From Methylopila jiangsuensis (GTDB lineage Bacteria; Pseudomonadota; Alphaproteobacteria; Rhizobiales; Methylopilaceae), in assembly GCF_027922305.1 (NCBI RefSeq), contig NZ_BSFK01000010.1, forward strand, positions 434,001 to 498,000: a stretch of 64,000 nucleotides of DNA. Reading direction: 5' to 3'. This document shows positions 1 to 64,000 of this stretch, piece by piece. The notes under the pieces are model-generated. The model saw only the letters and a program-made list of their open reading frames with translations, was not told the origin of the DNA and ran no database searches. Made by a program: the position numbers and the translations under genes. How positions within the stretch are numbered: position 1 is the stretch's first letter; each line of letters begins with the position of its first letter.

Positions 1-1
1 C

Positions 2-1267
2 CTCGCGCGCCAGACCCGCCGCCTCGCCCGGCTGAAGCTCCGGACCGAGGACGGCCTGCCGCGCCTCACCGTCGCCTGCGCGCTGGTCTATGCGGGCCTG
101 TGCCTTGCGGGCGAGACCCGCCTGCTGAAGACCGCCTCCAAGCAGCTCGCCGACGAGCTCGACCGCCAGATCCTCGCCGACGGCGGCCATGTGAGCCGCA
201 ACCCGGCGGCGATCGTGGAGGTGCTGCTGGACCTGCTGCCGCTGCGGCAGGCCTTCGCGGTCCGGGGCGTGGCGCCGCCGCAGGGGCTGCTGAACGCCAT
301 CGACCGCGCCATGCCCATGCTGCGCTTCTTCCGCCACGGCGACGGGGCCTTCGCCCAGTTCAACGGCGCGGGGCCGAGTCGCAACGATCTGGTGGCGACG
401 GTGCTGGCCTATGACGACGCCCGCGGCCCGGTGATGGAGGAGGCACCCCATTCCGGCTACCAGCGGCTGGTCGCCGGCGACACGCTGGCGCTTGAGGATG
501 TGGGCGCGCCGCCGCCGCGCGGCGTGTCGCGCTTCGCCCATGCGGGCTGTCTGTCGTTCGAGTTGTCCCACGGGTCCGAGCGGATCGTGGTGAACTGCGG
601 CGCGCCGGAGATCGGACGCGAGGCGTGGGACGCCGCGGCGCGGGCGACCGCGGCCCATGCCGCCGCGGTGATCGCGGACACCTCCTCCTGCCGCTTCGTG
701 ACGGCGCCGTGGCTCAGGCGTTTCATCGGCCCGCTGATCCTCGCCGGCCCCTCGCGGCCGCAGGTGAAGCGGCAGCGCGAACCGGGCTTCGTCCGCGTCA
801 CCGCCCGGCATGACGGCTACGCCCGACGCTTCGGGGTCGATCACGAGCGCGCGCTGCGCCTGTCCGACGACGGGCTGACGCTGGAGGGCGAGGACCGCTT
901 CCTGCCGGTCCGGGTCGGGCCCCCGCCCGAGGACCGGAAGGTGGCGCTTCGGTTCCATCTCCACCCGGCGATCCGCGCCGCCCCGGCCCAGGACGGCCAG
1001 AGCGTGCTGCTGAGCGCCGCCAGCGGCGCCGGCTGGCTGTTCTCCTCGCCGGACGCGGTCGCCGAGGTGGAGGAGAGCGTGCATCTCTCCGGCGCCCACG
1101 GCCCCCGCCGGGCGGAGCAGATCGTGGTGCGGGGCACGCTCAGGGGCACGCCGAGCCTCGGCTGGAGCCTGCGGCGGATCGAGCGCGGCCCGGCCCGCCG
1201 GGCGCGCATGCCCAGCGGCGCCGAGGCCGGCGAGCTGTTCGGGCCGGACGCGCCGCTTCTGTCCTGA
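2..1267 (+). CDS. Heparinase II/III family protein (5' truncated by window edge)
   Basis: The reading frame is open from base 2 to the stop at 1265-1267, so about 421 C-terminal residues are visible and the start lies upstream of the window. The internal ATG at 191 is not the real start: in-frame sequence before it reads as normal protein (a stretch containing LADGGHVSRNP). The C-terminal half is beta-rich with HDGY and FHLHP motifs, as in the C-terminal domain of heparinase II/III-like polysaccharide lyases that many alphaproteobacteria carry as single housekeeping-like copies. The natural substrate is not known. The family assignment is by recognition; catalytic residues of the N-terminal alpha-toroid are mostly off-window. 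Confidence 0.8.
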   Translation, partial: LARQTRRLARLKLRTEDGLPRLTVACALVYAGLCLAGETRLLKTASKQLADELDRQILADGGHVSRNPAAIVEVLLDLLPLRQAFAVRGVAPPQGLLNAIDRAMPMLRFFRHGDGAFAQFNGAGPSRNDLVATVLAYDDARGPVMEEAPHSGYQRLVAGDTLALEDVGAPPPRGVSRFAHAGCLSFELSHGSERIVVNCGAPEIGREAWDAAARATAAHAAAVIADTSSCRFVTAPWLRRFIGPLILAGPSRPQVKRQREPGFVRVTARHDGYARRFGVDHERALRLSDDGLTLEGEDRFLPVRVGPPPEDRKVALRFHLHPAIRAAPAQDGQSVLLSAASGAGWLFSSPDAVAEVEESVHLSGAHGPRRAEQIVVRGTLRGTPSLGWSLRRIERGPARRARMPSGAEAGELFGPDAPLLS

Positions 1268-1328
1268 CGCGGTTGCGCGTGGCCGCGGCCGGCGTATGGT
1301 GCGCCCGGTTCAACCGGGAAGATTTGCC

Positions 1329-1868
1329 ATGCGTCCTGTCCATGTCGCGGCCGCGCTCGCGGCTCTCGTCGCGCCGGCCTTCGCCGCAGGCTTCGACCTT
1401 CCGCCCCGCACGCCGGGCCAGTGGGAGATGAAGGTGCAGGTGGACACGGCCGCCATGCCGCCGCAGATCATCCGCATGTGCCTCGACGCCGAGACCGACA
1501 AGCTGCTGAACGCCAAGTTCGCGGGAACCGCCCAGCGGCTGTGCTCGCGGCAGGAGCAGAAGACCGACGGCGACGCCATCGTGCTCGAGAGCGACTGCGC
1601 GGTCGGCGACCTGAAGACCTTCTCCCGCAGCGTCATCACCGGCGATTTCGCCAGCGCCTACGTCATGCGCACCGACGTCCAGATGGAGGGCAGCAACGCT
1701 CCCGACGGCGTGAAGCGCACCACGCCCGCCGGCCCCTCGTCGCAGCAGACCACCATCGAGGCGAAGCGCGTGGGCGAATGCGCCGCAGGCTTCAAGCCCG
1801 GCGACGTGGACTTCGGCATGGGCCGCATCACCAACCTGCGCGACATGCCCGATCCGAACATCAACTGA
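1329..1868 (+). CDS. DUF3617 domain-containing exported protein
   Basis: This gene encodes 179 residues. I chose the ATG at 1329 over the in-frame ATG at 1296 because it starts a clean signal peptide (MRPVHVAAALAALVAPAFA) with a GGGAAG ribosome site just upstream. The mature protein begins with the DUF3617 hallmark PPRTPGQWEMKV and has paired cysteines (MCLDAE, LCSRQ, SDCAVG, ECAAGF) likely to form disulfides in the periplasm. Family function is unknown. It lies 61 bp after the heparinase-like gene and runs convergently into hrcA with a 22-bp gap. Confidence 0.85.
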   Translation: MRPVHVAAALAALVAPAFAAGFDLPPRTPGQWEMKVQVDTAAMPPQIIRMCLDAETDKLLNAKFAGTAQRLCSRQEQKTDGDAIVLESDCAVGDLKTFSRSVITGDFASAYVMRTDVQMEGSNAPDGVKRTTPAGPSSQQTTIEAKRVGECAAGFKPGDVDFGMGRITNLRDMPDPNIN

Positions 1869-1882
1869 TCGACGCGCCGGGC

Positions 1883-1900
1883 GGGCGGCCTCAGCCGCCC
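1883..1900. other. GC hairpin between converging genes
   Basis: A perfect 7-bp stem, GGGCGGC / GCCGCCC with a CTCA loop, spans the 3' end of hrcA and the gap to the DUF3617 gene. It has no T tract, so it may aid 3' end formation but is not a classical terminator. Confidence 0.35.
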
Positions 1901-2979
1901 AGCACCCGGCCCACGAGCCGGGCGGTGTAGTCCACCATCGGCACCACGCGGGCGTAGTTCAGCCGCGTCGGGCCGATGACGCCGAGCACGCCCACGATCT
2001 TCTGGTCGCCGTCCCGGAAGGGGGCGGCCACCATGGACGAGCCGGACAGCGAGAACAGCTTGTTCTCCGAGCCGATGAAGATGCGCACCCCGTCGGCGGA
2101 TTCGGCCCGGCCCAGCAGCTCGATCACGTCCTTCTTGCCTTCGAGGTCCTCCAGCAGCAGCCGCACCCGCTCCAGGTCCTCAAGCGCCTTCAGGTCCTCG
2201 AGCAGATTGGCCTGGCCGCGCACGATCAGTTGGCGCGGCTCGCCGGCGGGGGCGCCGGCCCAGCTCGCGAGCCCGGCGGCGACCACGTTGGCGGAGAGCT
2301 CGTCCAGCTCCCGCTTGGCGCTCTCCACCGCCTCCTCGATCGCGGCGCGGGCCTCCCGCAGCGTGCGGCCGCGCACCCGCGCGTTGAGGAAGTTGCCCGC
2401 CTCCGTCAGCGCCGAGGGCGGCAGGCCTTTGGGCAGGGCGACGATGCGGTTCTCCACCGAGCCGTCCTCGCCCACCAGCACGGCGAGCGCCTTCTGCGGC
2501 TCCAGCGGCACGAACTCCAGATGGCGGATGGCGGGATCCTGCTTCGAGGTCACCACCACGCCCGCGCCGCGCGACAGGCCCGACAGCAGCGCCGAGGCGT
2601 CGGTCAGCACGTCCTCCACCGCGCGGTTGGCGCCCGCGCCCTGCACCTGCCGCTCGATCGCCGCCCGGTCCCCCTCCGCGAGGTCGCCCACCTCCAGCAT
2701 GGCGTCCACGAAGAAGCGCAGGCCGAGCTCGGTCGGCAGCCGCCCGGCGCTGGTGTGGGGCGCGTAGATCAGGCCGAGCGCTTCGAGGTCCGACATCACG
2801 TTGCGCACGGACGCGGGCGACAGCGACACCGACAGCAGCCGGGACGCGTTGCGGGAGCCGAGCGGCTCGCCGGTGGCGAGATAGGTGTCGACGATGCGGC
2901 GGAAGATGTCGCGGGAGCGCTGGTCGAGCTGGCGCAGACCCGCGAGGGCTTCGGTGGCGATGGGGCGATCGATGGACAT
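1891..2979 (-). CDS. hrcA: Heat-inducible transcription repressor HrcA
   Basis: A 362-residue HrcA, the usual length. Residues about 15-80 form the winged-helix DNA-binding domain ([19 protein letters not shown], then [18 protein letters not shown]). The remainder is the GAF-like and inserted dimerisation region, ending with [19 protein letters not shown]. HrcA normally binds CIRCE operators (TTAGCACTC-N9-GAGTGCTAA) at groESL/dnaK promoters and is stabilised by GroEL. I see no CIRCE copy in this window, so its targets are elsewhere. The ATG at 2979 is preferred to upstream in-frame starts at 3003 and 3015. The gene diverges from rph, a common arrangement in alphaproteobacteria. Confidence 0.95.
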
Positions 2980-3101
2980 GGAGCGAATTCTTTCTTGATC
3001 CATCGGCGCGATCAAGCGCGAGCCGCTTGCGGCGCAGGCTGCGGAGGGGCAGAAAGGCGCCCGATCGACGTCTTAACGAATTCCAAATCCGGCAGGCCTT
3101 C

Positions 3102-3821
3102 ATGACCACCCGTCCGTCCAAGCGCGCGCCCGATGCGCTGCGCCCCGTCTCCCTCGAACGGAACGTGGCGCGCTACGCGGAAGGCTCCTGCCTGGTGAAG
3201 TTCGGCGAGACCCATGTTCTGTGCTGCGCCTCGCTGGAGGAGAAGGCTCCCGGCTGGCTGCGCGGACAGGGGCGCGGCTGGGTCACCGCCGAATACGCCA
3301 TGCTGCCGCGTGCGACCCACGAGCGCACCCGGCGCGAATCCACCTCCGGCAAGCCGTCCGGCCGCACCCAGGAGATCCAGCGGCTGGTGGGCCGCTCGCT
3401 GCGCGCGGTGGTGGACCTGCGCATGCTGGGCGAGCGCCAGATCACGGTGGACTGCGACGTACTGCAGGCGGACGGCGGCACCCGCACCGCCTCCATCACC
3501 GGCGCCTGGGTGGCGCTGCACGACTGCCTCGCCTGGATGAAGGCGCGCGACATGCTGCGCGGCCCGGCGCTGAAGGACCATGTGGCCGCGGTCTCCTGCG
3601 GCATCTATCGCGGCCAGCCGGTGCTCGACCTCGACTACGCCGAGGATTCGGAGGCGCAGACCGACGCCAATTTCGTGCTCACCGGCTCCGGCGGCATCGT
3701 GGAGGTTCAGGGCACGGCCGAGGGCGCGCCGTTCTCCGACGCCGAGCTGATGGAGCTGCTCCGCCTCGCCAAGCAGGGCAGCGCCGAGCTGGTGGAGCTG
3801 CAGAAGCGCGCCGTGGCGTGA
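3102..3821 (+). CDS. rph: Ribonuclease PH
   Basis: A 239-residue protein of standard RNase PH length. It trims nucleotides 3' of the tRNA CCA end by phosphorolysis. Visible hallmarks are the N-terminus [18 protein letters not shown], the phosphate-binding region [19 protein letters not shown], and [19 protein letters not shown] near the active site. The ATG at 3102 is chosen because family members begin at this MTTRPS-type start; the reading frame itself is open further upstream. It is first in an rph-rdgB-hemW run. Confidence 0.96.
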
Positions 3822-3879
3822 ATTCAGCGCCGGAGCGTCCGCGCCGCGGACGAGCGACCGGCTTCGGGACAAGACCGCG

Positions 3880-4542
3880 ATGATCGAACTGCCGCCGCTC
3901 GGGCCCCGCCTGGTGATCGCCACCCACAACGCCGGCAAGCTGGCCGAATTCCGCGAACTCCTGGCGGCGTTCCCGGTGGAGCTCGTGTCGGCGGGGGAGC
4001 TCGGCCTGCCCGAGCCCGACGAGACCGGCACCACCTACGCCGAGAACGCCCGCATCAAGGCGGACGCCGCGGCGATGGCCTCGGGCCTGCCGGCGCTCGC
4101 CGACGATTCCGGCCTCGCGGTGGAGGCGCTGTGGGGCGCGCCGGGCATCTTCTCGGCCCGCTGGGCCGGGCCGGACAAGGACTTCGCCGGCGCCATGGAG
4201 CGCGTGGAGGAGGACCTTCAGGACCGGGGCGCCACCGAGCCCGACCAGCGCCGCGCGGCCTTCGTGGCGGCGCTATGCCTCGCCTGGCCGTCGGGAGAAG
4301 GGCTGGACGTGGAGGGCGCCGTGCGGGGGACGATCGTGTGGCCGCCCCGGGGCGATCTGGGCTTCGGCTACGATCCGGTCTTCCTTCCGGAGGGGCATCA
4401 CCGCACCTTTGGCGAGATGAGTTCCGAGGAGAAGCACGGCGTGGAATGGGACTGGGACGGTCGGGCCACCGGCCTGTCGCATCGCGCCCGCGCCTTCGGC
4501 GAGCTGATGGCGGCGCTGTTCCCTGAAGGCCCGCCGCGATGA
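3880..4542 (+). CDS. rdgB: Non-canonical purine NTP pyrophosphatase RdgB/HAM1
   Basis: This 220-residue protein hydrolyses dITP, ITP and XTP to monophosphates, keeping deaminated purines out of DNA. The nucleotide-binding N-terminus ([15 protein letters not shown]), the catalytic [12 protein letters not shown] segment and FGYDPVF are all present. It follows rph by 58 bp and overlaps hemW by 4 bp (ATGA), which indicates translational coupling. The pairing rph-rdgB-hemW is typical of Rhizobiales. Confidence 0.95.
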
Positions 4543-5690
4543 CGGCCGAGCCCGGCTTCGGCGTCTATGTCCACTGGCCGTTCTGCGCGGCCAAGTGCCC
4601 CTACTGCGACTTCAACAGCCATGTGCGCCACAAGGGCGTGGACCAGCCCCGCTTCCTCGCCGCCTTCCGGCGGGAAATCGCCCATATGGCGGCGCTGGCG
4701 CCGGGGCGCACGGTGGGCTCCATCTTCTTCGGCGGCGGCACGCCCTCGCTGATGACGCCGGAGACGGTGGGCGGAATCCTCGACGCCATCGCCGACGCCT
4801 GGGGCGTGGACGACGGCGTGGAGGTGACGCTGGAGGCCAACCCCACCAGCGTGGAGGCGGAGCGTTTCCGCGGCTACCGCGCCGCCGGCGTCAACCGGGT
4901 CTCGCTCGGGGTGCAGGCGCTGAACGCGGGCGACCTCGCCGCGCTCGGCCGGCTGCACAGCGTGGACGAGGCCATGGCGGCGGTGCGGCTCGCGACCTCC
5001 ATCTTTCCGCGCGCCTCGTTCGACCTGATCTACGCCCGTCCCGGCCAGACGCCGGAGGCGTGGCGGGACGAGCTGACCCAGGCCATCGAGCATGCGCCGG
5101 AGCACCTGTCGCTCTACCAGCTCACCATCGAGGAGGGCACGCCCTTCCACGCGCTCTACGCCGCCGGCAAGCTGAAGACGCCCGACGAGGACACCTCCCG
5201 CGCGCTGTGGGACGTGACGCAGGCGGTGACGGAGCAGGCGGGCATGCCGGCCTACGAGATCTCCAACCACGCCCGGCCCGGCGCCGAGAGCCGCCATAAC
5301 CTGGTCTACTGGCGCTATGGCGAATACGCCGGCGTCGGCCCGGGCGCCCATGGCCGGCTGGTGGTGGACGGCGTGCGCCGCGAGCTCGCGGTCGAGCGCA
5401 ATCCCGAGCTCTGGGCGGCGGCGGTGGAGGCGGACGGCCACGGCCTCGTCATGGACGAGCCGCTGAGCCAGGAGGCGCAGGCGGACGAGTTCCTGGTGAT
5501 GGGCCTGCGCCTCGCAGAGGGCATCGACCTCGCCCGGTTCCAGCGCCTGTCCGGCCGGCGGCTCGACAGCCGCCGCATCGACGATCTGGTGTTCGACGGC
5601 ATGGTGGAGCGGCTCGGCCGCGACCGCCTGCGGGTGACCCGCGAGGGCTTTCCCGTGCTCGACGCGGTGGTGGCCGACCTCGCGGGCTGA
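4539..5690 (+). CDS. hemW: Radical SAM heme chaperone HemW
   Basis: This 383-residue radical SAM protein carries the [4Fe-4S]-binding motif CAAKCPYC (Cys16, Cys20, Cys23, the CxxxCxxC pattern) and the SAM-binding FFGGGTPSL motif. The C-terminal HemN_C-like region (residues about 300-380) contains [15 protein letters not shown]. HemW delivers heme to membrane targets and was formerly misnamed coproporphyrinogen oxidase HemN. The position after rdgB and the short N-terminus before the first cysteine favour HemW over true HemN. Confidence 0.92.
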
Positions 5691-5700
5691 CGGCGCCGCC

Positions 5701-6606
5701 TCAGGCCGCCGGCGTCTCGGCCAGCAGGTCGAGGAAGGCGGCGGCGGCGCGGGTGGCGTAGCGCTCCTTGTGGGTCAGCGCGATGAAGCGCCGCCGCGGC
5801 AGATCGGCGGGAATCTCCCTCAGGCTTCCCGAGGCCAGGCCGCCGGCCGCCACCAGACGCGACATCACGCTCGCGCCCGCGCCGGCCTCCACCGCCGCCC
5901 GCACCGCTTCGTTCGAGGGCAGCTCCAGCGCCACGTCGAGCGCGTCGAAGGCGAGCCCCGCCTCCCGGATCGCGGTCTCCAGCAGGGCGCGGGTGCCGGA
6001 GCCGGGCTCCCGCAGCACCCAGCGGGCGGAGGCCAGATCGGTGGGGGAGGGGCTCCAGTCCGCGCCGCGCGACGGCGACGCCCACGGGTGCGACGGCGGC
6101 GCCACCAGCGCCATCTCGTCCCAGGCCACGGGGACGGCGCGCAGCGCGGGATCGTCGATCACCCCCTCCACCACGCCCACATCCGCCTCGCCGTCGTGGA
6201 TGGCGGCCGCCACCGCGTCGGTGTTGGCGATGGCGAGCGAGACCGCGACCCCCGGAAAGCGCGCGCGATAGGCGTGGAGGCGCGCCGGGAGCCAGTAGCT
6301 GGCGACCGTCTGGCTGGCGGCGAGCGACAGGCGGCCCTTCTTCAGGCCCGCGAGGTCGGCGAGCACGGTCTCCGCGGCGTCCGCGCGGGCCAGCACCGCG
6401 CGCGCCTCCACTAGGAACAGCCGTCCCGCCTCGGTCAGGGCGATGCGGCGGCCGATGCGGTCGAACAGCCTGGCGGCGTAGCGGCCTTCGAGGTTCGACA
6501 CCGCGGCGCTCACCGCCGACTGGGTGAGGTTGAGGTCCTCGGCCGCGCGGGTGACGTGCTCCCGCTCGGCCACCGCCACGAAGATGCGGAGCTGCTCGAG
6601 CGTCAT
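5701..6606 (-). CDS. LysR family transcriptional regulator
   Basis: This 301-residue regulator starts MTLEQLRIFVAVAE and continues with a canonical LysR winged helix (TRAAEDLNLTQSAVSAAVSNLE, residues about 18-39). The substrate-binding periplasmic-fold domain fills residues about 90-300. Its ATG overlaps the stop of the upstream MFS gene by 4 bp (6603-6606), so the two are co-transcribed. This differs from the divergent layout usual for LysR genes. The likely target is the MFS gene's own promoter or a distant operon; the effector is unknown. The C-terminal half resembles CysB/CbbR-type regulators in general shape only. Confidence 0.92.
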   Translation of the reverse strand: MTLEQLRIFVAVAEREHVTRAAEDLNLTQSAVSAAVSNLEGRYAARLFDRIGRRIALTEAGRLFLVEARAVLARADAAETVLADLAGLKKGRLSLAASQTVASYWLPARLHAYRARFPGVAVSLAIANTDAVAAAIHDGEADVGVVEGVIDDPALRAVPVAWDEMALVAPPSHPWASPSRGADWSPSPTDLASARWVLREPGSGTRALLETAIREAGLAFDALDVALELPSNEAVRAAVEAGAGASVMSRLVAAGGLASGSLREIPADLPRRRFIALTHKERYATRAAAAFLDLLAETPAA

Positions 6607-7895
6607 TCCGCGGGGCTGAAGCCCAGGCCGCCCCGCTTCGCCCGCCGGGCGATGGCGACGAGCGCCACGCCGGTGAGCGCCGCCATGGCGGACATGTAGA
6701 GCCCGACCGCCCACAGCCCGTAGGTCTTGGCGAGCCAGGTGGCGAGATAGGGCGCGGGCGAGGCGCCGAGGATGCCCGCGAGGTTGAAGGCGAGCGAGGC
6801 GCCGGTGTAGCGCACCGCGGTCGGGAACAGCTCCGACAGCGCGGCGCTCAGGGGCCCGTAGGTGCAGCCCATGAGGCCGAGCCCGAGCGCGAGGAACAGC
6901 GTCACCCCGGCCACATGCCCGGCGCCGAACAGCGGCTCGAAGGCGAAGCCGAACAGGAACAGGCCGAGGGTGGCGAGGAGCAGCGCCGTGGTCCGGCCCG
7001 CCCGGTCGGCGTAGATCGCGGACAGCGGGATGGTGACGGCGAAAACCACCATGCCGATCATCTGCAGCGGCAGGAACTGGCCCCGGCCGTAGCCGAGCGC
7101 GCTGACGCCCCAGCTCAGCGCGAACACCGTCATCAGGTAGAACACGGTGAAGGTGGCGGTGGCGCCGAGCGTCGCGAGGCTCAGGATCGCCCCATGCTCC
7201 CTCAGCACCGTCAGCATGGGCGCGCGCACCCGCTCGCGGCGCTCGATCGCAGCCTGGAAGGCGGGAGTCTCGGTGATCTTCAGCCGCACATAGAGCCCGA
7301 CGATCACCAGCAGCGCGCTCGCCACGAACGGAATGCGCCAGCCCCAGGCGAAGAACTGTTCGTCGGTCAGCGCGGCGCCCAGCGCGAGGAAGCTCGCCGC
7401 CGACAGGATGAAGCCGATCGGCGCCCCGAGCTGCGGGAACATGCCGTACCAGGCTTCCCGGCCCTTGGGCGCGTTCTCGGTGGCGAGCAGCACCGCGCCG
7501 CCCCATTCGCCGCCGAGGCCGAGGCCCTGCCCGAGCCGGCACAACGACAGCAGCAGCGGCGCCGCGACGCCGATCTGGGCGTAGGTCGGCAGCAGGCCGA
7601 TGGCGACGGTGGAGAAGCCCATCAGCATCAGCGCCGCCACCAGCGTCGCCTTGCGGCCGAGCCGGTCGCCGAAATGGCCGAACACCGCGGCGCCCACCGG
7701 CCGGGCGAAGAACGCGATGGCGAAGGTGGCGAGCGACTGCAGCGTCGCCGACGTGGGATCGGCCGCCGGGAAGAACAGCTTCGGGAACACGATCACCGCC
7801 GCCGTGGCGTAGATGTAGAAGTCGAAGAACTCGATGGTCGTGCCGATCAGGCTGGCGAACAGCACGCGGCGCGGCGAATTGGCGGGAGACGTCAC
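6603..7895 (-). CDS. MFS transporter, metabolite:H+ symporter (ShiA/ProP-like) family
   Basis: A 430-residue, 12-helix transporter. It shows the MHS-subfamily N-terminus (GTTIEFFDFYIYATAA), the MFS motif A variant FGHFGDRLGRKATL, and the RLGQGLGLGGEWGGAVLL segment of the fourth/fifth helices. Relatives import shikimate, alpha-ketoglutarate, proline/betaine or citrate with protons; the substrate cannot be read from sequence. The start codon is GTG at 7895, with GGAAGA about 9 nt upstream. It is followed by an overlapping LysR gene that may sense the transported compound. Confidence 0.92.
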   Translation of the reverse strand: MTSPANSPRRVLFASLIGTTIEFFDFYIYATAAVIVFPKLFFPAADPTSATLQSLATFAIAFFARPVGAAVFGHFGDRLGRKATLVAALMLMGFSTVAIGLLPTYAQIGVAAPLLLSLCRLGQGLGLGGEWGGAVLLATENAPKGREAWYGMFPQLGAPIGFILSAASFLALGAALTDEQFFAWGWRIPFVASALLVIVGLYVRLKITETPAFQAAIERRERVRAPMLTVLREHGAILSLATLGATATFTVFYLMTVFALSWGVSALGYGRGQFLPLQMIGMVVFAVTIPLSAIYADRAGRTTALLLATLGLFLFGFAFEPLFGAGHVAGVTLFLALGLGLMGCTYGPLSAALSELFPTAVRYTGASLAFNLAGILGASPAPYLATWLAKTYGLWAVGLYMSAMAALTGVALVAIARRAKRGGLGFSPAE

Positions 7896-7977
7896 GGGTC
7901 GCGATCTTCCGAAAAAAGCGGTACGCCGATGGCTCTACTCCCGCCGCGGAAGCCGCACAATGCCGGACGGCCGTCCG

Positions 7978-8871
7978 TCAGCCGCGGGTGCGCGCCGGAC
8001 CGCTGAAGAAGGCGTCGAAGATCTGCTCCATGGCGCGGGCGTTGTGGGCCTGAATCTCGCGGCCGGTCTGCATCATCTGGTCGAAGGCCGTGTCGGAGGA
8101 GGTCTCTTCGGGCCTTTCGCCCTCGGGCGCGGCCTCGGCCTGCGGCGCGGTCTGCTCCGGCGCGGGCTCGGGCTTCGGTTCGGGCGCGGATTTGCCGAAG
8201 GCGCCGGCCAGGATGTCCGCCATCATGTCGCCCATGGGATTGGCGGGGCCGTCGCGCCCCTCCCGCCCGAAAGCGCCGCCCGAGAAGGCGTCGATCCAGC
8301 TCTGGAACGGGTTCGCGGGCTGCTCCGGAGCGGGTTTCTCTTCGGGCGCGGGGGCGTCCTTCCGGCCGGCGGACAGGATCTGCTCCCAGAACGGGCCGAA
8401 CGGTCCGGCGCCGGGGAAGGACGGGGACGTCGGCCCGGCGCCGCTTCCCGCGCCCTGCGCCGCCTTCATGAACCCGCCGATCAGGATGCTGGTCAGCACG
8501 GGAAGCACCTTGCGGATGATCTCCGCCTGCACGCCCGACGCGGCGGACGCCTGCGCCGCCACCGCCCGCGACACCTCCTTGGAGCCGAACAGCGCGCCGA
8601 GCGCGTCGTCGCCCGCGGCTTTCGTGGACGGATCAAGGGCGGCCGCCTGCGCCTCGAAGGCGCGGGCGTAGACGTCGGCGCCGAACATGTCGTTCAGCCG
8701 CCGCGCGGCCTCGTCGTTGCGGGACTGGCGCTGGAAGCCCTGCGCGAACGCAGGCGTCAGCGCCGCCATGGCCGCGCGCATCTGCGAAGGGTCGACGCCG
8801 TAGGCCCGGGCGATGTTGTCGAAGGCGGCGCCGCCCTGCGCCTGCCGCATCAGGTCGTAGAAGGGGAACAT
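7978..8871 (-). CDS. DUF937 domain-containing protein
   Basis: A 297-residue protein. The N-terminal half matches the DUF937 pattern: FYDLMRQAQGGAAFDNIARAYG, then DALGALFGSKEVSRAVAAQA and VLPVLTSILIGGF. The family is mainly helical with unknown function. The C-terminal half (residues about 160-270) is low-complexity, rich in Pro, Ala and Glu, and is probably disordered. It ends with a conserved-looking helix (TAFDQMMQTGREIQAHNARAMEQIFDAFF in shortened terms) that may be an interaction motif. It is the last gene of a minus-strand trio with YqaE and DUF4112. Confidence 0.82.
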   Translation of the reverse strand: MFPFYDLMRQAQGGAAFDNIARAYGVDPSQMRAAMAALTPAFAQGFQRQSRNDEAARRLNDMFGADVYARAFEAQAAALDPSTKAAGDDALGALFGSKEVSRAVAAQASAASGVQAEIIRKVLPVLTSILIGGFMKAAQGAGSGAGPTSPSFPGAGPFGPFWEQILSAGRKDAPAPEEKPAPEQPANPFQSWIDAFSGGAFGREGRDGPANPMGDMMADILAGAFGKSAPEPKPEPAPEQTAPQAEAAPEGERPEETSSDTAFDQMMQTGREIQAHNARAMEQIFDAFFSGPARTRG

Positions 8872-8959
8872 GGCGCTCGTCTCCCGGCCCCGGCCTCACG
8901 CGGCGCGTCGGCGGGAAGCCTAAGCGGCGGCGGACGGAAGGTCCACCGCGCGCCGGCGT

Positions 8960-9340
8960 TCAGTTGCCGAAATGGCGGCGCAGCAGCCGCATGTTGCGGC
9001 GGTTGGCCTTGAACGCCACGTCGAACACCGAGCCCAGAAGCGGGATCGAGCCCACCACCGTGTCCAGCGCCACATTGCCCACCATGCGGGCCAGCACATG
9101 GCCCGGCGCGCCGAGGTCGCTGGCGCGCTTGATCATGTAGGCCGAGACCAGACCCATGGCGAGGTCGCCGACGCCCGGCGCGAGGCCGACCGCCGCGTCG
9201 AGGCCGAAGCGCCAGTTGGTGCCCGGAATGCGCCAGCGCGAATCCAGCAGCGTCGCGAGGCGCTCCAGATCGTCGAGAACGGCGGCATGGTCCGGCCGCG
9301 CCATGCGGCCGGCGAATCCGGAGGCGGCGTAGGCGGTCAT
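8960..9340 (-). CDS. DUF4112 domain-containing membrane protein
   Basis: This 126-residue protein has the DUF4112 signature: LDSRWRIPGTNWRFGLDAAVG, LAPGVGDLAMGLVSAYMI, and VALDTVVGSIPLLGSVFDVAFKANRRNMRLL. The two hydrophobic segments look membrane-associated. The function of the family is unknown. Its ATG overlaps the stop of the YqaE-like gene by 4 bp, so the two are translationally coupled. The proximity to Pmp3/YqaE hints at a membrane-stress role, which is inference. Confidence 0.85.
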   Translation of the reverse strand: MTAYAASGFAGRMARPDHAAVLDDLERLATLLDSRWRIPGTNWRFGLDAAVGLAPGVGDLAMGLVSAYMIKRASDLGAPGHVLARMVGNVALDTVVGSIPLLGSVFDVAFKANRRNMRLLRRHFGN

Positions 9341-9495
9341 TTGCGCAGGATCACCCAGATGGCGTGAATGATGCCCGGCACGTAGCCGAGGATGGTCAGC
9401 AGAATGTTCAGCCAGAACTGCAAGCCGATGCCCACCTGCAAGAACACGCCGAGCGGCGGCAGCAGAATGGCGATCAGAATGCGCACGACGTCCAT
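9337..9495 (-). CDS. YqaE/Pmp3 family small membrane protein
   Basis: A 52-residue, two-helix proteolipid: MDVVRILIAILLPPLGVFLQ followed by FWLNILLTILGYVPGIIHAIWVIL. This is the Pmp3/YqaE (UPF0057) pattern; homologues respond to salt and cold stress and modulate membrane potential. I chose the ATG at 9495 because it is preceded by a strong GAGGAAG ribosome site and gives the standard family length. The longer in-frame extension upstream is arginine-rich noise. It is the first gene of the trio with DUF4112 and DUF937. Confidence 0.93.
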   Translation of the reverse strand: MDVVRILIAILLPPLGVFLQVGIGLQFWLNILLTILGYVPGIIHAIWVILRK

Positions 9496-9616
9496 CGAAA
9501 CTTCCTCATCTGCATGCTCGCCGGGAAATCGGCGGCTGTGGCGGACACGATCTATGGATGTGTCGCTTCGTTTTGAGATACGTTGCTCACAACGACGATT
9601 CCGAGGTCTTTGAGAT

Positions 9617-10411
9617 ATGTGCGAAGGTAAAGAAGTCAATACGCGCGAGGGCGAGGTGGGAGCGGAGGGGAGAGCTCCGCCTGCCGTTCAGCCAAGTTCT
9701 GTTTTTAAAGAATTAAAACTTGCAGGCTTTGAAGATGTCCAGCTCCAGGGCGTCAATCTTTACGACTTGTATCGAATGTCAGGCGGAGGCAAAAACGGTT
9801 TTAAGTATAAATCAAAATACGGCAACGTTGTTTCATTGAAAGGAGACTTCAGCATCGATGCAATGACAAAAACAAATATTTACTTCAATGGAAGAGATAA
9901 TGTAATAAACATTTATGGAATTAAAAATGTATTTGGACTTCATCTGGCGTGTGTGGGTGGAGGGACTATTAATTTCAGTTCACCGAATGTGGTGCGTGGG
10001 CTCACCGTCATGAGTTCAAATGGCGGGGTAGTTTCGATCGGATCGGACTGTCTGATCTCACGCGACGTCATTATCTACGCGTCGAAGGCGCATGGGCTTT
10101 ACAACGTCTCGGATGGAGAGCGACGTTTCAAGCAAGGCGTCACGGTTGGGGACCATGTGTGGCTTGGGCAAGGCGTGAGATTGCTCTCGGGCGCTTCAAT
10201 TGGCGATGGTTCGGTCATCGGATCCTACAGCGTGCTTGCGCGTTCCGTGCCGAACAACTGCGCCGCAGCCGGAAATCCATGCCGGGTTACGACGCATGAT
10301 ATATTTTGGACGGATAAGGCCGTTCCGGATGACGGAAATTATTTCGATATGCTTCAGAGGTCCGGGAAAAGCAGGCCGCGTTTCGTTCGCTTCACGCAGG
10401 AGGGTGATTGA
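9617..10411 (+). CDS. Hexapeptide-repeat acyltransferase (left-handed beta-helix), probably acquired
   Basis: A 264-residue protein. Residues about 80-240 show hexapeptide-style repeats (NVVRGLTVMSSNGGVVSIGSD, then GVTVGDHVWLGQGVRLLSGASIGDGSVIGSYSVL) and the closing AAGNPCRV motif of the xenobiotic/CatB-NodL acetyltransferase group. Such enzymes O-acetylate sugars of surface glycans from acetyl-CoA. The gene uses A/T-ending codons (AAA, AAT, TTT, ATA) far more than its neighbours, a sign of horizontal transfer. It stands alone between the YqaE operon and tadA, facing tadA tail to tail with a 9-bp gap. The specific substrate is unknown. Confidence 0.8.
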   Translation: MCEGKEVNTREGEVGAEGRAPPAVQPSSVFKELKLAGFEDVQLQGVNLYDLYRMSGGGKNGFKYKSKYGNVVSLKGDFSIDAMTKTNIYFNGRDNVINIYGIKNVFGLHLACVGGGTINFSSPNVVRGLTVMSSNGGVVSIGSDCLISRDVIIYASKAHGLYNVSDGERRFKQGVTVGDHVWLGQGVRLLSGASIGDGSVIGSYSVLARSVPNNCAAAGNPCRVTTHDIFWTDKAVPDDGNYFDMLQRSGKSRPRFVRFTQEGD

Positions 10412-10420
10412 CGTGAAGTT

Positions 10421-10858
10421 TCAGATCGGCGTTCGGAGCGTGAGAAAAAAGTCCCGCAGCAGCGCAGCGGACTCTGATTCCGCGATGCCGGGATAGACGT
10501 CCGGAGCGTGGTGGCAGGTGGGCAGGCGGTAAAGCCGCGCCCCCGACGTCACGGCGCCGCCCTTGGGGTCCTCCGCGCCGAAATAGAGCCGGCGGATGCG
10601 GGCGAAGGAGATCGCGCCCGCGCACATGGGGCAGGGCTCCAGCGTGACGTGCAGGTCGCAGCCCACGAGCCGTTCGGAGCCCAGCGCCGCGCAGGCCATG
10701 CGGATGGCGAGAATCTCCGCGTGGGCGGTGGGATCGTTCAGTTCACGGGTGCGGTTTCCGGCCGCGGCGATCACCGCGCCGTCCCGCGTCACCACCGCGC
10801 CCACGGGCACTTCGCCGCGGGCCGCGGCGGCGCGGGCCTCATCAAGGGCGCGCTCCAT
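10421..10858 (-). CDS. tadA: tRNA-specific adenosine deaminase TadA
   Basis: This zinc deaminase converts A34 to inosine in tRNA-Arg(ACG). Zinc and catalytic motifs are clear: THAEILAI (His ligand plus catalytic Glu) and LEPCPMCAGAI (two Cys ligands), plus the tRNA-binding FARIRRLYFGAEDPKGGAV. From the ATG at 10858 it is 145 residues. A GTG at 10897 would add 13 residues; neither start has a good ribosome site, so the start is uncertain. It diverges from the pseudouridine synthase gene. Confidence 0.95.
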   Translation of the reverse strand: MERALDEARAAAARGEVPVGAVVTRDGAVIAAAGNRTRELNDPTAHAEILAIRMACAALGSERLVGCDLHVTLEPCPMCAGAISFARIRRLYFGAEDPKGGAVTSGARLYRLPTCHHAPDVYPGIAESESAALLRDFFLTLRTPI

Positions 10859-10917
10859 CGGCGAAGCCGTGATATCTCTCGTCAATTGGCCGTCCACATG
10901 CTATCGCCCGCCGCATC

Positions 10918-12975
10918 ATGACACAGTCCGACGAACCGACCTCCGCCGGCCCCGACGGGGCGCCGGAAACCGCTACCGCCGCGCCGCCTCCGGGCGAGCG
11001 CGTGGCCAAGGTCATCGCCCGCGCCGGGCTCGGCTCGCGCCGCGAGGCCGAGCAGTGGATCGCCGAGGGCCGCGTCGCCGTCAACGGCGCGGTGATCGAC
11101 GCCGCCGCCCGCAACGTCACGCCCCGCGACCGGGTGACGGTGGACGGCCGCGCGCTGCCTGAGCGCGAGCGCACCCGGCTCTGGCTCTACCACAAGCCCC
11201 GCGGCTACGTGACCACCACCCATGATCCGGAAGGCCGCGAGACGGTGTTCCAGATCCTGCCGCCCGCCATGCCGCGGGTGGTGACGGTGGGGCGGCTCGA
11301 CATCAACACCGAGGGCCTGCTGCTGCTGACCAACGACGGCGGCCTGTCGCGGGTGCTGGAGCTGCCGGAGACCGGCTGGCTGCGCCGCTACCGCGTGCGC
11401 TGCTTCGGCCGGGTGACGCAGGACAAGCTCGACGCGCTGAAGGACGGCGTCACCATCGACGGCTTCCACTACGGCCCCATCGAGGCGACGCTCGAGCGCC
11501 AGCTCAACGACAACTGCTGGCTGCAGATCGGCCTGCGCGAGGGCAAGAACCGCGAGGTCAAGCGCGTCGCGGAGCATCTCGGCCTCGCGGTGAGCCGCCT
11601 GATCCGCGTCTCCTTCGGCCCGTTCCAGCTCGGCGACCTGGGCGAGGGCGCGGTGGAGGAGGTGCGCACCCGCACGCTCGCCGACCAGCTCGGCAAGCGC
11701 CTGGCGGACGAGGCCGGCTGCGATTTCGACGCCCTGAGCGTCGACCACGGCGAGGACGCCCCGCTCGTCACGGGCGGGCGCGGCGCGGGCCGCAAGACCT
11801 ATGAGCCCCGCGCCGTCTCCGACGGCGAGCGGCTGAAGGACCCGACCCAGCGCGTCGGCCGCCGGGCCCCGGTGGCGCGTCCGCGCGACATGGCGGCCCC
11901 CGCGGCCGCAGGTCCGGTCGAGGACCGCGAGCCTCCGAAGAAGCGCGCGGCGCCGATCGCCGACCGCCGCGGCCGCACCGTGAAGGTGGAGAAGGTGGAG
12001 CGCGGCGAGGGCGACGTCGCCCCGAAGCGCGTGCATCACCGCGATCCCGCCGCCGCCGAACGCTACGGCGCGCCGGGCCGCGTGTCCCGTCCGGGCGCGG
12101 ACGCCCCCCGCGGCCGAGGCCGCGACGGCGACGACCGGCGCGGGCCTCCCCGCCGCGACGGCGACGCGCCGCGTAAGTTCACCACACGCGACGGCGGCGA
12201 CGCCCCGCGCGGCGACCGCTTCGGCGGCCCGGCCCGCGACGGCGGCGAACGCCGTGGCCCGCCGCGCCGTGACGGCGACGCGCCGCGCAGGTTCGGCGAT
12301 CGCGACGGCGCCCCCGCCCCGCGCGGCGAACGGTTCGGCGGTCCGGTTCGTGACGGCGGCGAGCGCCGCGGGCCTCCGCGCGGGGACGGCGTGCGCCGCC
12401 CGGCGCCGCTGGAGCGCGAGAGCGGCCCCCGCCGTGAGGGCGAAGTGCGCCGCGGCCCCCGCCGCGACGCGCCGTCCCGTCCGCCGCGGGAAGGGTTCGG
12501 CGATCGCCCGCGTCCGCGCCGCGAGGAGAGCGCCTCCGCCGAGCCCCGCGCCGAGCGGGCGCCGCGCGTCTCCGAGCCGCGCTGGCGCGACGAGGGCGCC
12601 AAGCCCCAGCGGCGCGAGGGCGGTCCGCGTCCTGCGCGCGGCGGCGACGAGCGTCCGTCGCGTGACCGTGGCGCACGGCCGGACGGCGGGCGTCCGCCCC
12701 GCGCCGGCGACGGCCCCCGGTCCGAGCGTGGCCCGCGCCCCGAGCGCGGCGCCGGCCCCGACCGGCGTGAGGGCGCGCGCGGCGAGCGGCCACGCCCCGA
12801 ACGACCCGAGGGGAGCAAGCCCCGCGGGCCGGGCGGGCGTCCCGGCGGGGCGAAGCCCGCCTTCAACAAGGGGCCGCGCAAGGGCCCGAACGATCGCGGT
12901 CCGGGGCCGAAGGGCCCGCGGGGCCCGGGCGGCGCAGGCAAGGGACGGCCGGGCGGTGCGGATCGTCGGCGGTAA
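10918..12975 (+). CDS. RluB-family pseudouridine synthase with ~400-residue Arg/Gly/Pro/Asp-rich tail
   Basis: The 685-residue protein has three parts. Residues about 20-75 are an S4 RNA-binding domain ([21 protein letters not shown]). Residues about 80-250 are the RsuA/RluB catalytic domain with the active-site Asp in [17 protein letters not shown] (near residue 128). From about residue 290 to the end it is a charged, disordered tail rich in Arg, Gly, Pro and Asp, with repeats such as [18 protein letters not shown]. The enzyme probably modifies 23S rRNA (U2605-type site). The tail resembles RGG-type RNA-binding tails and also codes through the start of rsmD, overlapping it by 20 bp. Confidence 0.92.
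12110..12400 (+). repeat. Degenerate in-frame tandem repeats in the pseudouridine synthase tail
   Basis: Two imperfect copies of a unit a little over 110 bp lie here, encoding versions of APRG(D/E)RFGGP(A/V)[10 protein letters not shown] followed by RRDGDAPR or RGDG. Further degenerate copies extend to about 12800. The reading frame is kept throughout, so expansion is at the protein level. Confidence 0.7.
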
Positions 12976-13516
12976 GTTCAAGGGCCGCGCGCTGAAAGGC
13001 CCGGCGGCGGATTCGCGCGCGATCCGTCCCACCTCCGACCGGCTGCGCGAGGCGGTGTTCAACGTGCTGGCCCACGCCTACGACGATCCGGCGGACGGCG
13101 CGCGGGTGCTGGACCTGTTCGCCGGCACCGGCGCGCTCGCCATCGAGGCGTTGTCCCGCGGCGCCCGCTACGCGCTGTTCGTGGACGAGGGCGCGGAGGC
13201 CCGCGCCTGCCTGCGGGCCAACGTGGAGGCGCTCGGCCTCGGCGGCGTCACCCGCGTCGCCCGCCGCGACGCGGCCCGCCTCGGGCCGATCGGGACGGTG
13301 CAGCCGTTCGATCTGGTGTTCTGCGATCCGCCCTACGGCCGCGGCCTCGGCCAGCAGGCGCTCGCCTCCGCCCGCGCCGGCGGCTGGCTGGCGCCGGGCG
13401 CGCTCGCGGTGTGGGAGGAGGCGGCCGACGCCGACCTCCCTGCGCTCGACGGCTTCGACACGCTGGAGACGCGCCTCTACGGCGACACCAAGGTCGCCCT
13501 GCTCAGGGCGGCGTGA
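12956..13516 (+). CDS. rsmD: 16S rRNA (guanine(966)-N(2))-methyltransferase RsmD
   Basis: This 186-residue enzyme methylates G966 in 16S rRNA using SAM. The N-terminus [15 protein letters not shown] is diagnostic. Motif I is [20 protein letters not shown] and the catalytic motif IV is FCDPPYGRG (DPPY type). The only start that gives the family N-terminus is the GTG at 12956, which lies inside the 3' end of the pseudouridine synthase gene (20-bp overlap). Co-occurrence with an RluB-type gene is standard in Rhizobiales. Confidence 0.95.
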
Positions 13517-13546
13517 CCTTGAACGCGGATCGCGTCCGCGCGGTCC

Positions 13547-14161
13547 TCACGAGCCCTTGGGCAGCCAAAGCTCCACCTGGCCCTTCGGCGCCGTGTAGTT
13601 GCGGAGCGGCTTCACGGCGACGCCTGCGACGCCCGCGTCTTCGGCGATCTCCGCCACCCGCTTCGCCAGATCCCCGTCGCCGTCGTTGAAGTAGCGGACC
13701 TCCGGGGCGCTCGGAGAGCGGGCGCCCACATATTCCACCCCGAACGATCGGAGCCCGGCCTTTATCAGGGCCATGCGGATGCCATTGGCCTTCGGCGCAT
13801 CCGCCAGACCAAACGCCTGAATGTAGACGACCCCGCTCACGGGCGCAGGCGTCTGCGCGCCCGCCGCAGGCACGACGTTTTGCGTGCGAACCTGACGAAC
13901 CTCTTCGCTGACGGCGATGTTCCGCAGGTCTTCGGTCGCTTGGGTCGGACCTTTAATGTAGTTTGTGGCGGCGCCAAGGCAGAGCCCAACGACCGTGACG
14001 ATGTATGTCCCGTAAAAATAGGGCCTTATGTCGGATGGAAGTTTTTTCTTTGTAAGAAGATCAAGGGCGCCGGCGATCGTGAATATTATGAAAAATCCGA
14101 CGACCGTGTAGGAAATAAGGAGCGTAAGCACGAATTTATGGAGATCGTATGCCATGCGCAT
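13547..14161 (-). CDS. Hypothetical membrane protein, paralog A of a tandem pair
   Basis: This 204-residue protein has two N-terminal hydrophobic segments (residues about 8-32 and 45-65). A short linker is followed by a C-terminal domain of about 95 residues beginning SGVVYIQ. The domain carries RSPSAPEVRYFNDGDGD and ends NYTAPKGQVELWLP. By eye about half of the domain is identical to that of the next gene upstream (14336-14941). The fold may be a small alpha/beta, LytR_C- or SPOR-like domain, which is inference. Base composition of the N-terminal part is more AT-rich than the surroundings. The start could be the third codon ATG at 14155, which has a better-spaced G-rich site. Confidence 0.72.
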   Translation of the reverse strand: MRMAYDLHKFVLTLLISYTVVGFFIIFTIAGALDLLTKKKLPSDIRPYFYGTYIVTVVGLCLGAATNYIKGPTQATEDLRNIAVSEEVRQVRTQNVVPAAGAQTPAPVSGVVYIQAFGLADAPKANGIRMALIKAGLRSFGVEYVGARSPSAPEVRYFNDGDGDLAKRVAEIAEDAGVAGVAVKPLRNYTAPKGQVELWLPKGS

Positions 14162-14335
14162 CCCCCGATGCTGACATCATCATGCGCGTCACTTCGGGGG
14201 CTCAACACGCCGCTTCTGTCATCGCCACGCTTGTGGGGACAATGGAGGGCGTCGTGCCGCGAGAAGCGAGCGCCATCCATGGGTTGCATTGTCTTGACGT
14301 AAACACAACCAATAAGAGTCGTTGGCCGCCCGCGC

Positions 14336-14941
14336 TCAGCGCGGGTACCAGAACTCCATCTGGCCCGGGGGCGCCTTGTAGTTGGCGATGGTCTTCACCA
14401 CCGAGCCCTTGAGCCCGTGCTTGGCGGCGAGGGCCGCGACCTGTTCGGCGAGCGGGCGGTCGGCGTCGTTGAAGTAGCGCACCTCCGGCTCCGAAGGGGA
14501 GCGTCCGGTGATCAGCTCGATGCCGGGGGACTGGAAGCCGGCCTCCTTCAGCGAGCGCCACAGGTCCTCGGCCGCGAAGCGGGCGTCCATGTCCGGCACC
14601 TGGATGTAGACCACCCCGCTCTGGCCCACGGGCGTCAGGCCGGAATCCGCCGCCACGATCGCGCTGTTGCGGGCGTCGAAGGCCTTGGCGCTTTCGGCCG
14701 CGGCGGCGACCTGACCGGCGGCGACCGCCGGCGGCTGCAGCGCGCCGGCGGTCCACGCCGCCGCCAGACCGACGGCGGTCAGGGCATAGACAGCGTAGAG
14801 CGCGGTGCGCAGCAGCTTCGGGATTTGCACCAGCCGGATGACGCTCAGCAGCACCAGCACCGTGAGCCCGGCGAACAGGCCCGCCAGCGCGTAGACCGCG
14901 GCGAGGCGGATGACCAGATCGGCGGCGGATTGTTCGAGCAT
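14336..14941 (-). CDS. Hypothetical membrane protein, paralog B of a tandem pair
   Basis: This 201-residue protein shares the layout of the following gene: two transmembrane segments (residues about 10-38 and 45-70), an Ala-rich linker, then a domain from SGVVYIQVPDMD to YKAPPGQMEFWYP. The domain includes GRSPSEPEVRYFNDADRP. It is GC-rich like the chromosome, unlike paralog A. No enzymatic motif is visible. A membrane anchor plus a small binding domain suggests a sensor or scaffold, which is inference. It diverges from terC across a 337-bp gap. Confidence 0.72.
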   Translation of the reverse strand: MLEQSAADLVIRLAAVYALAGLFAGLTVLVLLSVIRLVQIPKLLRTALYAVYALTAVGLAAAWTAGALQPPAVAAGQVAAAAESAKAFDARNSAIVAADSGLTPVGQSGVVYIQVPDMDARFAAEDLWRSLKEAGFQSPGIELITGRSPSEPEVRYFNDADRPLAEQVAALAAKHGLKGSVVKTIANYKAPPGQMEFWYPR

Positions 14942-15082
14942 GGCGGCCTCGAGTCTTCGCGAATCGTCGGTTCGCCCCTTGTGTGCGGGAGGGCGGCTCG
15001 GCGATCAACCCTTCAGGCCCGCAGAGGCGCCGGTCGGGGCGGACGGCGCGCGGCTGGCCGCGGCGATCACGCTCGCGTCAGA

Positions 15083-15109
15083 GGCGCGCAGGGGACTTGC
15101 CTGCGCGCC
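15083..15109 (+). promoter_or_regulatory. Perfect 10-bp-stem hairpin upstream of terC
   Basis: Stem 15083-15092 pairs with 15100-15109 around a GGACTTG loop. It lies about 170 nt upstream of the terC start codon. It may be a leader structure or an operator; nothing in the sequence decides between these. Confidence 0.35.
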
Positions 15110-15159
15110 GCTTCTGCTCCACCTTGCCCCGGTCAGAACGGTCCGGGCCCCTCTGGCGT

Positions 15160-15178
15160 CCTTATCCCATGTATAAGG
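15160..15178. promoter_or_regulatory. Operator-like dyad CCTTAT-N7-ATAAGG
   Basis: A 6-bp inverted repeat with a 7-nt centre overlaps a TATAAG hexamer, about 100 nt before terC. It could be a repressor operator placed on a -10 element; no -35 match is visible. Confidence 0.3.
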
Positions 15179-15278
15179 CACGCGATGTCGGACTGCCCAC
15201 CCAACCCTTAGGGGGCGGTGGCGCAGCGTCCGCTATCGGCGCTCGTCGCCGTCCTCTCGCAGAGGACCTTGACGCCGC

Positions 15279-16274
15279 ATGACGCCTGATTTCCTGCTCG
15301 TCGAATTTGTCGGCAAGCCGCTCTGGCTGTGGCTGGCCTTTCTCGCCCTCGTGGGCATCCTGCTCGCCTTCGATCTCGGCGTGCTGAACCGCAAGGGCAA
15401 GGAGCTCGGCGTGGCCGAGAGCCTGAAGCTCTCGGTGTTCTACATCGCCGTCGCGGTCGCCTTCGGCGGCTACATCTGGTGGTCCATGGGCCCCGAAGCC
15501 GGCATGAACTATTACACCGGCTACGCGATCGAAAAGGCGCTGTCGATCGACAACGTCTTCGTCATATCGCTGATCTTCAGCTACTTCGCCATCCCCGCGC
15601 GCTACCAGTACCGCGCGCTGGTCTGGGGCATCCTGGCGGTTCTGGTGCTGCGCGGCCTCATGATCGGCGTCGGGGCGGCCCTGGTTCAGGATTACGACTG
15701 GATCATGCTGTTCTTCGGCGCCTTCCTCGCCTTCACCGGCGTGAAGATGCTGTTCGCCGGCGACGAAGAGGCCGACATCGGCGACAACAAGGCGGTGCAG
15801 TGGCTGTCGAGGCGCATGCGCGTCACGCCGGAGCTGCATGGCGAGCGCTTCTTCGTGCGCCAGCCGCATCCCGTCACCGGCAAGCTGGTGCTGTGGACCA
15901 CGCCGCTGTTCCTGGCGCTGGTGGTGATCAACGTGGCCGATCTGGTGTTCGCGGTGGACTCGGTGCCGGCGATCTTCGCCATCACCACCGACACCTACAT
16001 CGTCTTCACCGCGAACATCATGGCGGTGCTCGGCCTGCGCGCGCTCTACTTCGCGCTCGCCGCCATGGCGAAGCGCTTCGCCTACCTGAAATACGCCCTG
16101 GCGCTGGTGCTGGTGTTCATCGGCGTGAAGATCTTCTGGGCGCACTTCTTCGGCAAGGTCGACCCGGCGATCTCGCTCGGCGTCACGCTCGCGCTCATCG
16201 CCGGCGGCGTCGCGGTCTCGTTGTGGAAGACGCGGAACGATCCGCCGCAGGAGATCAAGCTGTCCTCGGAGTGA
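15279..16274 (+). CDS. TerC/Alx family integral membrane protein
   Basis: This 331-residue protein has about nine transmembrane helices. TerC hallmarks are FDLGVLNRKGKEL, the acidic-residue helix AIEKALSIDNVFVISLIF, and the second repeat VVINVADLVFAVDSVPAIF. E. coli Alx and related proteins are linked to manganese export and metal/tellurite stress. The protein is therefore probably a metal-handling membrane protein, possibly metallating exoenzymes. It is a single gene, convergent with mutL, with a hairpin in the gap. Confidence 0.92.
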   Translation: MTPDFLLVEFVGKPLWLWLAFLALVGILLAFDLGVLNRKGKELGVAESLKLSVFYIAVAVAFGGYIWWSMGPEAGMNYYTGYAIEKALSIDNVFVISLIFSYFAIPARYQYRALVWGILAVLVLRGLMIGVGAALVQDYDWIMLFFGAFLAFTGVKMLFAGDEEADIGDNKAVQWLSRRMRVTPELHGERFFVRQPHPVTGKLVLWTTPLFLALVVINVADLVFAVDSVPAIFAITTDTYIVFTANIMAVLGLRALYFALAAMAKRFAYLKYALALVLVFIGVKIFWAHFFGKVDPAISLGVTLALIAGGVAVSLWKTRNDPPQEIKLSSE

Positions 16275-16291
16275 TCCGGCGACCTACGTGA

Positions 16292-16319
16292 CCCGCAGGC
16301 GCGGTTCGGCGCCTGCGGG
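16292..16319. terminator. Hairpin between converging terC and mutL
   Basis: A perfect 11-bp stem, CCCGCAGGCGC / GCGCCTGCGGG with a 6-nt loop, begins 17 nt after the terC stop. The following bases are AAAGTTTC rather than a T run, so it is a weak or Rho-assisted terminator candidate. Confidence 0.45.
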
Positions 16320-16333
16320 AAAGTTTCGCGCGC

Positions 16334-16367
16334 CGTCACGCCCGAGCTTGCCTCGGGCGTCCACGAC
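16334..16367. repeat. Rhizobiales-type intergenic palindrome, copy 1
   Basis: The sequence runs CGTCACGCCCGAG...CTCGGGCGTCCACGAC, a degenerate member of the family repeated at 29924, 30474, 30536, 50272 and 54053. The inverted arms are CGCCCGAG and CTCGGGCG. Confidence 0.65.
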
Positions 16368-16460
16368 TTTGAGGCCACAAGGCTTTCCGCGGCGAACGTC
16401 GTGGATGCGCGAGCATGATGGCGAGCAGGGAGCGGGCGCCTCAGCGCTGTTCGGACGCGC

Positions 16461-18269
16461 TCAGCGCCGTCCGAACAGCTTTTCCAGATCGGCGGTCGAC
16501 AGGCGCACGAAGGTGGGGCGGCCGTGGTTGCAGGTGGAGGCGGCGGGCTCCGCCTCGATGGCGCGCAGCAGCGCGTTCATCTCGTCGGGCTTGAGCTTGC
16601 GGCCGGCCCGCACCGAGCCGTGGCAGGCGACCGTCGCCAGAATGTGATCGAGCCGTCGGGCTACCGGGCCGGCCTCGCCGTCGCCCTCCGCCAGCGTCTC
16701 GGCGATGTCCCGCACCAGCGCCGCGCCGTCGCAGGGGCCAAGCGGCGCGGGCGTCGCCCGCACCAGCAGCGCGCCGGGGCCGAAGGCCTCCAGGCCGAGG
16801 CCGAGCCCGTCCAGCAGGGGGGCCGCGGCCAGCACCCGTTCGGCGTCGGCGGGATCGAGCTCCACCACGTCCGGCACCAGCAGCTCCTGCCGCGGCACGC
16901 CCGAGGCGGCGCGCAGCCGCTTCAGTTCCTCATACACCAGGCGCTCATGGGCGGCGTGGGCGTCCACCAGCACCACGCCGTCGGCGGTCTCCGCCAGCAC
17001 GTAGGTGTCGTGGAGATGCGCCTTGGCGGCGCCGAGCGGCCGGTCGCGCGCCTCGTCCGGCGCGGCGTCCGCGACGCGGGGGTCGGCGATCGGCGGCAGG
17101 TCCATGAGGTCGACGGAGAAGGCGCTCTGGCCCGGCTGGGCGAGGCCGCGCGCGGGCGTCGCCGCGGGCCGCCAGACGGGAGCGGGCGCCGCCGCAGGCC
17201 GCCAGGCGGCGGCGGGAGCCGTGCGCGTGGCGAAGCGGGCGATCTCGGCGGAGCCGGCCGCGTAGGGGGTGGGTCCGGCGCCGGCGAGCGCGGCCCGCAC
17301 GGTGGAGACCACCAGCGCCCGGATCAGCCCGGAATCCCGGAACCGCACCTCGGCCTTCGCGGGATGCACGTTGACGTCCACCTCGCCCGGCCCGACCCGG
17401 ATGTCGAGCGCCGCCACCGGATGGCGGTCCCGGGGCATCACGTCCTGATAGGCGGCCTTCAGCGCGCCGGTCAGCAGCCGGTCGCGCACCGGGCGGCCGT
17501 TGACGGAGAGGTGGATGGCGCCGGCGGTGGCCCGGTGCAGGTGGCTCTGGCCCACATGGCCGACGAGCCGGGCGCCCTCGCGCTGGCCGTCGATGGCGAT
17601 CATGGCCGCGGCGGTCTCGGCGCCCAGCACCTGCGCCAGCCGCTCCGCATAGCCCTCGGCGCCCGGGGCCGCGGCCGGAAAGCGCAGGGTGCGCTCCTCC
17701 ACCACCAGCGTGAAGTCCACATGGGGGGCGGCGAGCGCCATCCGGCGCACCGCCTCCGCGGCGGCCTGCGCCTCGGCGCGGTCGGACTTCAGGAACTTGG
17801 CGCGGGCGGGGGTGGCGAAGAACAGGTCGCGCACCTCGATCCGCGTGCCGGGCGGCAGCGCCGCGGGCTCGGCCTCGCCCTTGCGGCCGCCCTCCACGGA
17901 CAGGCGCCAGCCGTGGGGCGCGTCCCGGCGCCGCGTGGCGATGGCGAGCCGCGCCACCGCGCCGATGGAGGGCAGCGCCTCGCCCCGGAAGCCCATGGTG
18001 GCGACGCCGACCAGATCCTCGTCGCTGGAGATCTTGGAGGTGGCGAAGCGCTCCACCGCCATCACGAGGTCGTCGCGGTCCATGCCGCAGCCGTCGTCGG
18101 AGACCCGGATCAGCCGGGCGCCGCCGCCCTCCAGCACGATCTCGATGCGGGCGGCGCCGGCGTCGAGCGCGTTCTCGGCCAGCTCCTTCACCACCGAGGC
18201 CGGACGCTCCACCACCTCGCCGGCGGCGATCCGGTTCGCGACCGTGTCGGAGAGAAGGCGGACGGGCAT
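16461..18269 (-). CDS. mutL: DNA mismatch repair protein MutL
   Basis: This 602-residue MutL couples MutS mismatch recognition to strand removal. The GHKL ATPase domain (residues 1 to about 330) has IAAGEVVERPASVVKELAENA, DDGCGM and GFRGEALPSI. An Ala/Pro-rich linker with WRPAA repeats follows. The C-terminal dimerisation domain carries DAHAAHERLVYEE (near residue 434), a variant of the DQHAx2Ex4E nuclease motif with Gln replaced by Ala, plus ACHGSVRAG and CNHGRPT. Those are marks of an endonuclease-type MutL, as expected in a lineage without MutH. Confidence 0.96.
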   Translation of the reverse strand: MPVRLLSDTVANRIAAGEVVERPASVVKELAENALDAGAARIEIVLEGGGARLIRVSDDGCGMDRDDLVMAVERFATSKISSDEDLVGVATMGFRGEALPSIGAVARLAIATRRRDAPHGWRLSVEGGRKGEAEPAALPPGTRIEVRDLFFATPARAKFLKSDRAEAQAAAEAVRRMALAAPHVDFTLVVEERTLRFPAAAPGAEGYAERLAQVLGAETAAAMIAIDGQREGARLVGHVGQSHLHRATAGAIHLSVNGRPVRDRLLTGALKAAYQDVMPRDRHPVAALDIRVGPGEVDVNVHPAKAEVRFRDSGLIRALVVSTVRAALAGAGPTPYAAGSAEIARFATRTAPAAAWRPAAAPAPVWRPAATPARGLAQPGQSAFSVDLMDLPPIADPRVADAAPDEARDRPLGAAKAHLHDTYVLAETADGVVLVDAHAAHERLVYEELKRLRAASGVPRQELLVPDVVELDPADAERVLAAAPLLDGLGLGLEAFGPGALLVRATPAPLGPCDGAALVRDIAETLAEGDGEAGPVARRLDHILATVACHGSVRAGRKLKPDEMNALLRAIEAEPAASTCNHGRPTFVRLSTADLEKLFGRR

Positions 18270-18448
18270 GGGCGTCGAGGTCGTCGCTTGAGTCGGTATG
18301 GGAGTGCGAGACTAGCAGCTTCGGCCCGCAAGGCGGCGCGGCGAGCGGGCCCGTTACGCTTCAGGCTGTGGATCACGCGCGCGAAACGGATGGCGGCCGC
18401 CCCACGCGCCCTATGTTCGGACGGCAAAAGACGCTGGAGGAGGCGCGC

Positions 18449-19003
18449 ATGGGCGAGGGCGGAGCGGCCGGGCGGCCGGACTGCGTGGTGGTGATGGGGC
18501 CGTCGGGGGTGGGCAAGACCACGGTGGCGCAGGCGCTGGCGGAGCGGCTCGGCTGGGCCTTCGCCGAGGCGGACGAGTTTCATCCGCCCGCGAACATCGC
18601 CAAGATGAGCGCCGGCGTCCCTCTGGACGACGACGACCGGGCGCCCTGGCTCGTGCTGATCCGCGACTGGATCGGCCAGCGGGCCGGGGAGGGCGCCTCC
18701 ACCGTCGTCACCTGCTCGGCGCTGAAGCGCCGCTACCGGGACGTGCTGCGCGGCGCCCCGGCGCGGGTGCGCTTCCTCGAACTCGCCGGCGCGCCGGCGC
18801 TGGTGGAGGATCGCATGGCCCACCGCGCGGGCCACTACATGCCCGCCTCGCTGCTCGCCTCCCAGTTCGCCGCGCTGGAGCCGCTCGGGGCGGACGAGGA
18901 CGGGGCGCGGGTGGACGTCGCCGCCTCGCCCGACGAGATCGTGGAGCGCGCGCTGGCGGCCCTCGTCCTGACGCCGGCGGCGTCCGCTCCCGCCCTTCGC
19001 TGA
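18449..19003 (+). CDS. gntK: Gluconokinase
   Basis: A 184-residue small P-loop kinase that phosphorylates D-gluconate to 6-phosphogluconate. Visible motifs are the Walker A GPSGVGKTT, the substrate-contact EADEFHPPANIAKMSAGVPL, and TCSALKRRYRDVLR. The ATG at 18449 is preceded by an excellent GGAGGAGG site 6 nt upstream, so longer in-frame extensions are rejected. It lies 38 bp before a GntP-type permease, forming an uptake-and-phosphorylation pair that feeds the Entner-Doudoroff or pentose phosphate route. Confidence 0.95.
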   Translation: MGEGGAAGRPDCVVVMGPSGVGKTTVAQALAERLGWAFAEADEFHPPANIAKMSAGVPLDDDDRAPWLVLIRDWIGQRAGEGASTVVTCSALKRRYRDVLRGAPARVRFLELAGAPALVEDRMAHRAGHYMPASLLASQFAALEPLGADEDGARVDVAASPDEIVERALAALVLTPAASAPALR

Positions 19004-19041
19004 CGCTTCCACCTGAACCTCTCCCGCGTGAGACGCCGTCC

Positions 19042-20430
19042 ATGACGCCCTCCCAAGCCGTTCCCGCCCTCGGCGCCGGTCCGCTGCTGCTGATCGCGGC
19101 CGGCGCGGTCGCGCTGCTGCTGGTGTTGATCCTGAAGTTCCGCATCCACGCCTTTCTGGCGCTGGTGCTGGTCAGCCTCATCACCGCCTTCGCGGCCGGC
19201 GTCGCGCCGGACAAGGTGGTGCCCACTTTGCTGCACGGCTTCGGCGCGACGCTCGGCAGCGTGGCGCTGCTGATCGGCCTCGGGGCCATGCTGGGGCGGC
19301 TGGTGGAGGTGTCCGGCGGCGCGCAGGCGCTGGCGGACGATCTGGTGGCGCTGTTCGGCGAGAAACGGGCGCCGCTGGCGCTCGGCGTCGCGGCGCTGAT
19401 CTTCGGCTTCCCGATCTTCTTCGACGCCGGTCTGGTGGTGATGCTGCCGATCCTGTTCACGGTGGCGCGCCGGCTCGGCGGCTCGCTGCTGCTCTACGGC
19501 GTTCCGGTGTCGGGCGCGTTCTCGGTCATGCACGTGTTCGTGCCGCCCCATCCGGGGCCGGTGGCCGCGACGGAGCTGCTGAAGGCGGACGTGGGCCTCG
19601 TCACCCTGCTCGGCCTCGCGGTGGCGCTGCCCACCTGGTACGTCACGAGCTACCTTTTCGGCCTCTGGATCGGCAAGCGCGTCCATGTGGAGGTCCCGGA
19701 ACTCCTGGCCGGCGGGCCGCAGGCGCCGCACGATCCCAACCCGCCGCGCTCCTCCACCGTCGTGCTGCTGATGCTGCTGCCGCTGGCGCTCATCTTCCTC
19801 AACACGGGGTTGAACACGCTCGCCGCCGCCGGCGACGTCAGCCGCGACAGCGCGTGGTTCCAGGTGGCGCGGGCGCTGGGCTCCACGCCGGTGGCGCTGC
19901 TGGTGGCGGTGCTCGTCGGGTCCTACGTGCTGGGCGCCCGCCGGGGCCGCAGCGGCGCGGAGGTGGAGAAGCTGCTCGACGGCGCGCTGGGGCCGATCTG
20001 CGCCATCACCCTCATCACCGGCGCCGGCGGCATGTTCGGCGAGGTGCTGCGGGAGAGCGGCATCGGGCTCGCGCTGTCGCAGGCGCTGGAGGGGCTCGGC
20101 CTGCATGTGTTCGTGGCGGGCTACGTGATCGCGGCGGCGCTGCGGCTGGCGCAGGGCTCGGCGACGGTGGCGCTCATCACCGCGGTCGGGCTGGTGCAGC
20201 CGGCGATCGCCGCGGCCGGGTACAACCCGGTGCAGCTCGCCGCCTCGGTGCTGGCCATCGCCGCCGGCTCGGTGATCGCGAGCCACGTCAACGATTCCGG
20301 CTTCTGGCTGGTGGGCCGGTTCTTCGGCATGGACGTGAAGACCACGCTGAAGACCTGGACCGTGCTGGAGACGCTGATCAGCGTGGTGGGCTTCGCGCTG
20401 GCCGGCGCGCTGTTCCTGGCGGCCTCCTGA
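19042..20430 (+). CDS. Gluconate:H+ symporter, GntP family
   Basis: This 462-residue protein has about 12-14 hydrophobic segments. GntP-family markers are LLIGLGAMLGRLVEVSGGAQ, the IFGFPIFFDAGLVVMLPI segment, HVFVPPHPGPVAATELL, and the late repeat SHVNDSGFWLVGRFFGM. Together with gntK upstream this makes gluconate the likely substrate, although some family members carry other sugar acids. No adjacent regulator is seen. Confidence 0.94.
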   Translation: MTPSQAVPALGAGPLLLIAAGAVALLLVLILKFRIHAFLALVLVSLITAFAAGVAPDKVVPTLLHGFGATLGSVALLIGLGAMLGRLVEVSGGAQALADDLVALFGEKRAPLALGVAALIFGFPIFFDAGLVVMLPILFTVARRLGGSLLLYGVPVSGAFSVMHVFVPPHPGPVAATELLKADVGLVTLLGLAVALPTWYVTSYLFGLWIGKRVHVEVPELLAGGPQAPHDPNPPRSSTVVLLMLLPLALIFLNTGLNTLAAAGDVSRDSAWFQVARALGSTPVALLVAVLVGSYVLGARRGRSGAEVEKLLDGALGPICAITLITGAGGMFGEVLRESGIGLALSQALEGLGLHVFVAGYVIAAALRLAQGSATVALITAVGLVQPAIAAAGYNPVQLAASVLAIAAGSVIASHVNDSGFWLVGRFFGMDVKTTLKTWTVLETLISVVGFALAGALFLAAS

Positions 20431-20436
20431 AGCGGC

Positions 20437-21291
20437 TCACGCGGAAGTCTTCCGCGCGGCCTCCCAGGCGTTGGCGAGCGCCACGAAGCCGTCGACCGGG
20501 ATTTCCTCGGCCCGGCGCGTGGGCTCCAGCCCGGCGGCCTCAAGGAGCGCCGCCGCGTCGCCGAGGCTTTTCAGGCTCTGGCGCAGCATCTTGCGGCGCT
20601 GGCCGAAGGCGGCCTGGGTCACGGTCTCCAGCGCCTTCACCGAGCAGGGCAGGGGATCGGGCCTCGGCGTCAGCCGCACCACGGAGGAGGTCACCTTCGG
20701 CGGCGGCGTGAAGGCCTGCGGGCCCACGTCGAAGGCGATTCTCGCCTCGCAGCGCCAGCCGCACAGCACGCCGAGCCGGCCATAGGCGTCGTCGCCGGGG
20801 CCGGCCACGATGCGCTCCGCCACCTCGCGCTGGAACATCAGCGTCAGCCCGTCCCAGAACGGCGGCCACTGGGCCGCGCCCACCCAGCCGGTGAGCAGCG
20901 GCGTCGCCACGTTGTAGGGCAGGTTGGCGATGATCCGCGCCGGGCCGTCGCCGGCGAGGCGGGCCATGTCCACCTCGAGCGCGTCGCCCTCGACGATCTC
21001 CAGCCGGCCGGGGTAGCGCGCCGCGATCTCGTCGAGCGCCGCGATGGCGCGGTGGTCCTTCTCGATCGCCACCACCTTCGCCGCGCCTTCCGCCAGCAGC
21101 GCGCGGGTGAGGCCGCCGGGGCCGGGGCCGACCTCCACCACGGTGACGCCGGCGAGGCGTCCGCCGGCGCGGGCGATGCGGGCGGTGAGGTTCAGGTCGA
21201 GCAGGAAGTTCTGGCCGAGCGCCTTCTTCGGAATCAGGTCGTGCTTGCGCAGCACGTCCCGCAGCGGCGGCAGGTCGTCGATGGCGCTCAC
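20437..21291 (-). CDS. rsmA: 16S rRNA (adenine(1518)-N(6)/adenine(1519)-N(6))-dimethyltransferase RsmA
   Basis: This 284-residue KsgA/RsmA protein dimethylates A1518 and A1519 of helix 45 during 30S assembly. Motifs are [30 protein letters not shown] (SAM site) and the catalytic NLPYN. The start is GTG at 21291, overlapping the pdxA stop as GTGA (21288-21291). It is the last gene in the lptF-to-rsmA operon, an arrangement parallel to the surA-pdxA-ksgA order in E. coli. Confidence 0.96.
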
Positions 21292-22316
21292 GGCAGGGCC
21301 GGCTCCCCGGACAGGCGCGTCGCCAGATCGAGCGCCGCGGCGAGGCTTTCGGGGCTTCCCGTCCCCGTGCCGGAGATGTCGAAGGCGGTGCCGTGGTCCG
21401 GCGAGGTCCGCACGAAGGGCAGGCCCAGCGTGACGTTCACCGCCCGGTCGAAGGCCAGCGTCTTCACCGGGATCAGCGCCTGATCGTGATACATGCACAG
21501 CGCCGCGTCGTAGCGGGCGCGGGCCGCCGCATGGAACAGGGTGTCGGCGGGGTGCGGCCCGGTGGCGGCGATCCCGTCGTCTCGCAGCCGGCGCACGGCG
21601 GGCGCGACGATCGCCTCGTCCTCATGGCCGAGCCTGCCGTCCTCGCCCGCGTGGGGATTGAGGCCCGCCACCGCGATGCGCGGCGAGGGGATGCGGAACC
21701 GGCGGCGCAGGTCGCGGGCGAGGATGCGGCCGGTCTCCACGATGTCGTCCTCGGTCAGCAGGCCGGGAACGGCGCTGAGCGGCACATGCACGGTGACGGG
21801 GACGACGGCGACCTCCTCCGCCCACAGCAGCATCACCGCCCGGGCGGGCGCGCCCCAGAGCTCGGTCGCGAGCGCGCCGAGATATTCGGTGTGGCCGGGA
21901 TGGGGAAAGCCCGCCTGCATCAGCGGCGCCTTGGCGATGGGCGCGGTGACGAGCGCGGCGCAGCGCTCGCCATGGACCAGCTCCACGCCGAGCCGGATGG
22001 CGCCGATCACGGTTTCGGCGTCGCGCGGGTCGGGACGGCCGGGCGCGCCGACGCAGCGCCCGCCCACCGGCGTCACGGGAAAACGCTCGCCAAACACTGC
22101 GGCGGCGGCGTCCGGCGCGACCTCGGCGATGGGAACGTCGAGCCCGAGCAGCGCGGCGCGGTCCGCATAGGCCGCCGGGTCTCCCAGCGCCACGAAGGCG
22201 GGCAGGCGGCGACGGCCGCGCTCGGTCCAGAGCTTGAGCGCGAGATCGAGCCCGATCCCGGCCGGCTCGCCCATACTGAGCGCGAGCGGACGGCCGGGGC
22301 CGGCGGCGGCGGTCAT
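21288..22316 (-). CDS. pdxA: 4-hydroxythreonine-4-phosphate dehydrogenase PdxA
   Basis: A 342-residue NAD-dependent enzyme of the deoxyxylulose-phosphate-dependent pyridoxal phosphate pathway. It oxidises 4-phosphohydroxy-L-threonine. Family motifs are [29 protein letters not shown], the metal-ligand segment [19 protein letters not shown] and [11 protein letters not shown]. The ATG at 22316 overlaps the surA stop by 4 bp. It sits between surA and rsmA as in many proteobacteria. Confidence 0.96.
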
Positions 22317-23239
22317 CCCTGGCTGAGAACCTGGACGACGGCGCGCGACTTGAGCTGCTCGAGATACTGCTTCGACTTCTCTTCGAGCTGCTTGCCGCCC
22401 ACGTCGTCCATGGCCTGACGGCGCAGCATGTTGTCGTCGGCGATGTCCTTGCGCTCGCACACCGCGATCATCTCGATGCCCTGCTCGCCGCGGTCCGGCG
22501 CGGTGAGGCCGCCGATCTTGGTCTTGGAGAGCTGCTCGCTCAGCTCCTTGCCGAAGGAGGCGGAGGAGCGGGTGACCGGCTCCTTCACCGCCACGTCGCG
22601 CAGGCTGGTGGCGAACTGAACCGCCTGGGCGCAGCCGGGGAAGCGGCCGCGGGCGGCGTTGGCCTCGGCCCGGCGCTGGTTGATCTGCGCCGCGGTGGCG
22701 TTCTTCGGCAGCACGAACACCACCTGGCGCAAGGTGTACTGCACCGCGCGGTTGTCGGCCTTGGCGCCCGGCGCGGGCAGGATGTTGCTGTTCTGCGCCT
22801 GCATCTGGGCGGAGAACTTCCGGCGCACGAACTGCGCCCACACCATCTCGGCGCGGATGCGGTCCTTCAGCGTCTGGGCGCTTACGCCGCGCTGGCCGAT
22901 GGCCTGGGCGAACTGCTGCGGCGTCAGCTTGGAGCGCTCCGCGATCGAGGCGAAGGCGGCGTTCACCTGCTCGTCGGGGGCGGTGATGCCGAAGCGCTTG
23001 GCCTCGGCCAGCTTGAGCTTCTCCTCGATCAGCTCCTGCCGCGCGGCCGCGACCCCGCCGCCCTTGCCGCCGCCGGCGAGCGTGAGCAGGGCGGACCGGC
23101 TCTTGATCTCGCTCGACAGGATGGGCTGGCCGTTGACCACCACCGCCACCGATTGGGCGGCGGCGGGCGCGGCGCAGGCGACGGCCGCCAGAGCGAGGGC
23201 GGGGAGCAGGCGAAGGCGAAGGCCGAAACGCAACGACAT
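22313..23239 (-). CDS. surA: Periplasmic peptidyl-prolyl isomerase/chaperone, short SurA type
   Basis: This 308-residue protein has a signal peptide (MSLRFGLRLRLLPALALAAVACAAPAAA) followed by the SurA N-terminal chaperone domain (VAVVVNGQPILSSEI, RQELIEEKLKLAEAKRFGI). A single divergent parvulin-like region follows (from YTLRQVVFVLPKNA). It is shorter than the 428-residue, two-parvulin E. coli SurA, which is usual for alphaproteobacteria. It escorts outer-membrane barrels such as LptD, encoded just upstream. The ATG at 23239 is used because it starts the signal peptide. Confidence 0.9.
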   Translation of the reverse strand: MSLRFGLRLRLLPALALAAVACAAPAAAQSVAVVVNGQPILSSEIKSRSALLTLAGGGKGGGVAAARQELIEEKLKLAEAKRFGITAPDEQVNAAFASIAERSKLTPQQFAQAIGQRGVSAQTLKDRIRAEMVWAQFVRRKFSAQMQAQNSNILPAPGAKADNRAVQYTLRQVVFVLPKNATAAQINQRRAEANAARGRFPGCAQAVQFATSLRDVAVKEPVTRSSASFGKELSEQLSKTKIGGLTAPDRGEQGIEMIAVCERKDIADDNMLRRQAMDDVGGKQLEEKSKQYLEQLKSRAVVQVLSQG

Positions 23240-23353
23240 GGACGTCCGATTCCCGATTGCGGCCGCGACGGACACGCGGCGGGCGTTTAAGCGACGAAGG
23301 CCTTTTTCCGGCGTGGCGGCGCTAAGGTCAACCGCGTCGCGCGCCGGCTCCCG

Positions 23354-25906
23354 TCATTGGGAAGCGAGGCCCATGGTCTTCGTCTCGCTGTCGAACGGAT
23401 CCGACGCGGTGCTGGTGGAGGCGCTGAGGCCGCCGAGCGTCCGAAGGTCCATGCGGACGAGGAACTTGTGGTCGATCGAGTCGAGCCGGCGCACGCTGGT
23501 GTCGACGTCGTATTCGCGGATGTAGTCGAAGGCGAGCGAGATGCAGTCTTCGATGTTGTTGATGCCGAAGCCGATCTGCGTCTTGTCGAACTCTTTGAGG
23601 TCGAAGTTGTAGCGGGCGCCGCCGCCCACATACACGTCCTTCGTCACGAACACCCGCGCGCCGGCGAGCACGCCCTCGCGGATGTCGTCGTAGCCGAGCT
23701 TCGGCTGCTTGTCGTAGCGGCCGTAGACCAGATTGCCCTGGACGCGGCCGAGCGTGGCGCGGCCCTCAAGCTCCGCGGCGCGGAGCGAGAAGTTCTTCTC
23801 GTCCATGCGCACGTGGCCGCCGAGCACCAGGTCCTTCGTAGGCACCAGCGTCATGCCGGCGACGTAGTCGGAGCGCGTGGATTCGAGGCCGGAGTCGAGG
23901 CCCGCGCGGCTCGGGTCGCGGTCGCCTTCGGCGAAGGAGTTCTTGCCGAACAGCTGATAGGACTGGCCCGCCATCACGCTGAACATGGCGCCGGAGTCCA
24001 TGTTCAACGAATATTGAACGCCCACATTGGCGCGGCTGCCGCCCTCCACCCGGTCGTAGCCCGTGAACTTGTCCCAGGCGAACAGGGTGGTGTCGTCGAA
24101 CATCAGGCTCTGGGCGTCTTCGTTCGGGAAGTCGCCCACATGGGTCTCGTTCGGCCGCAGCAGGATCTGCGCGATCGGCTCGATGGTGTGCGTGCCGAAG
24201 CTGCTGACCGCCACGAAGGGGTAGCGGTATTCGAGGCCGACGCCGGCCATGCCGCGCAGCGCCATGTCCTGATCGCTGTCCAGGAACTGCCCCAGCCGGG
24301 GGCCGTTGTCCGGGTTGGAGTAGATCAGGTCGCCGCGCACGAAGGCGAACGGCGTCCAGACCTGACCCATGGGATCGATGAAGCGGCGGCGCCACTGGGC
24401 GTCCGCGCTGAGGCGGCTGTAGGTTCCGGCGGCGCCGATCACCGCCACGTCGTTCCGCGGCCCGAGGCCGAGGCGCCCGCGGCGGTACTCGCTGTCCTCG
24501 CGGTACAGGCTGGCGGCGTTGATGTTGAACGCCAGCTCGCCGCCCTGGACCGGGTTCTCGAACACGTAGTTGTAGTCGAGCACCGGCGCCGCGAACGGCA
24601 GGCGATCCTGCTGGTCGTAGCGCGTCATGCCGTAGAAGCGGTAGGCGCGCAGATCGAACCAGCTGCGGTCGCCCTGGCCCTGCAGGTAGACGGTGGAGAC
24701 GCTGGTGCGGCTCGCGCCCCACAGGTCGTAGTCGCCGCGCACCCACTTGTCGGAATAGAGCGTGACGTCCCAGCCCCAGGACCACTGGTGGTTGATGTCG
24801 AACTTGCCGAAGGTCTGGAACGCCCATCGGTCCCGGGCGTCGCCGGGGCCGATGGTGAGGCTGTTCGGCTTGCCCGGATCGAGCTTGTCGTCGAACTCGC
24901 CTGGATCGAGCTGATGGATGCCCGCGGCGCGGATGGTGTAGGCGCCGTCCACCAGCCGGTGGCGGAACTCGCCCTTCATCATCACGCCCTGCTTGGACGA
25001 GAACATGGGCGAGATCGTCGCGTCCATGTTGGGCGCGATGACCCAGAAATACGGGGTCTCCATCGTCAGCCCGGTGTCGGACGAGCGGCCGAAGCTCGGC
25101 GCGAGGAAGCCGGACTTGCGCTTCACCGACGGATCGGGATGGGAGAAGAACGGCAGCCAGGCGATGGGGTGGCCCCACAGCTCGAAGGTCGCGTCCTCAT
25201 AATAGACCATCTTCTCGTCTTCGCGGAAGATGATGCGCTTGGCCTTGATCTGCCACAGCGGCGGCTTTTCCGGGTTCTCCCGGCAGGGCTCGCAGGCGGT
25301 GTAGACGCCGCGGTCGAACACCGACAGCTTGCCGCCTTCGCGGCGCCCCTGGGCTGCGGCGAAGCGGGTGCGGTCCACGGTCTCGATGCGCAGCGACCGC
25401 ACCACGCCGTCGGCGAAGTCGTCCGTCAGGTCGAGGCTGTCGGCGTAGGCCACCGTGCCGTCGCGCTCGGTGAGCTTGGCGTTGCCCTGGGCGCGGACGC
25501 GGTTGTTCTTCTGGTCGTAGATCACCCGGTCGGCCTGCAGCGCGCGGCCGTCGTAATAGATGTCCACCGGGCCGACCGCGGTCACGATCTCACGATCGTA
25601 ATCGTAGATCAGCTCCTTGGCCTCCATCAGCATCCGGGCGTTCGGATCGCGGCGGGCGGCGACGCCGCCGTCGACGACGGAGGCGCCGGCCAGCGGATTC
25701 TTCGGGCCGCGGGCCTTCGACGTCTCGCCGTCGTGGGGCGGGGCGGGGATGAACTCGTTGGCCACCTGGGCGAAGGATGCGCCGCCCGTCAGGGCGAGCG
25801 CGGTCGATCCCAGCAATGCCGCGACGAAAACACGAACCATGGCGCTCGATGAAAACGCGGAACGGGGCCCGTTCCAGGCAGAGGAGCGGAGCGGGGCGAG
25901 CGTCAT
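23354..25906 (-). CDS. lptD: LPS-assembly protein LptD
   Basis: An 850-residue outer-membrane barrel that inserts LPS into the outer leaflet. The N-terminal OstA/LptA-like jellyroll (residues about 70-180, ELIYDYDREIVTAVGPVDIYYDG) is followed by the beta-barrel with aromatic strands. The first ATG at 25906 overlaps the lptG stop (ATGA). An internal ATG at 25840 would begin directly at the signal peptide MVRVFVAALLGSTALALTGG, so the start is open to doubt. Cysteines in TACEPCRENP lie in the N-terminal region. Confidence 0.94.
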   Translation of the reverse strand: MTLAPLRSSAWNGPRSAFSSSAMVRVFVAALLGSTALALTGGASFAQVANEFIPAPPHDGETSKARGPKNPLAGASVVDGGVAARRDPNARMLMEAKELIYDYDREIVTAVGPVDIYYDGRALQADRVIYDQKNNRVRAQGNAKLTERDGTVAYADSLDLTDDFADGVVRSLRIETVDRTRFAAAQGRREGGKLSVFDRGVYTACEPCRENPEKPPLWQIKAKRIIFREDEKMVYYEDATFELWGHPIAWLPFFSHPDPSVKRKSGFLAPSFGRSSDTGLTMETPYFWVIAPNMDATISPMFSSKQGVMMKGEFRHRLVDGAYTIRAAGIHQLDPGEFDDKLDPGKPNSLTIGPGDARDRWAFQTFGKFDINHQWSWGWDVTLYSDKWVRGDYDLWGASRTSVSTVYLQGQGDRSWFDLRAYRFYGMTRYDQQDRLPFAAPVLDYNYVFENPVQGGELAFNINAASLYREDSEYRRGRLGLGPRNDVAVIGAAGTYSRLSADAQWRRRFIDPMGQVWTPFAFVRGDLIYSNPDNGPRLGQFLDSDQDMALRGMAGVGLEYRYPFVAVSSFGTHTIEPIAQILLRPNETHVGDFPNEDAQSLMFDDTTLFAWDKFTGYDRVEGGSRANVGVQYSLNMDSGAMFSVMAGQSYQLFGKNSFAEGDRDPSRAGLDSGLESTRSDYVAGMTLVPTKDLVLGGHVRMDEKNFSLRAAELEGRATLGRVQGNLVYGRYDKQPKLGYDDIREGVLAGARVFVTKDVYVGGGARYNFDLKEFDKTQIGFGINNIEDCISLAFDYIREYDVDTSVRRLDSIDHKFLVRMDLRTLGGLSASTSTASDPFDSETKTMGLASQ

Positions 25907-26994
25907 CCGTCCTCCTGATGCAACAATACCGTGGCGCCCATGAGACATCCCACGATCGCCGGCAGCCACGCCGCGGCGACAGGATGAATCAAGCCCGCCG
26001 CCCCCAAATCGCCCGCGAACTCGGTGACGACATAAAGCACGAAGCCGGCGACCACGCCACCGAGAATCGTTTTGGCCACGCCGCCGAAGCGGAAGAAGCG
26101 CAGCGCCACCGTGGCCGCGATCAGCACCATGGCGATCAGAAGCGCGGGGCGGGCGAGAAGCTCTTGCAGCTGCAGCCGGTGGCGCAGCGACGACAGACCG
26201 GCCCGGTCGGCGAGTTCGATCGCCTCCGGCAGGCTCCAGAATCCGACCATGGAGCGGGCGCCCAGCGTCTCGCGCACCTGGCTCGCGGACAGATTCGTGG
26301 CGAGCCGGTAGCGCGGCAGGCTGCGCGGCTCCTGGCCGACCGCGATCACGCGGGCGCCGTCCAGATCCCAGGCGTCCTCCACCAGCCGGGCGGAGCCGGC
26401 CTCGATCCGCTCCCGGAACTGGCCGTCCGGCGTGAAGCTCCAGACCGTGACGCCGGTGAGGTTGACGCCGGAGCGGGAGGCGGTGGCGGCGCGGATGATG
26501 GCCTGCCCGTCCATGCTGCGCTGGCGGATCCAGCGCGCCTGCGCGCCGGTCGGCGCCCGGGAGAACAGCCGCGCCTCCATGCGTTCGGCGCGGTTCTGCA
26601 TCGTCGCGGCCAGCGGGTTCAGGGCGAGGCTGGCGGCGAGGCCGATCAGCCCGGCGACCACGATGGCCGGCGCGATGAACTGCCAGGCGGAGACGCCGCT
26701 CGCCCGCGCCACCACCAGCTCCAGCCGGCGGCTCAGCATGACGAAGGAGCCCATGGCGCCGAACAGCACCGCGAAGGGCAGCACCCGCTCCACGATGGCG
26801 GGGGTGCGATGGAGCGAGAGGTTCGCGATCGTCAGCATCGAGGCGTCGGCGGAATCGCCCGCGCGCCGCAGCAGCTCGATGAAGTCGATGACGAAGATCA
26901 GCAGCAGCGCGCCCGCAAGCACCGCGAGGACCGTCAGCGCCGCCCGGCGCGCGAAATAGCGCCCGAGGACGCCGCTGAGCACGGTCGCCGTCAT
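25903..26994 (-). CDS. lptG: LPS export ABC transporter permease LptG
   Basis: This 363-residue YjgP/YjgQ-family permease has three transmembrane helices at each end and a periplasmic beta-jellyroll between them (residues about 130-270). It forms LptB2FG with LptF and the cytosolic ATPase LptB, extracting LPS from the inner membrane. It starts MTATVLSGVLGRYFARRAAL at 26994, overlapping lptF by 4 bp. Its place as the second permease and the RYFARR N-terminus favour LptG. Confidence 0.93.
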   Translation of the reverse strand: MTATVLSGVLGRYFARRAALTVLAVLAGALLLIFVIDFIELLRRAGDSADASMLTIANLSLHRTPAIVERVLPFAVLFGAMGSFVMLSRRLELVVARASGVSAWQFIAPAIVVAGLIGLAASLALNPLAATMQNRAERMEARLFSRAPTGAQARWIRQRSMDGQAIIRAATASRSGVNLTGVTVWSFTPDGQFRERIEAGSARLVEDAWDLDGARVIAVGQEPRSLPRYRLATNLSASQVRETLGARSMVGFWSLPEAIELADRAGLSSLRHRLQLQELLARPALLIAMVLIAATVALRFFRFGGVAKTILGGVVAGFVLYVVTEFAGDLGAAGLIHPVAAAWLPAIVGCLMGATVLLHQEDG

Positions 26995-28139
26995 GCGCGC
27001 GCCGCCGAGGGCAGCGCGCCGGCCGGCGCGGCGGCGGTCTTTGCGGACGGATCGCGGACGATCAGCCACAGCGCCGCGAGGCTCGCGAGGAGCGGCAGGC
27101 CGTAGACCGCGATCGCCGCGTAAGGCGTCGAGACCAGCAGGTTGACGGCGCCGAGGCCGCCGATGCGCACCGCCGCCACCGCCGCGATGGCCGCGAGCAC
27201 GCCCGTCGCCCGGTTCTGCCGGGTGGTGCGGGGGCGGCCGATGGCGGCGAAGGCGATCAGGATGAAGGTCACGGGATAGAGCGGGTTCACCAGCCGTTCG
27301 TGCAGCTCGGCCCGGAACCGGCCGGGCTGGGCCTTGTAGGCGGCCTCGGTCACGTCGGGCCGCATGAGCTCCGAGGTGTAGCGCTCGCGCGGTTTATAGG
27401 AGGTGACCTCCGCCGCCCCGGTGAAGGGCGACAGGTCGAAGGCGTAGCGCTGGAACACGACGATGGCCGGGTCCTTGCCCGCCTCCTCGCGGCGCTGCAC
27501 CGAGCCGTTCTCGAGCACCAGGAAGGTGGAGCCGCCTTCCTCCACGATCTGGCCGCGCTCCGCGAGATAAGCGATCTCCTGCGGCGCGTCGCGGCTGTCC
27601 TGCACGAAGATGCCCAGCAGCGCGCCGCCCCGGCGTTCGCGCACATGCACCACCAGTCCGTTCTCGATCTGCGTGAACTGGCCCTCCCGCAGGATGTTGG
27701 CCACCACGTCGGCGCGCACCTGGGTGATCTGCGCCCGCAGCATCCGCAGCGATTCGGGAATCGCCCACACGCTCATCAGCCCGACCAGCGTCGCCACCAG
27801 CAGAGCCAGAATCAGCAGCGGCCGCAGCAGCCGCCACGGGCCGGCGCCGGCCGCGCTCATGATCACGATCTCCGAATCGCCGTTCAGCCGGTTGAGCGCC
27901 CACAGCGCGGCGCCGAACAGCGCCACCGGCGCCAGGATGACCGCGAGCGAGGGCAGGGACAGGCCGGTGACCACGAGGAAGATCCACAGCGTCTGGCCCT
28001 GGCTCGTCACCAGGTCGAGCTCGCGCAGGGCCTGCGTGGTCCAGATCACGCCGGTCAGCGCCACGAGGACGCCGACGAAAGCCTTCGCCGTCATTCCGAA
28101 GAGGTAGCGTTCGAGCAGCGGCATCCGGTCCACGATCAT
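26991..28139 (-). CDS. lptF: LPS export ABC transporter permease LptF
   Basis: A 382-residue YjgP/YjgQ-family permease: six transmembrane helices and a central periplasmic domain. The start MIVDRMPLLERYLFGMTAKAF at 28139 matches LptF N-termini; upstream in-frame residues are low-quality. It heads the lptF-lptG-lptD-surA-pdxA-rsmA operon and diverges from pepA across 219 bp, where the operon promoter should lie. Confidence 0.93.
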   Translation of the reverse strand: MIVDRMPLLERYLFGMTAKAFVGVLVALTGVIWTTQALRELDLVTSQGQTLWIFLVVTGLSLPSLAVILAPVALFGAALWALNRLNGDSEIVIMSAAGAGPWRLLRPLLILALLVATLVGLMSVWAIPESLRMLRAQITQVRADVVANILREGQFTQIENGLVVHVRERRGGALLGIFVQDSRDAPQEIAYLAERGQIVEEGGSTFLVLENGSVQRREEAGKDPAIVVFQRYAFDLSPFTGAAEVTSYKPRERYTSELMRPDVTEAAYKAQPGRFRAELHERLVNPLYPVTFILIAFAAIGRPRTTRQNRATGVLAAIAAVAAVRIGGLGAVNLLVSTPYAAIAVYGLPLLASLAALWLIVRDPSAKTAAAPAGALPSAARA

Positions 28140-28358
28140 GCGCCCGCCTTCTGCCGAAGGCGTCCGGCGCGTCCCCTCATGCGTTTCCTTGAAGGCCGGA
28201 AACGGGCGGCGCGCAAGCGGCGCCGTCGCCGCGGCCCCTCGCCGGCGCTGGAACGCGGGCGGTGTGTCGTATAGAGGAAACACAGGTCAGACCGCCATCT
28301 GGCGGGCGCGGGACGCCCTCGCGTTCCGCCCTTTCAGCGTCCGGAGCCGTTTCGCGCC

Positions 28359-29882
28359 ATGCCCAAGTCCGTCGAACCCAGGTCCACCGAGGCCCCCCGC
28401 GCCGCCAAGACCACGTTCCGCCCGCTCGCGGAGGCGCCCTCCGGCGTGGTGGTCGTTCTCGCCGGCGCGGACGGCGCCTTCGGCCCGGCGACGGCCGCGG
28501 CGCTCGCGCCCGCCTCCGACGCGCTCGCCCGCGCGGCGTCCGCCGAGCGCTTCAAGGGCAAGCAGGGCTCGGGCTTCGAGCTGCTGGCGCCGGCGCTCGA
28601 CGGCGTGGAGCGGCTGATCGTGGTCGGTCTCGGCGACGGTTCGGAGCCGACCGACTGGACCCGCCTCGGCGGCCAGATCCGCGGCAAGCTGCCCGGCGCC
28701 GCCACGGAAGCGACGATTTACGCCGAAGGGCCGGACGGTCCGCTCTCCGCGGACGAGGTGGCCGAGATCGCGCTCGGGTTCCGCCTGCGCGGCTACGCCT
28801 TCGACGTCTACAAGACCAAGAAGAAGGACGACGACTCCAAGGGTCTCGACAGGGCGGCGTTCGCGGTCGGCGACGAGGGCGCGGCCAAGAAGGCGTGGAA
28901 GATCCGCGAGGGCCTCGCCGAGGGCGTGGAGCTCGCCCGCACGCTGGTGAACGAGCCCGCCAACGTGCTGACCCCGATCGAGTTCGCCCGCCGGGCTCAG
29001 GAGCTTGAGGAGCTGGGCGTCGAGGTGGAGATCCTCGACGAGAAGGCGCTGCGCAAGGCCGGCTTCGGCGCGCTGCTCGCCGTCGGCCAGGGCTCGGTCC
29101 ACGAGAGCCGCGTCGCCATCATGCGCTGGAACGGCGCGAAGGATAAGGACGCCCAGCCGATCGCCTTCGTGGGCAAGGGCGTGGTGTTCGACACCGGCGG
29201 CATCTCCATCAAGCCCTCCGCCAACATGGAAGACATGAAGGGCGACATGGCGGGCGCCGCCTGCGTGGTCGGCCTGATGCACGCGCTCGCCTCCCGCAAG
29301 GCCAAGGCCAACGTGATCGGCGCCATCGGCATGGTGGAGAACATGCCCGACGGCGGCAGCTACCGCCCCGGCGACATCATCGCCGGCCTGTCGGGCCAGA
29401 CGATCGAGATCGTCAACACCGACGCGGAAGGCCGCCTCGTGCTGGCCGACGTGCTCTGGCACGTCCAGGACCGCTTCAAGCCCAAGTTCATGATCGACCT
29501 CGCGACGCTGACCGGCGCCATCCTGGTGGCGCTCGGCGTGGACAACGCGGGCCTGTTCTCCAACGACGACGAGCTGTCGGAGCGCCTTTACAAGACCGGG
29601 CTCGCCACCGGCGAGAAGGTGTGGCGCATGCCCATGGGGCCGGAGTTCGACAAGCTGATCGACTCCAAGTTCGCGGACATGAAGCAGACCGGCGGCCGCC
29701 ACGGCGGCTCCATCACCGCGGCCCAGTTCCTGAAGCGTCACGTCAACGACACGCCGTGGGCGCATCTCGACATCGCCGGCACGGGCATGGGCTCGCCCGC
29801 CTCCGACATCAACCGCAGCTGGGGCTCGGGCTGGGGCGTGCGCCTGCTCGACCGGCTGGTGAAGGACCACTACGAGGGGTGA
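28359..29882 (+). CDS. pepA: Leucyl aminopeptidase PepA
   Basis: This 507-residue M17 cytosol aminopeptidase removes N-terminal residues, preferring Leu. The two-metal active site is present: [20 protein letters not shown] and the signature [12 protein letters not shown]. The N-terminal macro-like domain (residues about 20-170) has an acidic/lysine-rich patch [15 protein letters not shown] hexamer at 28270-28275 is a possible -10 element. The neighbour holC is a usual partner in proteobacteria. Confidence 0.96.
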
Positions 29883-29923
29883 GGCGCCGGTCGGCTTCGC
29901 CTCTGAGGCTGACCGGCCTTGTT

Positions 29924-29954
29924 CCGTCATGTCCGCCGAGGGCGGGCATGACGG
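29924..29954. repeat. Intergenic palindrome, copy 2
   Basis: CCGTCATGTCCGCC and GGCGGGCATGACGG flank a GAG loop between pepA and holC. One G-T type mismatch sits in the left arm. Confidence 0.7.
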
Positions 29955-29988
29955 CGCGCCTGATGGGGCGGGGGGCGGAGAAGCCCGC

Positions 29989-30432
29989 ATGACCGAGATC
30001 CTGTTCTACCACCTCACGAGCCAGCCGCTGGCGCGGGCGCTGCCCGCGCTGCTGGAGAAGTGCCTCGAGCGCAAGTGGAAGGTGGTGGTGCAGGCGACGG
30101 GCGACGAGCGGGTGGCGGCGCTCGACGCCGCGCTCTGGACCTACGCCGACGACAGCTTCCTGCCCCACGGCGCGGGGCAGGACGGCGCCGACGAGCCGGT
30201 GTGGCTGACCGCCACCGACCAGAACCCCAACGCCGCCGCGGTGCGGGTGCTGGTGGACGGCGCGCCGCCGCCGGCGCTGGAGGGCTACCAGCGCGCGCTG
30301 GTGCTGTTCGACGGCGCCGATCCGGACGCGCTGGAGGCGGCCCGCGCCCAGTGGAAGGCGCTCAAGGCCGCCGGCCACGACCTCACCTACTGGCGGCAGG
30401 ACGAGGACGGCCGCTGGCGCCGTCAGGCGTGA
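29989..30432 (+). CDS. holC: DNA polymerase III subunit chi
   Basis: A 147-residue HolC. It links the clamp loader to single-stranded DNA-binding protein. The conserved N-terminus EILFYHLTSQPL, the ALPALLEKCLERKWKVVV helix, and LWTYADDSFLPHG are typical. The ATG at 29989 is chosen; the in-frame ATG at 29929 would read through the intergenic palindrome. It follows pepA as in many genomes. Confidence 0.94.
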   Translation: MTEILFYHLTSQPLARALPALLEKCLERKWKVVVQATGDERVAALDAALWTYADDSFLPHGAGQDGADEPVWLTATDQNPNAAAVRVLVDGAPPPALEGYQRALVLFDGADPDALEAARAQWKALKAAGHDLTYWRQDEDGRWRRQA

Positions 30433-30473
30433 GAGTCCTTTTGGAAAGTGCGGCAGAGCGCGATCTAAACTCC

Positions 30474-30505
30474 CGTCATGCCCGGCGAAGCCGGGCATCC
30501 ACGAC
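30474..30505. repeat. Intergenic palindrome, copy 3
   Basis: CGTCATGCCCGGC - GAA - GCCGGGCATCCACGAC. The right arm has the asymmetric CATCCACG end typical of Rhizobiales elements. It is paired with copy 4, which lies in the opposite orientation 30 bp downstream. Confidence 0.75.
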
Positions 30506-30535
30506 TGCTCGCTGGGCGGAAGCTCGGACTGTTCA

Positions 30536-30573
30536 CGTCATGGATGCCCGATGACCAAGCTCGGGCATGACGG
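30536..30573. repeat. Intergenic palindrome, copy 4 (inverted relative to copy 3)
   Basis: CGTCATGGATGCCCG and CTCGGGCATGACGG flank a short centre. Read on the minus strand it is the same unit as copy 3, so the two form a paired, BIME-like cluster in the 195-bp holC to hydantoinase gap. Confidence 0.75.
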
Positions 30574-30627
30574 CTGTCCTGAATTTCCAAACGGGCTCGG
30601 ACGCCCAACGCTTTCGGAAGCGAACCC

Positions 30628-34236
<3,609 letters not shown>

Positions 34237-34240
34237 TCCC

Positions 34241-35092
34241 ATGAGCGCGCAACCCGCTTCTACCCCTGCGAACCGGCCCGTCACCGTGTCCGCCGTCCGC
34301 GCGGCGAAGGGCGCGACGCCGCTCGTTTGCCTCACCGCCTACACCACGCCCATGGCGCAGGCTCTGGACGAGGCCTGCGACCTGCTGCTGGTGGGCGACA
34401 GCCTCGGCATGGTGATCTACGGCCTGCCGAGCACGATTCCCGTCACGCTCGACATGATGATCGCCCATGGCGCGGCGGCCGTGCGCGGCGCGAAGCACGC
34501 GCTGGTGGTGGTGGACCTGCCGTTCGGCTCCTATCAGGAGAGCCCGGCCCAGGCCTTCCGCTCCGCCTCCCGCATCCTGGCCGAGACCGGCTGCGGCGCG
34601 GTGAAGCTCGAAGGCGGCGCCGTGATGGCCGAGACCATCGCTTTCCTCACCCAGCGCGGCGTGCCGGTGCTGGCCCACATCGGCCTGCAGCCCCAGTCGG
34701 TGAACGCGCTCGGCGGCTACTCCGCGCGCGGGAAACTGTCGCCTGAGGCCGAGACCATCCTCGCCGACGCCCGCGCCGTGACCGACGCCGGCGCCTTCGC
34801 CGTGGTGGTGGAGGGCGTGGTGGCCCCGCTCGCGGCCCGCATCACCTCGACCATCCGCGTGCCCACCATCGGCATCGGCGCCTCGGCGGAATGCGACGGC
34901 CAGATCCTCGTCACCGACGACATGATGGGCGTCACCTTCGGCCATGTGCCGAAATTCGTGCGCCGGTACGCCGATCTCGGCGCGCGCATGAAGGCTGCCG
35001 CGGCCGACTACGCCGCCGACGTGCGCGCCCGCCGCTTCCCCGGCGCGGAGCACCTCTACGCCGCGCCGAAACCGACCGCCGCGGACGCGTGA
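34241..35092 (+). CDS. panB: 3-methyl-2-oxobutanoate hydroxymethyltransferase PanB
   Basis: This 283-residue enzyme adds a hydroxymethyl group from methylene-THF to alpha-ketoisovalerate, the first step of pantothenate synthesis. Motifs are [26 protein letters not shown], the Mg site [14 protein letters not shown] and [15 protein letters not shown]. The usual partner panC is not adjacent in this window. The ATG at 34241 follows the hydantoinase gene's stop by 4 bp. Confidence 0.96.
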
Positions 35093-35171
35093 GGCGCCGA
35101 CGCAGGGCGGATGACAACGCCCGCGTTTGGCCACATATTGGACTGCGAATCGAGGATCGGGGGATCTTGAA

Positions 35172-36107
35172 ATGCGGACTTGGGGCAGGCGGCGTGGGGC
35201 GCTGCTGTCCGGCGTGGCGCTTGGCGTCGTGGCGGCGTTCCTGATGACGGCGGACGCGGCGCGCGCGGCGGACATGGCCGAGAGCGTCGCCGGTCTTCCG
35301 GCGGTCGACGGCTTCAACGGCAAGCTGGAGGGCTTCGGCGGCTGGGGCGACAGCAAGGGCTTCCGCAGCGGAAGCAATTTCGTCGGCGGCGGCCTCGGCT
35401 CGCTGAGCGCGCCGCTGGGCCACAGCTTCGGCTTCCAGCTCGACGGCATGGCGGCGGCCCGGCAGGGCGACTTCGTCGGCGGCGCGGCCGGCCACCTGTT
35501 CACCCGCGATCCGTCGAGCCACCTCATCGGCCTTTACGGCTCGGGCGTCGGCTTCGACGACCCGTCCAAGACCCGCTCCTACAAGATCGGCGCCGAGGCC
35601 GAGGCCTATCTCGGCCGCTTCACCCTCTCCGGCGTCGCGGGCTACGAGCATGTGGACGCCAAAAAGGCCTTCCTCGGTCTCGACGGCGCGGGCGCGCGCG
35701 TGTTCTCCGATCCGAAGGACGGCGGCTCGTTCTTCGACCAGATCGACGTCAGCTTCTACCCAGCCGACAACCTGAAGCTGTCGGCCGGCCACCGCTATGT
35801 GGGCCGCAAGCACGCCGCGGCGCTCGGCCTCGAGGCGCTGTTGCCGGTCGGCGGCGTGGGCGTCTCCGCCTTCGCGGAAGGCCGCATCGGCGAAGAGGAC
35901 TACAAGGCGGCCTGGGCCGGCGTGAAGATCTACTTCGGCGAGAGCAAGAGCCTGATCCGCCGCCACCGCGAGAGCGACCCGCCGAACCGGCTCAAGGACG
36001 ACCTGTTCGCCGCCTCCAGCCGGCGCGACCGCGTCGGCGCGGTTCCGCCGCCGCCCCCGCCGCCGCCGGGCTGCGAAGTCACCAACTGCGGCTGCGTGTT
36101 CCAGTAG
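35172..36107 (+). CDS. Exported beta-barrel-like protein with poly-Pro, Cys-rich tail
   Basis: This 311-residue protein starts with a signal peptide (MRTWGRRRGALLSGVALGVVAAFL, cleaved near ARAAD). GGGGGATC lies just upstream of the ATG at 35172. Residues about 40-255 show alternating hydrophobic/polar strands (GFQLDGMAAARQG, FTLSGVAGYEHV, ISVSFYPADNLKLSAG-like) that suggest an outer-membrane barrel. The end is unusual: eight prolines in a row, then GCEVTNCGCVFQ with three cysteines. I do not recognise a named family. It is 7 bp from the next glycosyltransferase gene. Confidence 0.72.
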   Translation: MRTWGRRRGALLSGVALGVVAAFLMTADAARAADMAESVAGLPAVDGFNGKLEGFGGWGDSKGFRSGSNFVGGGLGSLSAPLGHSFGFQLDGMAAARQGDFVGGAAGHLFTRDPSSHLIGLYGSGVGFDDPSKTRSYKIGAEAEAYLGRFTLSGVAGYEHVDAKKAFLGLDGAGARVFSDPKDGGSFFDQIDVSFYPADNLKLSAGHRYVGRKHAAALGLEALLPVGGVGVSAFAEGRIGEEDYKAAWAGVKIYFGESKSLIRRHRESDPPNRLKDDLFAASSRRDRVGAVPPPPPPPPGCEVTNCGCVFQ

Positions 36108-36114
36108 CAAGCCC

Positions 36115-37293
36115 GTGACGCGCGCGCTGCTCGCCTGGGAGGGCGGCGCCGGACGCGGCCATCTGCTGCATCTGCGCGCGGTCGCCGAAGCCCTCGGCGG
36201 CCGTTTCGCGTTCGACGCCGCGTTGTGCCGCATGGAGCATGCGGCCGAGATCGCGCCGGTCTGCGACGTCGTGGTGCAGGGCGCGGCGCTTTACGACCGG
36301 GAGCCGCGCCGCCGTGGGCCGGGGGCGGTCGGGGCCGCCACCTGGGGCGAGTTCATGGGCGACATGGGCTTCGGCGACGCCGAGGTGCTGCGCGTCCAGA
36401 TCGGCTGGTGGATCGAAGCCATGAAGGCCCGCCGCGCGGAGCTGGTGGTGGCGGATTTCGCCCCCTGCGCCCAGCTCGCCGCGCGGGCGCTGGGCCTGCC
36501 CGTGATCGTCACCGGCGTCGGCTACGCCGTGCCGCCGCCGGACCTCGACGCTTTTCCCGTGTTCCTCACCGATCGAACCGCCCGCCTGCACGACGAGGCG
36601 GCCATGGTCGCCGCCGTCAACGCAGCCGGCGCGGCCTTCGGCCTCGCGCCCATCGACCGGCTGGCGGCGGTCTACCGGGCGGACGTGGCGCTGGCGCGCA
36701 CCCTGCCGATGCTCGACCCCTATGACGGGCTCCGGGCCGAGCCGCCGCTGCCGCCGCTCGCCGACGTTCCCGACGCGCCGTCGGCGGGGGAGGGCGACGA
36801 GGTGTTCGCCTATTTCTCCACCACGGAGCGGAACGACCCCGCTCTTATGGAGGCGATCTGCGATCTCGGCGCGCCGGTGCGGCTGTTCCTGCCCGGCGCC
36901 GACGACGCGCTCGCCGCCCAGCTCGAGGCCCGCGGCGTGCTGGTGGAGCGCGCGCCCGTGCCTGTGGATCTGATCGCCCGCCGTTCGCGGCTGGCGCTGC
37001 ACGCCGGCCAGCATGGGGCGCTGTGCATGGCGCTCGCCTGCGGCCTGCCTCAGGCGGCCGCGCCCCAGCATCTGGAGCAGCTCTATCACGCCCGCCGCGC
37101 GCAGGAGGCCGGGGTGCTGACGCTGCTGCCGCGGGGCGAGCGCGATCCGGCCGCGCTGCGCGCGATCCTGCGCGCCGCGCTCGCGGACGAGGACGCCGCC
37201 AAGCGCGCCCGCGCGCTGGCGCATGAGCTGCGGCCGCTGTTCGGCGACGCGCGAGCCGCGATCCGGAGCCGGCTGTCCACGCTTCGGGGCTGA
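36115..37293 (+). CDS. Glycosyltransferase, GT-B fold (UGT/MGT-like)
   Basis: This 392-residue protein has an N-terminal LLAWEGGAGRGHLLHLRAVA segment, like the GxGH motif of MurG/UGT enzymes. A C-terminal donor-site region contains LHAGQHGALCMALACGLPQAAAPQHLEQ, the HxGxxS-like and P-x-x-x-EQ pattern of GT1-type enzymes. The sugar donor and acceptor are unknown. It starts at GTG 36115, 7 bp after the barrel-like gene, so both probably share a transcript. Confidence 0.82.
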   Translation: MTRALLAWEGGAGRGHLLHLRAVAEALGGRFAFDAALCRMEHAAEIAPVCDVVVQGAALYDREPRRRGPGAVGAATWGEFMGDMGFGDAEVLRVQIGWWIEAMKARRAELVVADFAPCAQLAARALGLPVIVTGVGYAVPPPDLDAFPVFLTDRTARLHDEAAMVAAVNAAGAAFGLAPIDRLAAVYRADVALARTLPMLDPYDGLRAEPPLPPLADVPDAPSAGEGDEVFAYFSTTERNDPALMEAICDLGAPVRLFLPGADDALAAQLEARGVLVERAPVPVDLIARRSRLALHAGQHGALCMALACGLPQAAAPQHLEQLYHARRAQEAGVLTLLPRGERDPAALRAILRAALADEDAAKRARALAHELRPLFGDARAAIRSRLSTLRG

Positions 37294-37435
37294 CGGCTGC
37301 GCCTCGATTGGGCGCCGTTTTCCTGTGCGCCCCTCCGGCGTTCTACGGATGCGGGGCCCGCGGCCGCAGGCGTACGGTTCATGCGCTCAAAAACACCACG
37401 CGGCGGAAACGTCGCGGCTCTCGGGGGGAAGCGCC

Positions 37436-40400
37436 GTGGCCTATTTCTATGGCACGCCGGATGCGGAGCGGCCCACGCCGACCGCCGACGCGGACTACTT
37501 CTATGGCCAGGGCGGCGCGGACATCCTTGAAGGCGCGGGCGGCGACGACAGCCTGTCCGGGGGGGCCGACGACGACACGCTGGACGGCGGCGAGGGGGCG
37601 GACAGCCTCGCGGGCGGAGACGGCCAGGACCGGATATCGGGCGGCGCCGGCGACGACGTGATCTCGGTCTACCCGTACGAGACCGGCGCGGACACGATCG
37701 ACGGCGGCGACGGCGTCGATCAGCTCTATCTGTCCGTCTCCTCCACCTCGGCGGCGATCACGCTCAACGTGGGCGCGAACCAGGCCGCGGCGCAGATCCT
37801 GCCCGACGGCACCTCCGTCATCCGCATGGAGCGCATCGTCTTCAGCGGCGGCGACGGCGCGGACCGGATCACCGGCGGCGCCTATGACGACAGCATCTAC
37901 GGCGGCGGCGGCGACGACATCCTGTCCGGCGGCTCGGGCGGCCGGGACAACCTGCGCGGCGAATCCGGCGAGGACGTGCTGCGCATCCTGTCCGCGACCG
38001 GCGGATCGCTGGACGGCGGCGCGGACGACGACGGCCTCCACGGCGGCGAGGGCCACGACTATCTCTATGGCGGCGCGGGGGCCGACCTGATCGGGGGCGG
38101 CGGTGGCGACGACGTGATCGACGGCGGAACCGGCGACGACGACATCGACGCCGGCGCGGGATCGGACAGCATCGCCGTGCGGTTCGACGACGGCTATGAC
38201 GACATCGACGGCGGCGCGGGCGTGGACAGCCTGACGCTGGACCGCACCGCCTCTCTCGCCGGCCTGACGCTGAGCCTCGCCGCGCCCAACGTGGTCCAGA
38301 ACCTGGGCGACGGCACGCGGATCGTCCGCATCGAGCAGCTCGACTTCACCGGCGGCGCAGGCGGCGACGTGATCACCGGCGGCGCGCTCACCGACCGCAT
38401 CCGCGGCGGCGAGGGCGCGGACGTGCTGAGCGGCGGCGGAACCGGCGGCGATTACGACGTGCTCTACGGGCAGGGCGGCGACGACCGCCTGATCGGCACG
38501 TCGGGCTACGACTATCTCTATGGCGGCGCCGGCCGGGACACGATCGTCATGAGCGCCGACGGCGATTACGCCTATGGCGAGGCGGACGACGACGTCATCC
38601 AGGGCAGCGACGGCGCGGACCAGATCGAGGGCGGCGGCGGCCGCGACGTGGTCGCCGCGGGCGGCGGCGACGACGTCGTCACCGTGGGCGCGGAGGACGG
38701 CGCCGACGACATCGACGGCGGCGCGGGCGTGGACATGCTCTATTTCGCCCGCGGCGGCTCGGTGGGGCTGACGCTGAGCCTCGCGAACCCGGCCGTGGCG
38801 CAGACGCTGGCGGACGGCTCGCGCATCGTCGGCGTGGAGCGCATCGACTTCGACGGCGGCGCCGGACGTGACGTGATCACCGGCGGCGCGCTGGCGGACA
38901 GGCTGGACGGCGGCGCCGGTTCGGACGTGCTGAACGGCGGCGGCGGCGACTACGACTCGGTTTCCGGCGGCGACGGCGACGACCAGCTCAACGGCGGCGA
39001 GGGCTACGATTATCTTTATGGCGGCGAGGGACGCGACGTCCTGAACGTGTCCGCCGACGGCGACGCGGCCTATGGCGACGGCGGGAACGACCGCATCAAC
39101 GGCTCCGGGATCGGCGACGCGACGCTGTCCGGCGGCGACGGCGCGGACGTCGTCTATGGGCGCGGCGGGGCCGATTATCTCTACGGCGGCGACGGCGCCG
39201 ACCATCTCGACGGCGGCGCGGGCGACGACCGAATGTATGGCGGTCGCGGAAACGACCGCTACGTGGTCGACAGCGTCAACGACCAGCTTGGGGATGAGAG
39301 CGCGGAGGCGGCGGGCGGCGTCGATCTGGTGCTGTCCTCCGTGGACTGGACGCTGGCGGACGCCTTCGAGAACCTGACCATCAGCGGCGCCATCGGCCGG
39401 CGCGGCGTGGGCAACGCGCTCGCCAATCGCCTCACCGGAGGAAGCGGCGACGACACGCTGATCGGCCTCGGCGGCCGCGACACGCTGAACGGCGGCGCGG
39501 GCGCGGACCGCATGGACGGCGGCGCGGACGACGACGCCTACTACGTGGACTCCGTCGGCGACCGGGTGGTGGAGGCGGCCGGCGGCGGAACCGACGTGAT
39601 CAACAGCGCCATCAGCTTCGCGCTGGAGGGACTCAACGTCGAGAACCTGACGCTGACCGGAACCGCCGCCATCGACGGGACCGGCGACGCCGTCGCGAAC
39701 GTTCTCACCGGCAACGCCGGGGCCAACCGGCTCGACGGACGGGGCGGCGCCGACGTGATGCGCGGCGGCGCCGGCGACGACGTCTATGTGGTGGACGTCG
39801 CCGGCGACACGGTTGTCGAGGCCAAGGGCGCCGGGACCGACACGGTGGAATCCGCGATCACTTTCTCGCTGTCCGGCCTGTTCGTGGAGAACCTCGTCCT
39901 CGGCGGCGCCGCCAGGGACGGTTTCGGCAACACGCTCGACAACGCCATCACCGGCAATGGGCTCGCGAACCGCCTCACCGGCGGCGACGGCGACGACACG
40001 CTGGACGGCGGCGCCGGAGCGGACCGCATGGAGGGCGGGCGCGGCGCCGACGCCTATGTGGTGGACAACGCCCGCGACGTGGTGGTGGAGGCGAACGTCG
40101 CCGGCGTCGACACGGTGCGCGCCTCGGTCAGCTTCTCGCTCGCGGGCCAGTTCCTCGAGAACCTGACCCTGACCGGGAACGCCAACCTCAACGCTGCCGG
40201 CAACTCGCTCGCCAACGCGCTGACCGGCAACGCCGGCCGCAACGTGCTGAACGGCGACCGCGGCGCGGACGTCATGGCCGGCGGCGCCGGCGACGACGTC
40301 TATTACGTCGACAACGCCGGCGACGCGGTGGTCGAGGCCGCCAACGGCGGGGTGGACCGGGTGGTGAGCTCGGTGACGTTCTCGCTCGCGGGCCAGCACA

Positions 40401-40849
40401 TCGAGAACCTGACGCTCGGCCGCACCGGCGCGATCGACGGCTTCGGCAACACGCTGAGCAACGTCATTCTCGGCAACGCCGGGGCCAACGTGCTGAACGG
40501 CGGCCTCGGCCAGGACACGCTCACCGGCGGCGCCGGGGCGGACGTGTTCGTGTTCGACGGCAAGCTCGGCCTGAACAACATCGACCGCATCACCGACTTC
40601 TCGGTGACGGACGACGTGATCCGGCTCGACGACGCCGTGTTCCGGGGCCTTGCGGCCGGAGGCCTGTCGGCGGGCGCGTTCCACCTGGGCGCGGCCGCGG
40701 CGGACAACGCCGACCGCATCCTCTACGACGCCGGAACCGGCGCGCTGCTCTTCGACCGGGACGGGGCCGGCGCGACCTACAAGGCCGTGCAGTTCGCGAC
40801 GCTCGCCGCCGATCTGGCCCTGAGCGCGGGCGATTTCGTGGTGGCGTGA
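37436..40849 (+). CDS. Large RTX-type calcium-binding protein, probable type I secretion substrate
   Basis: The 1137-residue protein starts at GTG 37436 behind GGGGGGAAG; longer upstream frames are noise. There is no signal peptide. It is packed with GGxGxDxLxGG nonapeptides that bind calcium in a beta-roll. Residues about 77-607 form three long modules, each with SLAxPxVxQxLxDGxxIVxxE and GGAGxDVITGGA cores. Residues about 608-1035 form five shorter modules with VVDxxGDxVVEAxxxGxDxVxSxxxFSL and ENLTLTG. The last 100 residues (NNIDRITDFSVTDDVIRL to SAGDFVVA) look like a C-terminal type I secretion signal. No ABC exporter, fusion protein or catalytic domain is nearby. Confidence 0.88.
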   Translation: MAYFYGTPDAERPTPTADADYFYGQGGADILEGAGGDDSLSGGADDDTLDGGEGADSLAGGDGQDRISGGAGDDVISVYPYETGADTIDGGDGVDQLYLSVSSTSAAITLNVGANQAAAQILPDGTSVIRMERIVFSGGDGADRITGGAYDDSIYGGGGDDILSGGSGGRDNLRGESGEDVLRILSATGGSLDGGADDDGLHGGEGHDYLYGGAGADLIGGGGGDDVIDGGTGDDDIDAGAGSDSIAVRFDDGYDDIDGGAGVDSLTLDRTASLAGLTLSLAAPNVVQNLGDGTRIVRIEQLDFTGGAGGDVITGGALTDRIRGGEGADVLSGGGTGGDYDVLYGQGGDDRLIGTSGYDYLYGGAGRDTIVMSADGDYAYGEADDDVIQGSDGADQIEGGGGRDVVAAGGGDDVVTVGAEDGADDIDGGAGVDMLYFARGGSVGLTLSLANPAVAQTLADGSRIVGVERIDFDGGAGRDVITGGALADRLDGGAGSDVLNGGGGDYDSVSGGDGDDQLNGGEGYDYLYGGEGRDVLNVSADGDAAYGDGGNDRINGSGIGDATLSGGDGADVVYGRGGADYLYGGDGADHLDGGAGDDRMYGGRGNDRYVVDSVNDQLGDESAEAAGGVDLVLSSVDWTLADAFENLTISGAIGRRGVGNALANRLTGGSGDDTLIGLGGRDTLNGGAGADRMDGGADDDAYYVDSVGDRVVEAAGGGTDVINSAISFALEGLNVENLTLTGTAAIDGTGDAVANVLTGNAGANRLDGRGGADVMRGGAGDDVYVVDVAGDTVVEAKGAGTDTVESAITFSLSGLFVENLVLGGAARDGFGNTLDNAITGNGLANRLTGGDGDDTLDGGAGADRMEGGRGADAYVVDNARDVVVEANVAGVDTVRASVSFSLAGQFLENLTLTGNANLNAAGNSLANALTGNAGRNVLNGDRGADVMAGGAGDDVYYVDNAGDAVVEAANGGVDRVVSSVTFSLAGQHIENLTLGRTGAIDGFGNTLSNVILGNAGANVLNGGLGQDTLTGGAGADVFVFDGKLGLNNIDRITDFSVTDDVIRLDDAVFRGLAAGGLSAGAFHLGAAAADNADRILYDAGTGALLFDRDGAGATYKAVQFATLAADLALSAGDFVVA
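37664..39256 (+). repeat. Three in-frame RTX modules, long type
   Basis: Module starts lie near 37664, 38171 and 38675 (residues 77, 246 and 414). Each opens with a V(I/V)(S/T)V or SIAV strand and a TGADTIDGG/YDDIDGG/GADDIDGG block. A 40-residue insert with a DGTRIVRIE-type strand follows, then several nonapeptides. Copies two and three are the most alike. Confidence 0.75.
39257..40540 (+). repeat. Five in-frame RTX modules, short type
   Basis: Modules of about 80-90 residues begin near 39257, 39530, 39770, 40040 and 40286. Each runs from YVVDxxGD through FSLxGxxxENLTLTG and GNxLANxLTGN to a short nonapeptide block. The DNA copies have diverged, so this is an old expansion. Confidence 0.78.
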
Positions 40850-40889
40850 GGCTTCGTAAGTCGAGAGAGCTGCGATCGCTTACGTGCGA

Positions 40890-41645
40890 TCAAGTCTGAT
40901 CGCTGGAAATCCTCGAACTCTTACTGTTGACGATGTGCTGAACGATCGCAGGGATGATGCATACGGACGAAATTTCGGGCTTCTCGCCCATTGTCGACCC
41001 CATGCTTTTGATGCCTTCTGCAAGGGCAGGGTTTTTTTCGATTACATCCAAATGTTGAGGGACGAGCGATGCGCTCACCAAAAACTGGTCGACATGCCGG
41101 GGAAGTCGAGCCCAGTTAATTCGTTCCAGCAGCTTTCTCGCGCCGGATTTTGAAACGAAATAGCCGTCGCCGCCGGGTGTAGATATGCCGCTAGGTCGAG
41201 TCGCCGCGACTTCCGCGAAAGGATAGGTGGTCACTGGGCTGCTTTTTTGATTAAAATGAGAAGAAATTCTATTATTTGCAAAATAAAGATCAAAATTCTG
41301 ACTAAAAAAATTAGAATCAATAGAGGATATTGAGCTATTTATGACAATATCGTCTTCAAGAATGAGCGTGAAATCCTTTTCCAACGTAAGCGAGGTTTCC
41401 CATGCCTTGATGTGACTTGTGAGGCATCCGAAGGTGCCGGGAAAATTGTTGGCGGCGCGCCCGCCGATCTTGACGCGCTTGAGCAGACCACGGGGGAGCG
41501 AGGCGCCGTTGATGGCGGATAGTCTGTGGAACTGTAAGCCGAAATCGGAAATTTGCTTTGAGACAGAATTAAAACGCTCAGTATCCCTGTCTAGATTGAT
41601 CACTATTATATTGAAATATTGGCCTTCTTGTGCATCATGGCTCAT
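40890..41645 (-). CDS. Glycosyltransferase family 25 (LPS/LOS-type)
   Basis: This 251-residue protein has GT25 hallmarks: FNIIVINLDRDTERF at the N-terminus, FGCLTSHIKAWE, and the acidic metal site LILEDDIVI. A late GGDGYFVSKSGARKLLE segment also fits. GT25 enzymes transfer galactose or glucose in lipooligosaccharide outer cores. The coding sequence is visibly AT-richer than the chromosome, a sign of transfer. A good promoter candidate lies just upstream on the minus strand (41687-41715). It ends 40 bp from the RTX gene. Confidence 0.86.
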   Translation of the reverse strand: MSHDAQEGQYFNIIVINLDRDTERFNSVSKQISDFGLQFHRLSAINGASLPRGLLKRVKIGGRAANNFPGTFGCLTSHIKAWETSLTLEKDFTLILEDDIVINSSISSIDSNFFSQNFDLYFANNRISSHFNQKSSPVTTYPFAEVAATRPSGISTPGGDGYFVSKSGARKLLERINWARLPRHVDQFLVSASLVPQHLDVIEKNPALAEGIKSMGSTMGEKPEISSVCIIPAIVQHIVNSKSSRISSDQT

Positions 41646-41686
41646 GATCGTGCTACTTTATTTTAGCTCCCTGCGTCAAGATCGCA

Positions 41687-41715
41687 ATTGTATCCGGCTC
41701 TTGCTTCGGCGACAA
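41687..41715 (-). promoter_or_regulatory. Candidate sigma-70 promoter for the GT25 gene
   Basis: On the minus strand TTGTCG (41710-41715) and TACAAT (41687-41692) are separated by exactly 17 bp. Transcription would start about 35 nt before the ATG at 41645. This would make the GT25 gene independent of the large fusion gene upstream. Confidence 0.5.
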
Positions 41716-41815
41716 GAGTAAAATCCGGACAAGGACGCACTGTGCCTATCTGGGATTTGTGTCGTTTCAAAGGACAAAGCGCAGACGTCGCCCAAGCGTC
41801 GTCCGCCGGCGGCCC

Positions 41816-44587
41816 TCAATCGGCGTGGTCCGACGGAGGCTGAGCCTGTTTGCCGCCCAGCAGCGCGGCGCGCATCGAATCAAAACTGATCCGCCGTCCA
41901 CGGGTCAGTCGCATCGTCCAGCGCATCAGTGGTTGCCTGAGGGACAAGGGTTCGTTGTCGCCATCCTGACGACGGGCAGCTTTGAGGCGCCGCAGTGACG
42001 AGCGTATCCGCCGCCTAAACGCGTCGGCGTCCTTTGTTTCCAGCCAGTACTGTAGGCTTTTGGAGCGAGCCCTTTCCCTCAGGACCTGAACGAAGGCGTC
42101 GGCGATGGAGACATCGTCCAGAAGCCTTTCGCGTATGACCGGCATCGGCAGCAGGGAGACGTGCTCGGCCATCCATGCGCGGAACTTCACGGCTTTCTGC
42201 TTGTGCCGGAAGCCGCCGCCCTGAGACTGCGCCACCCGCGTGATGGGCGTGGCCTTCAAAACCAGTTCTTTGGACTCCAGTCCCGACTGGATGATCGATT
42301 CGGCGAGCGCGCTGCGGGTTATCACGACGCTGTTGCCCAGACCGTCGGTCTTGTAATCCGGCAGCCAAGCGTCGCCGAGTGAGATGTCTGACAGTTCCGT
42401 CATGACATCCGTGCAAAGATCGCAAGCTCTCGATTTGAACAGGCCGGTGCCCCACATGTCGCCTACGCGGCGCATTTTCATAGTGTGGGTTTTATTGTTC
42501 TCATCTATGGCGGAAAACGAGTAGTCGTTTGCCGTGCTTTTCGCGTCCTTGACGCGGTATTCTGGCGCAAAAAAGTTTCCGCGAACGCCAGCGTTCTGGG
42601 CGAGATAATCCGTGTATGAGCGGCTTTTCAGGCCTCCGCAGATAATGCCCAGCAAAAATGGAATTTTCTCCCGGAACTCGGGATAGTAGTACTGCTTCAG
42701 GCGTACGGCCTTAATGAAACAGGCGACCCCGGATACCGCAACACGTCCGTTTTTTTGTTCGATTACGGAAAAAAGCTCATCAAGAGAGACTGGATAGTAT
42801 CTCGTCTTTGACATCTTGCGGATGTCGTCATTCTTATCAAAAATGCAGTACTTGTATCTATCATTTACGTCATTTTGCACGACGAAAAGATAGTCGACAT
42901 CGCCACGTTCAAGAAGTTTCTTGAAAACGTAAGTGGCTATGCCGCCAGAAGACGAGGTGGGGCGATATTCGATGCTGTAGCCGATGTAGGAGCCTTCGAA
43001 GCGACCGCATCGGGGATGAGACTGTTTTGCATCGGCGAGAAATATATCCGCCAAGGCGTCCTCGTCTCGAACGGCGGCCTCGGGCTCGGGATTGAACGGA
43101 CACACCTTCACGGCGCTCGCCGGCACGTCGGCCGCGCTTGCGCCCGGCGCCAGTTCGGGCGTTAGAAAGCCGTCCTCATTCCAGGCCATCCTGAGCGCGC
43201 CGCGGGATTCCGAAATGCACACGCCGCAGCCTGTGCACAAGACGTTCAGCGGCTGGCAAACATGGCTTGGCGCGCCGGCGGCGGACCTCACGCCCGTGGG
43301 CGTCCCTCCGGTCGAATGACTGACATTCGAGCGCAGCGCCACCACGGTTCCATCGCCCGGGCCGCTGCGTCCGGACTGGCCCGCTGGGGAAGGCGGCCTT
43401 GCCGGCCGGTCGCCGGTCAGGGCCTCCTGCAGGAACCTGAATGACCGGGTGCGAAGCGCGTCCAATCGCGCGTTGACGGCGCTCCAGTCCACAGGCTGCG
43501 ATATTTTCTGCAGGTCGATCTGCGAGGAGTGCAGCACGAGGCGCTCCTCTAAGCCGAACATCTTAAGCAGTGACGTAAAGCGTGCGAGACCTCTCGCGGG
43601 ATTTCCATAGGCCAGGAAAGGCTTGTTGAAGATGATCGAGAACACCACGCCATGGAAGGAGTCCGTGACGACAAACGACGCTTTATGAAACGAGGCGAGC
43701 CAGCCTTCGACGGACTTGTCGCCCTTGATCTCGGCCTGAGCGCCGGAAGGGTCGGCCTCGCGCCCGTCGGTCGTGCGCACGGTTAAACCCAGACGTTGCG
43801 CGAGCGCCGCAATCGTATGGTTCTTGTCGTCATTGACGTCGAGAATGTAGGTCAGCAGCGTCTTGTCGTCCGGACGCCGTCTGTCGAGCGAAAATGCGCT
43901 GACGTAGTGGCTCTTGTCGTGGAGCAGAGTTGGATCCAGAACGTGCTGCGCCGCAGCGTTCAGGTGATCGCGGCACAGGTCGACGCCATTGTCCTCGCGC
44001 ACAGACACCGCGTCGAATTTTTGGATGAGGCGCGTGGCGACCGAGGTCTCCTCGCCACTGAACTCCCAACTGGGCGATGCGAAAGACGCCGCGTAACTGA
44101 TGCGCCTTGTCGTCGTGTCATCCTCGGGCAGAAAACCAAGGAAAAAATCGGACAGCATGCTTCTGGCGTATTTTGGACGCCAGACTTGGTCGCTGCCGAC
44201 GATGATCGCATCGAAACCGTAATGCGGTATTTTGTTTTCCAAATGGGACGTCGACAAAAACGGCGTCGTTGCAGGAAATATGTGCTTCTGGATAAATTTG
44301 GTGTTTGGCGCCGTAGACGACAGCGAAGTGAACGACTTCGCCATAAGGGGCGTATCGGCCTCGGCCCGATCGGCCAGGCTGGCGATGTCAAAGTCGCGTG
44401 GCGGAATGCGCCTGTTGATGAGGACGGGAGAATGCCCCAGCTGCCGCAGTGCGGTGACCAAGGCGTAGGCTTGCAGGTTGCCGCCGTAATTCCGGTTCAA
44501 AGGAAGGGTCAGAACGCCAACTTTCAATTTTGGCGCTGCGCCGCCGTCGGCGACTGGATTCGACGGTTCGTCGGTATCAGGCTTCAT
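41816..44587 (-). CDS. Fusion of polysaccharide pyruvyl transferase and FrhB-type iron-sulfur flavoprotein
   Basis: A single uninterrupted frame of 923 residues from ATG 44587 (a TTG at 44602 is possible). Residues about 20-395 are a polysaccharide pyruvyl transferase (CsaB-type): NYGGNLQAYAL, GSDQVWRPKY and the DSFHG motif. A Pro/Gly/Ser-rich linker (about 396-440) leads to ferredoxin-like cysteines CTGCGVC (Cys451, 454, 457) and a later CP (Cys496). Next comes a coenzyme F420 hydrogenase beta-subunit (FrhB) region with SSGGIATYVFKKLL, GVACFIKAV, GIICGG, CDLC and DISLGDAW. The basic C-terminal tail (about 795-923) may bind membrane. The reaction is unknown; pyruvylation or redox modification of a surface glycan is inferred. 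Confidence 0.85.
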   Translation of the reverse strand: MKPDTDEPSNPVADGGAAPKLKVGVLTLPLNRNYGGNLQAYALVTALRQLGHSPVLINRRIPPRDFDIASLADRAEADTPLMAKSFTSLSSTAPNTKFIQKHIFPATTPFLSTSHLENKIPHYGFDAIIVGSDQVWRPKYARSMLSDFFLGFLPEDDTTTRRISYAASFASPSWEFSGEETSVATRLIQKFDAVSVREDNGVDLCRDHLNAAAQHVLDPTLLHDKSHYVSAFSLDRRRPDDKTLLTYILDVNDDKNHTIAALAQRLGLTVRTTDGREADPSGAQAEIKGDKSVEGWLASFHKASFVVTDSFHGVVFSIIFNKPFLAYGNPARGLARFTSLLKMFGLEERLVLHSSQIDLQKISQPVDWSAVNARLDALRTRSFRFLQEALTGDRPARPPSPAGQSGRSGPGDGTVVALRSNVSHSTGGTPTGVRSAAGAPSHVCQPLNVLCTGCGVCISESRGALRMAWNEDGFLTPELAPGASAADVPASAVKVCPFNPEPEAAVRDEDALADIFLADAKQSHPRCGRFEGSYIGYSIEYRPTSSSGGIATYVFKKLLERGDVDYLFVVQNDVNDRYKYCIFDKNDDIRKMSKTRYYPVSLDELFSVIEQKNGRVAVSGVACFIKAVRLKQYYYPEFREKIPFLLGIICGGLKSRSYTDYLAQNAGVRGNFFAPEYRVKDAKSTANDYSFSAIDENNKTHTMKMRRVGDMWGTGLFKSRACDLCTDVMTELSDISLGDAWLPDYKTDGLGNSVVITRSALAESIIQSGLESKELVLKATPITRVAQSQGGGFRHKQKAVKFRAWMAEHVSLLPMPVIRERLLDDVSIADAFVQVLRERARSKSLQYWLETKDADAFRRRIRSSLRRLKAARRQDGDNEPLSLRQPLMRWTMRLTRGRRISFDSMRAALLGGKQAQPPSDHAD

Positions 44588-45273
44588 TCCTGCAGGCCTC
44601 AAACGCGGTTTAATTCTGGAAATATTTAGGCATGCATCGTTGTGCGAGCCCTATATCATGGGTCTTTCCAGCATGAAATTCGGAGCGCCATAATGTCGCT
44701 CCGACCCTATCGGAAAAGCTCGGGGAGGTCTACCGGCTGAGTGGGGGCGGGCTTTCTTCAGTGTGAGGCAAGTCATGGGCGCGCATACTGGGGTGTGGGA
44801 CGCGCTTGTCGCATAAGGCGCAAAATTTTAATTTTCTGATCTAAGGTATGACATTGGTGTGGCGGCTCTGGCTGGCTCGGATTCTGGGCTCTTCAATAAG
44901 AGGGCGGTCGGCCGTCGTGCGGGGAGATTTCAGCAGCTTCGTCGCACGTCGTCAGGCTCAAGCGGTAAGGGTTCCTGCGCCGTGCAAGATAAACTTTTTG
45001 CAGTGCGGGAAATTGACAACGCCAATGAGGGAGACTTACGCTGACGCCGTCCGTATGCCTTAGAGCGTTCCCAAACTTGCGCCTGCAAGAAAGGCCTGCA
45101 AGCCATACATGGATAATTTTTTTAATACAAAAAATAATTTTTACCTGAATTGAGAAATTCATCAGGTCGTCATGAAGTGGGGCGTTTGAGCTCTTCGGCA
45201 GGAATGTTTTACGAGATGGCGCGGGCTGCGGACGCTTGCGTTTGAGCGTTGAGTTGGGGGCTTTGGGGCGGAA
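44588..45273. other. 686-bp gene-free, AT-rich region
   Basis: The short frames here (for example near 44848-45063) lack any recognisable protein. Visible structure includes a perfect 8-bp hairpin at 44680-44704. A poly-A/T tract lies at about 45105-45145, followed by a small imperfect hairpin CCTGAATT...AATTCATCAGG at 45144-45166. A TTGACA hexamer lies at 45013-45018 without a good -10 partner. The composition differs from the chromosome, so it may be leftover transferred DNA or a regulatory region for two divergent glycan genes. Confidence 0.6.
44680..44704. repeat. Perfect 8-bp inverted repeat
   Basis: TCGGAGCG and CGCTCCGA flank a 9-nt CCATAATGT loop, about 95 bp before the start of the pyruvyltransferase fusion gene. 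It may be an operator or an RNA hairpin. Confidence 0.45.
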
Positions 45274-46836
45274 ATGTCTGAAAAGGTGATGGACGTCGCG
45301 AAGCTTAAGGCTGAGCGCGACAAGCTCAAACAGCAGCGCGACGAGGTGCGCGAGGCGCGCAACGGTTTCCGGGTGGAGCGGGACCAGGCGCAGGCCGCGC
45401 TGAAGGCCGCCGAGCGCGCCCGGAGCGCGGCCGAGGCGGAGCGGGAGAAAGTCGCCGCCGAGCGGGATCGGGCGCTGGCGGAGCTTGAGGCCTTGCGGGC
45501 CGGCGCCAAGACGGCGCGGAAGAAATCGGAGATCGCGGCCGACGCTGCGGCGCTGCAGGACAAGGATCGACTGATCCAGCTCGAAAAGCGCCGCGTGCAG
45601 CGGCTGGAGCAGCAGATCGAACGGCTCGCCCATCGCGTGTTCGAGCAGGAGGCGGTGCTCGACAGCCTCGGGCAGGTCCGGCAGCAGTTCGACAGGGTCG
45701 CGGATCTCGACCAGACGGTCGCCTCCGGACGGCGGCTGCTGGCGTCCCTGAGCGGATCGCTGGCGCTGTTCGGCTCCCTGAAGGAGACGTTCGACGCCAA
45801 GCTTTCCGAACTGCAGGCCCACGTGGACCTGTCGCTGGCGGCGGAGCTGAAGCAGTACGAGCGGTTCGTCGAGACCCTCTCCTCCCTCACGGTGGAAACC
45901 AAGACGGCCCTCGCCCCGGTGGTGTCGGAGACGCCCGTGGAGACGTTGTTCCAGCCTTCGGTTCGCGACCAGACCAAGCCGGAGAAGGTGAACGGCAAGC
46001 CGGTGGGAGGCGCCCGCTGGCGCACCATGGCGGAGGAGCGATTCCAGAAGGAGGTGGCGTTCCGGGAGTCGGGAGAGTTCGCCCGCGTGGAGGCCATGCG
46101 CGGCAAGCACGCCGGCAAGCGCGCCTTCATCATCGGCAACGGGCCGTCGATCAACACTCAGGATCTGACGCTGCTGAAGGACGAAATCACCTTCTGCGCC
46201 AACTGGTTCATCAACCACCCGCAGTTCAACGACATCCAGCCTTCGTACTATTGCGTGTCGTCGCATGAGATGTTCGGCGGCTGGGGCAAGACGCCGAACC
46301 TGAACGAGGACTTTCGGGAGAAGCTGAAGCAGAAGCTGACGCCCGAATCGACGATGTTCTTTTCGTTCGCCTTCAGGAATTACATGAAGGAACTGGGGTT
46401 GCTGGACGAGGAGCAGCTGCGCTATCTGATCTTCGACCGGCCCAAGCTGCTGGTGGACGAGGTCGGAAGCCAGAATTTCGATCTCGGGCGCTGCATGGAC
46501 GACGCCTACACCGTGCTGCTGACCTTCGCCGTGCCGCTCGCGGTGCATTTCGGGATCACCGACCTCTACCTGATCGGTTGCGACTGCGATTACGGGCTGA
46601 CCACGCCGGAGGCGCCCCGCGCCTATTTCTATGCGCCGTCCGAACACAAGACGAGCAGCACCAAGTTCGAGAACATCGCCCGCATCTGGGGGGATGACGG
46701 GCCGATCTTCCAGTCCTACCGGATCTGCTCCGACACGGCGCTGATGAAGGGGCTGCGCATGTGGAACGCCACGGCGGGCGGGCGCCTCGAGGTGCTGCCC
46801 CGGGTGTCCTACCTCGACGTGGTCGGCCGTTCGTGA
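45274..46836 (+). CDS. Coiled-coil protein with a C-terminal MptE-like/DUF115-type domain
   Basis: This 520-residue protein has two halves. Residues about 5-130 are a long, charged coiled coil rich in Glu, Arg, Lys and Ala (KAERDKLKQQRDEVREAR). Residues about 280-520 begin KRAFIIGNGPSINTQDLTLL, a glycine-rich nucleotide-type loop. They continue through FCANWF, YYCVSSHEMFGG, LYLIGCDCDYGL and a closing LEVLPRVSYLD. That half resembles the DUF115/MptE-like group found in motility-associated and surface-glycan proteins. The ATG at 45274 overlaps nothing upstream, but its stop overlaps the GT8 start (GTGA). A sugar-phosphate or nucleotide-sugar role is inferred. Confidence 0.75.
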   Translation: MSEKVMDVAKLKAERDKLKQQRDEVREARNGFRVERDQAQAALKAAERARSAAEAEREKVAAERDRALAELEALRAGAKTARKKSEIAADAAALQDKDRLIQLEKRRVQRLEQQIERLAHRVFEQEAVLDSLGQVRQQFDRVADLDQTVASGRRLLASLSGSLALFGSLKETFDAKLSELQAHVDLSLAAELKQYERFVETLSSLTVETKTALAPVVSETPVETLFQPSVRDQTKPEKVNGKPVGGARWRTMAEERFQKEVAFRESGEFARVEAMRGKHAGKRAFIIGNGPSINTQDLTLLKDEITFCANWFINHPQFNDIQPSYYCVSSHEMFGGWGKTPNLNEDFREKLKQKLTPESTMFFSFAFRNYMKELGLLDEEQLRYLIFDRPKLLVDEVGSQNFDLGRCMDDAYTVLLTFAVPLAVHFGITDLYLIGCDCDYGLTTPEAPRAYFYAPSEHKTSSTKFENIARIWGDDGPIFQSYRICSDTALMKGLRMWNATAGGRLEVLPRVSYLDVVGRS

Positions 46837-47849
46837 GCCCCGCGCCGTCGGCCAAGAAGCCGAAGCTCTGTCTCGCCACGGTGGTGTCCGATCCGTTCGT
46901 GCTCGGCGCCATCGTTCTGCTCAACAGCTTTCTGGCCAAGAACCCATGGTTCAACGGCGATATCGTCATTATCTCCGAGGTGACGAACTCGCCGCTGTCC
47001 CGCAGCAACAGAACCCTGTTGCGGGAACATTTTCCCGGCCTGAAGTTCCGCGACATCGACGCGACGGCTTATGAAGGCGTGTTCCACTTCGCGGAGACTG
47101 TGGTGGAGACGCCGGCCCGGTTGCGGGCGGCGTTTTACATTCTGGAATGCTTCACGCTGACCAATTACGAGCGTGTGGTCGCGCTCGACAGCGACATGCT
47201 GGTGACGGGCGATCTGCGGGAGCTGTTCGAGACCCAGGCGCCGTTCTCGATCGTGCGCGCCTACGACCACGACCGGAACCTGCCGCTACCCTATTTCAAC
47301 ACCGGCACCATGGTGATCGGCGGCGAAGGCCTGCGGCGCGACATGGTGTCGGAAATCTCGGACTTCCTCGCCACGGTCACCAAGGTCAACCGTTCCCACG
47401 GAAAAGCCGACCAGTCGGTGCTGAACGTCTACTTCCGCGGGCGGGACAAGAACTATCTCGACGAGAAGTACAACTTCTCGAAGCGCCTGGTGCCGCCGGA
47501 CGTGGCCTCGATTGAGGACTTCATCGCCGAGAACGACGTGCGGATTCTGCATTTTCTCGGCGAAAAGCCCTGGAACATCAAAATCAAGGAGATGGAGTGG
47601 GACTACCGCCGCCACGAGGAATTGTGGCTTAGGGAGTTCCTGTCCTGCGCCAAGCCCACCGCGGTCGGCCGGCTGGTGCGGGAGCTGATCGCGCAGGACA
47701 AGGCGCTGCGCCGCGCCCTGCAGCGCCGCTACGTGCCGGCGGACGACCAGCGCGTGATGGAGAAGACCATCGAGCGCGCCTTCGCCAAACGCACCTACGC
47801 CTCCGTGTTTCAGGACAAGCCCAAGGCCGCGTCGGACGCGGAAGCCTGA
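46833..47849 (+). CDS. Glycosyltransferase family 8 protein (glycogenin-like GT-A)
   Basis: A 338-residue GT-A enzyme starting at GTG 46833, coupled to the preceding gene by a GTGA overlap. Key features are the N-terminal strand CLATVVSDPFVLGAIVLLNS, the DxD-type metal site VALDSDMLVTGDL, the acceptor-side YFNTGTMVIGG, and the late HFLGEKPWNI motif. GT8 enzymes use UDP-sugars. A second GT8 gene of the same architecture lies at 59202. The linkage with the coiled-coil protein suggests they act together on one surface glycan. Confidence 0.88.
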   Translation: MSPAPSAKKPKLCLATVVSDPFVLGAIVLLNSFLAKNPWFNGDIVIISEVTNSPLSRSNRTLLREHFPGLKFRDIDATAYEGVFHFAETVVETPARLRAAFYILECFTLTNYERVVALDSDMLVTGDLRELFETQAPFSIVRAYDHDRNLPLPYFNTGTMVIGGEGLRRDMVSEISDFLATVTKVNRSHGKADQSVLNVYFRGRDKNYLDEKYNFSKRLVPPDVASIEDFIAENDVRILHFLGEKPWNIKIKEMEWDYRRHEELWLREFLSCAKPTAVGRLVRELIAQDKALRRALQRRYVPADDQRVMEKTIERAFAKRTYASVFQDKPKAASDAEA

Positions 47850-47939
47850 CGTCCGACACAGCCGGTTTTCCCCATTCCCCAGCAAACCGCGCCCGTGCGG
47901 GCGCGCGCCGGACGCGAATCGCTTATCGCTTGAAGCATC

Positions 47940-49775
47940 GTGTCCGACGACTCAGCCCTTTCCGCCGCCGTCCTGCCGCCTGAACTCGCGGCGGAGAAGT
48001 GGCGCGTGCTGAAGGCGACCTTCGGCTTCGACGCGTTCCGCCCCGGCCAGGAGCCGGTGGTGGATGCGCTGCTCGCCGGCCGCGACGTGCTGGCGGTGAT
48101 GCCGACCGGCGCCGGAAAGTCGCTGTGCTATCAGGCGCCGGCGCTGACCAAGGGCGGGCTCGCGGTGGTGGTGTCGCCGCTGATCGCGCTGATGGACGAT
48201 CAGGTGGCGGGCCTGCGCCTGAACGGCGTCTGCGCCGAGGCGATCCATTCCGGCCGGTCGCGGGAGGACAACGTCGCCTCTTGGCGGCGGGTCGCCTCGG
48301 GCGAGGCCCGCTTCGTCTACATGGCGCCCGAGCGGCTGATGACCGAGCGCATGCTCGGCGCGCTCGGCCGGCTGCCGGTGTCGCTGATCGCCATCGACGA
48401 GGCGCACTGCATCTCCCAGTGGGGCCACAGTTTCCGCGCGGAGTATCTGACGCTCGGCCGCCTGCGCGAGGCGCTGCCGGGCGCGCCCATAGCGGCGCTG
48501 ACCGCGACCGCCGACGACGGCACCCGCGCCGACATTCTGGACAAGCTGTTCGGCGGCCGGGCCCAGGTGTTCGTCTCCGGCTTCGACCGGCCCAACATCG
48601 CGATCTCCGTCACCGAGAAGGCGGATGTGGGGACCGCGATCGAACGCTTCGTGGCCGCGCGGCCGGGCCTCAGCGGCGTGATCTACCGGATCTCCCGCAA
48701 GAAGGTGGAGGAGACCGCCGCGCGTCTTCAGGCGGCGGGCGTGAGGGCCTTCGCCTATCACGCCGGCATGGAGGCGTCCGAGCGCGCCGCGGCGCAGGAG
48801 ACCTTCCTGGCCGAGAGCGGGGTGGTGATGGTGGCGACCGTCGCCTTCGGCATGGGCATCGACAAGTCGGACGTGCGCTACGTGCTGCACGGCGACGCGC
48901 CGGGCTCGCTCGAGGCCTATTATCAGGAGATCGGCCGCGCGGGCCGCGATGGCGCGCCGGCCGAGGCGCTGATGTTCTACGGCCTCGAGGACGTGCGCAC
49001 CCGTCGCCGCTTCATCGACGAGCAGGATTCCGATCCCGAGCGCAAGCGGGTGGAGGCCAGGCGGCTCGACGCGCTGGTGGGCTTCTGCGAAACCATCTCC
49101 TGCCGCCGGCAGGCGCTGCTGGCCTATTTCGGCGAGGCCTCCGGCCCGTGCGGCAACTGCGACACCTGCCTCGATCCGCCCGAGGTGGTGGACGGGACCC
49201 GGGACGCGCGGCTGCTGCTGTCGCTGGTGGCGGCCACGGGCGAGCGCTTCGGGGCGGCGCACATCGTGGCGCTGGCGGTGGGGCACCTGTCCGAGACCGT
49301 GACGGCGCGGGGCCACGACAGGCTGCCGGGCTTCGCCAAGGGCGCCGACCGGCCGGCGGCGGAATGGCGTGGCGTCGTGCGGCAGCTGGTGGCGCTCGGC
49401 GCGCTGAAGGTCGAGGTCGGGGCCTATGGCGGCCTGACGCTGACCGAGCGCGGCGGCCGCATCCTCGACGGCGCCGAGGGCGTGACGCTGGCCAAGCCCC
49501 GGGAGAAGCGCCGCGAGCGCCGCCGCATGACGGCGGAGCGGGTGGAGATGGACGGCGTGGACGCCGCGCTGCTCGGCCGGCTGAAGGCGTTGAGGCGCGA
49601 GCTCGCCATCGCCCGCGCCGCGCCGGCCTATCTGATTTTCTCCGACCGCACGCTGGTGGAGATGGCCGCCACGCGCCCCCGCACGGCCCAGGCGCTGGCG
49701 CAGGTGAAGGGCGTCGGCGCGGCCAAGCTCGACGCCTTCGGCGACGTGTTCCTGAAGGCGCTGAACGAGGCCTGA
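47940..49775 (+). CDS. recQ: ATP-dependent DNA helicase RecQ
   Basis: A 611-residue 3'-5' helicase for recombination and fork repair. Walker A is MPTGAGKSLCYQ and the DEAH box IDEAHCISQWGHSFR. Motif VI lies in QEIGRAGRDG. The zinc-binding cysteines of the RQC domain appear as CETISCRRQ and CGNCDTC. The C-terminal HRDC domain (about 530-605) contains RRELAIARAAPAYLIFSDRTL. The start is GTG at 47940, with GAAG a few bases upstream. Confidence 0.96.
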   Translation: MSDDSALSAAVLPPELAAEKWRVLKATFGFDAFRPGQEPVVDALLAGRDVLAVMPTGAGKSLCYQAPALTKGGLAVVVSPLIALMDDQVAGLRLNGVCAEAIHSGRSREDNVASWRRVASGEARFVYMAPERLMTERMLGALGRLPVSLIAIDEAHCISQWGHSFRAEYLTLGRLREALPGAPIAALTATADDGTRADILDKLFGGRAQVFVSGFDRPNIAISVTEKADVGTAIERFVAARPGLSGVIYRISRKKVEETAARLQAAGVRAFAYHAGMEASERAAAQETFLAESGVVMVATVAFGMGIDKSDVRYVLHGDAPGSLEAYYQEIGRAGRDGAPAEALMFYGLEDVRTRRRFIDEQDSDPERKRVEARRLDALVGFCETISCRRQALLAYFGEASGPCGNCDTCLDPPEVVDGTRDARLLLSLVAATGERFGAAHIVALAVGHLSETVTARGHDRLPGFAKGADRPAAEWRGVVRQLVALGALKVEVGAYGGLTLTERGGRILDGAEGVTLAKPREKRRERRRMTAERVEMDGVDAALLGRLKALRRELAIARAAPAYLIFSDRTLVEMAATRPRTAQALAQVKGVGAAKLDAFGDVFLKALNEA

Positions 49776-49848
49776 TCCCACGCCGCGGCGGACGGGTTGC
49801 GCCGGCGGCGGGGCAGGGCGATCATGACGCTCCGATGAAGGAGGCGCC

Positions 49849-50223
49849 ATGAGCGATCAGGAGCCCATACGTTTCGTCCCCCGCGCAGGCCCCGCCATCC
49901 CGGCGGCTTCCGCTCCGGTTTCCCCCCACGTCTCGTTCGACCGCGCCGAGTTCAACGCCCTGTTCGGGCTTTACGGGCGCATGGTGGCGGCGGGGGAGTG
50001 GCGGGACTACGCCATCGACTTCCTGAAGGAGCAGGCGGTGTTCTCGGTGTTCCGGCGCACCAGCGAAGCGCCGCTCTACCGCATCGAGAAGACGCCGAAG
50101 CTCGCCCGGCGTCAGGGGGCCTATGCGGTGGTGACGGCGACCGGCCTGATCCTGAAACGCGGCCCCGACCTCGCCCGCGTCCTCGACGTGCTGGAGCGCA
50201 AGCTGCGGCTGGTGACGAACTGA
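49849..50223 (+). CDS. DUF2794 domain-containing protein
   Basis: This 124-residue protein matches the small alphaproteobacterial DUF2794 family (VSFDRAEFNALFGLYGRMVAAGEWRDYAIDF split across its length, then PLYRIEKTPKL and GLILKRGPDLARVLDVLERK). Function is unknown. A strong AGGAGG site lies 6 nt before the ATG at 49849. It trails recQ by 73 bp. Confidence 0.9.
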   Translation: MSDQEPIRFVPRAGPAIPAASAPVSPHVSFDRAEFNALFGLYGRMVAAGEWRDYAIDFLKEQAVFSVFRRTSEAPLYRIEKTPKLARRQGAYAVVTATGLILKRGPDLARVLDVLERKLRLVTN

Positions 50224-50271
50224 CGCCGCTTGCGGTCAGGACAGCGGCGCTTTTGGGCTGTGGCCCGAACA

Positions 50272-50303
50272 CGTCATGCCCGAGACAAGCTCGGGCATGA
50301 CGG
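50272..50303. repeat. Intergenic palindrome, copy 5
   Basis: CGTCATGCCCGAG - ACAAG - CTCGGGCATGACGG, nearly symmetrical, in the gap between converging DUF2794 and yqeY genes. Confidence 0.75.
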
Positions 50304-50339
50304 AAGGCATGGCCCGGCCGGCGGAACCGCGGACGCGGC

Positions 50340-50792
50340 TCAGCCGCCGAGCTTGGCCTTGATGGCGCCGTTGGCGGCGGCGAAGTCCATCACGCCGGTG
50401 TATTTCGCCTTCAGCGCGCCCATGACCTTGCCCATGTCCTTGATGGAGGCGGCGCCCGTTTCGGCGACGGCGGCCTCGATCGCGGCGGCGACCTCCTCGT
50501 CGGAGAGCGGCTTCGGCAGGAACTCCTGGATCACGGCGATCTCGGCGCGCTCCTTGGCGGCGAGTTCGGGGCGGGCGTTCTGCTCGTAGACGGTCGCCGA
50601 TTCCTGCCGCTGCTTGATCATCTTGGCGAGCAGCTGCTTCAGCTCGTCCTCGGTCGCGGTCTCGCGCCCGGCGCCGCGGGCCTCGATGTCCCGGTCCTTG
50701 ATGGCGGCGCCGATCAGGCGCAGCGCGCCGGTGCGCTCGGCGTCGCGCGCCTTCATGGCGTCCTTGGTGGCGGCGGCGACGGCGTCGCGCAT
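50340..50792 (-). CDS. GatB/YqeY domain-containing protein
   Basis: A 150-residue YqeY protein (MRDAVAAATKDAMKARDAER, then ELKQLLAKMIKQRQESATVYEQ and AEIAVIQEFLPKPLSDEEV). The fold is that of the GatB tail domain that binds tRNA. Its exact role is unclear. The ATG at 50792 has a GAGGA site; a TTG at 50807 is less likely. It diverges from carA, the arrangement seen in many Rhizobiales. Confidence 0.93.
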   Translation of the reverse strand: MRDAVAAATKDAMKARDAERTGALRLIGAAIKDRDIEARGAGRETATEDELKQLLAKMIKQRQESATVYEQNARPELAAKERAEIAVIQEFLPKPLSDEEVAAAIEAAVAETGAASIKDMGKVMGALKAKYTGVMDFAAANGAIKAKLGG

Positions 50793-50854
50793 GGGCGTGG
50801 TCCTCAAACTGTGGCGGGCCTGCGCGGGCGGCCTTCCGAAACGTCAGCGGAACG

Positions 50855-50883
50855 TTGACGCACCGGCTTCGGGCGCCTAGGTT
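50855..50883 (+). promoter_or_regulatory. Candidate carA promoter
   Basis: TTGACG (50855-50860) and TAGGTT (50878-50883) are 17 bp apart, a good match to alphaproteobacterial sigma-70 sites. The start codon is about 65 nt downstream. Confidence 0.5.
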
Positions 50884-50948
50884 CCGGCCGCACCGGCGCC
50901 GTCCCTGGCGGCGCCGCGCGACTACGCGCGACGGGACTTAAGACAATC

Positions 50949-52160
50949 ATGGCTCACGAACAAGGCGCCGCCGCCGGCGGCTGGGACGAAGCGCGCCCCA
51001 CGGCGCGGCTGCTGCTGGCCGACGGCACGGTGATCGAGGGCGACGGGCTCGGCGCGGTGGGCGCGAGCGCGGGCGAGCTCTGCTTCAACACCGCCATGAC
51101 CGGCTATCAGGAGATCCTGACCGATCCGTCCTACGCCGGACAGATCATCACCTTCACCTTCCCCCATGTGGGCAATGTGGGCGTGAACGAGGACGACGTG
51201 GAGACGGTCAACACGGCCGCCTCTTCCGGCGTGCGCGGCGTGGTGCTGGCCGCCGACGTGACCTCGCCCTCCAGCTGGCGCGCCACCCGCGACCTCGACC
51301 ACTGGCTGAAGGCGCGCAACATCGTGGCCATCGCCGGCGTCGACACCCGCGCGCTCACCGCGCTGGTGCGCGAGAAGGGCATGCCCAACGCCGTGATCGC
51401 CCACGCGCCCGACGGCCGCTTCGACGACGCCGCGATCAAGGCGACGCTCGACGCCTTCAAGGGCCTTGAAGGGCAGGATCTGGTGCCGCTGGTCGGCGCC
51501 TCCCAGCGCTACGGCTGGGACGAATCCGGCTGGACCTGGCCCGGCGGCGCGCAGCCTGGCGCCTATGGCGCGCGTCCCGAAGGCGCGCCGAAGCGGGTGG
51601 TCGCGATCGACTACGGCCTCAAGCGCAACATCCTGCGCATGCTGACCGCCGCCGGCTGCGAGGTGACCGTGGTGCCCGCCACCGCTACGGCGGAAGAGAT
51701 TCTCGCTCTCGATCCGGACGGCGTGTTCCTGTCGAACGGCCCCGGCGATCCGGCGGCGACCGGCGAATACGCCGTGCCGGTGATCCGCGCGGTGCTCGAG
51801 AAGAAGGTGCCGACCTTCGGCATCTGCCTCGGTCACCAGATGCTGGCGCTGGCTGTGGGCGCCTCCACCGCCAAGATGCGGCAGGGCCATCACGGCGCGA
51901 ACCATCCGGTGAAGGACCTGTCCACGGGCAAGGTCGAGATCACCTCCATGAACCACGGCTTCGCAGTCGACCGCGACACCCTGCCGGCCTCCGCGCGCGA
52001 GACCCATGTGTCGCTGTTCGACGGCACCAACTGCGGCATCGAGCTGACCGACCGGCCGGCCTTCTCGGTGCAGCACCACCCGGAAGCCTCGCCCGGCCCG
52101 CAGGACAGCCACTACCTGTTCCACCGCTTCGTGGAGCTGATGGACGACCGCCGGCGCTGA
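50949..52160 (+). CDS. carA: Carbamoyl-phosphate synthase small subunit
   Basis: This 403-residue glutaminase subunit supplies ammonia to CarB for carbamoyl phosphate, used in arginine and pyrimidine synthesis. The N-terminal domain has FNTAMTGYQEILTDPSYAGQ. The class I amidotransferase domain carries the nucleophile in FGICLGHQM and the catalytic His in VQHHPEASPGPQDS. carB is not adjacent in this window. A candidate promoter lies at 50855-50883. Confidence 0.97.
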   Translation: MAHEQGAAAGGWDEARPTARLLLADGTVIEGDGLGAVGASAGELCFNTAMTGYQEILTDPSYAGQIITFTFPHVGNVGVNEDDVETVNTAASSGVRGVVLAADVTSPSSWRATRDLDHWLKARNIVAIAGVDTRALTALVREKGMPNAVIAHAPDGRFDDAAIKATLDAFKGLEGQDLVPLVGASQRYGWDESGWTWPGGAQPGAYGARPEGAPKRVVAIDYGLKRNILRMLTAAGCEVTVVPATATAEEILALDPDGVFLSNGPGDPAATGEYAVPVIRAVLEKKVPTFGICLGHQMLALAVGASTAKMRQGHHGANHPVKDLSTGKVEITSMNHGFAVDRDTLPASARETHVSLFDGTNCGIELTDRPAFSVQHHPEASPGPQDSHYLFHRFVELMDDRRR

Positions 52161-52245
52161 CGCGCCTGGGTCGAGAGGGGTTTCCTCCGCGCCGCCCCGC
52201 GCCTAGACTTGGGCTCTGGCGTCGAACGGAACCTGGCGTGACGGA

Positions 52246-52806
52246 ATGAAACCAGCATTTGCGGCCGCCGGCCTCGTGGCCGGCGTCGTCGCCCTCGCGG
52301 CGGCGGGGGCCTATGTGTTCATGGGGCTCGAGAGCGGGGAGCGGCCGGAGACGGCGCAGTCCGCGGTCGCGCCCGTGGCGCAGCCCCCAGCGGCGCCCTC
52401 CGGCGAGGCCAAGGCGAAGACCGTCTCGCTGTACTGCACGTTCTATGTGTTCGTGGAGAGCCGGCCGTTCGTGGCGTTCCTGCTGGACCGGGACGAGGCG
52501 GACCCGCTCCGTTACGATCAGGTCTATGTGGCCAAGGCCGATGGCGACACCACCGACTACAATGAGCTGATGGGCGAGCGTCCGGTCTGGCGCTTCGACG
52601 GCGCCGTCGAGCCGCCGCGCGTGAACGCGACGATCATGGTGCCGGATTCCCGCGCTCAGGCGGGGGTGGCGCCGCAGGACATCGCGATCGAGCTGCGCGG
52701 CTTCGACGGCAAGGCCATCGGCTCCACCTGGTACGAGGCCAGCCTCAAGAGCATTTATTACCAGAACCTTCCGGGGAAATGCCGGCAGGCGCAGGGCCAG
52801 TCCTGA
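52246..52806 (+). CDS. Hypothetical membrane-anchored/exported protein
   Basis: This 186-residue protein has one N-terminal hydrophobic segment (MKPAFAAAGLVAGVVALAAAG) and then an Ala/Pro-rich spacer. A compact domain starts at VSLYCTFYVFVESRPFVAFLLD and ends near YYQNLPGKC. One cysteine lies at each end of the domain, possibly a disulfide. I do not recognise a family. It is 1 bp from the next gene. The TAGACT at 52204-52209 may be a -10 element, but no -35 is obvious. Confidence 0.6.
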   Translation: MKPAFAAAGLVAGVVALAAAGAYVFMGLESGERPETAQSAVAPVAQPPAAPSGEAKAKTVSLYCTFYVFVESRPFVAFLLDRDEADPLRYDQVYVAKADGDTTDYNELMGERPVWRFDGAVEPPRVNATIMVPDSRAQAGVAPQDIAIELRGFDGKAIGSTWYEASLKSIYYQNLPGKCRQAQGQS

Positions 52807-52807
52807 C

Positions 52808-53359
52808 GTGAAGCCGCCTCACGGGGCGCTCGCGGTCCGCGACGCGCGCGACGCCGACCTGCCGGCGATCGCCGCCATCTACGCCGATCACGTGCTCAAC
52901 GGAACGGCCTCGTTCGAGATCGAGCCGCCGGACGCCGACGCCATGGGCCGGCGGATCGCGGCGGTCCGGGAGGCGGGTCTGCCCTGGCTCGTGGCCGAGC
53001 GGGACGGCGCGATCCTCGGCTACGCCTACGCCGGCCCCTACCGGGCGCGGCCCGCGTACGACTGGACGATCGAGGATTCGATCTATGTGGCCGAGTCCGC
53101 GCGGGGGCAGGGCGCCGGCCGGGCGCTGCTGGAGACGCTGATCGCGCGCTGCGAGCAGGGGCCGTGGCGGCAGATGGTGGCGGTGATCGGCGGCTCGGAC
53201 AACGCCGGCTCCATCGGCCTGCACGCGGCGCTCGGCTTCCAGCCTGCGGGAAACTTGCGCGCGGTGGGCTTCAAGTTCGGCCGCTGGATCGACTCGGTGT
53301 TCATGCAGCGGCCGCTCGGGCCGGGCGAGAGCGCGCCGGCGCCGCCGCGCGGCGGCTAA
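52808..53359 (+). CDS. GNAT family N-acetyltransferase (phosphinothricin acetyltransferase-like)
   Basis: A 183-residue GNAT enzyme. The PAT/MddA-like pattern is clear: DLPAIAAIYADHVLNGTASFE, ILGYAYAGPYRARPAYDWTI, the acetyl-CoA loop ESARGQGAGRALLE, and GGSDNAGSIGLHAALGF. Relatives acetylate phosphinothricin or methionine sulfone/sulfoximine. The start is GTG at 52808. The stop codon overlaps the stop of the opposite-strand FUSC gene. Confidence 0.88.
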   Translation: MKPPHGALAVRDARDADLPAIAAIYADHVLNGTASFEIEPPDADAMGRRIAAVREAGLPWLVAERDGAILGYAYAGPYRARPAYDWTIEDSIYVAESARGQGAGRALLETLIARCEQGPWRQMVAVIGGSDNAGSIGLHAALGFQPAGNLRAVGFKFGRWIDSVFMQRPLGPGESAPAPPRGG

Positions 53360-53949
53360 CCGTCCTTGCGGGCGGCGGTCCAGCGGCGCTGCAGGACGTC
53401 CGCCGTTCCCACCACGATGATGGCGGAGGCGACGCCCCAGCACACCTCGCCCACCCGGCTCGCCAGCATCACGGCGTCGCTGGTCTGGTGCGGGATCAGC
53501 ATGATGATGGTGGCGGTGATGCTGGCGAGGCGGGCGGCGCTGCCCGCATTGGCGAGCCAGGCCGCCAGCACCGACAGGCCGACCGCGAGCGCGTAGGCCG
53601 GAAGCCCCTTGCCGACGACGAAGGCGGTGAGCGCGCCCGTGAGCCCGCCGATCAGCGCGCCGAGCATCTGGTCGCGGCCCATGGTGTAGACGGTGACGAT
53701 CTGCGCCTGGGTGACGGCGAGCGCGGTGATCGCGGCCCAGAACCCTTCGCGCAGGCCGATGGCGCTTGGCGGCAGATAGGCGAGCAGCGCGGCGGCGACG
53801 CCGAGCGCGGCGTGGCGCGCGCCGTTCAGGACGCGGTCGTTCAGGTTCAGCCGCTTGAGCGCGCGCTCCGTCAGGACGGCGAGGCGGTGGAAGCGCGCAT
53901 GCCCGCGCCGATGGCGCGCGGCGGGCTCGGGGGAAGGCGTCGTCGTCAC
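53356..53949 (-). CDS. FUSC-like/aromatic acid exporter family membrane protein (short)
   Basis: From GTG 53949 this is 197 residues. After a basic N-terminus come about six hydrophobic segments (GLREGFWAAITALAVTQAQI, GALIGGLTGALTAFVVG, YALAVGLSVLAAWLA). The pattern resembles the FUSC/YccS-like membrane half of aromatic acid exporters, without the soluble half. Substrate unknown. The start is not certain; a 31-residue upstream extension would need a TTG start. Confidence 0.7.
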   Translation of the reverse strand: MTTTPSPEPAARHRRGHARFHRLAVLTERALKRLNLNDRVLNGARHAALGVAAALLAYLPPSAIGLREGFWAAITALAVTQAQIVTVYTMGRDQMLGALIGGLTGALTAFVVGKGLPAYALAVGLSVLAAWLANAGSAARLASITATIIMLIPHQTSDAVMLASRVGEVCWGVASAIIVVGTADVLQRRWTAARKDG

Positions 53950-54052
53950 GGAGCCCAGATAAGCCGGACGCGCGGTCCCGGTCCAGAGCCGGCGGGCGCG
54001 GGCGCCCGCCGGCCGGAATGCGGATCTCAAAGCCCGCTTCAAATTCCACGCT

Positions 54053-54087
54053 CTCCGTCATGCCCGCCTGCGGCGGGCATGACGGAG
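54053..54087. repeat. Intergenic palindrome, copy 6, perfect 16-bp stem
   Basis: CTCCGTCATGCCCGCC - TGC - GGCGGGCATGACGGAG. It is nested inside a second inverted repeat, GCTTCAAATT at 54036-54045 and AATTTTGAAGC at 54108-54118. It may work as a terminator for the minus-strand ppdK gene, which ends at 54125. Confidence 0.75.
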
Positions 54088-54124
54088 TTTCAATCGCGCG
54101 CTGGGGCAATTTTGAAGCGCGCTC

Positions 54125-56818
<2,694 letters not shown>

Positions 56819-56837
56819 GAAGTCCGTCTCCGTTTTA

Positions 56838-56865
56838 GGGGATAAGGCCGCGGACGGCCGTCCCC
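56838..56865 (-). promoter_or_regulatory. Two-tier stem-loop in the ppdK leader
   Basis: Outer arms GGGGA (56838-56842) and TCCCC (56861-56865) enclose inner arms GGCCG and CGGCC with a 4-nt loop. The structure lies about 20 nt before the ppdK start codon, next to its ribosome site, so it could affect translation. Confidence 0.35.
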
Positions 56866-56925
56866 GAAGGGCGCGAGCTTGCATGCTGCGACGCGAAAGG
56901 CAAGATGTCGCACCTCGACTTTCGA

Positions 56926-56934
56926 ATTATACCA
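56926..56934 (-). promoter_or_regulatory. Extended -10 promoter for ppdK
   Basis: The minus strand reads TGGTATAAT, a perfect TATAAT with the TGn extension. No TTGACA-like -35 lies 16-18 bp upstream, which fits an extended -10 promoter. It predicts a leader of about 100 nt. Confidence 0.55.
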
Positions 56935-56992
56935 GTGCGGCGTGGGCGCACGGCGCCGATAAGGCTCGTGTGTTCCGTATTGCTTCGCGCAG

Positions 56993-57820
56993 CTAGGTCG
57001 GGACCGCCGCCTTGCGCAGCCGCTTGGGCGAGTCCAGCGGGATCACCGGCTTGAAGCCCACATAGTGCACGCGCACGTTCTCGCGCCATCCGCCCAGCTC
57101 GTCGAGCGGGGCGCCCCGGCGCGAGACCTTGTCCATATTGCGCCGCCGCTCGGCGTGATCGAACTCCGCATGCAGCGGCTTCAGGTCGGGAAACAGCGAC
57201 TTCAGCGCTTCGGGCGTGAAGCGCCAGTAGTCGATCGGGCAGGGGTGGTAGCGCCAGCTGAACAGGGTGCTGTGCCCCGTGACGCCGCCGGGCTTCAGCA
57301 GGCGACTGATCTCCGCCGCGGCGAGCCACGGCTTGTCGATGTGCTCGAACACGTCGACCGAGATGATCAGATCGAAGCTCTCGGAGGGAATCTCGGGGCA
57401 CCGGGTGATGTCGGCCACAATCACGTCGAGACCGGGCGTCACGTCCGGCGACAGGTCGAGGGCGTGATACTCGAACTCCGGAAAGTGCTCCCTCAGCGGA
57501 TTGTTGCGCCCGCCGATCTCCAGCATGCGGCCGCCGGTCAGCCTGGCGCGGGCGAACGACTGGCGGATGGGCGCGAGGCAGCGCTCGATGCGCGGCGGAT
57601 GCGCCAGATGCCGGTTGTCGATGTCGCCGAAATCCACCAGCCGCAGGCCGGAGGCCTTGGCTTTGATCTCGCCGAGCGTGGGCAGGCTGGCCTTCAACTC
57701 GTCGAGGGTTTTCGGCAGGCGGCCTTTCACGTCCGCGGCCAGCGCCGGAACCCGCGCCCGCAGGTCGTCGAACAGCTTCTTGCTCACGCGTCGCCCCGCT
57801 TCGTCATCTCGGACAGGCAT
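56993..57820 (-). CDS. SAM-dependent methyltransferase, class I
   Basis: From ATG 57820 this is 275 residues (GTG at 57787 would give 264). Residues about 100-215 form the methyltransferase core: [20 protein letters not shown] (SAM loop), [39 protein letters not shown] and ISRLLKPGG. The C-terminal part ([20 protein letters not shown]) is typical of methyltransferases in surface-polysaccharide clusters. The substrate is unknown. It diverges from argG. Confidence 0.87.
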
Positions 57821-57878
57821 AGCAGAGCTTCGCCCGCCCACACAGGGCCGCAGGCGGCGCGCCGCGACGCGGCTCGGC

Positions 57879-57906
57879 TTGCGCGCCGCGCCGCGATGGC
57901 TAGAGT
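57879..57906 (+). promoter_or_regulatory. Candidate argG promoter
   Basis: TTGCGC (57879-57884) and TAGAGT (57901-57906) are 16 bp apart and about 45 nt before the argG ATG. It is a moderate match. Confidence 0.4.
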
Positions 57907-57949
57907 GCGCGGCGATTTCCAGCCCTTCCAAGGATCGCGGTCGCTCGCA

Positions 57950-59185
<1,236 letters not shown>

Positions 59186-59201
59186 CGGGGCGGCCCGCGG
59201 C

Positions 59202-60185
59202 ATGGCCGTCGCGCTCGGCGGGCTGCTGCGCGGCCTGTCCCGGACCCTGAACGAACTGCGCCGGCTGCGTCCTCTGGCGTGGCCGGCGACCGATCGCGTC
59301 TACCTCGGCGACCTGACCGTGCGCGATCCGCGCCGCTATGCGGTGGTGACCACCATCACCGACAACTTCATCGGCATGGGCGCCGCCTTCCTGCTGTCGC
59401 TGCATGAACGGCTCGGCCGGCGGGACGAGGTGGACGTCATCCTGCTGCAGTCGCCGGGCGTCGCGCCGCTCTCGCTCGAGAACGGCATCGCGCTCCAGGA
59501 GCTGTGCCCGGGTCTGAAGATCATCGAAGTCGACACGTCGTCCTTCCTCACGGCCGCGAACATGACGCGGTACGACAAGGAGGGGCGGCCCATGAGCCGC
59601 CGGCGCGACCACTATGAGCTTCCGTCCAAGAAGGCGGCCTATGTGAAGCTCAACGTGCTGCGGCTCGCCCAGTACGAGAAGGTCGTGCTGATGGACAGCG
59701 ACATGCTGGTCGTCGACGATTTCTCGGACGTGTTCGATCTGAGCCATGACATCGCCGCCGTCCGCACCGGCGCGCCCGACCCCGACTTCACGCCCGAGCA
59801 TCGCGGCCGGGGCGCGCCGCGGATCGGCTTCAACACCGGTTTCGTGGCGTTCGATCAGGCGGCGCTTGGGGCGGGCGCCTTCAACACGGCGATCGATTTC
59901 ATGGAGCTCCGGCGCAACCGCCGGCTCCGGGACCAGTCGATCCTGAACGAAATCTTCGCCCATGCGGACCGGCTCTATCTGCCGCACGCCTACAACTACA
60001 AGATCCACGTCAGCGACCCCGAGCGCCTGTCCCGGGCTGAGACGCTGGAGCGGGTGAAGGTGCTGCATTTCGTGGCCACCACGAAATGGGGCCTCAAGGA
60101 CCCGGCCAACAGCGGCAAGCCGATCTACGATTATTACCACGCGGTCCAGAAGCGCACCGGGATACCGTTCATTCTGGAGCCGTGA
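59202..60185 (+). CDS. Glycosyltransferase family 8 protein
   Basis: This 327-residue GT-A enzyme has a short basic N-terminus, then YAVVTTITDNFIGMGAAFLLSL. The DxD site lies in VVLMDSDMLVVDDF, followed by GFNTGFVAFDQ and the late KVLHFVATTKWGL. It shares its plan with the GT8 enzyme at 46833 and is somewhat closer to glycogenin-type sequences. It may be co-transcribed with argG, though the pathways are unrelated. Donor and acceptor unknown. Confidence 0.88.
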   Translation: MAVALGGLLRGLSRTLNELRRLRPLAWPATDRVYLGDLTVRDPRRYAVVTTITDNFIGMGAAFLLSLHERLGRRDEVDVILLQSPGVAPLSLENGIALQELCPGLKIIEVDTSSFLTAANMTRYDKEGRPMSRRRDHYELPSKKAAYVKLNVLRLAQYEKVVLMDSDMLVVDDFSDVFDLSHDIAAVRTGAPDPDFTPEHRGRGAPRIGFNTGFVAFDQAALGAGAFNTAIDFMELRRNRRLRDQSILNEIFAHADRLYLPHAYNYKIHVSDPERLSRAETLERVKVLHFVATTKWGLKDPANSGKPIYDYYHAVQKRTGIPFILEP

Positions 60186-60300
60186 GGCGCCGGCGCACTT
60201 GCGTTTTCAGCCGGTCTCCCGCATTGGTGCCGCGCATAACCATGACGACCAACGAAGGACGCGAGCCGGGAACGCCATCCCCGGCCCGGAGCGGGACCCT

Positions 60301-62127
60301 ATGAAACTTCGCAACATCGCGATCATCGCCCACGTCGACCACGGCAAGACAACGCTTGTCGACAAGCTGCTGCAGCAGTCGGGCTCGTTCCGCGACAACC
60401 AGCGCGTCGCCGAGCGCGTGATGGACTCCAACGACATCGAGAAGGAGCGCGGCATCACCATCCTCGCCAAGGCGACCTCGGTCGTCTGGAAGGACACGCG
60501 CATCAACATCGTCGACACGCCGGGCCACGCCGACTTCGGCGGCGAGGTGGAGCGCATCCTCTCCATGGTCGACGGCGTGATCGTGCTGGTGGACGCGGCC
60601 GAAGGCCCGATGCCGCAGACCAAGTTCGTGGTCTCCAAGGCGCTGAAGATCGGCCTTCGCCCGATCGTGGCCGTCAACAAGATCGACCGCCCGGACGCCC
60701 GCGCCTCGGAAGTCATCAACGAGGTGTTCGACCTGTTCGCGGCGCTCGACGCCACCGACGAGCAGCTCGACTTCCCCATCCTCTACGGTTCGGGCCGCGA
60801 CGGCTGGCTGAACTACGCGCCGGAAGGCCCGAGCGACGAGGGCCTCGCCCCGCTGTTCGACCTCATCCTGAAGCACGTTCCCGAGGCGAAGGTCGAGGAA
60901 GGCCCGTTCCGCATGCTCGGCACGCTGCTTGAGGCCAACCAGTTCCTCGGCCGCATCATCACCGGCCGCATCGCCTCCGGCACGGTGAAGCCGAACCAGA
61001 CGGTCAAGGTGCTCGACCGCGCCGGCAACCTGGTCGAGAACGGCCGCGTCTCCAAGATCCTCGCCTTCCGCGGCATCGAGCGCCAGCCGATCGAGATCGG
61101 CGAGGCGGGCGACATCGTCTCCATCGCCGGCCTCGTGAAGGCGACGGTGGCCGACACCTTCTGCGATCCCCAGGTGACCGAGCCGATCCAGGCCCAGCCG
61201 ATCGACCCGCCCACTGTCTCCATGACCTTCAGCGTCAACGACAGCCCGCTCGCCGGCACCGAAGGCGACAAGGTGACGAGCCGCGTGATCCGCGACCGCC
61301 TGCTGAAGGAGGCCGAGGGCAACGTGGCGCTCAAGGTGGAGGAGTCCGCCGAGAAGGACTCGTTCATCGTCTCCGGCCGCGGCGAACTCCAGCTCGCGAT
61401 CCTGATCGAGACCATGCGCCGCGAGGGCTTCGAGCTCGGCGTGTCGCGTCCGCGCGTGGTGCTGCAGAAGGACGAGAACGGCCAGACCGTCGAGCCGATC
61501 GAAGAGGTGGTGATCGACGTCGACGAGGAGCATTCCGGCGTCGTCGTGCAGAAGATGTCGGAGCGCAAGGCCGACATGCTGGAGATGCGCCCGTCCGGCG
61601 GCAACCGCCTGCGTCTGGTGTTCCACGCTCCGACCCGCGGCCTGATCGGCTATCAGGGCGAGCTGCTGACCGACACCAAGGGCACGGCGATCATGAACCG
61701 CCTGTTCCACGCCTACGGCGCGTACAAGGGCGAGATCGCCGGCCGCGTGAACGGCGTGCTGATCGCCAACGAGCCGGGCGAGGCGGTGGCCTACGCGCTG
61801 TGGAACCTCGAGGACCGCGGCCCGATGATCATCGAGCCGGGCTGGAAGGTCTATCAGGGCATGCTGATCGGCATCCACTCCCGCGACAACGACCTTGAGG
61901 TCAACGTCCTCAAGGGCAAGAAGCTCACCAACATCCGCACCCAGTCCAAGGACGAGGCGGTGCGCCTGACCCCGCCGATCCGCATGACGCTGGAGCGGTC
62001 GCTGGCCTGGATCCAGGACGACGAGCTGGTGGAGGTGACGCCCAAGTCCATCCGCCTGCGCAAGCGCCTGCTGGACCCGAACGAGCGCAAGCGCGAGAGC
62101 CGCAAGGCCGAATCCGAGATGGCCTGA
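60301..62127 (+). CDS. typA: Translational GTPase TypA/BipA
   Basis: A 608-residue ribosome-associated GTPase involved in 50S assembly under stress and cold. G motifs are [29 protein letters not shown] and [10 protein letters not shown]. The protein continues through EF-G-like domains to the BipA-specific C-terminal region ([34 protein letters not shown]). The ATG at 60301 gives the standard [11 protein letters not shown] start and has GGAG about 10 nt upstream. A strong terminator follows. Confidence 0.97.
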
Positions 62128-62150
62128 TCGGCCTCGCGGCTTCTGACGTT

Positions 62151-62186
62151 AAAAAAGGGCGGACGCCGCGGCGTCCGCCCTTTTTT
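62151..62186. terminator. Bidirectional intrinsic terminator between typA and chaA
   Basis: The arms GGGCGGACGCCG and CGGCGTCCGCCC (62157-62180) form a long GC stem. AAAAAA lies before it and TTTTTT after it, so it should end transcription from both strands for the converging typA and chaA genes. Confidence 0.92.
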
Positions 62187-62206
62187 GTGTCGGGCGGTGT
62201 CGGCCC

Positions 62207-63325
62207 TCAGGGCACGATCACCAGGAACATGAAGGTCGCGAACAGCACCAGGTGGATCAGGCCGTAGAGGATGTTGGTGCGGCCGGTGCCGAAGGTGAGC
62301 AGCGAGACCGCCACGGTGACCAGCAGCAGCACCGTGTCCTTGGAGTCGAGCCCGAGCTGCAGCGGCGCGCCGAACACGATCGAAATCGCCGCGATCGCCG
62401 GAATGGTCAGGCCGATGGTGGCGCAGGCCGAGCCGAGCGCGAGGTTGATGCTCTTCTGGATCTTGTCGGCGCGGGCGGCCCGGATCGCCGCGGCGAATTC
62501 CGGCATCAGGATCAGCAGCGCCACGATCACGCCGGCGACGGCGGGCGGCGCGCTGACGCGATCGAGGCCGAAGGCGACCACGCTGGTGAAAGTCTTGGCC
62601 AGCAGGATGACCACGGCGAGCGCGAGGATCAGAAAGGCGAAGGAGAAGGCGACGCTGCGGTTGCTGGGCTTGTGGGCCTTGTCGGCCACCTCGTCGCCCT
62701 CGATCACCACCGCGAAATACTCCCGGTTCCGCACCGTCTGGGTGTAGAGGAAGGCGGCGTAGATCGCGAGCGTGGCCACCGCCACGAAGGCGAGCTGGCT
62801 GATGGAATAGGCGTTGCCGGCGACGGCGACGGTGTGATTCGGCAGCACCAGCGACAGCGCGGCGAGAGGAATGAGCACGGCGAGATAGGCGTTCGCGCCG
62901 GTGACGCGGAAGTTCTGCTCCTTGTGGCGCAGGCCCCCGAACAGGATGCAGAGGCCCACCAGCCCGTTCACCACGATCATCAGCACGGCCATGATGGTGT
63001 CGCGGGCGAGCACGGGGTTCGGATTGTCGCCCAGCATGTCGGAGGACAGCACCGCCACCTCCATGATGGTGACGGCCATGGTGAGGACCAGCGTGCCGTA
63101 GGGTTCGCCGGTGCGGTGGGCGATGACCTCGGCGTGATGCACCGCGGCGAACACGGCGCCGAACAGGACCGGGACGAGCGCCACCGAGGCCGCCAGCCCG
63201 AGCGCGGAGCCGTCGTAGCCATCGGTCAGGCCGAGCAGTTTCAAGACGACGTAGAACGCCACGCCCGCCACCGGGAACGCCCAGGTGGAGATCGGCGGCT
63301 TGGGGTCGACCAGGGTGGCGCTCAT
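62207..63325 (-). CDS. chaA: Calcium/sodium:proton antiporter ChaA
   Basis: A 372-residue, roughly 11-helix CaCA-superfamily exchanger. The two alpha repeats are visible: GEPYGTLVLTMAVTIMEVAVL near the N-terminus and LLILMPEFAAAIRAARADK with ALGSACATIGLTIP near the C-terminus. An acidic loop between them (VVIEGDEVADKAHK) is short. ChaA exports Na+, Ca2+ or K+ at alkaline pH. It diverges from metW. Confidence 0.93.
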   Translation of the reverse strand: MSATLVDPKPPISTWAFPVAGVAFYVVLKLLGLTDGYDGSALGLAASVALVPVLFGAVFAAVHHAEVIAHRTGEPYGTLVLTMAVTIMEVAVLSSDMLGDNPNPVLARDTIMAVLMIVVNGLVGLCILFGGLRHKEQNFRVTGANAYLAVLIPLAALSLVLPNHTVAVAGNAYSISQLAFVAVATLAIYAAFLYTQTVRNREYFAVVIEGDEVADKAHKPSNRSVAFSFAFLILALAVVILLAKTFTSVVAFGLDRVSAPPAVAGVIVALLILMPEFAAAIRAARADKIQKSINLALGSACATIGLTIPAIAAISIVFGAPLQLGLDSKDTVLLLVTVAVSLLTFGTGRTNILYGLIHLVLFATFMFLVIVP

Positions 63326-63341
63326 GCGATCTCCATCGGGG

Positions 63342-63364
63342 CGGCGTCCGGTGAGTGGACGCCG
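63342..63364. promoter_or_regulatory. Hairpin in the chaA/metW divergent region
   Basis: CGGCGTCC (63342-63349) and GGACGCCG (63357-63364) flank a 7-nt loop, 17 nt from the chaA start. A second weaker dyad, TCACGC/GCGTGA, lies at 63414-63439. They could be operators or leader structures. Confidence 0.35.
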
Positions 63365-63460
63365 TTGCGCTAGGCGGAACGGGCGGGATGACGTAATCGG
63401 ATGAGGGTCTATGTCACGCCGGATGGAAGTCCAGCGTGATCCGCGTCATCTTTGTGTGAA

Positions 63461-64000
63461 ATGAGCGTCATGTCCGTCGTCTCCACCGATCCGCTCGTCG
63501 CGCCCGAGGCGCTGGCGTCCGCGCCCCGGCCCGATCACCTGCTGGTGGCGGAGATGATCCAGCCCGGCTCGCGGGTGCTGGACGTGGGCTGCGGCGACGG
63601 CGCGCTGCTGCGCCTGCTGATCGAACGGCGCGGCGTGGACGGGCGCGGCATCGAGCTGTCCCAGTCGGGGGTGAACGCCTGCGTCGCCCACGGCCTGTCG
63701 GTGATCCAGGGCGACGCCGACGCGGACCTCGGCTACTACCCGGACGACGCGTTCGACTATGTGGTGCTGTCGCAGGCGCTGCAGGCCATGCGCCGCCCCA
63801 AGCAGGTCATGGAGGACCTGCTGCGCATCGGCCGGCGCGCGGTGGTGTCGGTGCCGAACTTCGGCCACTGGCGCACCCGGCTGCAGCTCGTGCTGACCGG
63901 CCGCATGCCGGTGAACGCCAACCTGCCGGACGCCTGGTACGAGACGCCGAACATTCACCTCTGCACCATCCGCGACTTCGTCGATCTGGCGGAGCTGGTG
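63461..64000 (+). CDS. metW: Methionine biosynthesis protein MetW (3' truncated by window edge)
   Basis: The frame from ATG 63461 (a second ATG at 63470 is possible) stays open to the window end, giving 180 residues. It shows MetW features: DHLLVAEMIQPGSRVLDVGC with GDGALLRLL, GIELSQSGVNACVAHGLSVIQGD, and the diagnostic SQALQAMRRPKQVM and VSVPNFGHWRTRLQL. MetW supports homoserine acetyltransferase MetX. metX, the usual upstream partner, is not adjacent here. Confidence 0.93.
   Translation, partial: MSVMSVVSTDPLVAPEALASAPRPDHLLVAEMIQPGSRVLDVGCGDGALLRLLIERRGVDGRGIELSQSGVNACVAHGLSVIQGDADADLGYYPDDAFDYVVLSQALQAMRRPKQVMEDLLRIGRRAVVSVPNFGHWRTRLQLVLTGRMPVNANLPDAWYETPNIHLCTIRDFVDLAELV

Follow-up and report, generated by a model that had tools for sequence, protein, structure and literature searches.

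Organization of the Locus

We analyzed a 64,000-nt stretch of the Methylopila jiangsuensis genome (GCF_027922305.1, contig NZ_BSFK01000010.1, positions 434,001-498,000 of the forward strand), hereafter the window, to which all positions refer. Within it lies a single gene that joins a pyruvyl-transferase domain to an FrhB-type domain (Table 1). The original prediction had described an uninterrupted frame of 923 residues and named no strand; this frame is present on the minus strand, and translation of the plus strand over the same interval, 41816-44587, gives 11 stops. A TTG start upstream at 44602 yields a 928-residue form of the protein, in which the Pfam profiles PF04230 (E 3.4e-33), PF04432 (E 7.1e-22), and PF04422 (E 6.1e-11) were matched. 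The motifs that had been listed for the frame were all found in it, namely, NYGGN, GSDQVW, DSFHG, and a CxxCxxC motif (here CTGCGVC) followed by CP. The flexible linker that had been described between the two halves corresponds to a segment that is disordered in the predicted structure, and the GC content of positions 43000-43499 is 0.684. The structure model of the fused protein, built with 56 aligned sequences, has a mean pLDDT of 86.4 and a pTM of 0.58, so the mutual placement of the transferase and FrhB halves is not fixed by the model.

The fused gene sits in a stretch of low GC content (about 0.44-0.68, compared with 0.70 for the window), and neither a flippase nor a polymerase gene was found next to it. 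Matches to the fused gene were found in five of the 61 genomes searched, its own genome included, and in none of the 12 genomes of the same genus that were examined. Another genome of the family encodes the halves separately, in overlapping genes. The locus looks like a small acquired island for glycan modification.

Table 1. Features of the fused gene and its surroundings in the window.
Feature	Position	Strand	Evidence or remark
Fused gene, 923 codons plus stop	41816..44587	-	Same fusion in L037 and in 10 of the best 80 of 260 relatives
Pyruvyl-transferase domain PF04230, residues ~21-395	43403..44527	-	Pfam; invariant N33, G35, R197, D218, H312
Linker, residues 395-443 (~50 residues)	43259..43405	-	Predicted disordered, pLDDT under 50; GC-rich
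First candidate iron-sulfur site, C451, C454, C457, C496 (CxxCxxC ... CP)	43100..43237	-	Invariant in 33/33 FrhB rows
FrhB_FdhB N- and C-terminal domains	42251..42979	-	Pfam, family and structure matches; flavin-binding by family
Second cysteine set, C623, C650, C722, C725, plus F624, K626, K654	42413..42721	-	Alignment
Glycosyltransferase family 25, downstream neighbour, GC 0.475	40890..41645	-	Pfam
Coiled coil and MptE-like (DUF115-type) protein	45274..46836	+	Below Pfam cut-off
Glycosyltransferase family 8, open frame, true start perhaps further in	46761..47849	+	Pfam

Transferase Half

The transferase half scores 116.2 bits against PF04230, for which the curated cut-off is 25.3, and a profile search relates it to 5ax7, a pyruvyl transferase of solved structure (E 2.6e-8). 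The 50 Foldseek matches listed for it were weak ones to GT-B-like enzymes, with 5ax7 absent among them. The ketal-forming enzymes Pvg1p (PDB 5ax7), CsaB, and WcaK share with the fused protein the PF04230 family, an N-x-G motif near the N terminus, and the invariant His and Arg residues; in our alignment, both the H312 and the R197 columns are conserved in 169 of 169 rows. In PF04230, these conserved His and Arg residues belong to the catalytic site. The transferase half keeps both and should use phosphoenolpyruvate (PEP).

One difference lies just before the catalytic His. WcaK and 5ax7 have an Arg two residues ahead of it, whereas the fused protein has a Ser in that place, such that S-F-H stands instead of the R-x-H motif. 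This Arg is present in 57/76 transferase rows without a reductase partner but in only 13/93 partnered rows; stated as losses, these are 80/93 partnered versus 19/76 unpartnered rows, with a Fisher p of 3e-16 that ignores kinship. When relatedness was corrected for, the nine independent pairs gave no support for an association between Arg loss and partnership. The change follows clades, and we dropped it as evidence. These counts do not establish that ketal formation requires this Arg.

FrhB Half

Both FrhB profiles are matched well above their cut-offs, at 78.3 bits for PF04432 (cut-off 23.3) and 42.7 bits for PF04422 (cut-off 22). Eight cysteines of this half are invariant in the 33 aligned rows (33/33), and by analogy with the family they would bind iron-sulfur clusters. 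The Foldseek matches of this half were F420-reducing hydrogenase subunits, F420-dependent sulfite reductase, and 7-hydroxymethyl chlorophyll a reductase.

The FrhB half has its fold and sequence family in common with FrhB/FpoF, F420-dependent sulfite reductase, and HCAR, but differs from them in being joined to a glycan enzyme, in belonging to a genome without CofD, and in carrying F624, K626, and K654. These three residues form a signature of the transferase-linked FrhB proteins (F624 in 86/87, K626 in 87/87, and K654 in 87/87; L073 was left out of this count, its FrhB row being too short). Among the unlinked proteins, F624 and K654 each occur in 0/30 and K626 in at most 2/30, as counted from the five commonest residues per column. 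This pattern suggests that F624, K626, and K654 mark a substrate site in the linked proteins, and the F624/K654 signature would be fitting for a distinct anionic substrate.

The CofD family (PF01933) was not found in the M. jiangsuensis genome, which is 100% complete. F420 is an unlikely cofactor of the FrhB half given the missing CofD, although uptake from outside could still supply it. The "F420" in the family name is thus misleading here.

Recurrence of the Fusion and of the Gene Pair

Other genomes also carry the fusion. The Marinibacterium anthonyi plasmid protein QEW23941.1, annotated as coenzyme F420-reducing hydrogenase subunit beta, has the same domain order in one gene and is 53.6% identical to the fused protein over 98% of the query. 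It differs in having about 95 extra N-terminal residues and in belonging to a larger, plasmid-borne surface-glycan locus, and its record assigns it no function. Furthermore, we scanned contigs with an alignment of FrhB halves alone, which gave 260 relatives, and kept the best 80. Among these 80, the FrhB domain is fused to a transferase in the same order as in the window in 10, has a transferase gene within 150 bp in 58, and has one within 6 kb in a further 10, one of them on the opposite strand; no transferase was found near the remaining two within the stretch covered. These counts use a broad transferase profile, since a narrower one missed divergent neighbours. In L084, the frame has just the end of the transferase domain; it was counted as fused but excluded from the alignment and from the fused group of the tree.

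Several other architectures were observed. Two of the scanned fused proteins bear a third, N-terminal glycosyltransferase domain, and one alphaproteobacterium has a glycosyltransferase, FrhB, and the transferase in a single frame, in the reverse order to that in the window. On the transferase tree, the fused proteins require two changes, indicating that the fusion arose at least twice. The domain-architecture search that had been proposed for the fusion recovered it repeatedly, in 10 of the best 80 of 260 relatives, in the plasmid gene, and in the reverse-order form. The earlier description of the two domains as separate neighbours holds for the 58 relatives with adjacent genes, and the suggestion that transferase and FrhB act together is well supported by a pair that recurs fused, adjacent, and reversed. 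It had also been anticipated that the fusion might prove to be already common and assigned a function; it is indeed recurrent, but no assigned function was found in the available text of the open-licence literature searched.

A sequencing artefact is very unlikely to lie behind the fusion, because M. anthonyi has it in a single gene and 10 of the best 80 of 260 relatives carry it in frame. In addition, an excess of GC at the third codon position persists through nine 100-codon blocks of the fused gene, the linker included. Sequencing error or frameshift was ruled out as its source by the fused relatives and the codon-position GC.

The association is specific to one part of each family. Among alphaproteobacterial FrhB regions, 31/35 have no transferase within about 5 kb (the 35 are 37 matches minus the window's own and the weak match G148). 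Among alphaproteobacterial PF04230 regions, 58/60 have no FrhB within about 4 kb and 2/60 have one (the window's region, that of G344, and the weakest match were left out). On these background counts, taken from alphaproteobacteria, we rejected the idea that the pair merely reflects how frequent both genes are in glycan clusters. They are low enough that the window's FrhB subfamily, rather than either family at large, is tied to the transferase. By these neighbourhood patterns, FrhB is a dedicated partner of the transferase, and among the loci viewed this partner enzyme is constant while the adjoining glycosyltransferase and sugar genes vary. One protein in the transferase clade of partnered proteins, L196, had no reductase among the six neighbours scanned.

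Nitroreductases in the Place of FrhB

The E. coli plasmid pBDSF8-3_3 carries two transferase-GT2 copies, of which one lies behind FrhB and the other behind a nitroreductase; over 1272 bp the copies share 99.3% identity, with a single gap. Plasmid p30COLEC-2 has a nitroreductase-transferase pair plus an FrhB remnant next to a second transferase, and a third plasmid has a nitroreductase and a cut-off transferase. The swap of FrhB for a nitroreductase on pBDSF8-3_3 is suggestive but falls short of proof, as recombination between the copies could yield it without selection.

Relatives of the plasmid nitroreductase were found in two of the 295 genomes of the Buttiauxella family, both chromosomal and both with a transferase in the locus; one of these loci also encodes Wzc and an initiating sugar transferase. 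In one alphaproteobacterium, a nitroreductase gene overlaps the transferase gene, and in another, a short-chain dehydrogenase is fused to the transferase. We found no nitroreductase in the five genomes with the FrhB pair in which it was looked for.

Enterobacterial Clusters and Lactyl Ethers

DNA searches with pairs of other enterobacteria as the query found FrhB genes in 6, 11, and 11 of 5426 E. coli genomes, depending on the query, and nine of the matched regions were viewed, three of them on the plasmids described above. The K. aerogenes plasmid pair, used as a DNA query against E. coli, gave no match. Of 295 genomes sampled from the family to which Buttiauxella izardii belongs, that of B. 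izardii alone has PF04432. E. coli IAI1 and AHM9C68I have the order flippase-FrhB-transferase-EpsG between galF and gnd, followed in the commensal strain IAI1 by GT2-galE-GT, and E. coli 2013C-3252 and LZHX12 have the order FrhB, wzx, transferase in clusters named O69. The colanic acid gene for WcaK occurs in the same E. coli regions with no FrhB adjoining, and WcaK falls outside the main partnered clade.

The pair also occurs in O-antigen clusters named O124/O164. In E. coli TUM18780 and WEC, the order is wzx-FrhB-transferase-GT-GT-wzy-GT-glf-GT, with wzx and wzy named as the O124/O164 family; the transferase is whole in WEC, and the TUM18780 annotation splits it into two fragments. The FrhB and transferase genes overlap at their ends. 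This pair belongs to the same two families as the fused protein (48.8% identity for the FrhB half and 37.6% for the transferase half, with the same key residues), but differs in being two genes in FrhB-transferase order within a complete O-antigen cluster. We take the O124 antigen to be the lactylated S. dysenteriae type (S. dysenteriae 3). In the available text of the sources, EIEC O124 and a Shigella have identical O antigens (PMC5723341), and 4-O-[(R)-1-carboxyethyl]-D-glucose is described from S. dysenteriae (PMC10609480). The rest of the cluster consists of the flippase, the polymerase, four glycosyltransferases, and glf. With these other genes accounted for, FrhB and the transferase are the obvious candidates for adding the lactyl group, provided that no genes outside the galF-gnd cluster are responsible.

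Klebsiella capsules provide a further line of evidence. As far as the available text goes, K8, K22, K37, and K66 have a pyruvyl-transferase gene and no pyruvate ketal, and two nitroreductases and one coenzyme F420 hydrogenase are counted among the cps genes, for which the main text names no K types (PMC4616057). According to a reference title, K22 contains 4-O-[(S)-1-carboxyethyl]-D-glucuronic acid, and acetylation is given as the sole difference between K37 and K22 (PMC3857182, available text). We would assign the two nitroreductases to K22 and K37. For K8, we know of no lactyl group, despite its transferase gene and the lack of a ketal.

Shigella, Klebsiella, Proteus, Salinivibrio, and a cyanobacterium have been described with lactyl ethers in their surface polysaccharides. 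In the available text of a paper on the Cobetia capsule, the ketal alone is mentioned. No enzyme assigned to lactyl-ether synthesis was found in the accessible text of the open-licence literature searched. Among the glycans of pair-bearing strains, O124/O164 would fit a lactyl product through its Shigella equivalence, and O69 would not, in that, to our knowledge, the published antigen has no lactyl group though the cluster has both genes. The earlier idea that an enolpyruvyl or pyruvyl group is reduced to a lactyl-type group gains indirect support from the O124/O164 cluster, from the nitroreductase swap, and from the K22 ether in the absence of a ketal, and is weakened by O69.

Putative Function and Alternative Explanations

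We consider it rather probable that the fused protein is a two-step enzyme, in which PEP-dependent enolpyruvyl transfer is followed by reduction to a lactyl ether. The GT-B-like transferase half would take PEP and add its three-carbon unit to one sugar hydroxyl, leaving an enolpyruvyl ether that does not undergo ring closure to a ketal. The FrhB half, presumably with FAD and two [4Fe-4S] clusters, would then reduce the enol double bond. By analogy with relatives, we would guess at ferredoxin, flavodoxin, or a similar small carrier as the source of the electrons, and not at F420. A surface glycan would thereby acquire a 1-carboxyethyl (lactyl) ether. What is inferred here is the chemistry, both reactions and their product, along with the cofactors and the electron donor.

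A broader generalization, to which we give somewhat less than even weight, is that PF04230 transferases with a dedicated flavin reductase are widespread and unrecognised lactyl-ether synthases, in effect MurA/MurB reinvented. The reductase would be interchangeable among FrhB, nitroreductase, and perhaps short-chain dehydrogenase, and its family may set the lactyl configuration. FrhB could give the (R) form known from S. dysenteriae/O124 and nitroreductase the (S) form known from K22, on the basis of one case each and of a presumed nitroreductase gene in K22.

The FrhB half may instead act on the sugar by reduction or dehydroxylation, after which the transferase would add an ordinary pyruvate ketal. 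FrhB relatives do reduce varied substrates, including chlorophyll derivatives, sulfite, and F420, and the transferase retains the invariant His and Arg of a ketal-forming family. However, a sugar-acting enzyme is difficult to reconcile with a partner that stays constant as the sugar genes around it change, or with a nitroreductase that stands in for FrhB before a near-identical transferase; the S. dysenteriae lactyl ether is also explicable without any deoxy or reduced sugar. We regard this explanation as unlikely. Still less likely is that the transferase forms a normal pyruvate ketal and the FrhB half serves in redox sensing or as an oxygen-dependent switch. The family name does refer to ketal formation, and WcaK and most alphaproteobacterial background members work without FrhB. 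Yet it is the ketal enzyme WcaK that lacks an adjoining FrhB in the very E. coli regions where the pair occurs, two unrelated flavoenzyme families occupy the same place, and F624, K626, and K654 suggest a substrate site. In addition, no ketal accompanies the transferase gene of K22 and K37 in the available text of the Klebsiella survey (PMC4616057).

Finally, the fused gene could be a recently acquired, functionless fragment of a polysaccharide cluster, as its low-GC stretch, its absence from 12/12 genomes examined in the genus, and the lack of an adjoining flippase or polymerase gene might suggest. The unbroken frame, the intact conserved cysteines and catalytic residues, and the two or three glycosyltransferase genes that flank it make this highly improbable.

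Comparison With MurA/MurB and Implications

In peptidoglycan synthesis, MurB carries out a flavin-dependent reduction that gives a lactyl ether. The MurA step is an enolpyruvyl transfer from PEP (PMC6801904, available text). The likeness of the fused protein to MurA/MurB is one of proposed logic, namely, enolpyruvyl transfer from PEP and then flavin-dependent reduction to a lactyl ether. It differs in that its targets are presumably surface glycans, and no match to the MurA or MurB families was found in the fused protein with Pfam and NCBIfam.

If the two-step reaction is true, the enolpyruvyl-then-reduce chemistry of peptidoglycan arose a second time from unrelated proteins. One gene pair would account for lactyl ethers and serve as a genomic marker for them, and the name "F420 hydrogenase" would have to be corrected in E. 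coli and similar bacteria. The fused form found here is a single polypeptide and offers a handy means for testing the pair.

Genomic context of the fused gene and related loci

Within the low-GC segment, which holds both the fused gene and the glycosyltransferase genes, GC content falls to 0.438, compared with 0.698 for the whole window; this segment is likely acquired DNA. The glycan island is adjoined by a 1208-residue frame which, judged by eye, is full of GGxGxD-type repeats and resembles RTX- or haemolysin-type calcium-binding surface proteins.

Coordinates of the features
Feature	Region	Position	Strand
Repeat-rich frame	window	37223-40849	+
Low-GC segment	window	40890-47849	
Dehydrogenase-transferase frame	L197	3608-5563	-
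FrhB protein, 962 residues (alphaproteobacterium)	L058	2955-5840	+
Cluster between galF and gnd, E. coli IAI1 (O8 strain)	L164	11948-20009	

In E. coli IAI1, the galF/gnd interval holds a complete flippase-FrhB-transferase-EpsG-GT2-galE-GT cluster. Fragments of capsule or O-antigen clusters were found on E. coli and Klebsiella aerogenes plasmids (L161, L163, L257, and L038). They encode a flippase, either FrhB or a nitroreductase, the transferase, and glycosyltransferases, and those on L161, L163, and L257 lie amid insertion sequences.

On Sinorhizobium meliloti pSymB (L039), the FrhB gene overlaps the transferase gene, and the pair adjoins inositol-3-phosphate synthase and glycosyltransferase genes; this pair has matches in many Sinorhizobium plasmids. 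Residues 1-598 of the L058 FrhB protein matched no Pfam family, and no transferase was found near its gene. The L197 frame joins a short-chain dehydrogenase, perhaps a third type of reductase partner, to a PF04230 transferase of the same clade.
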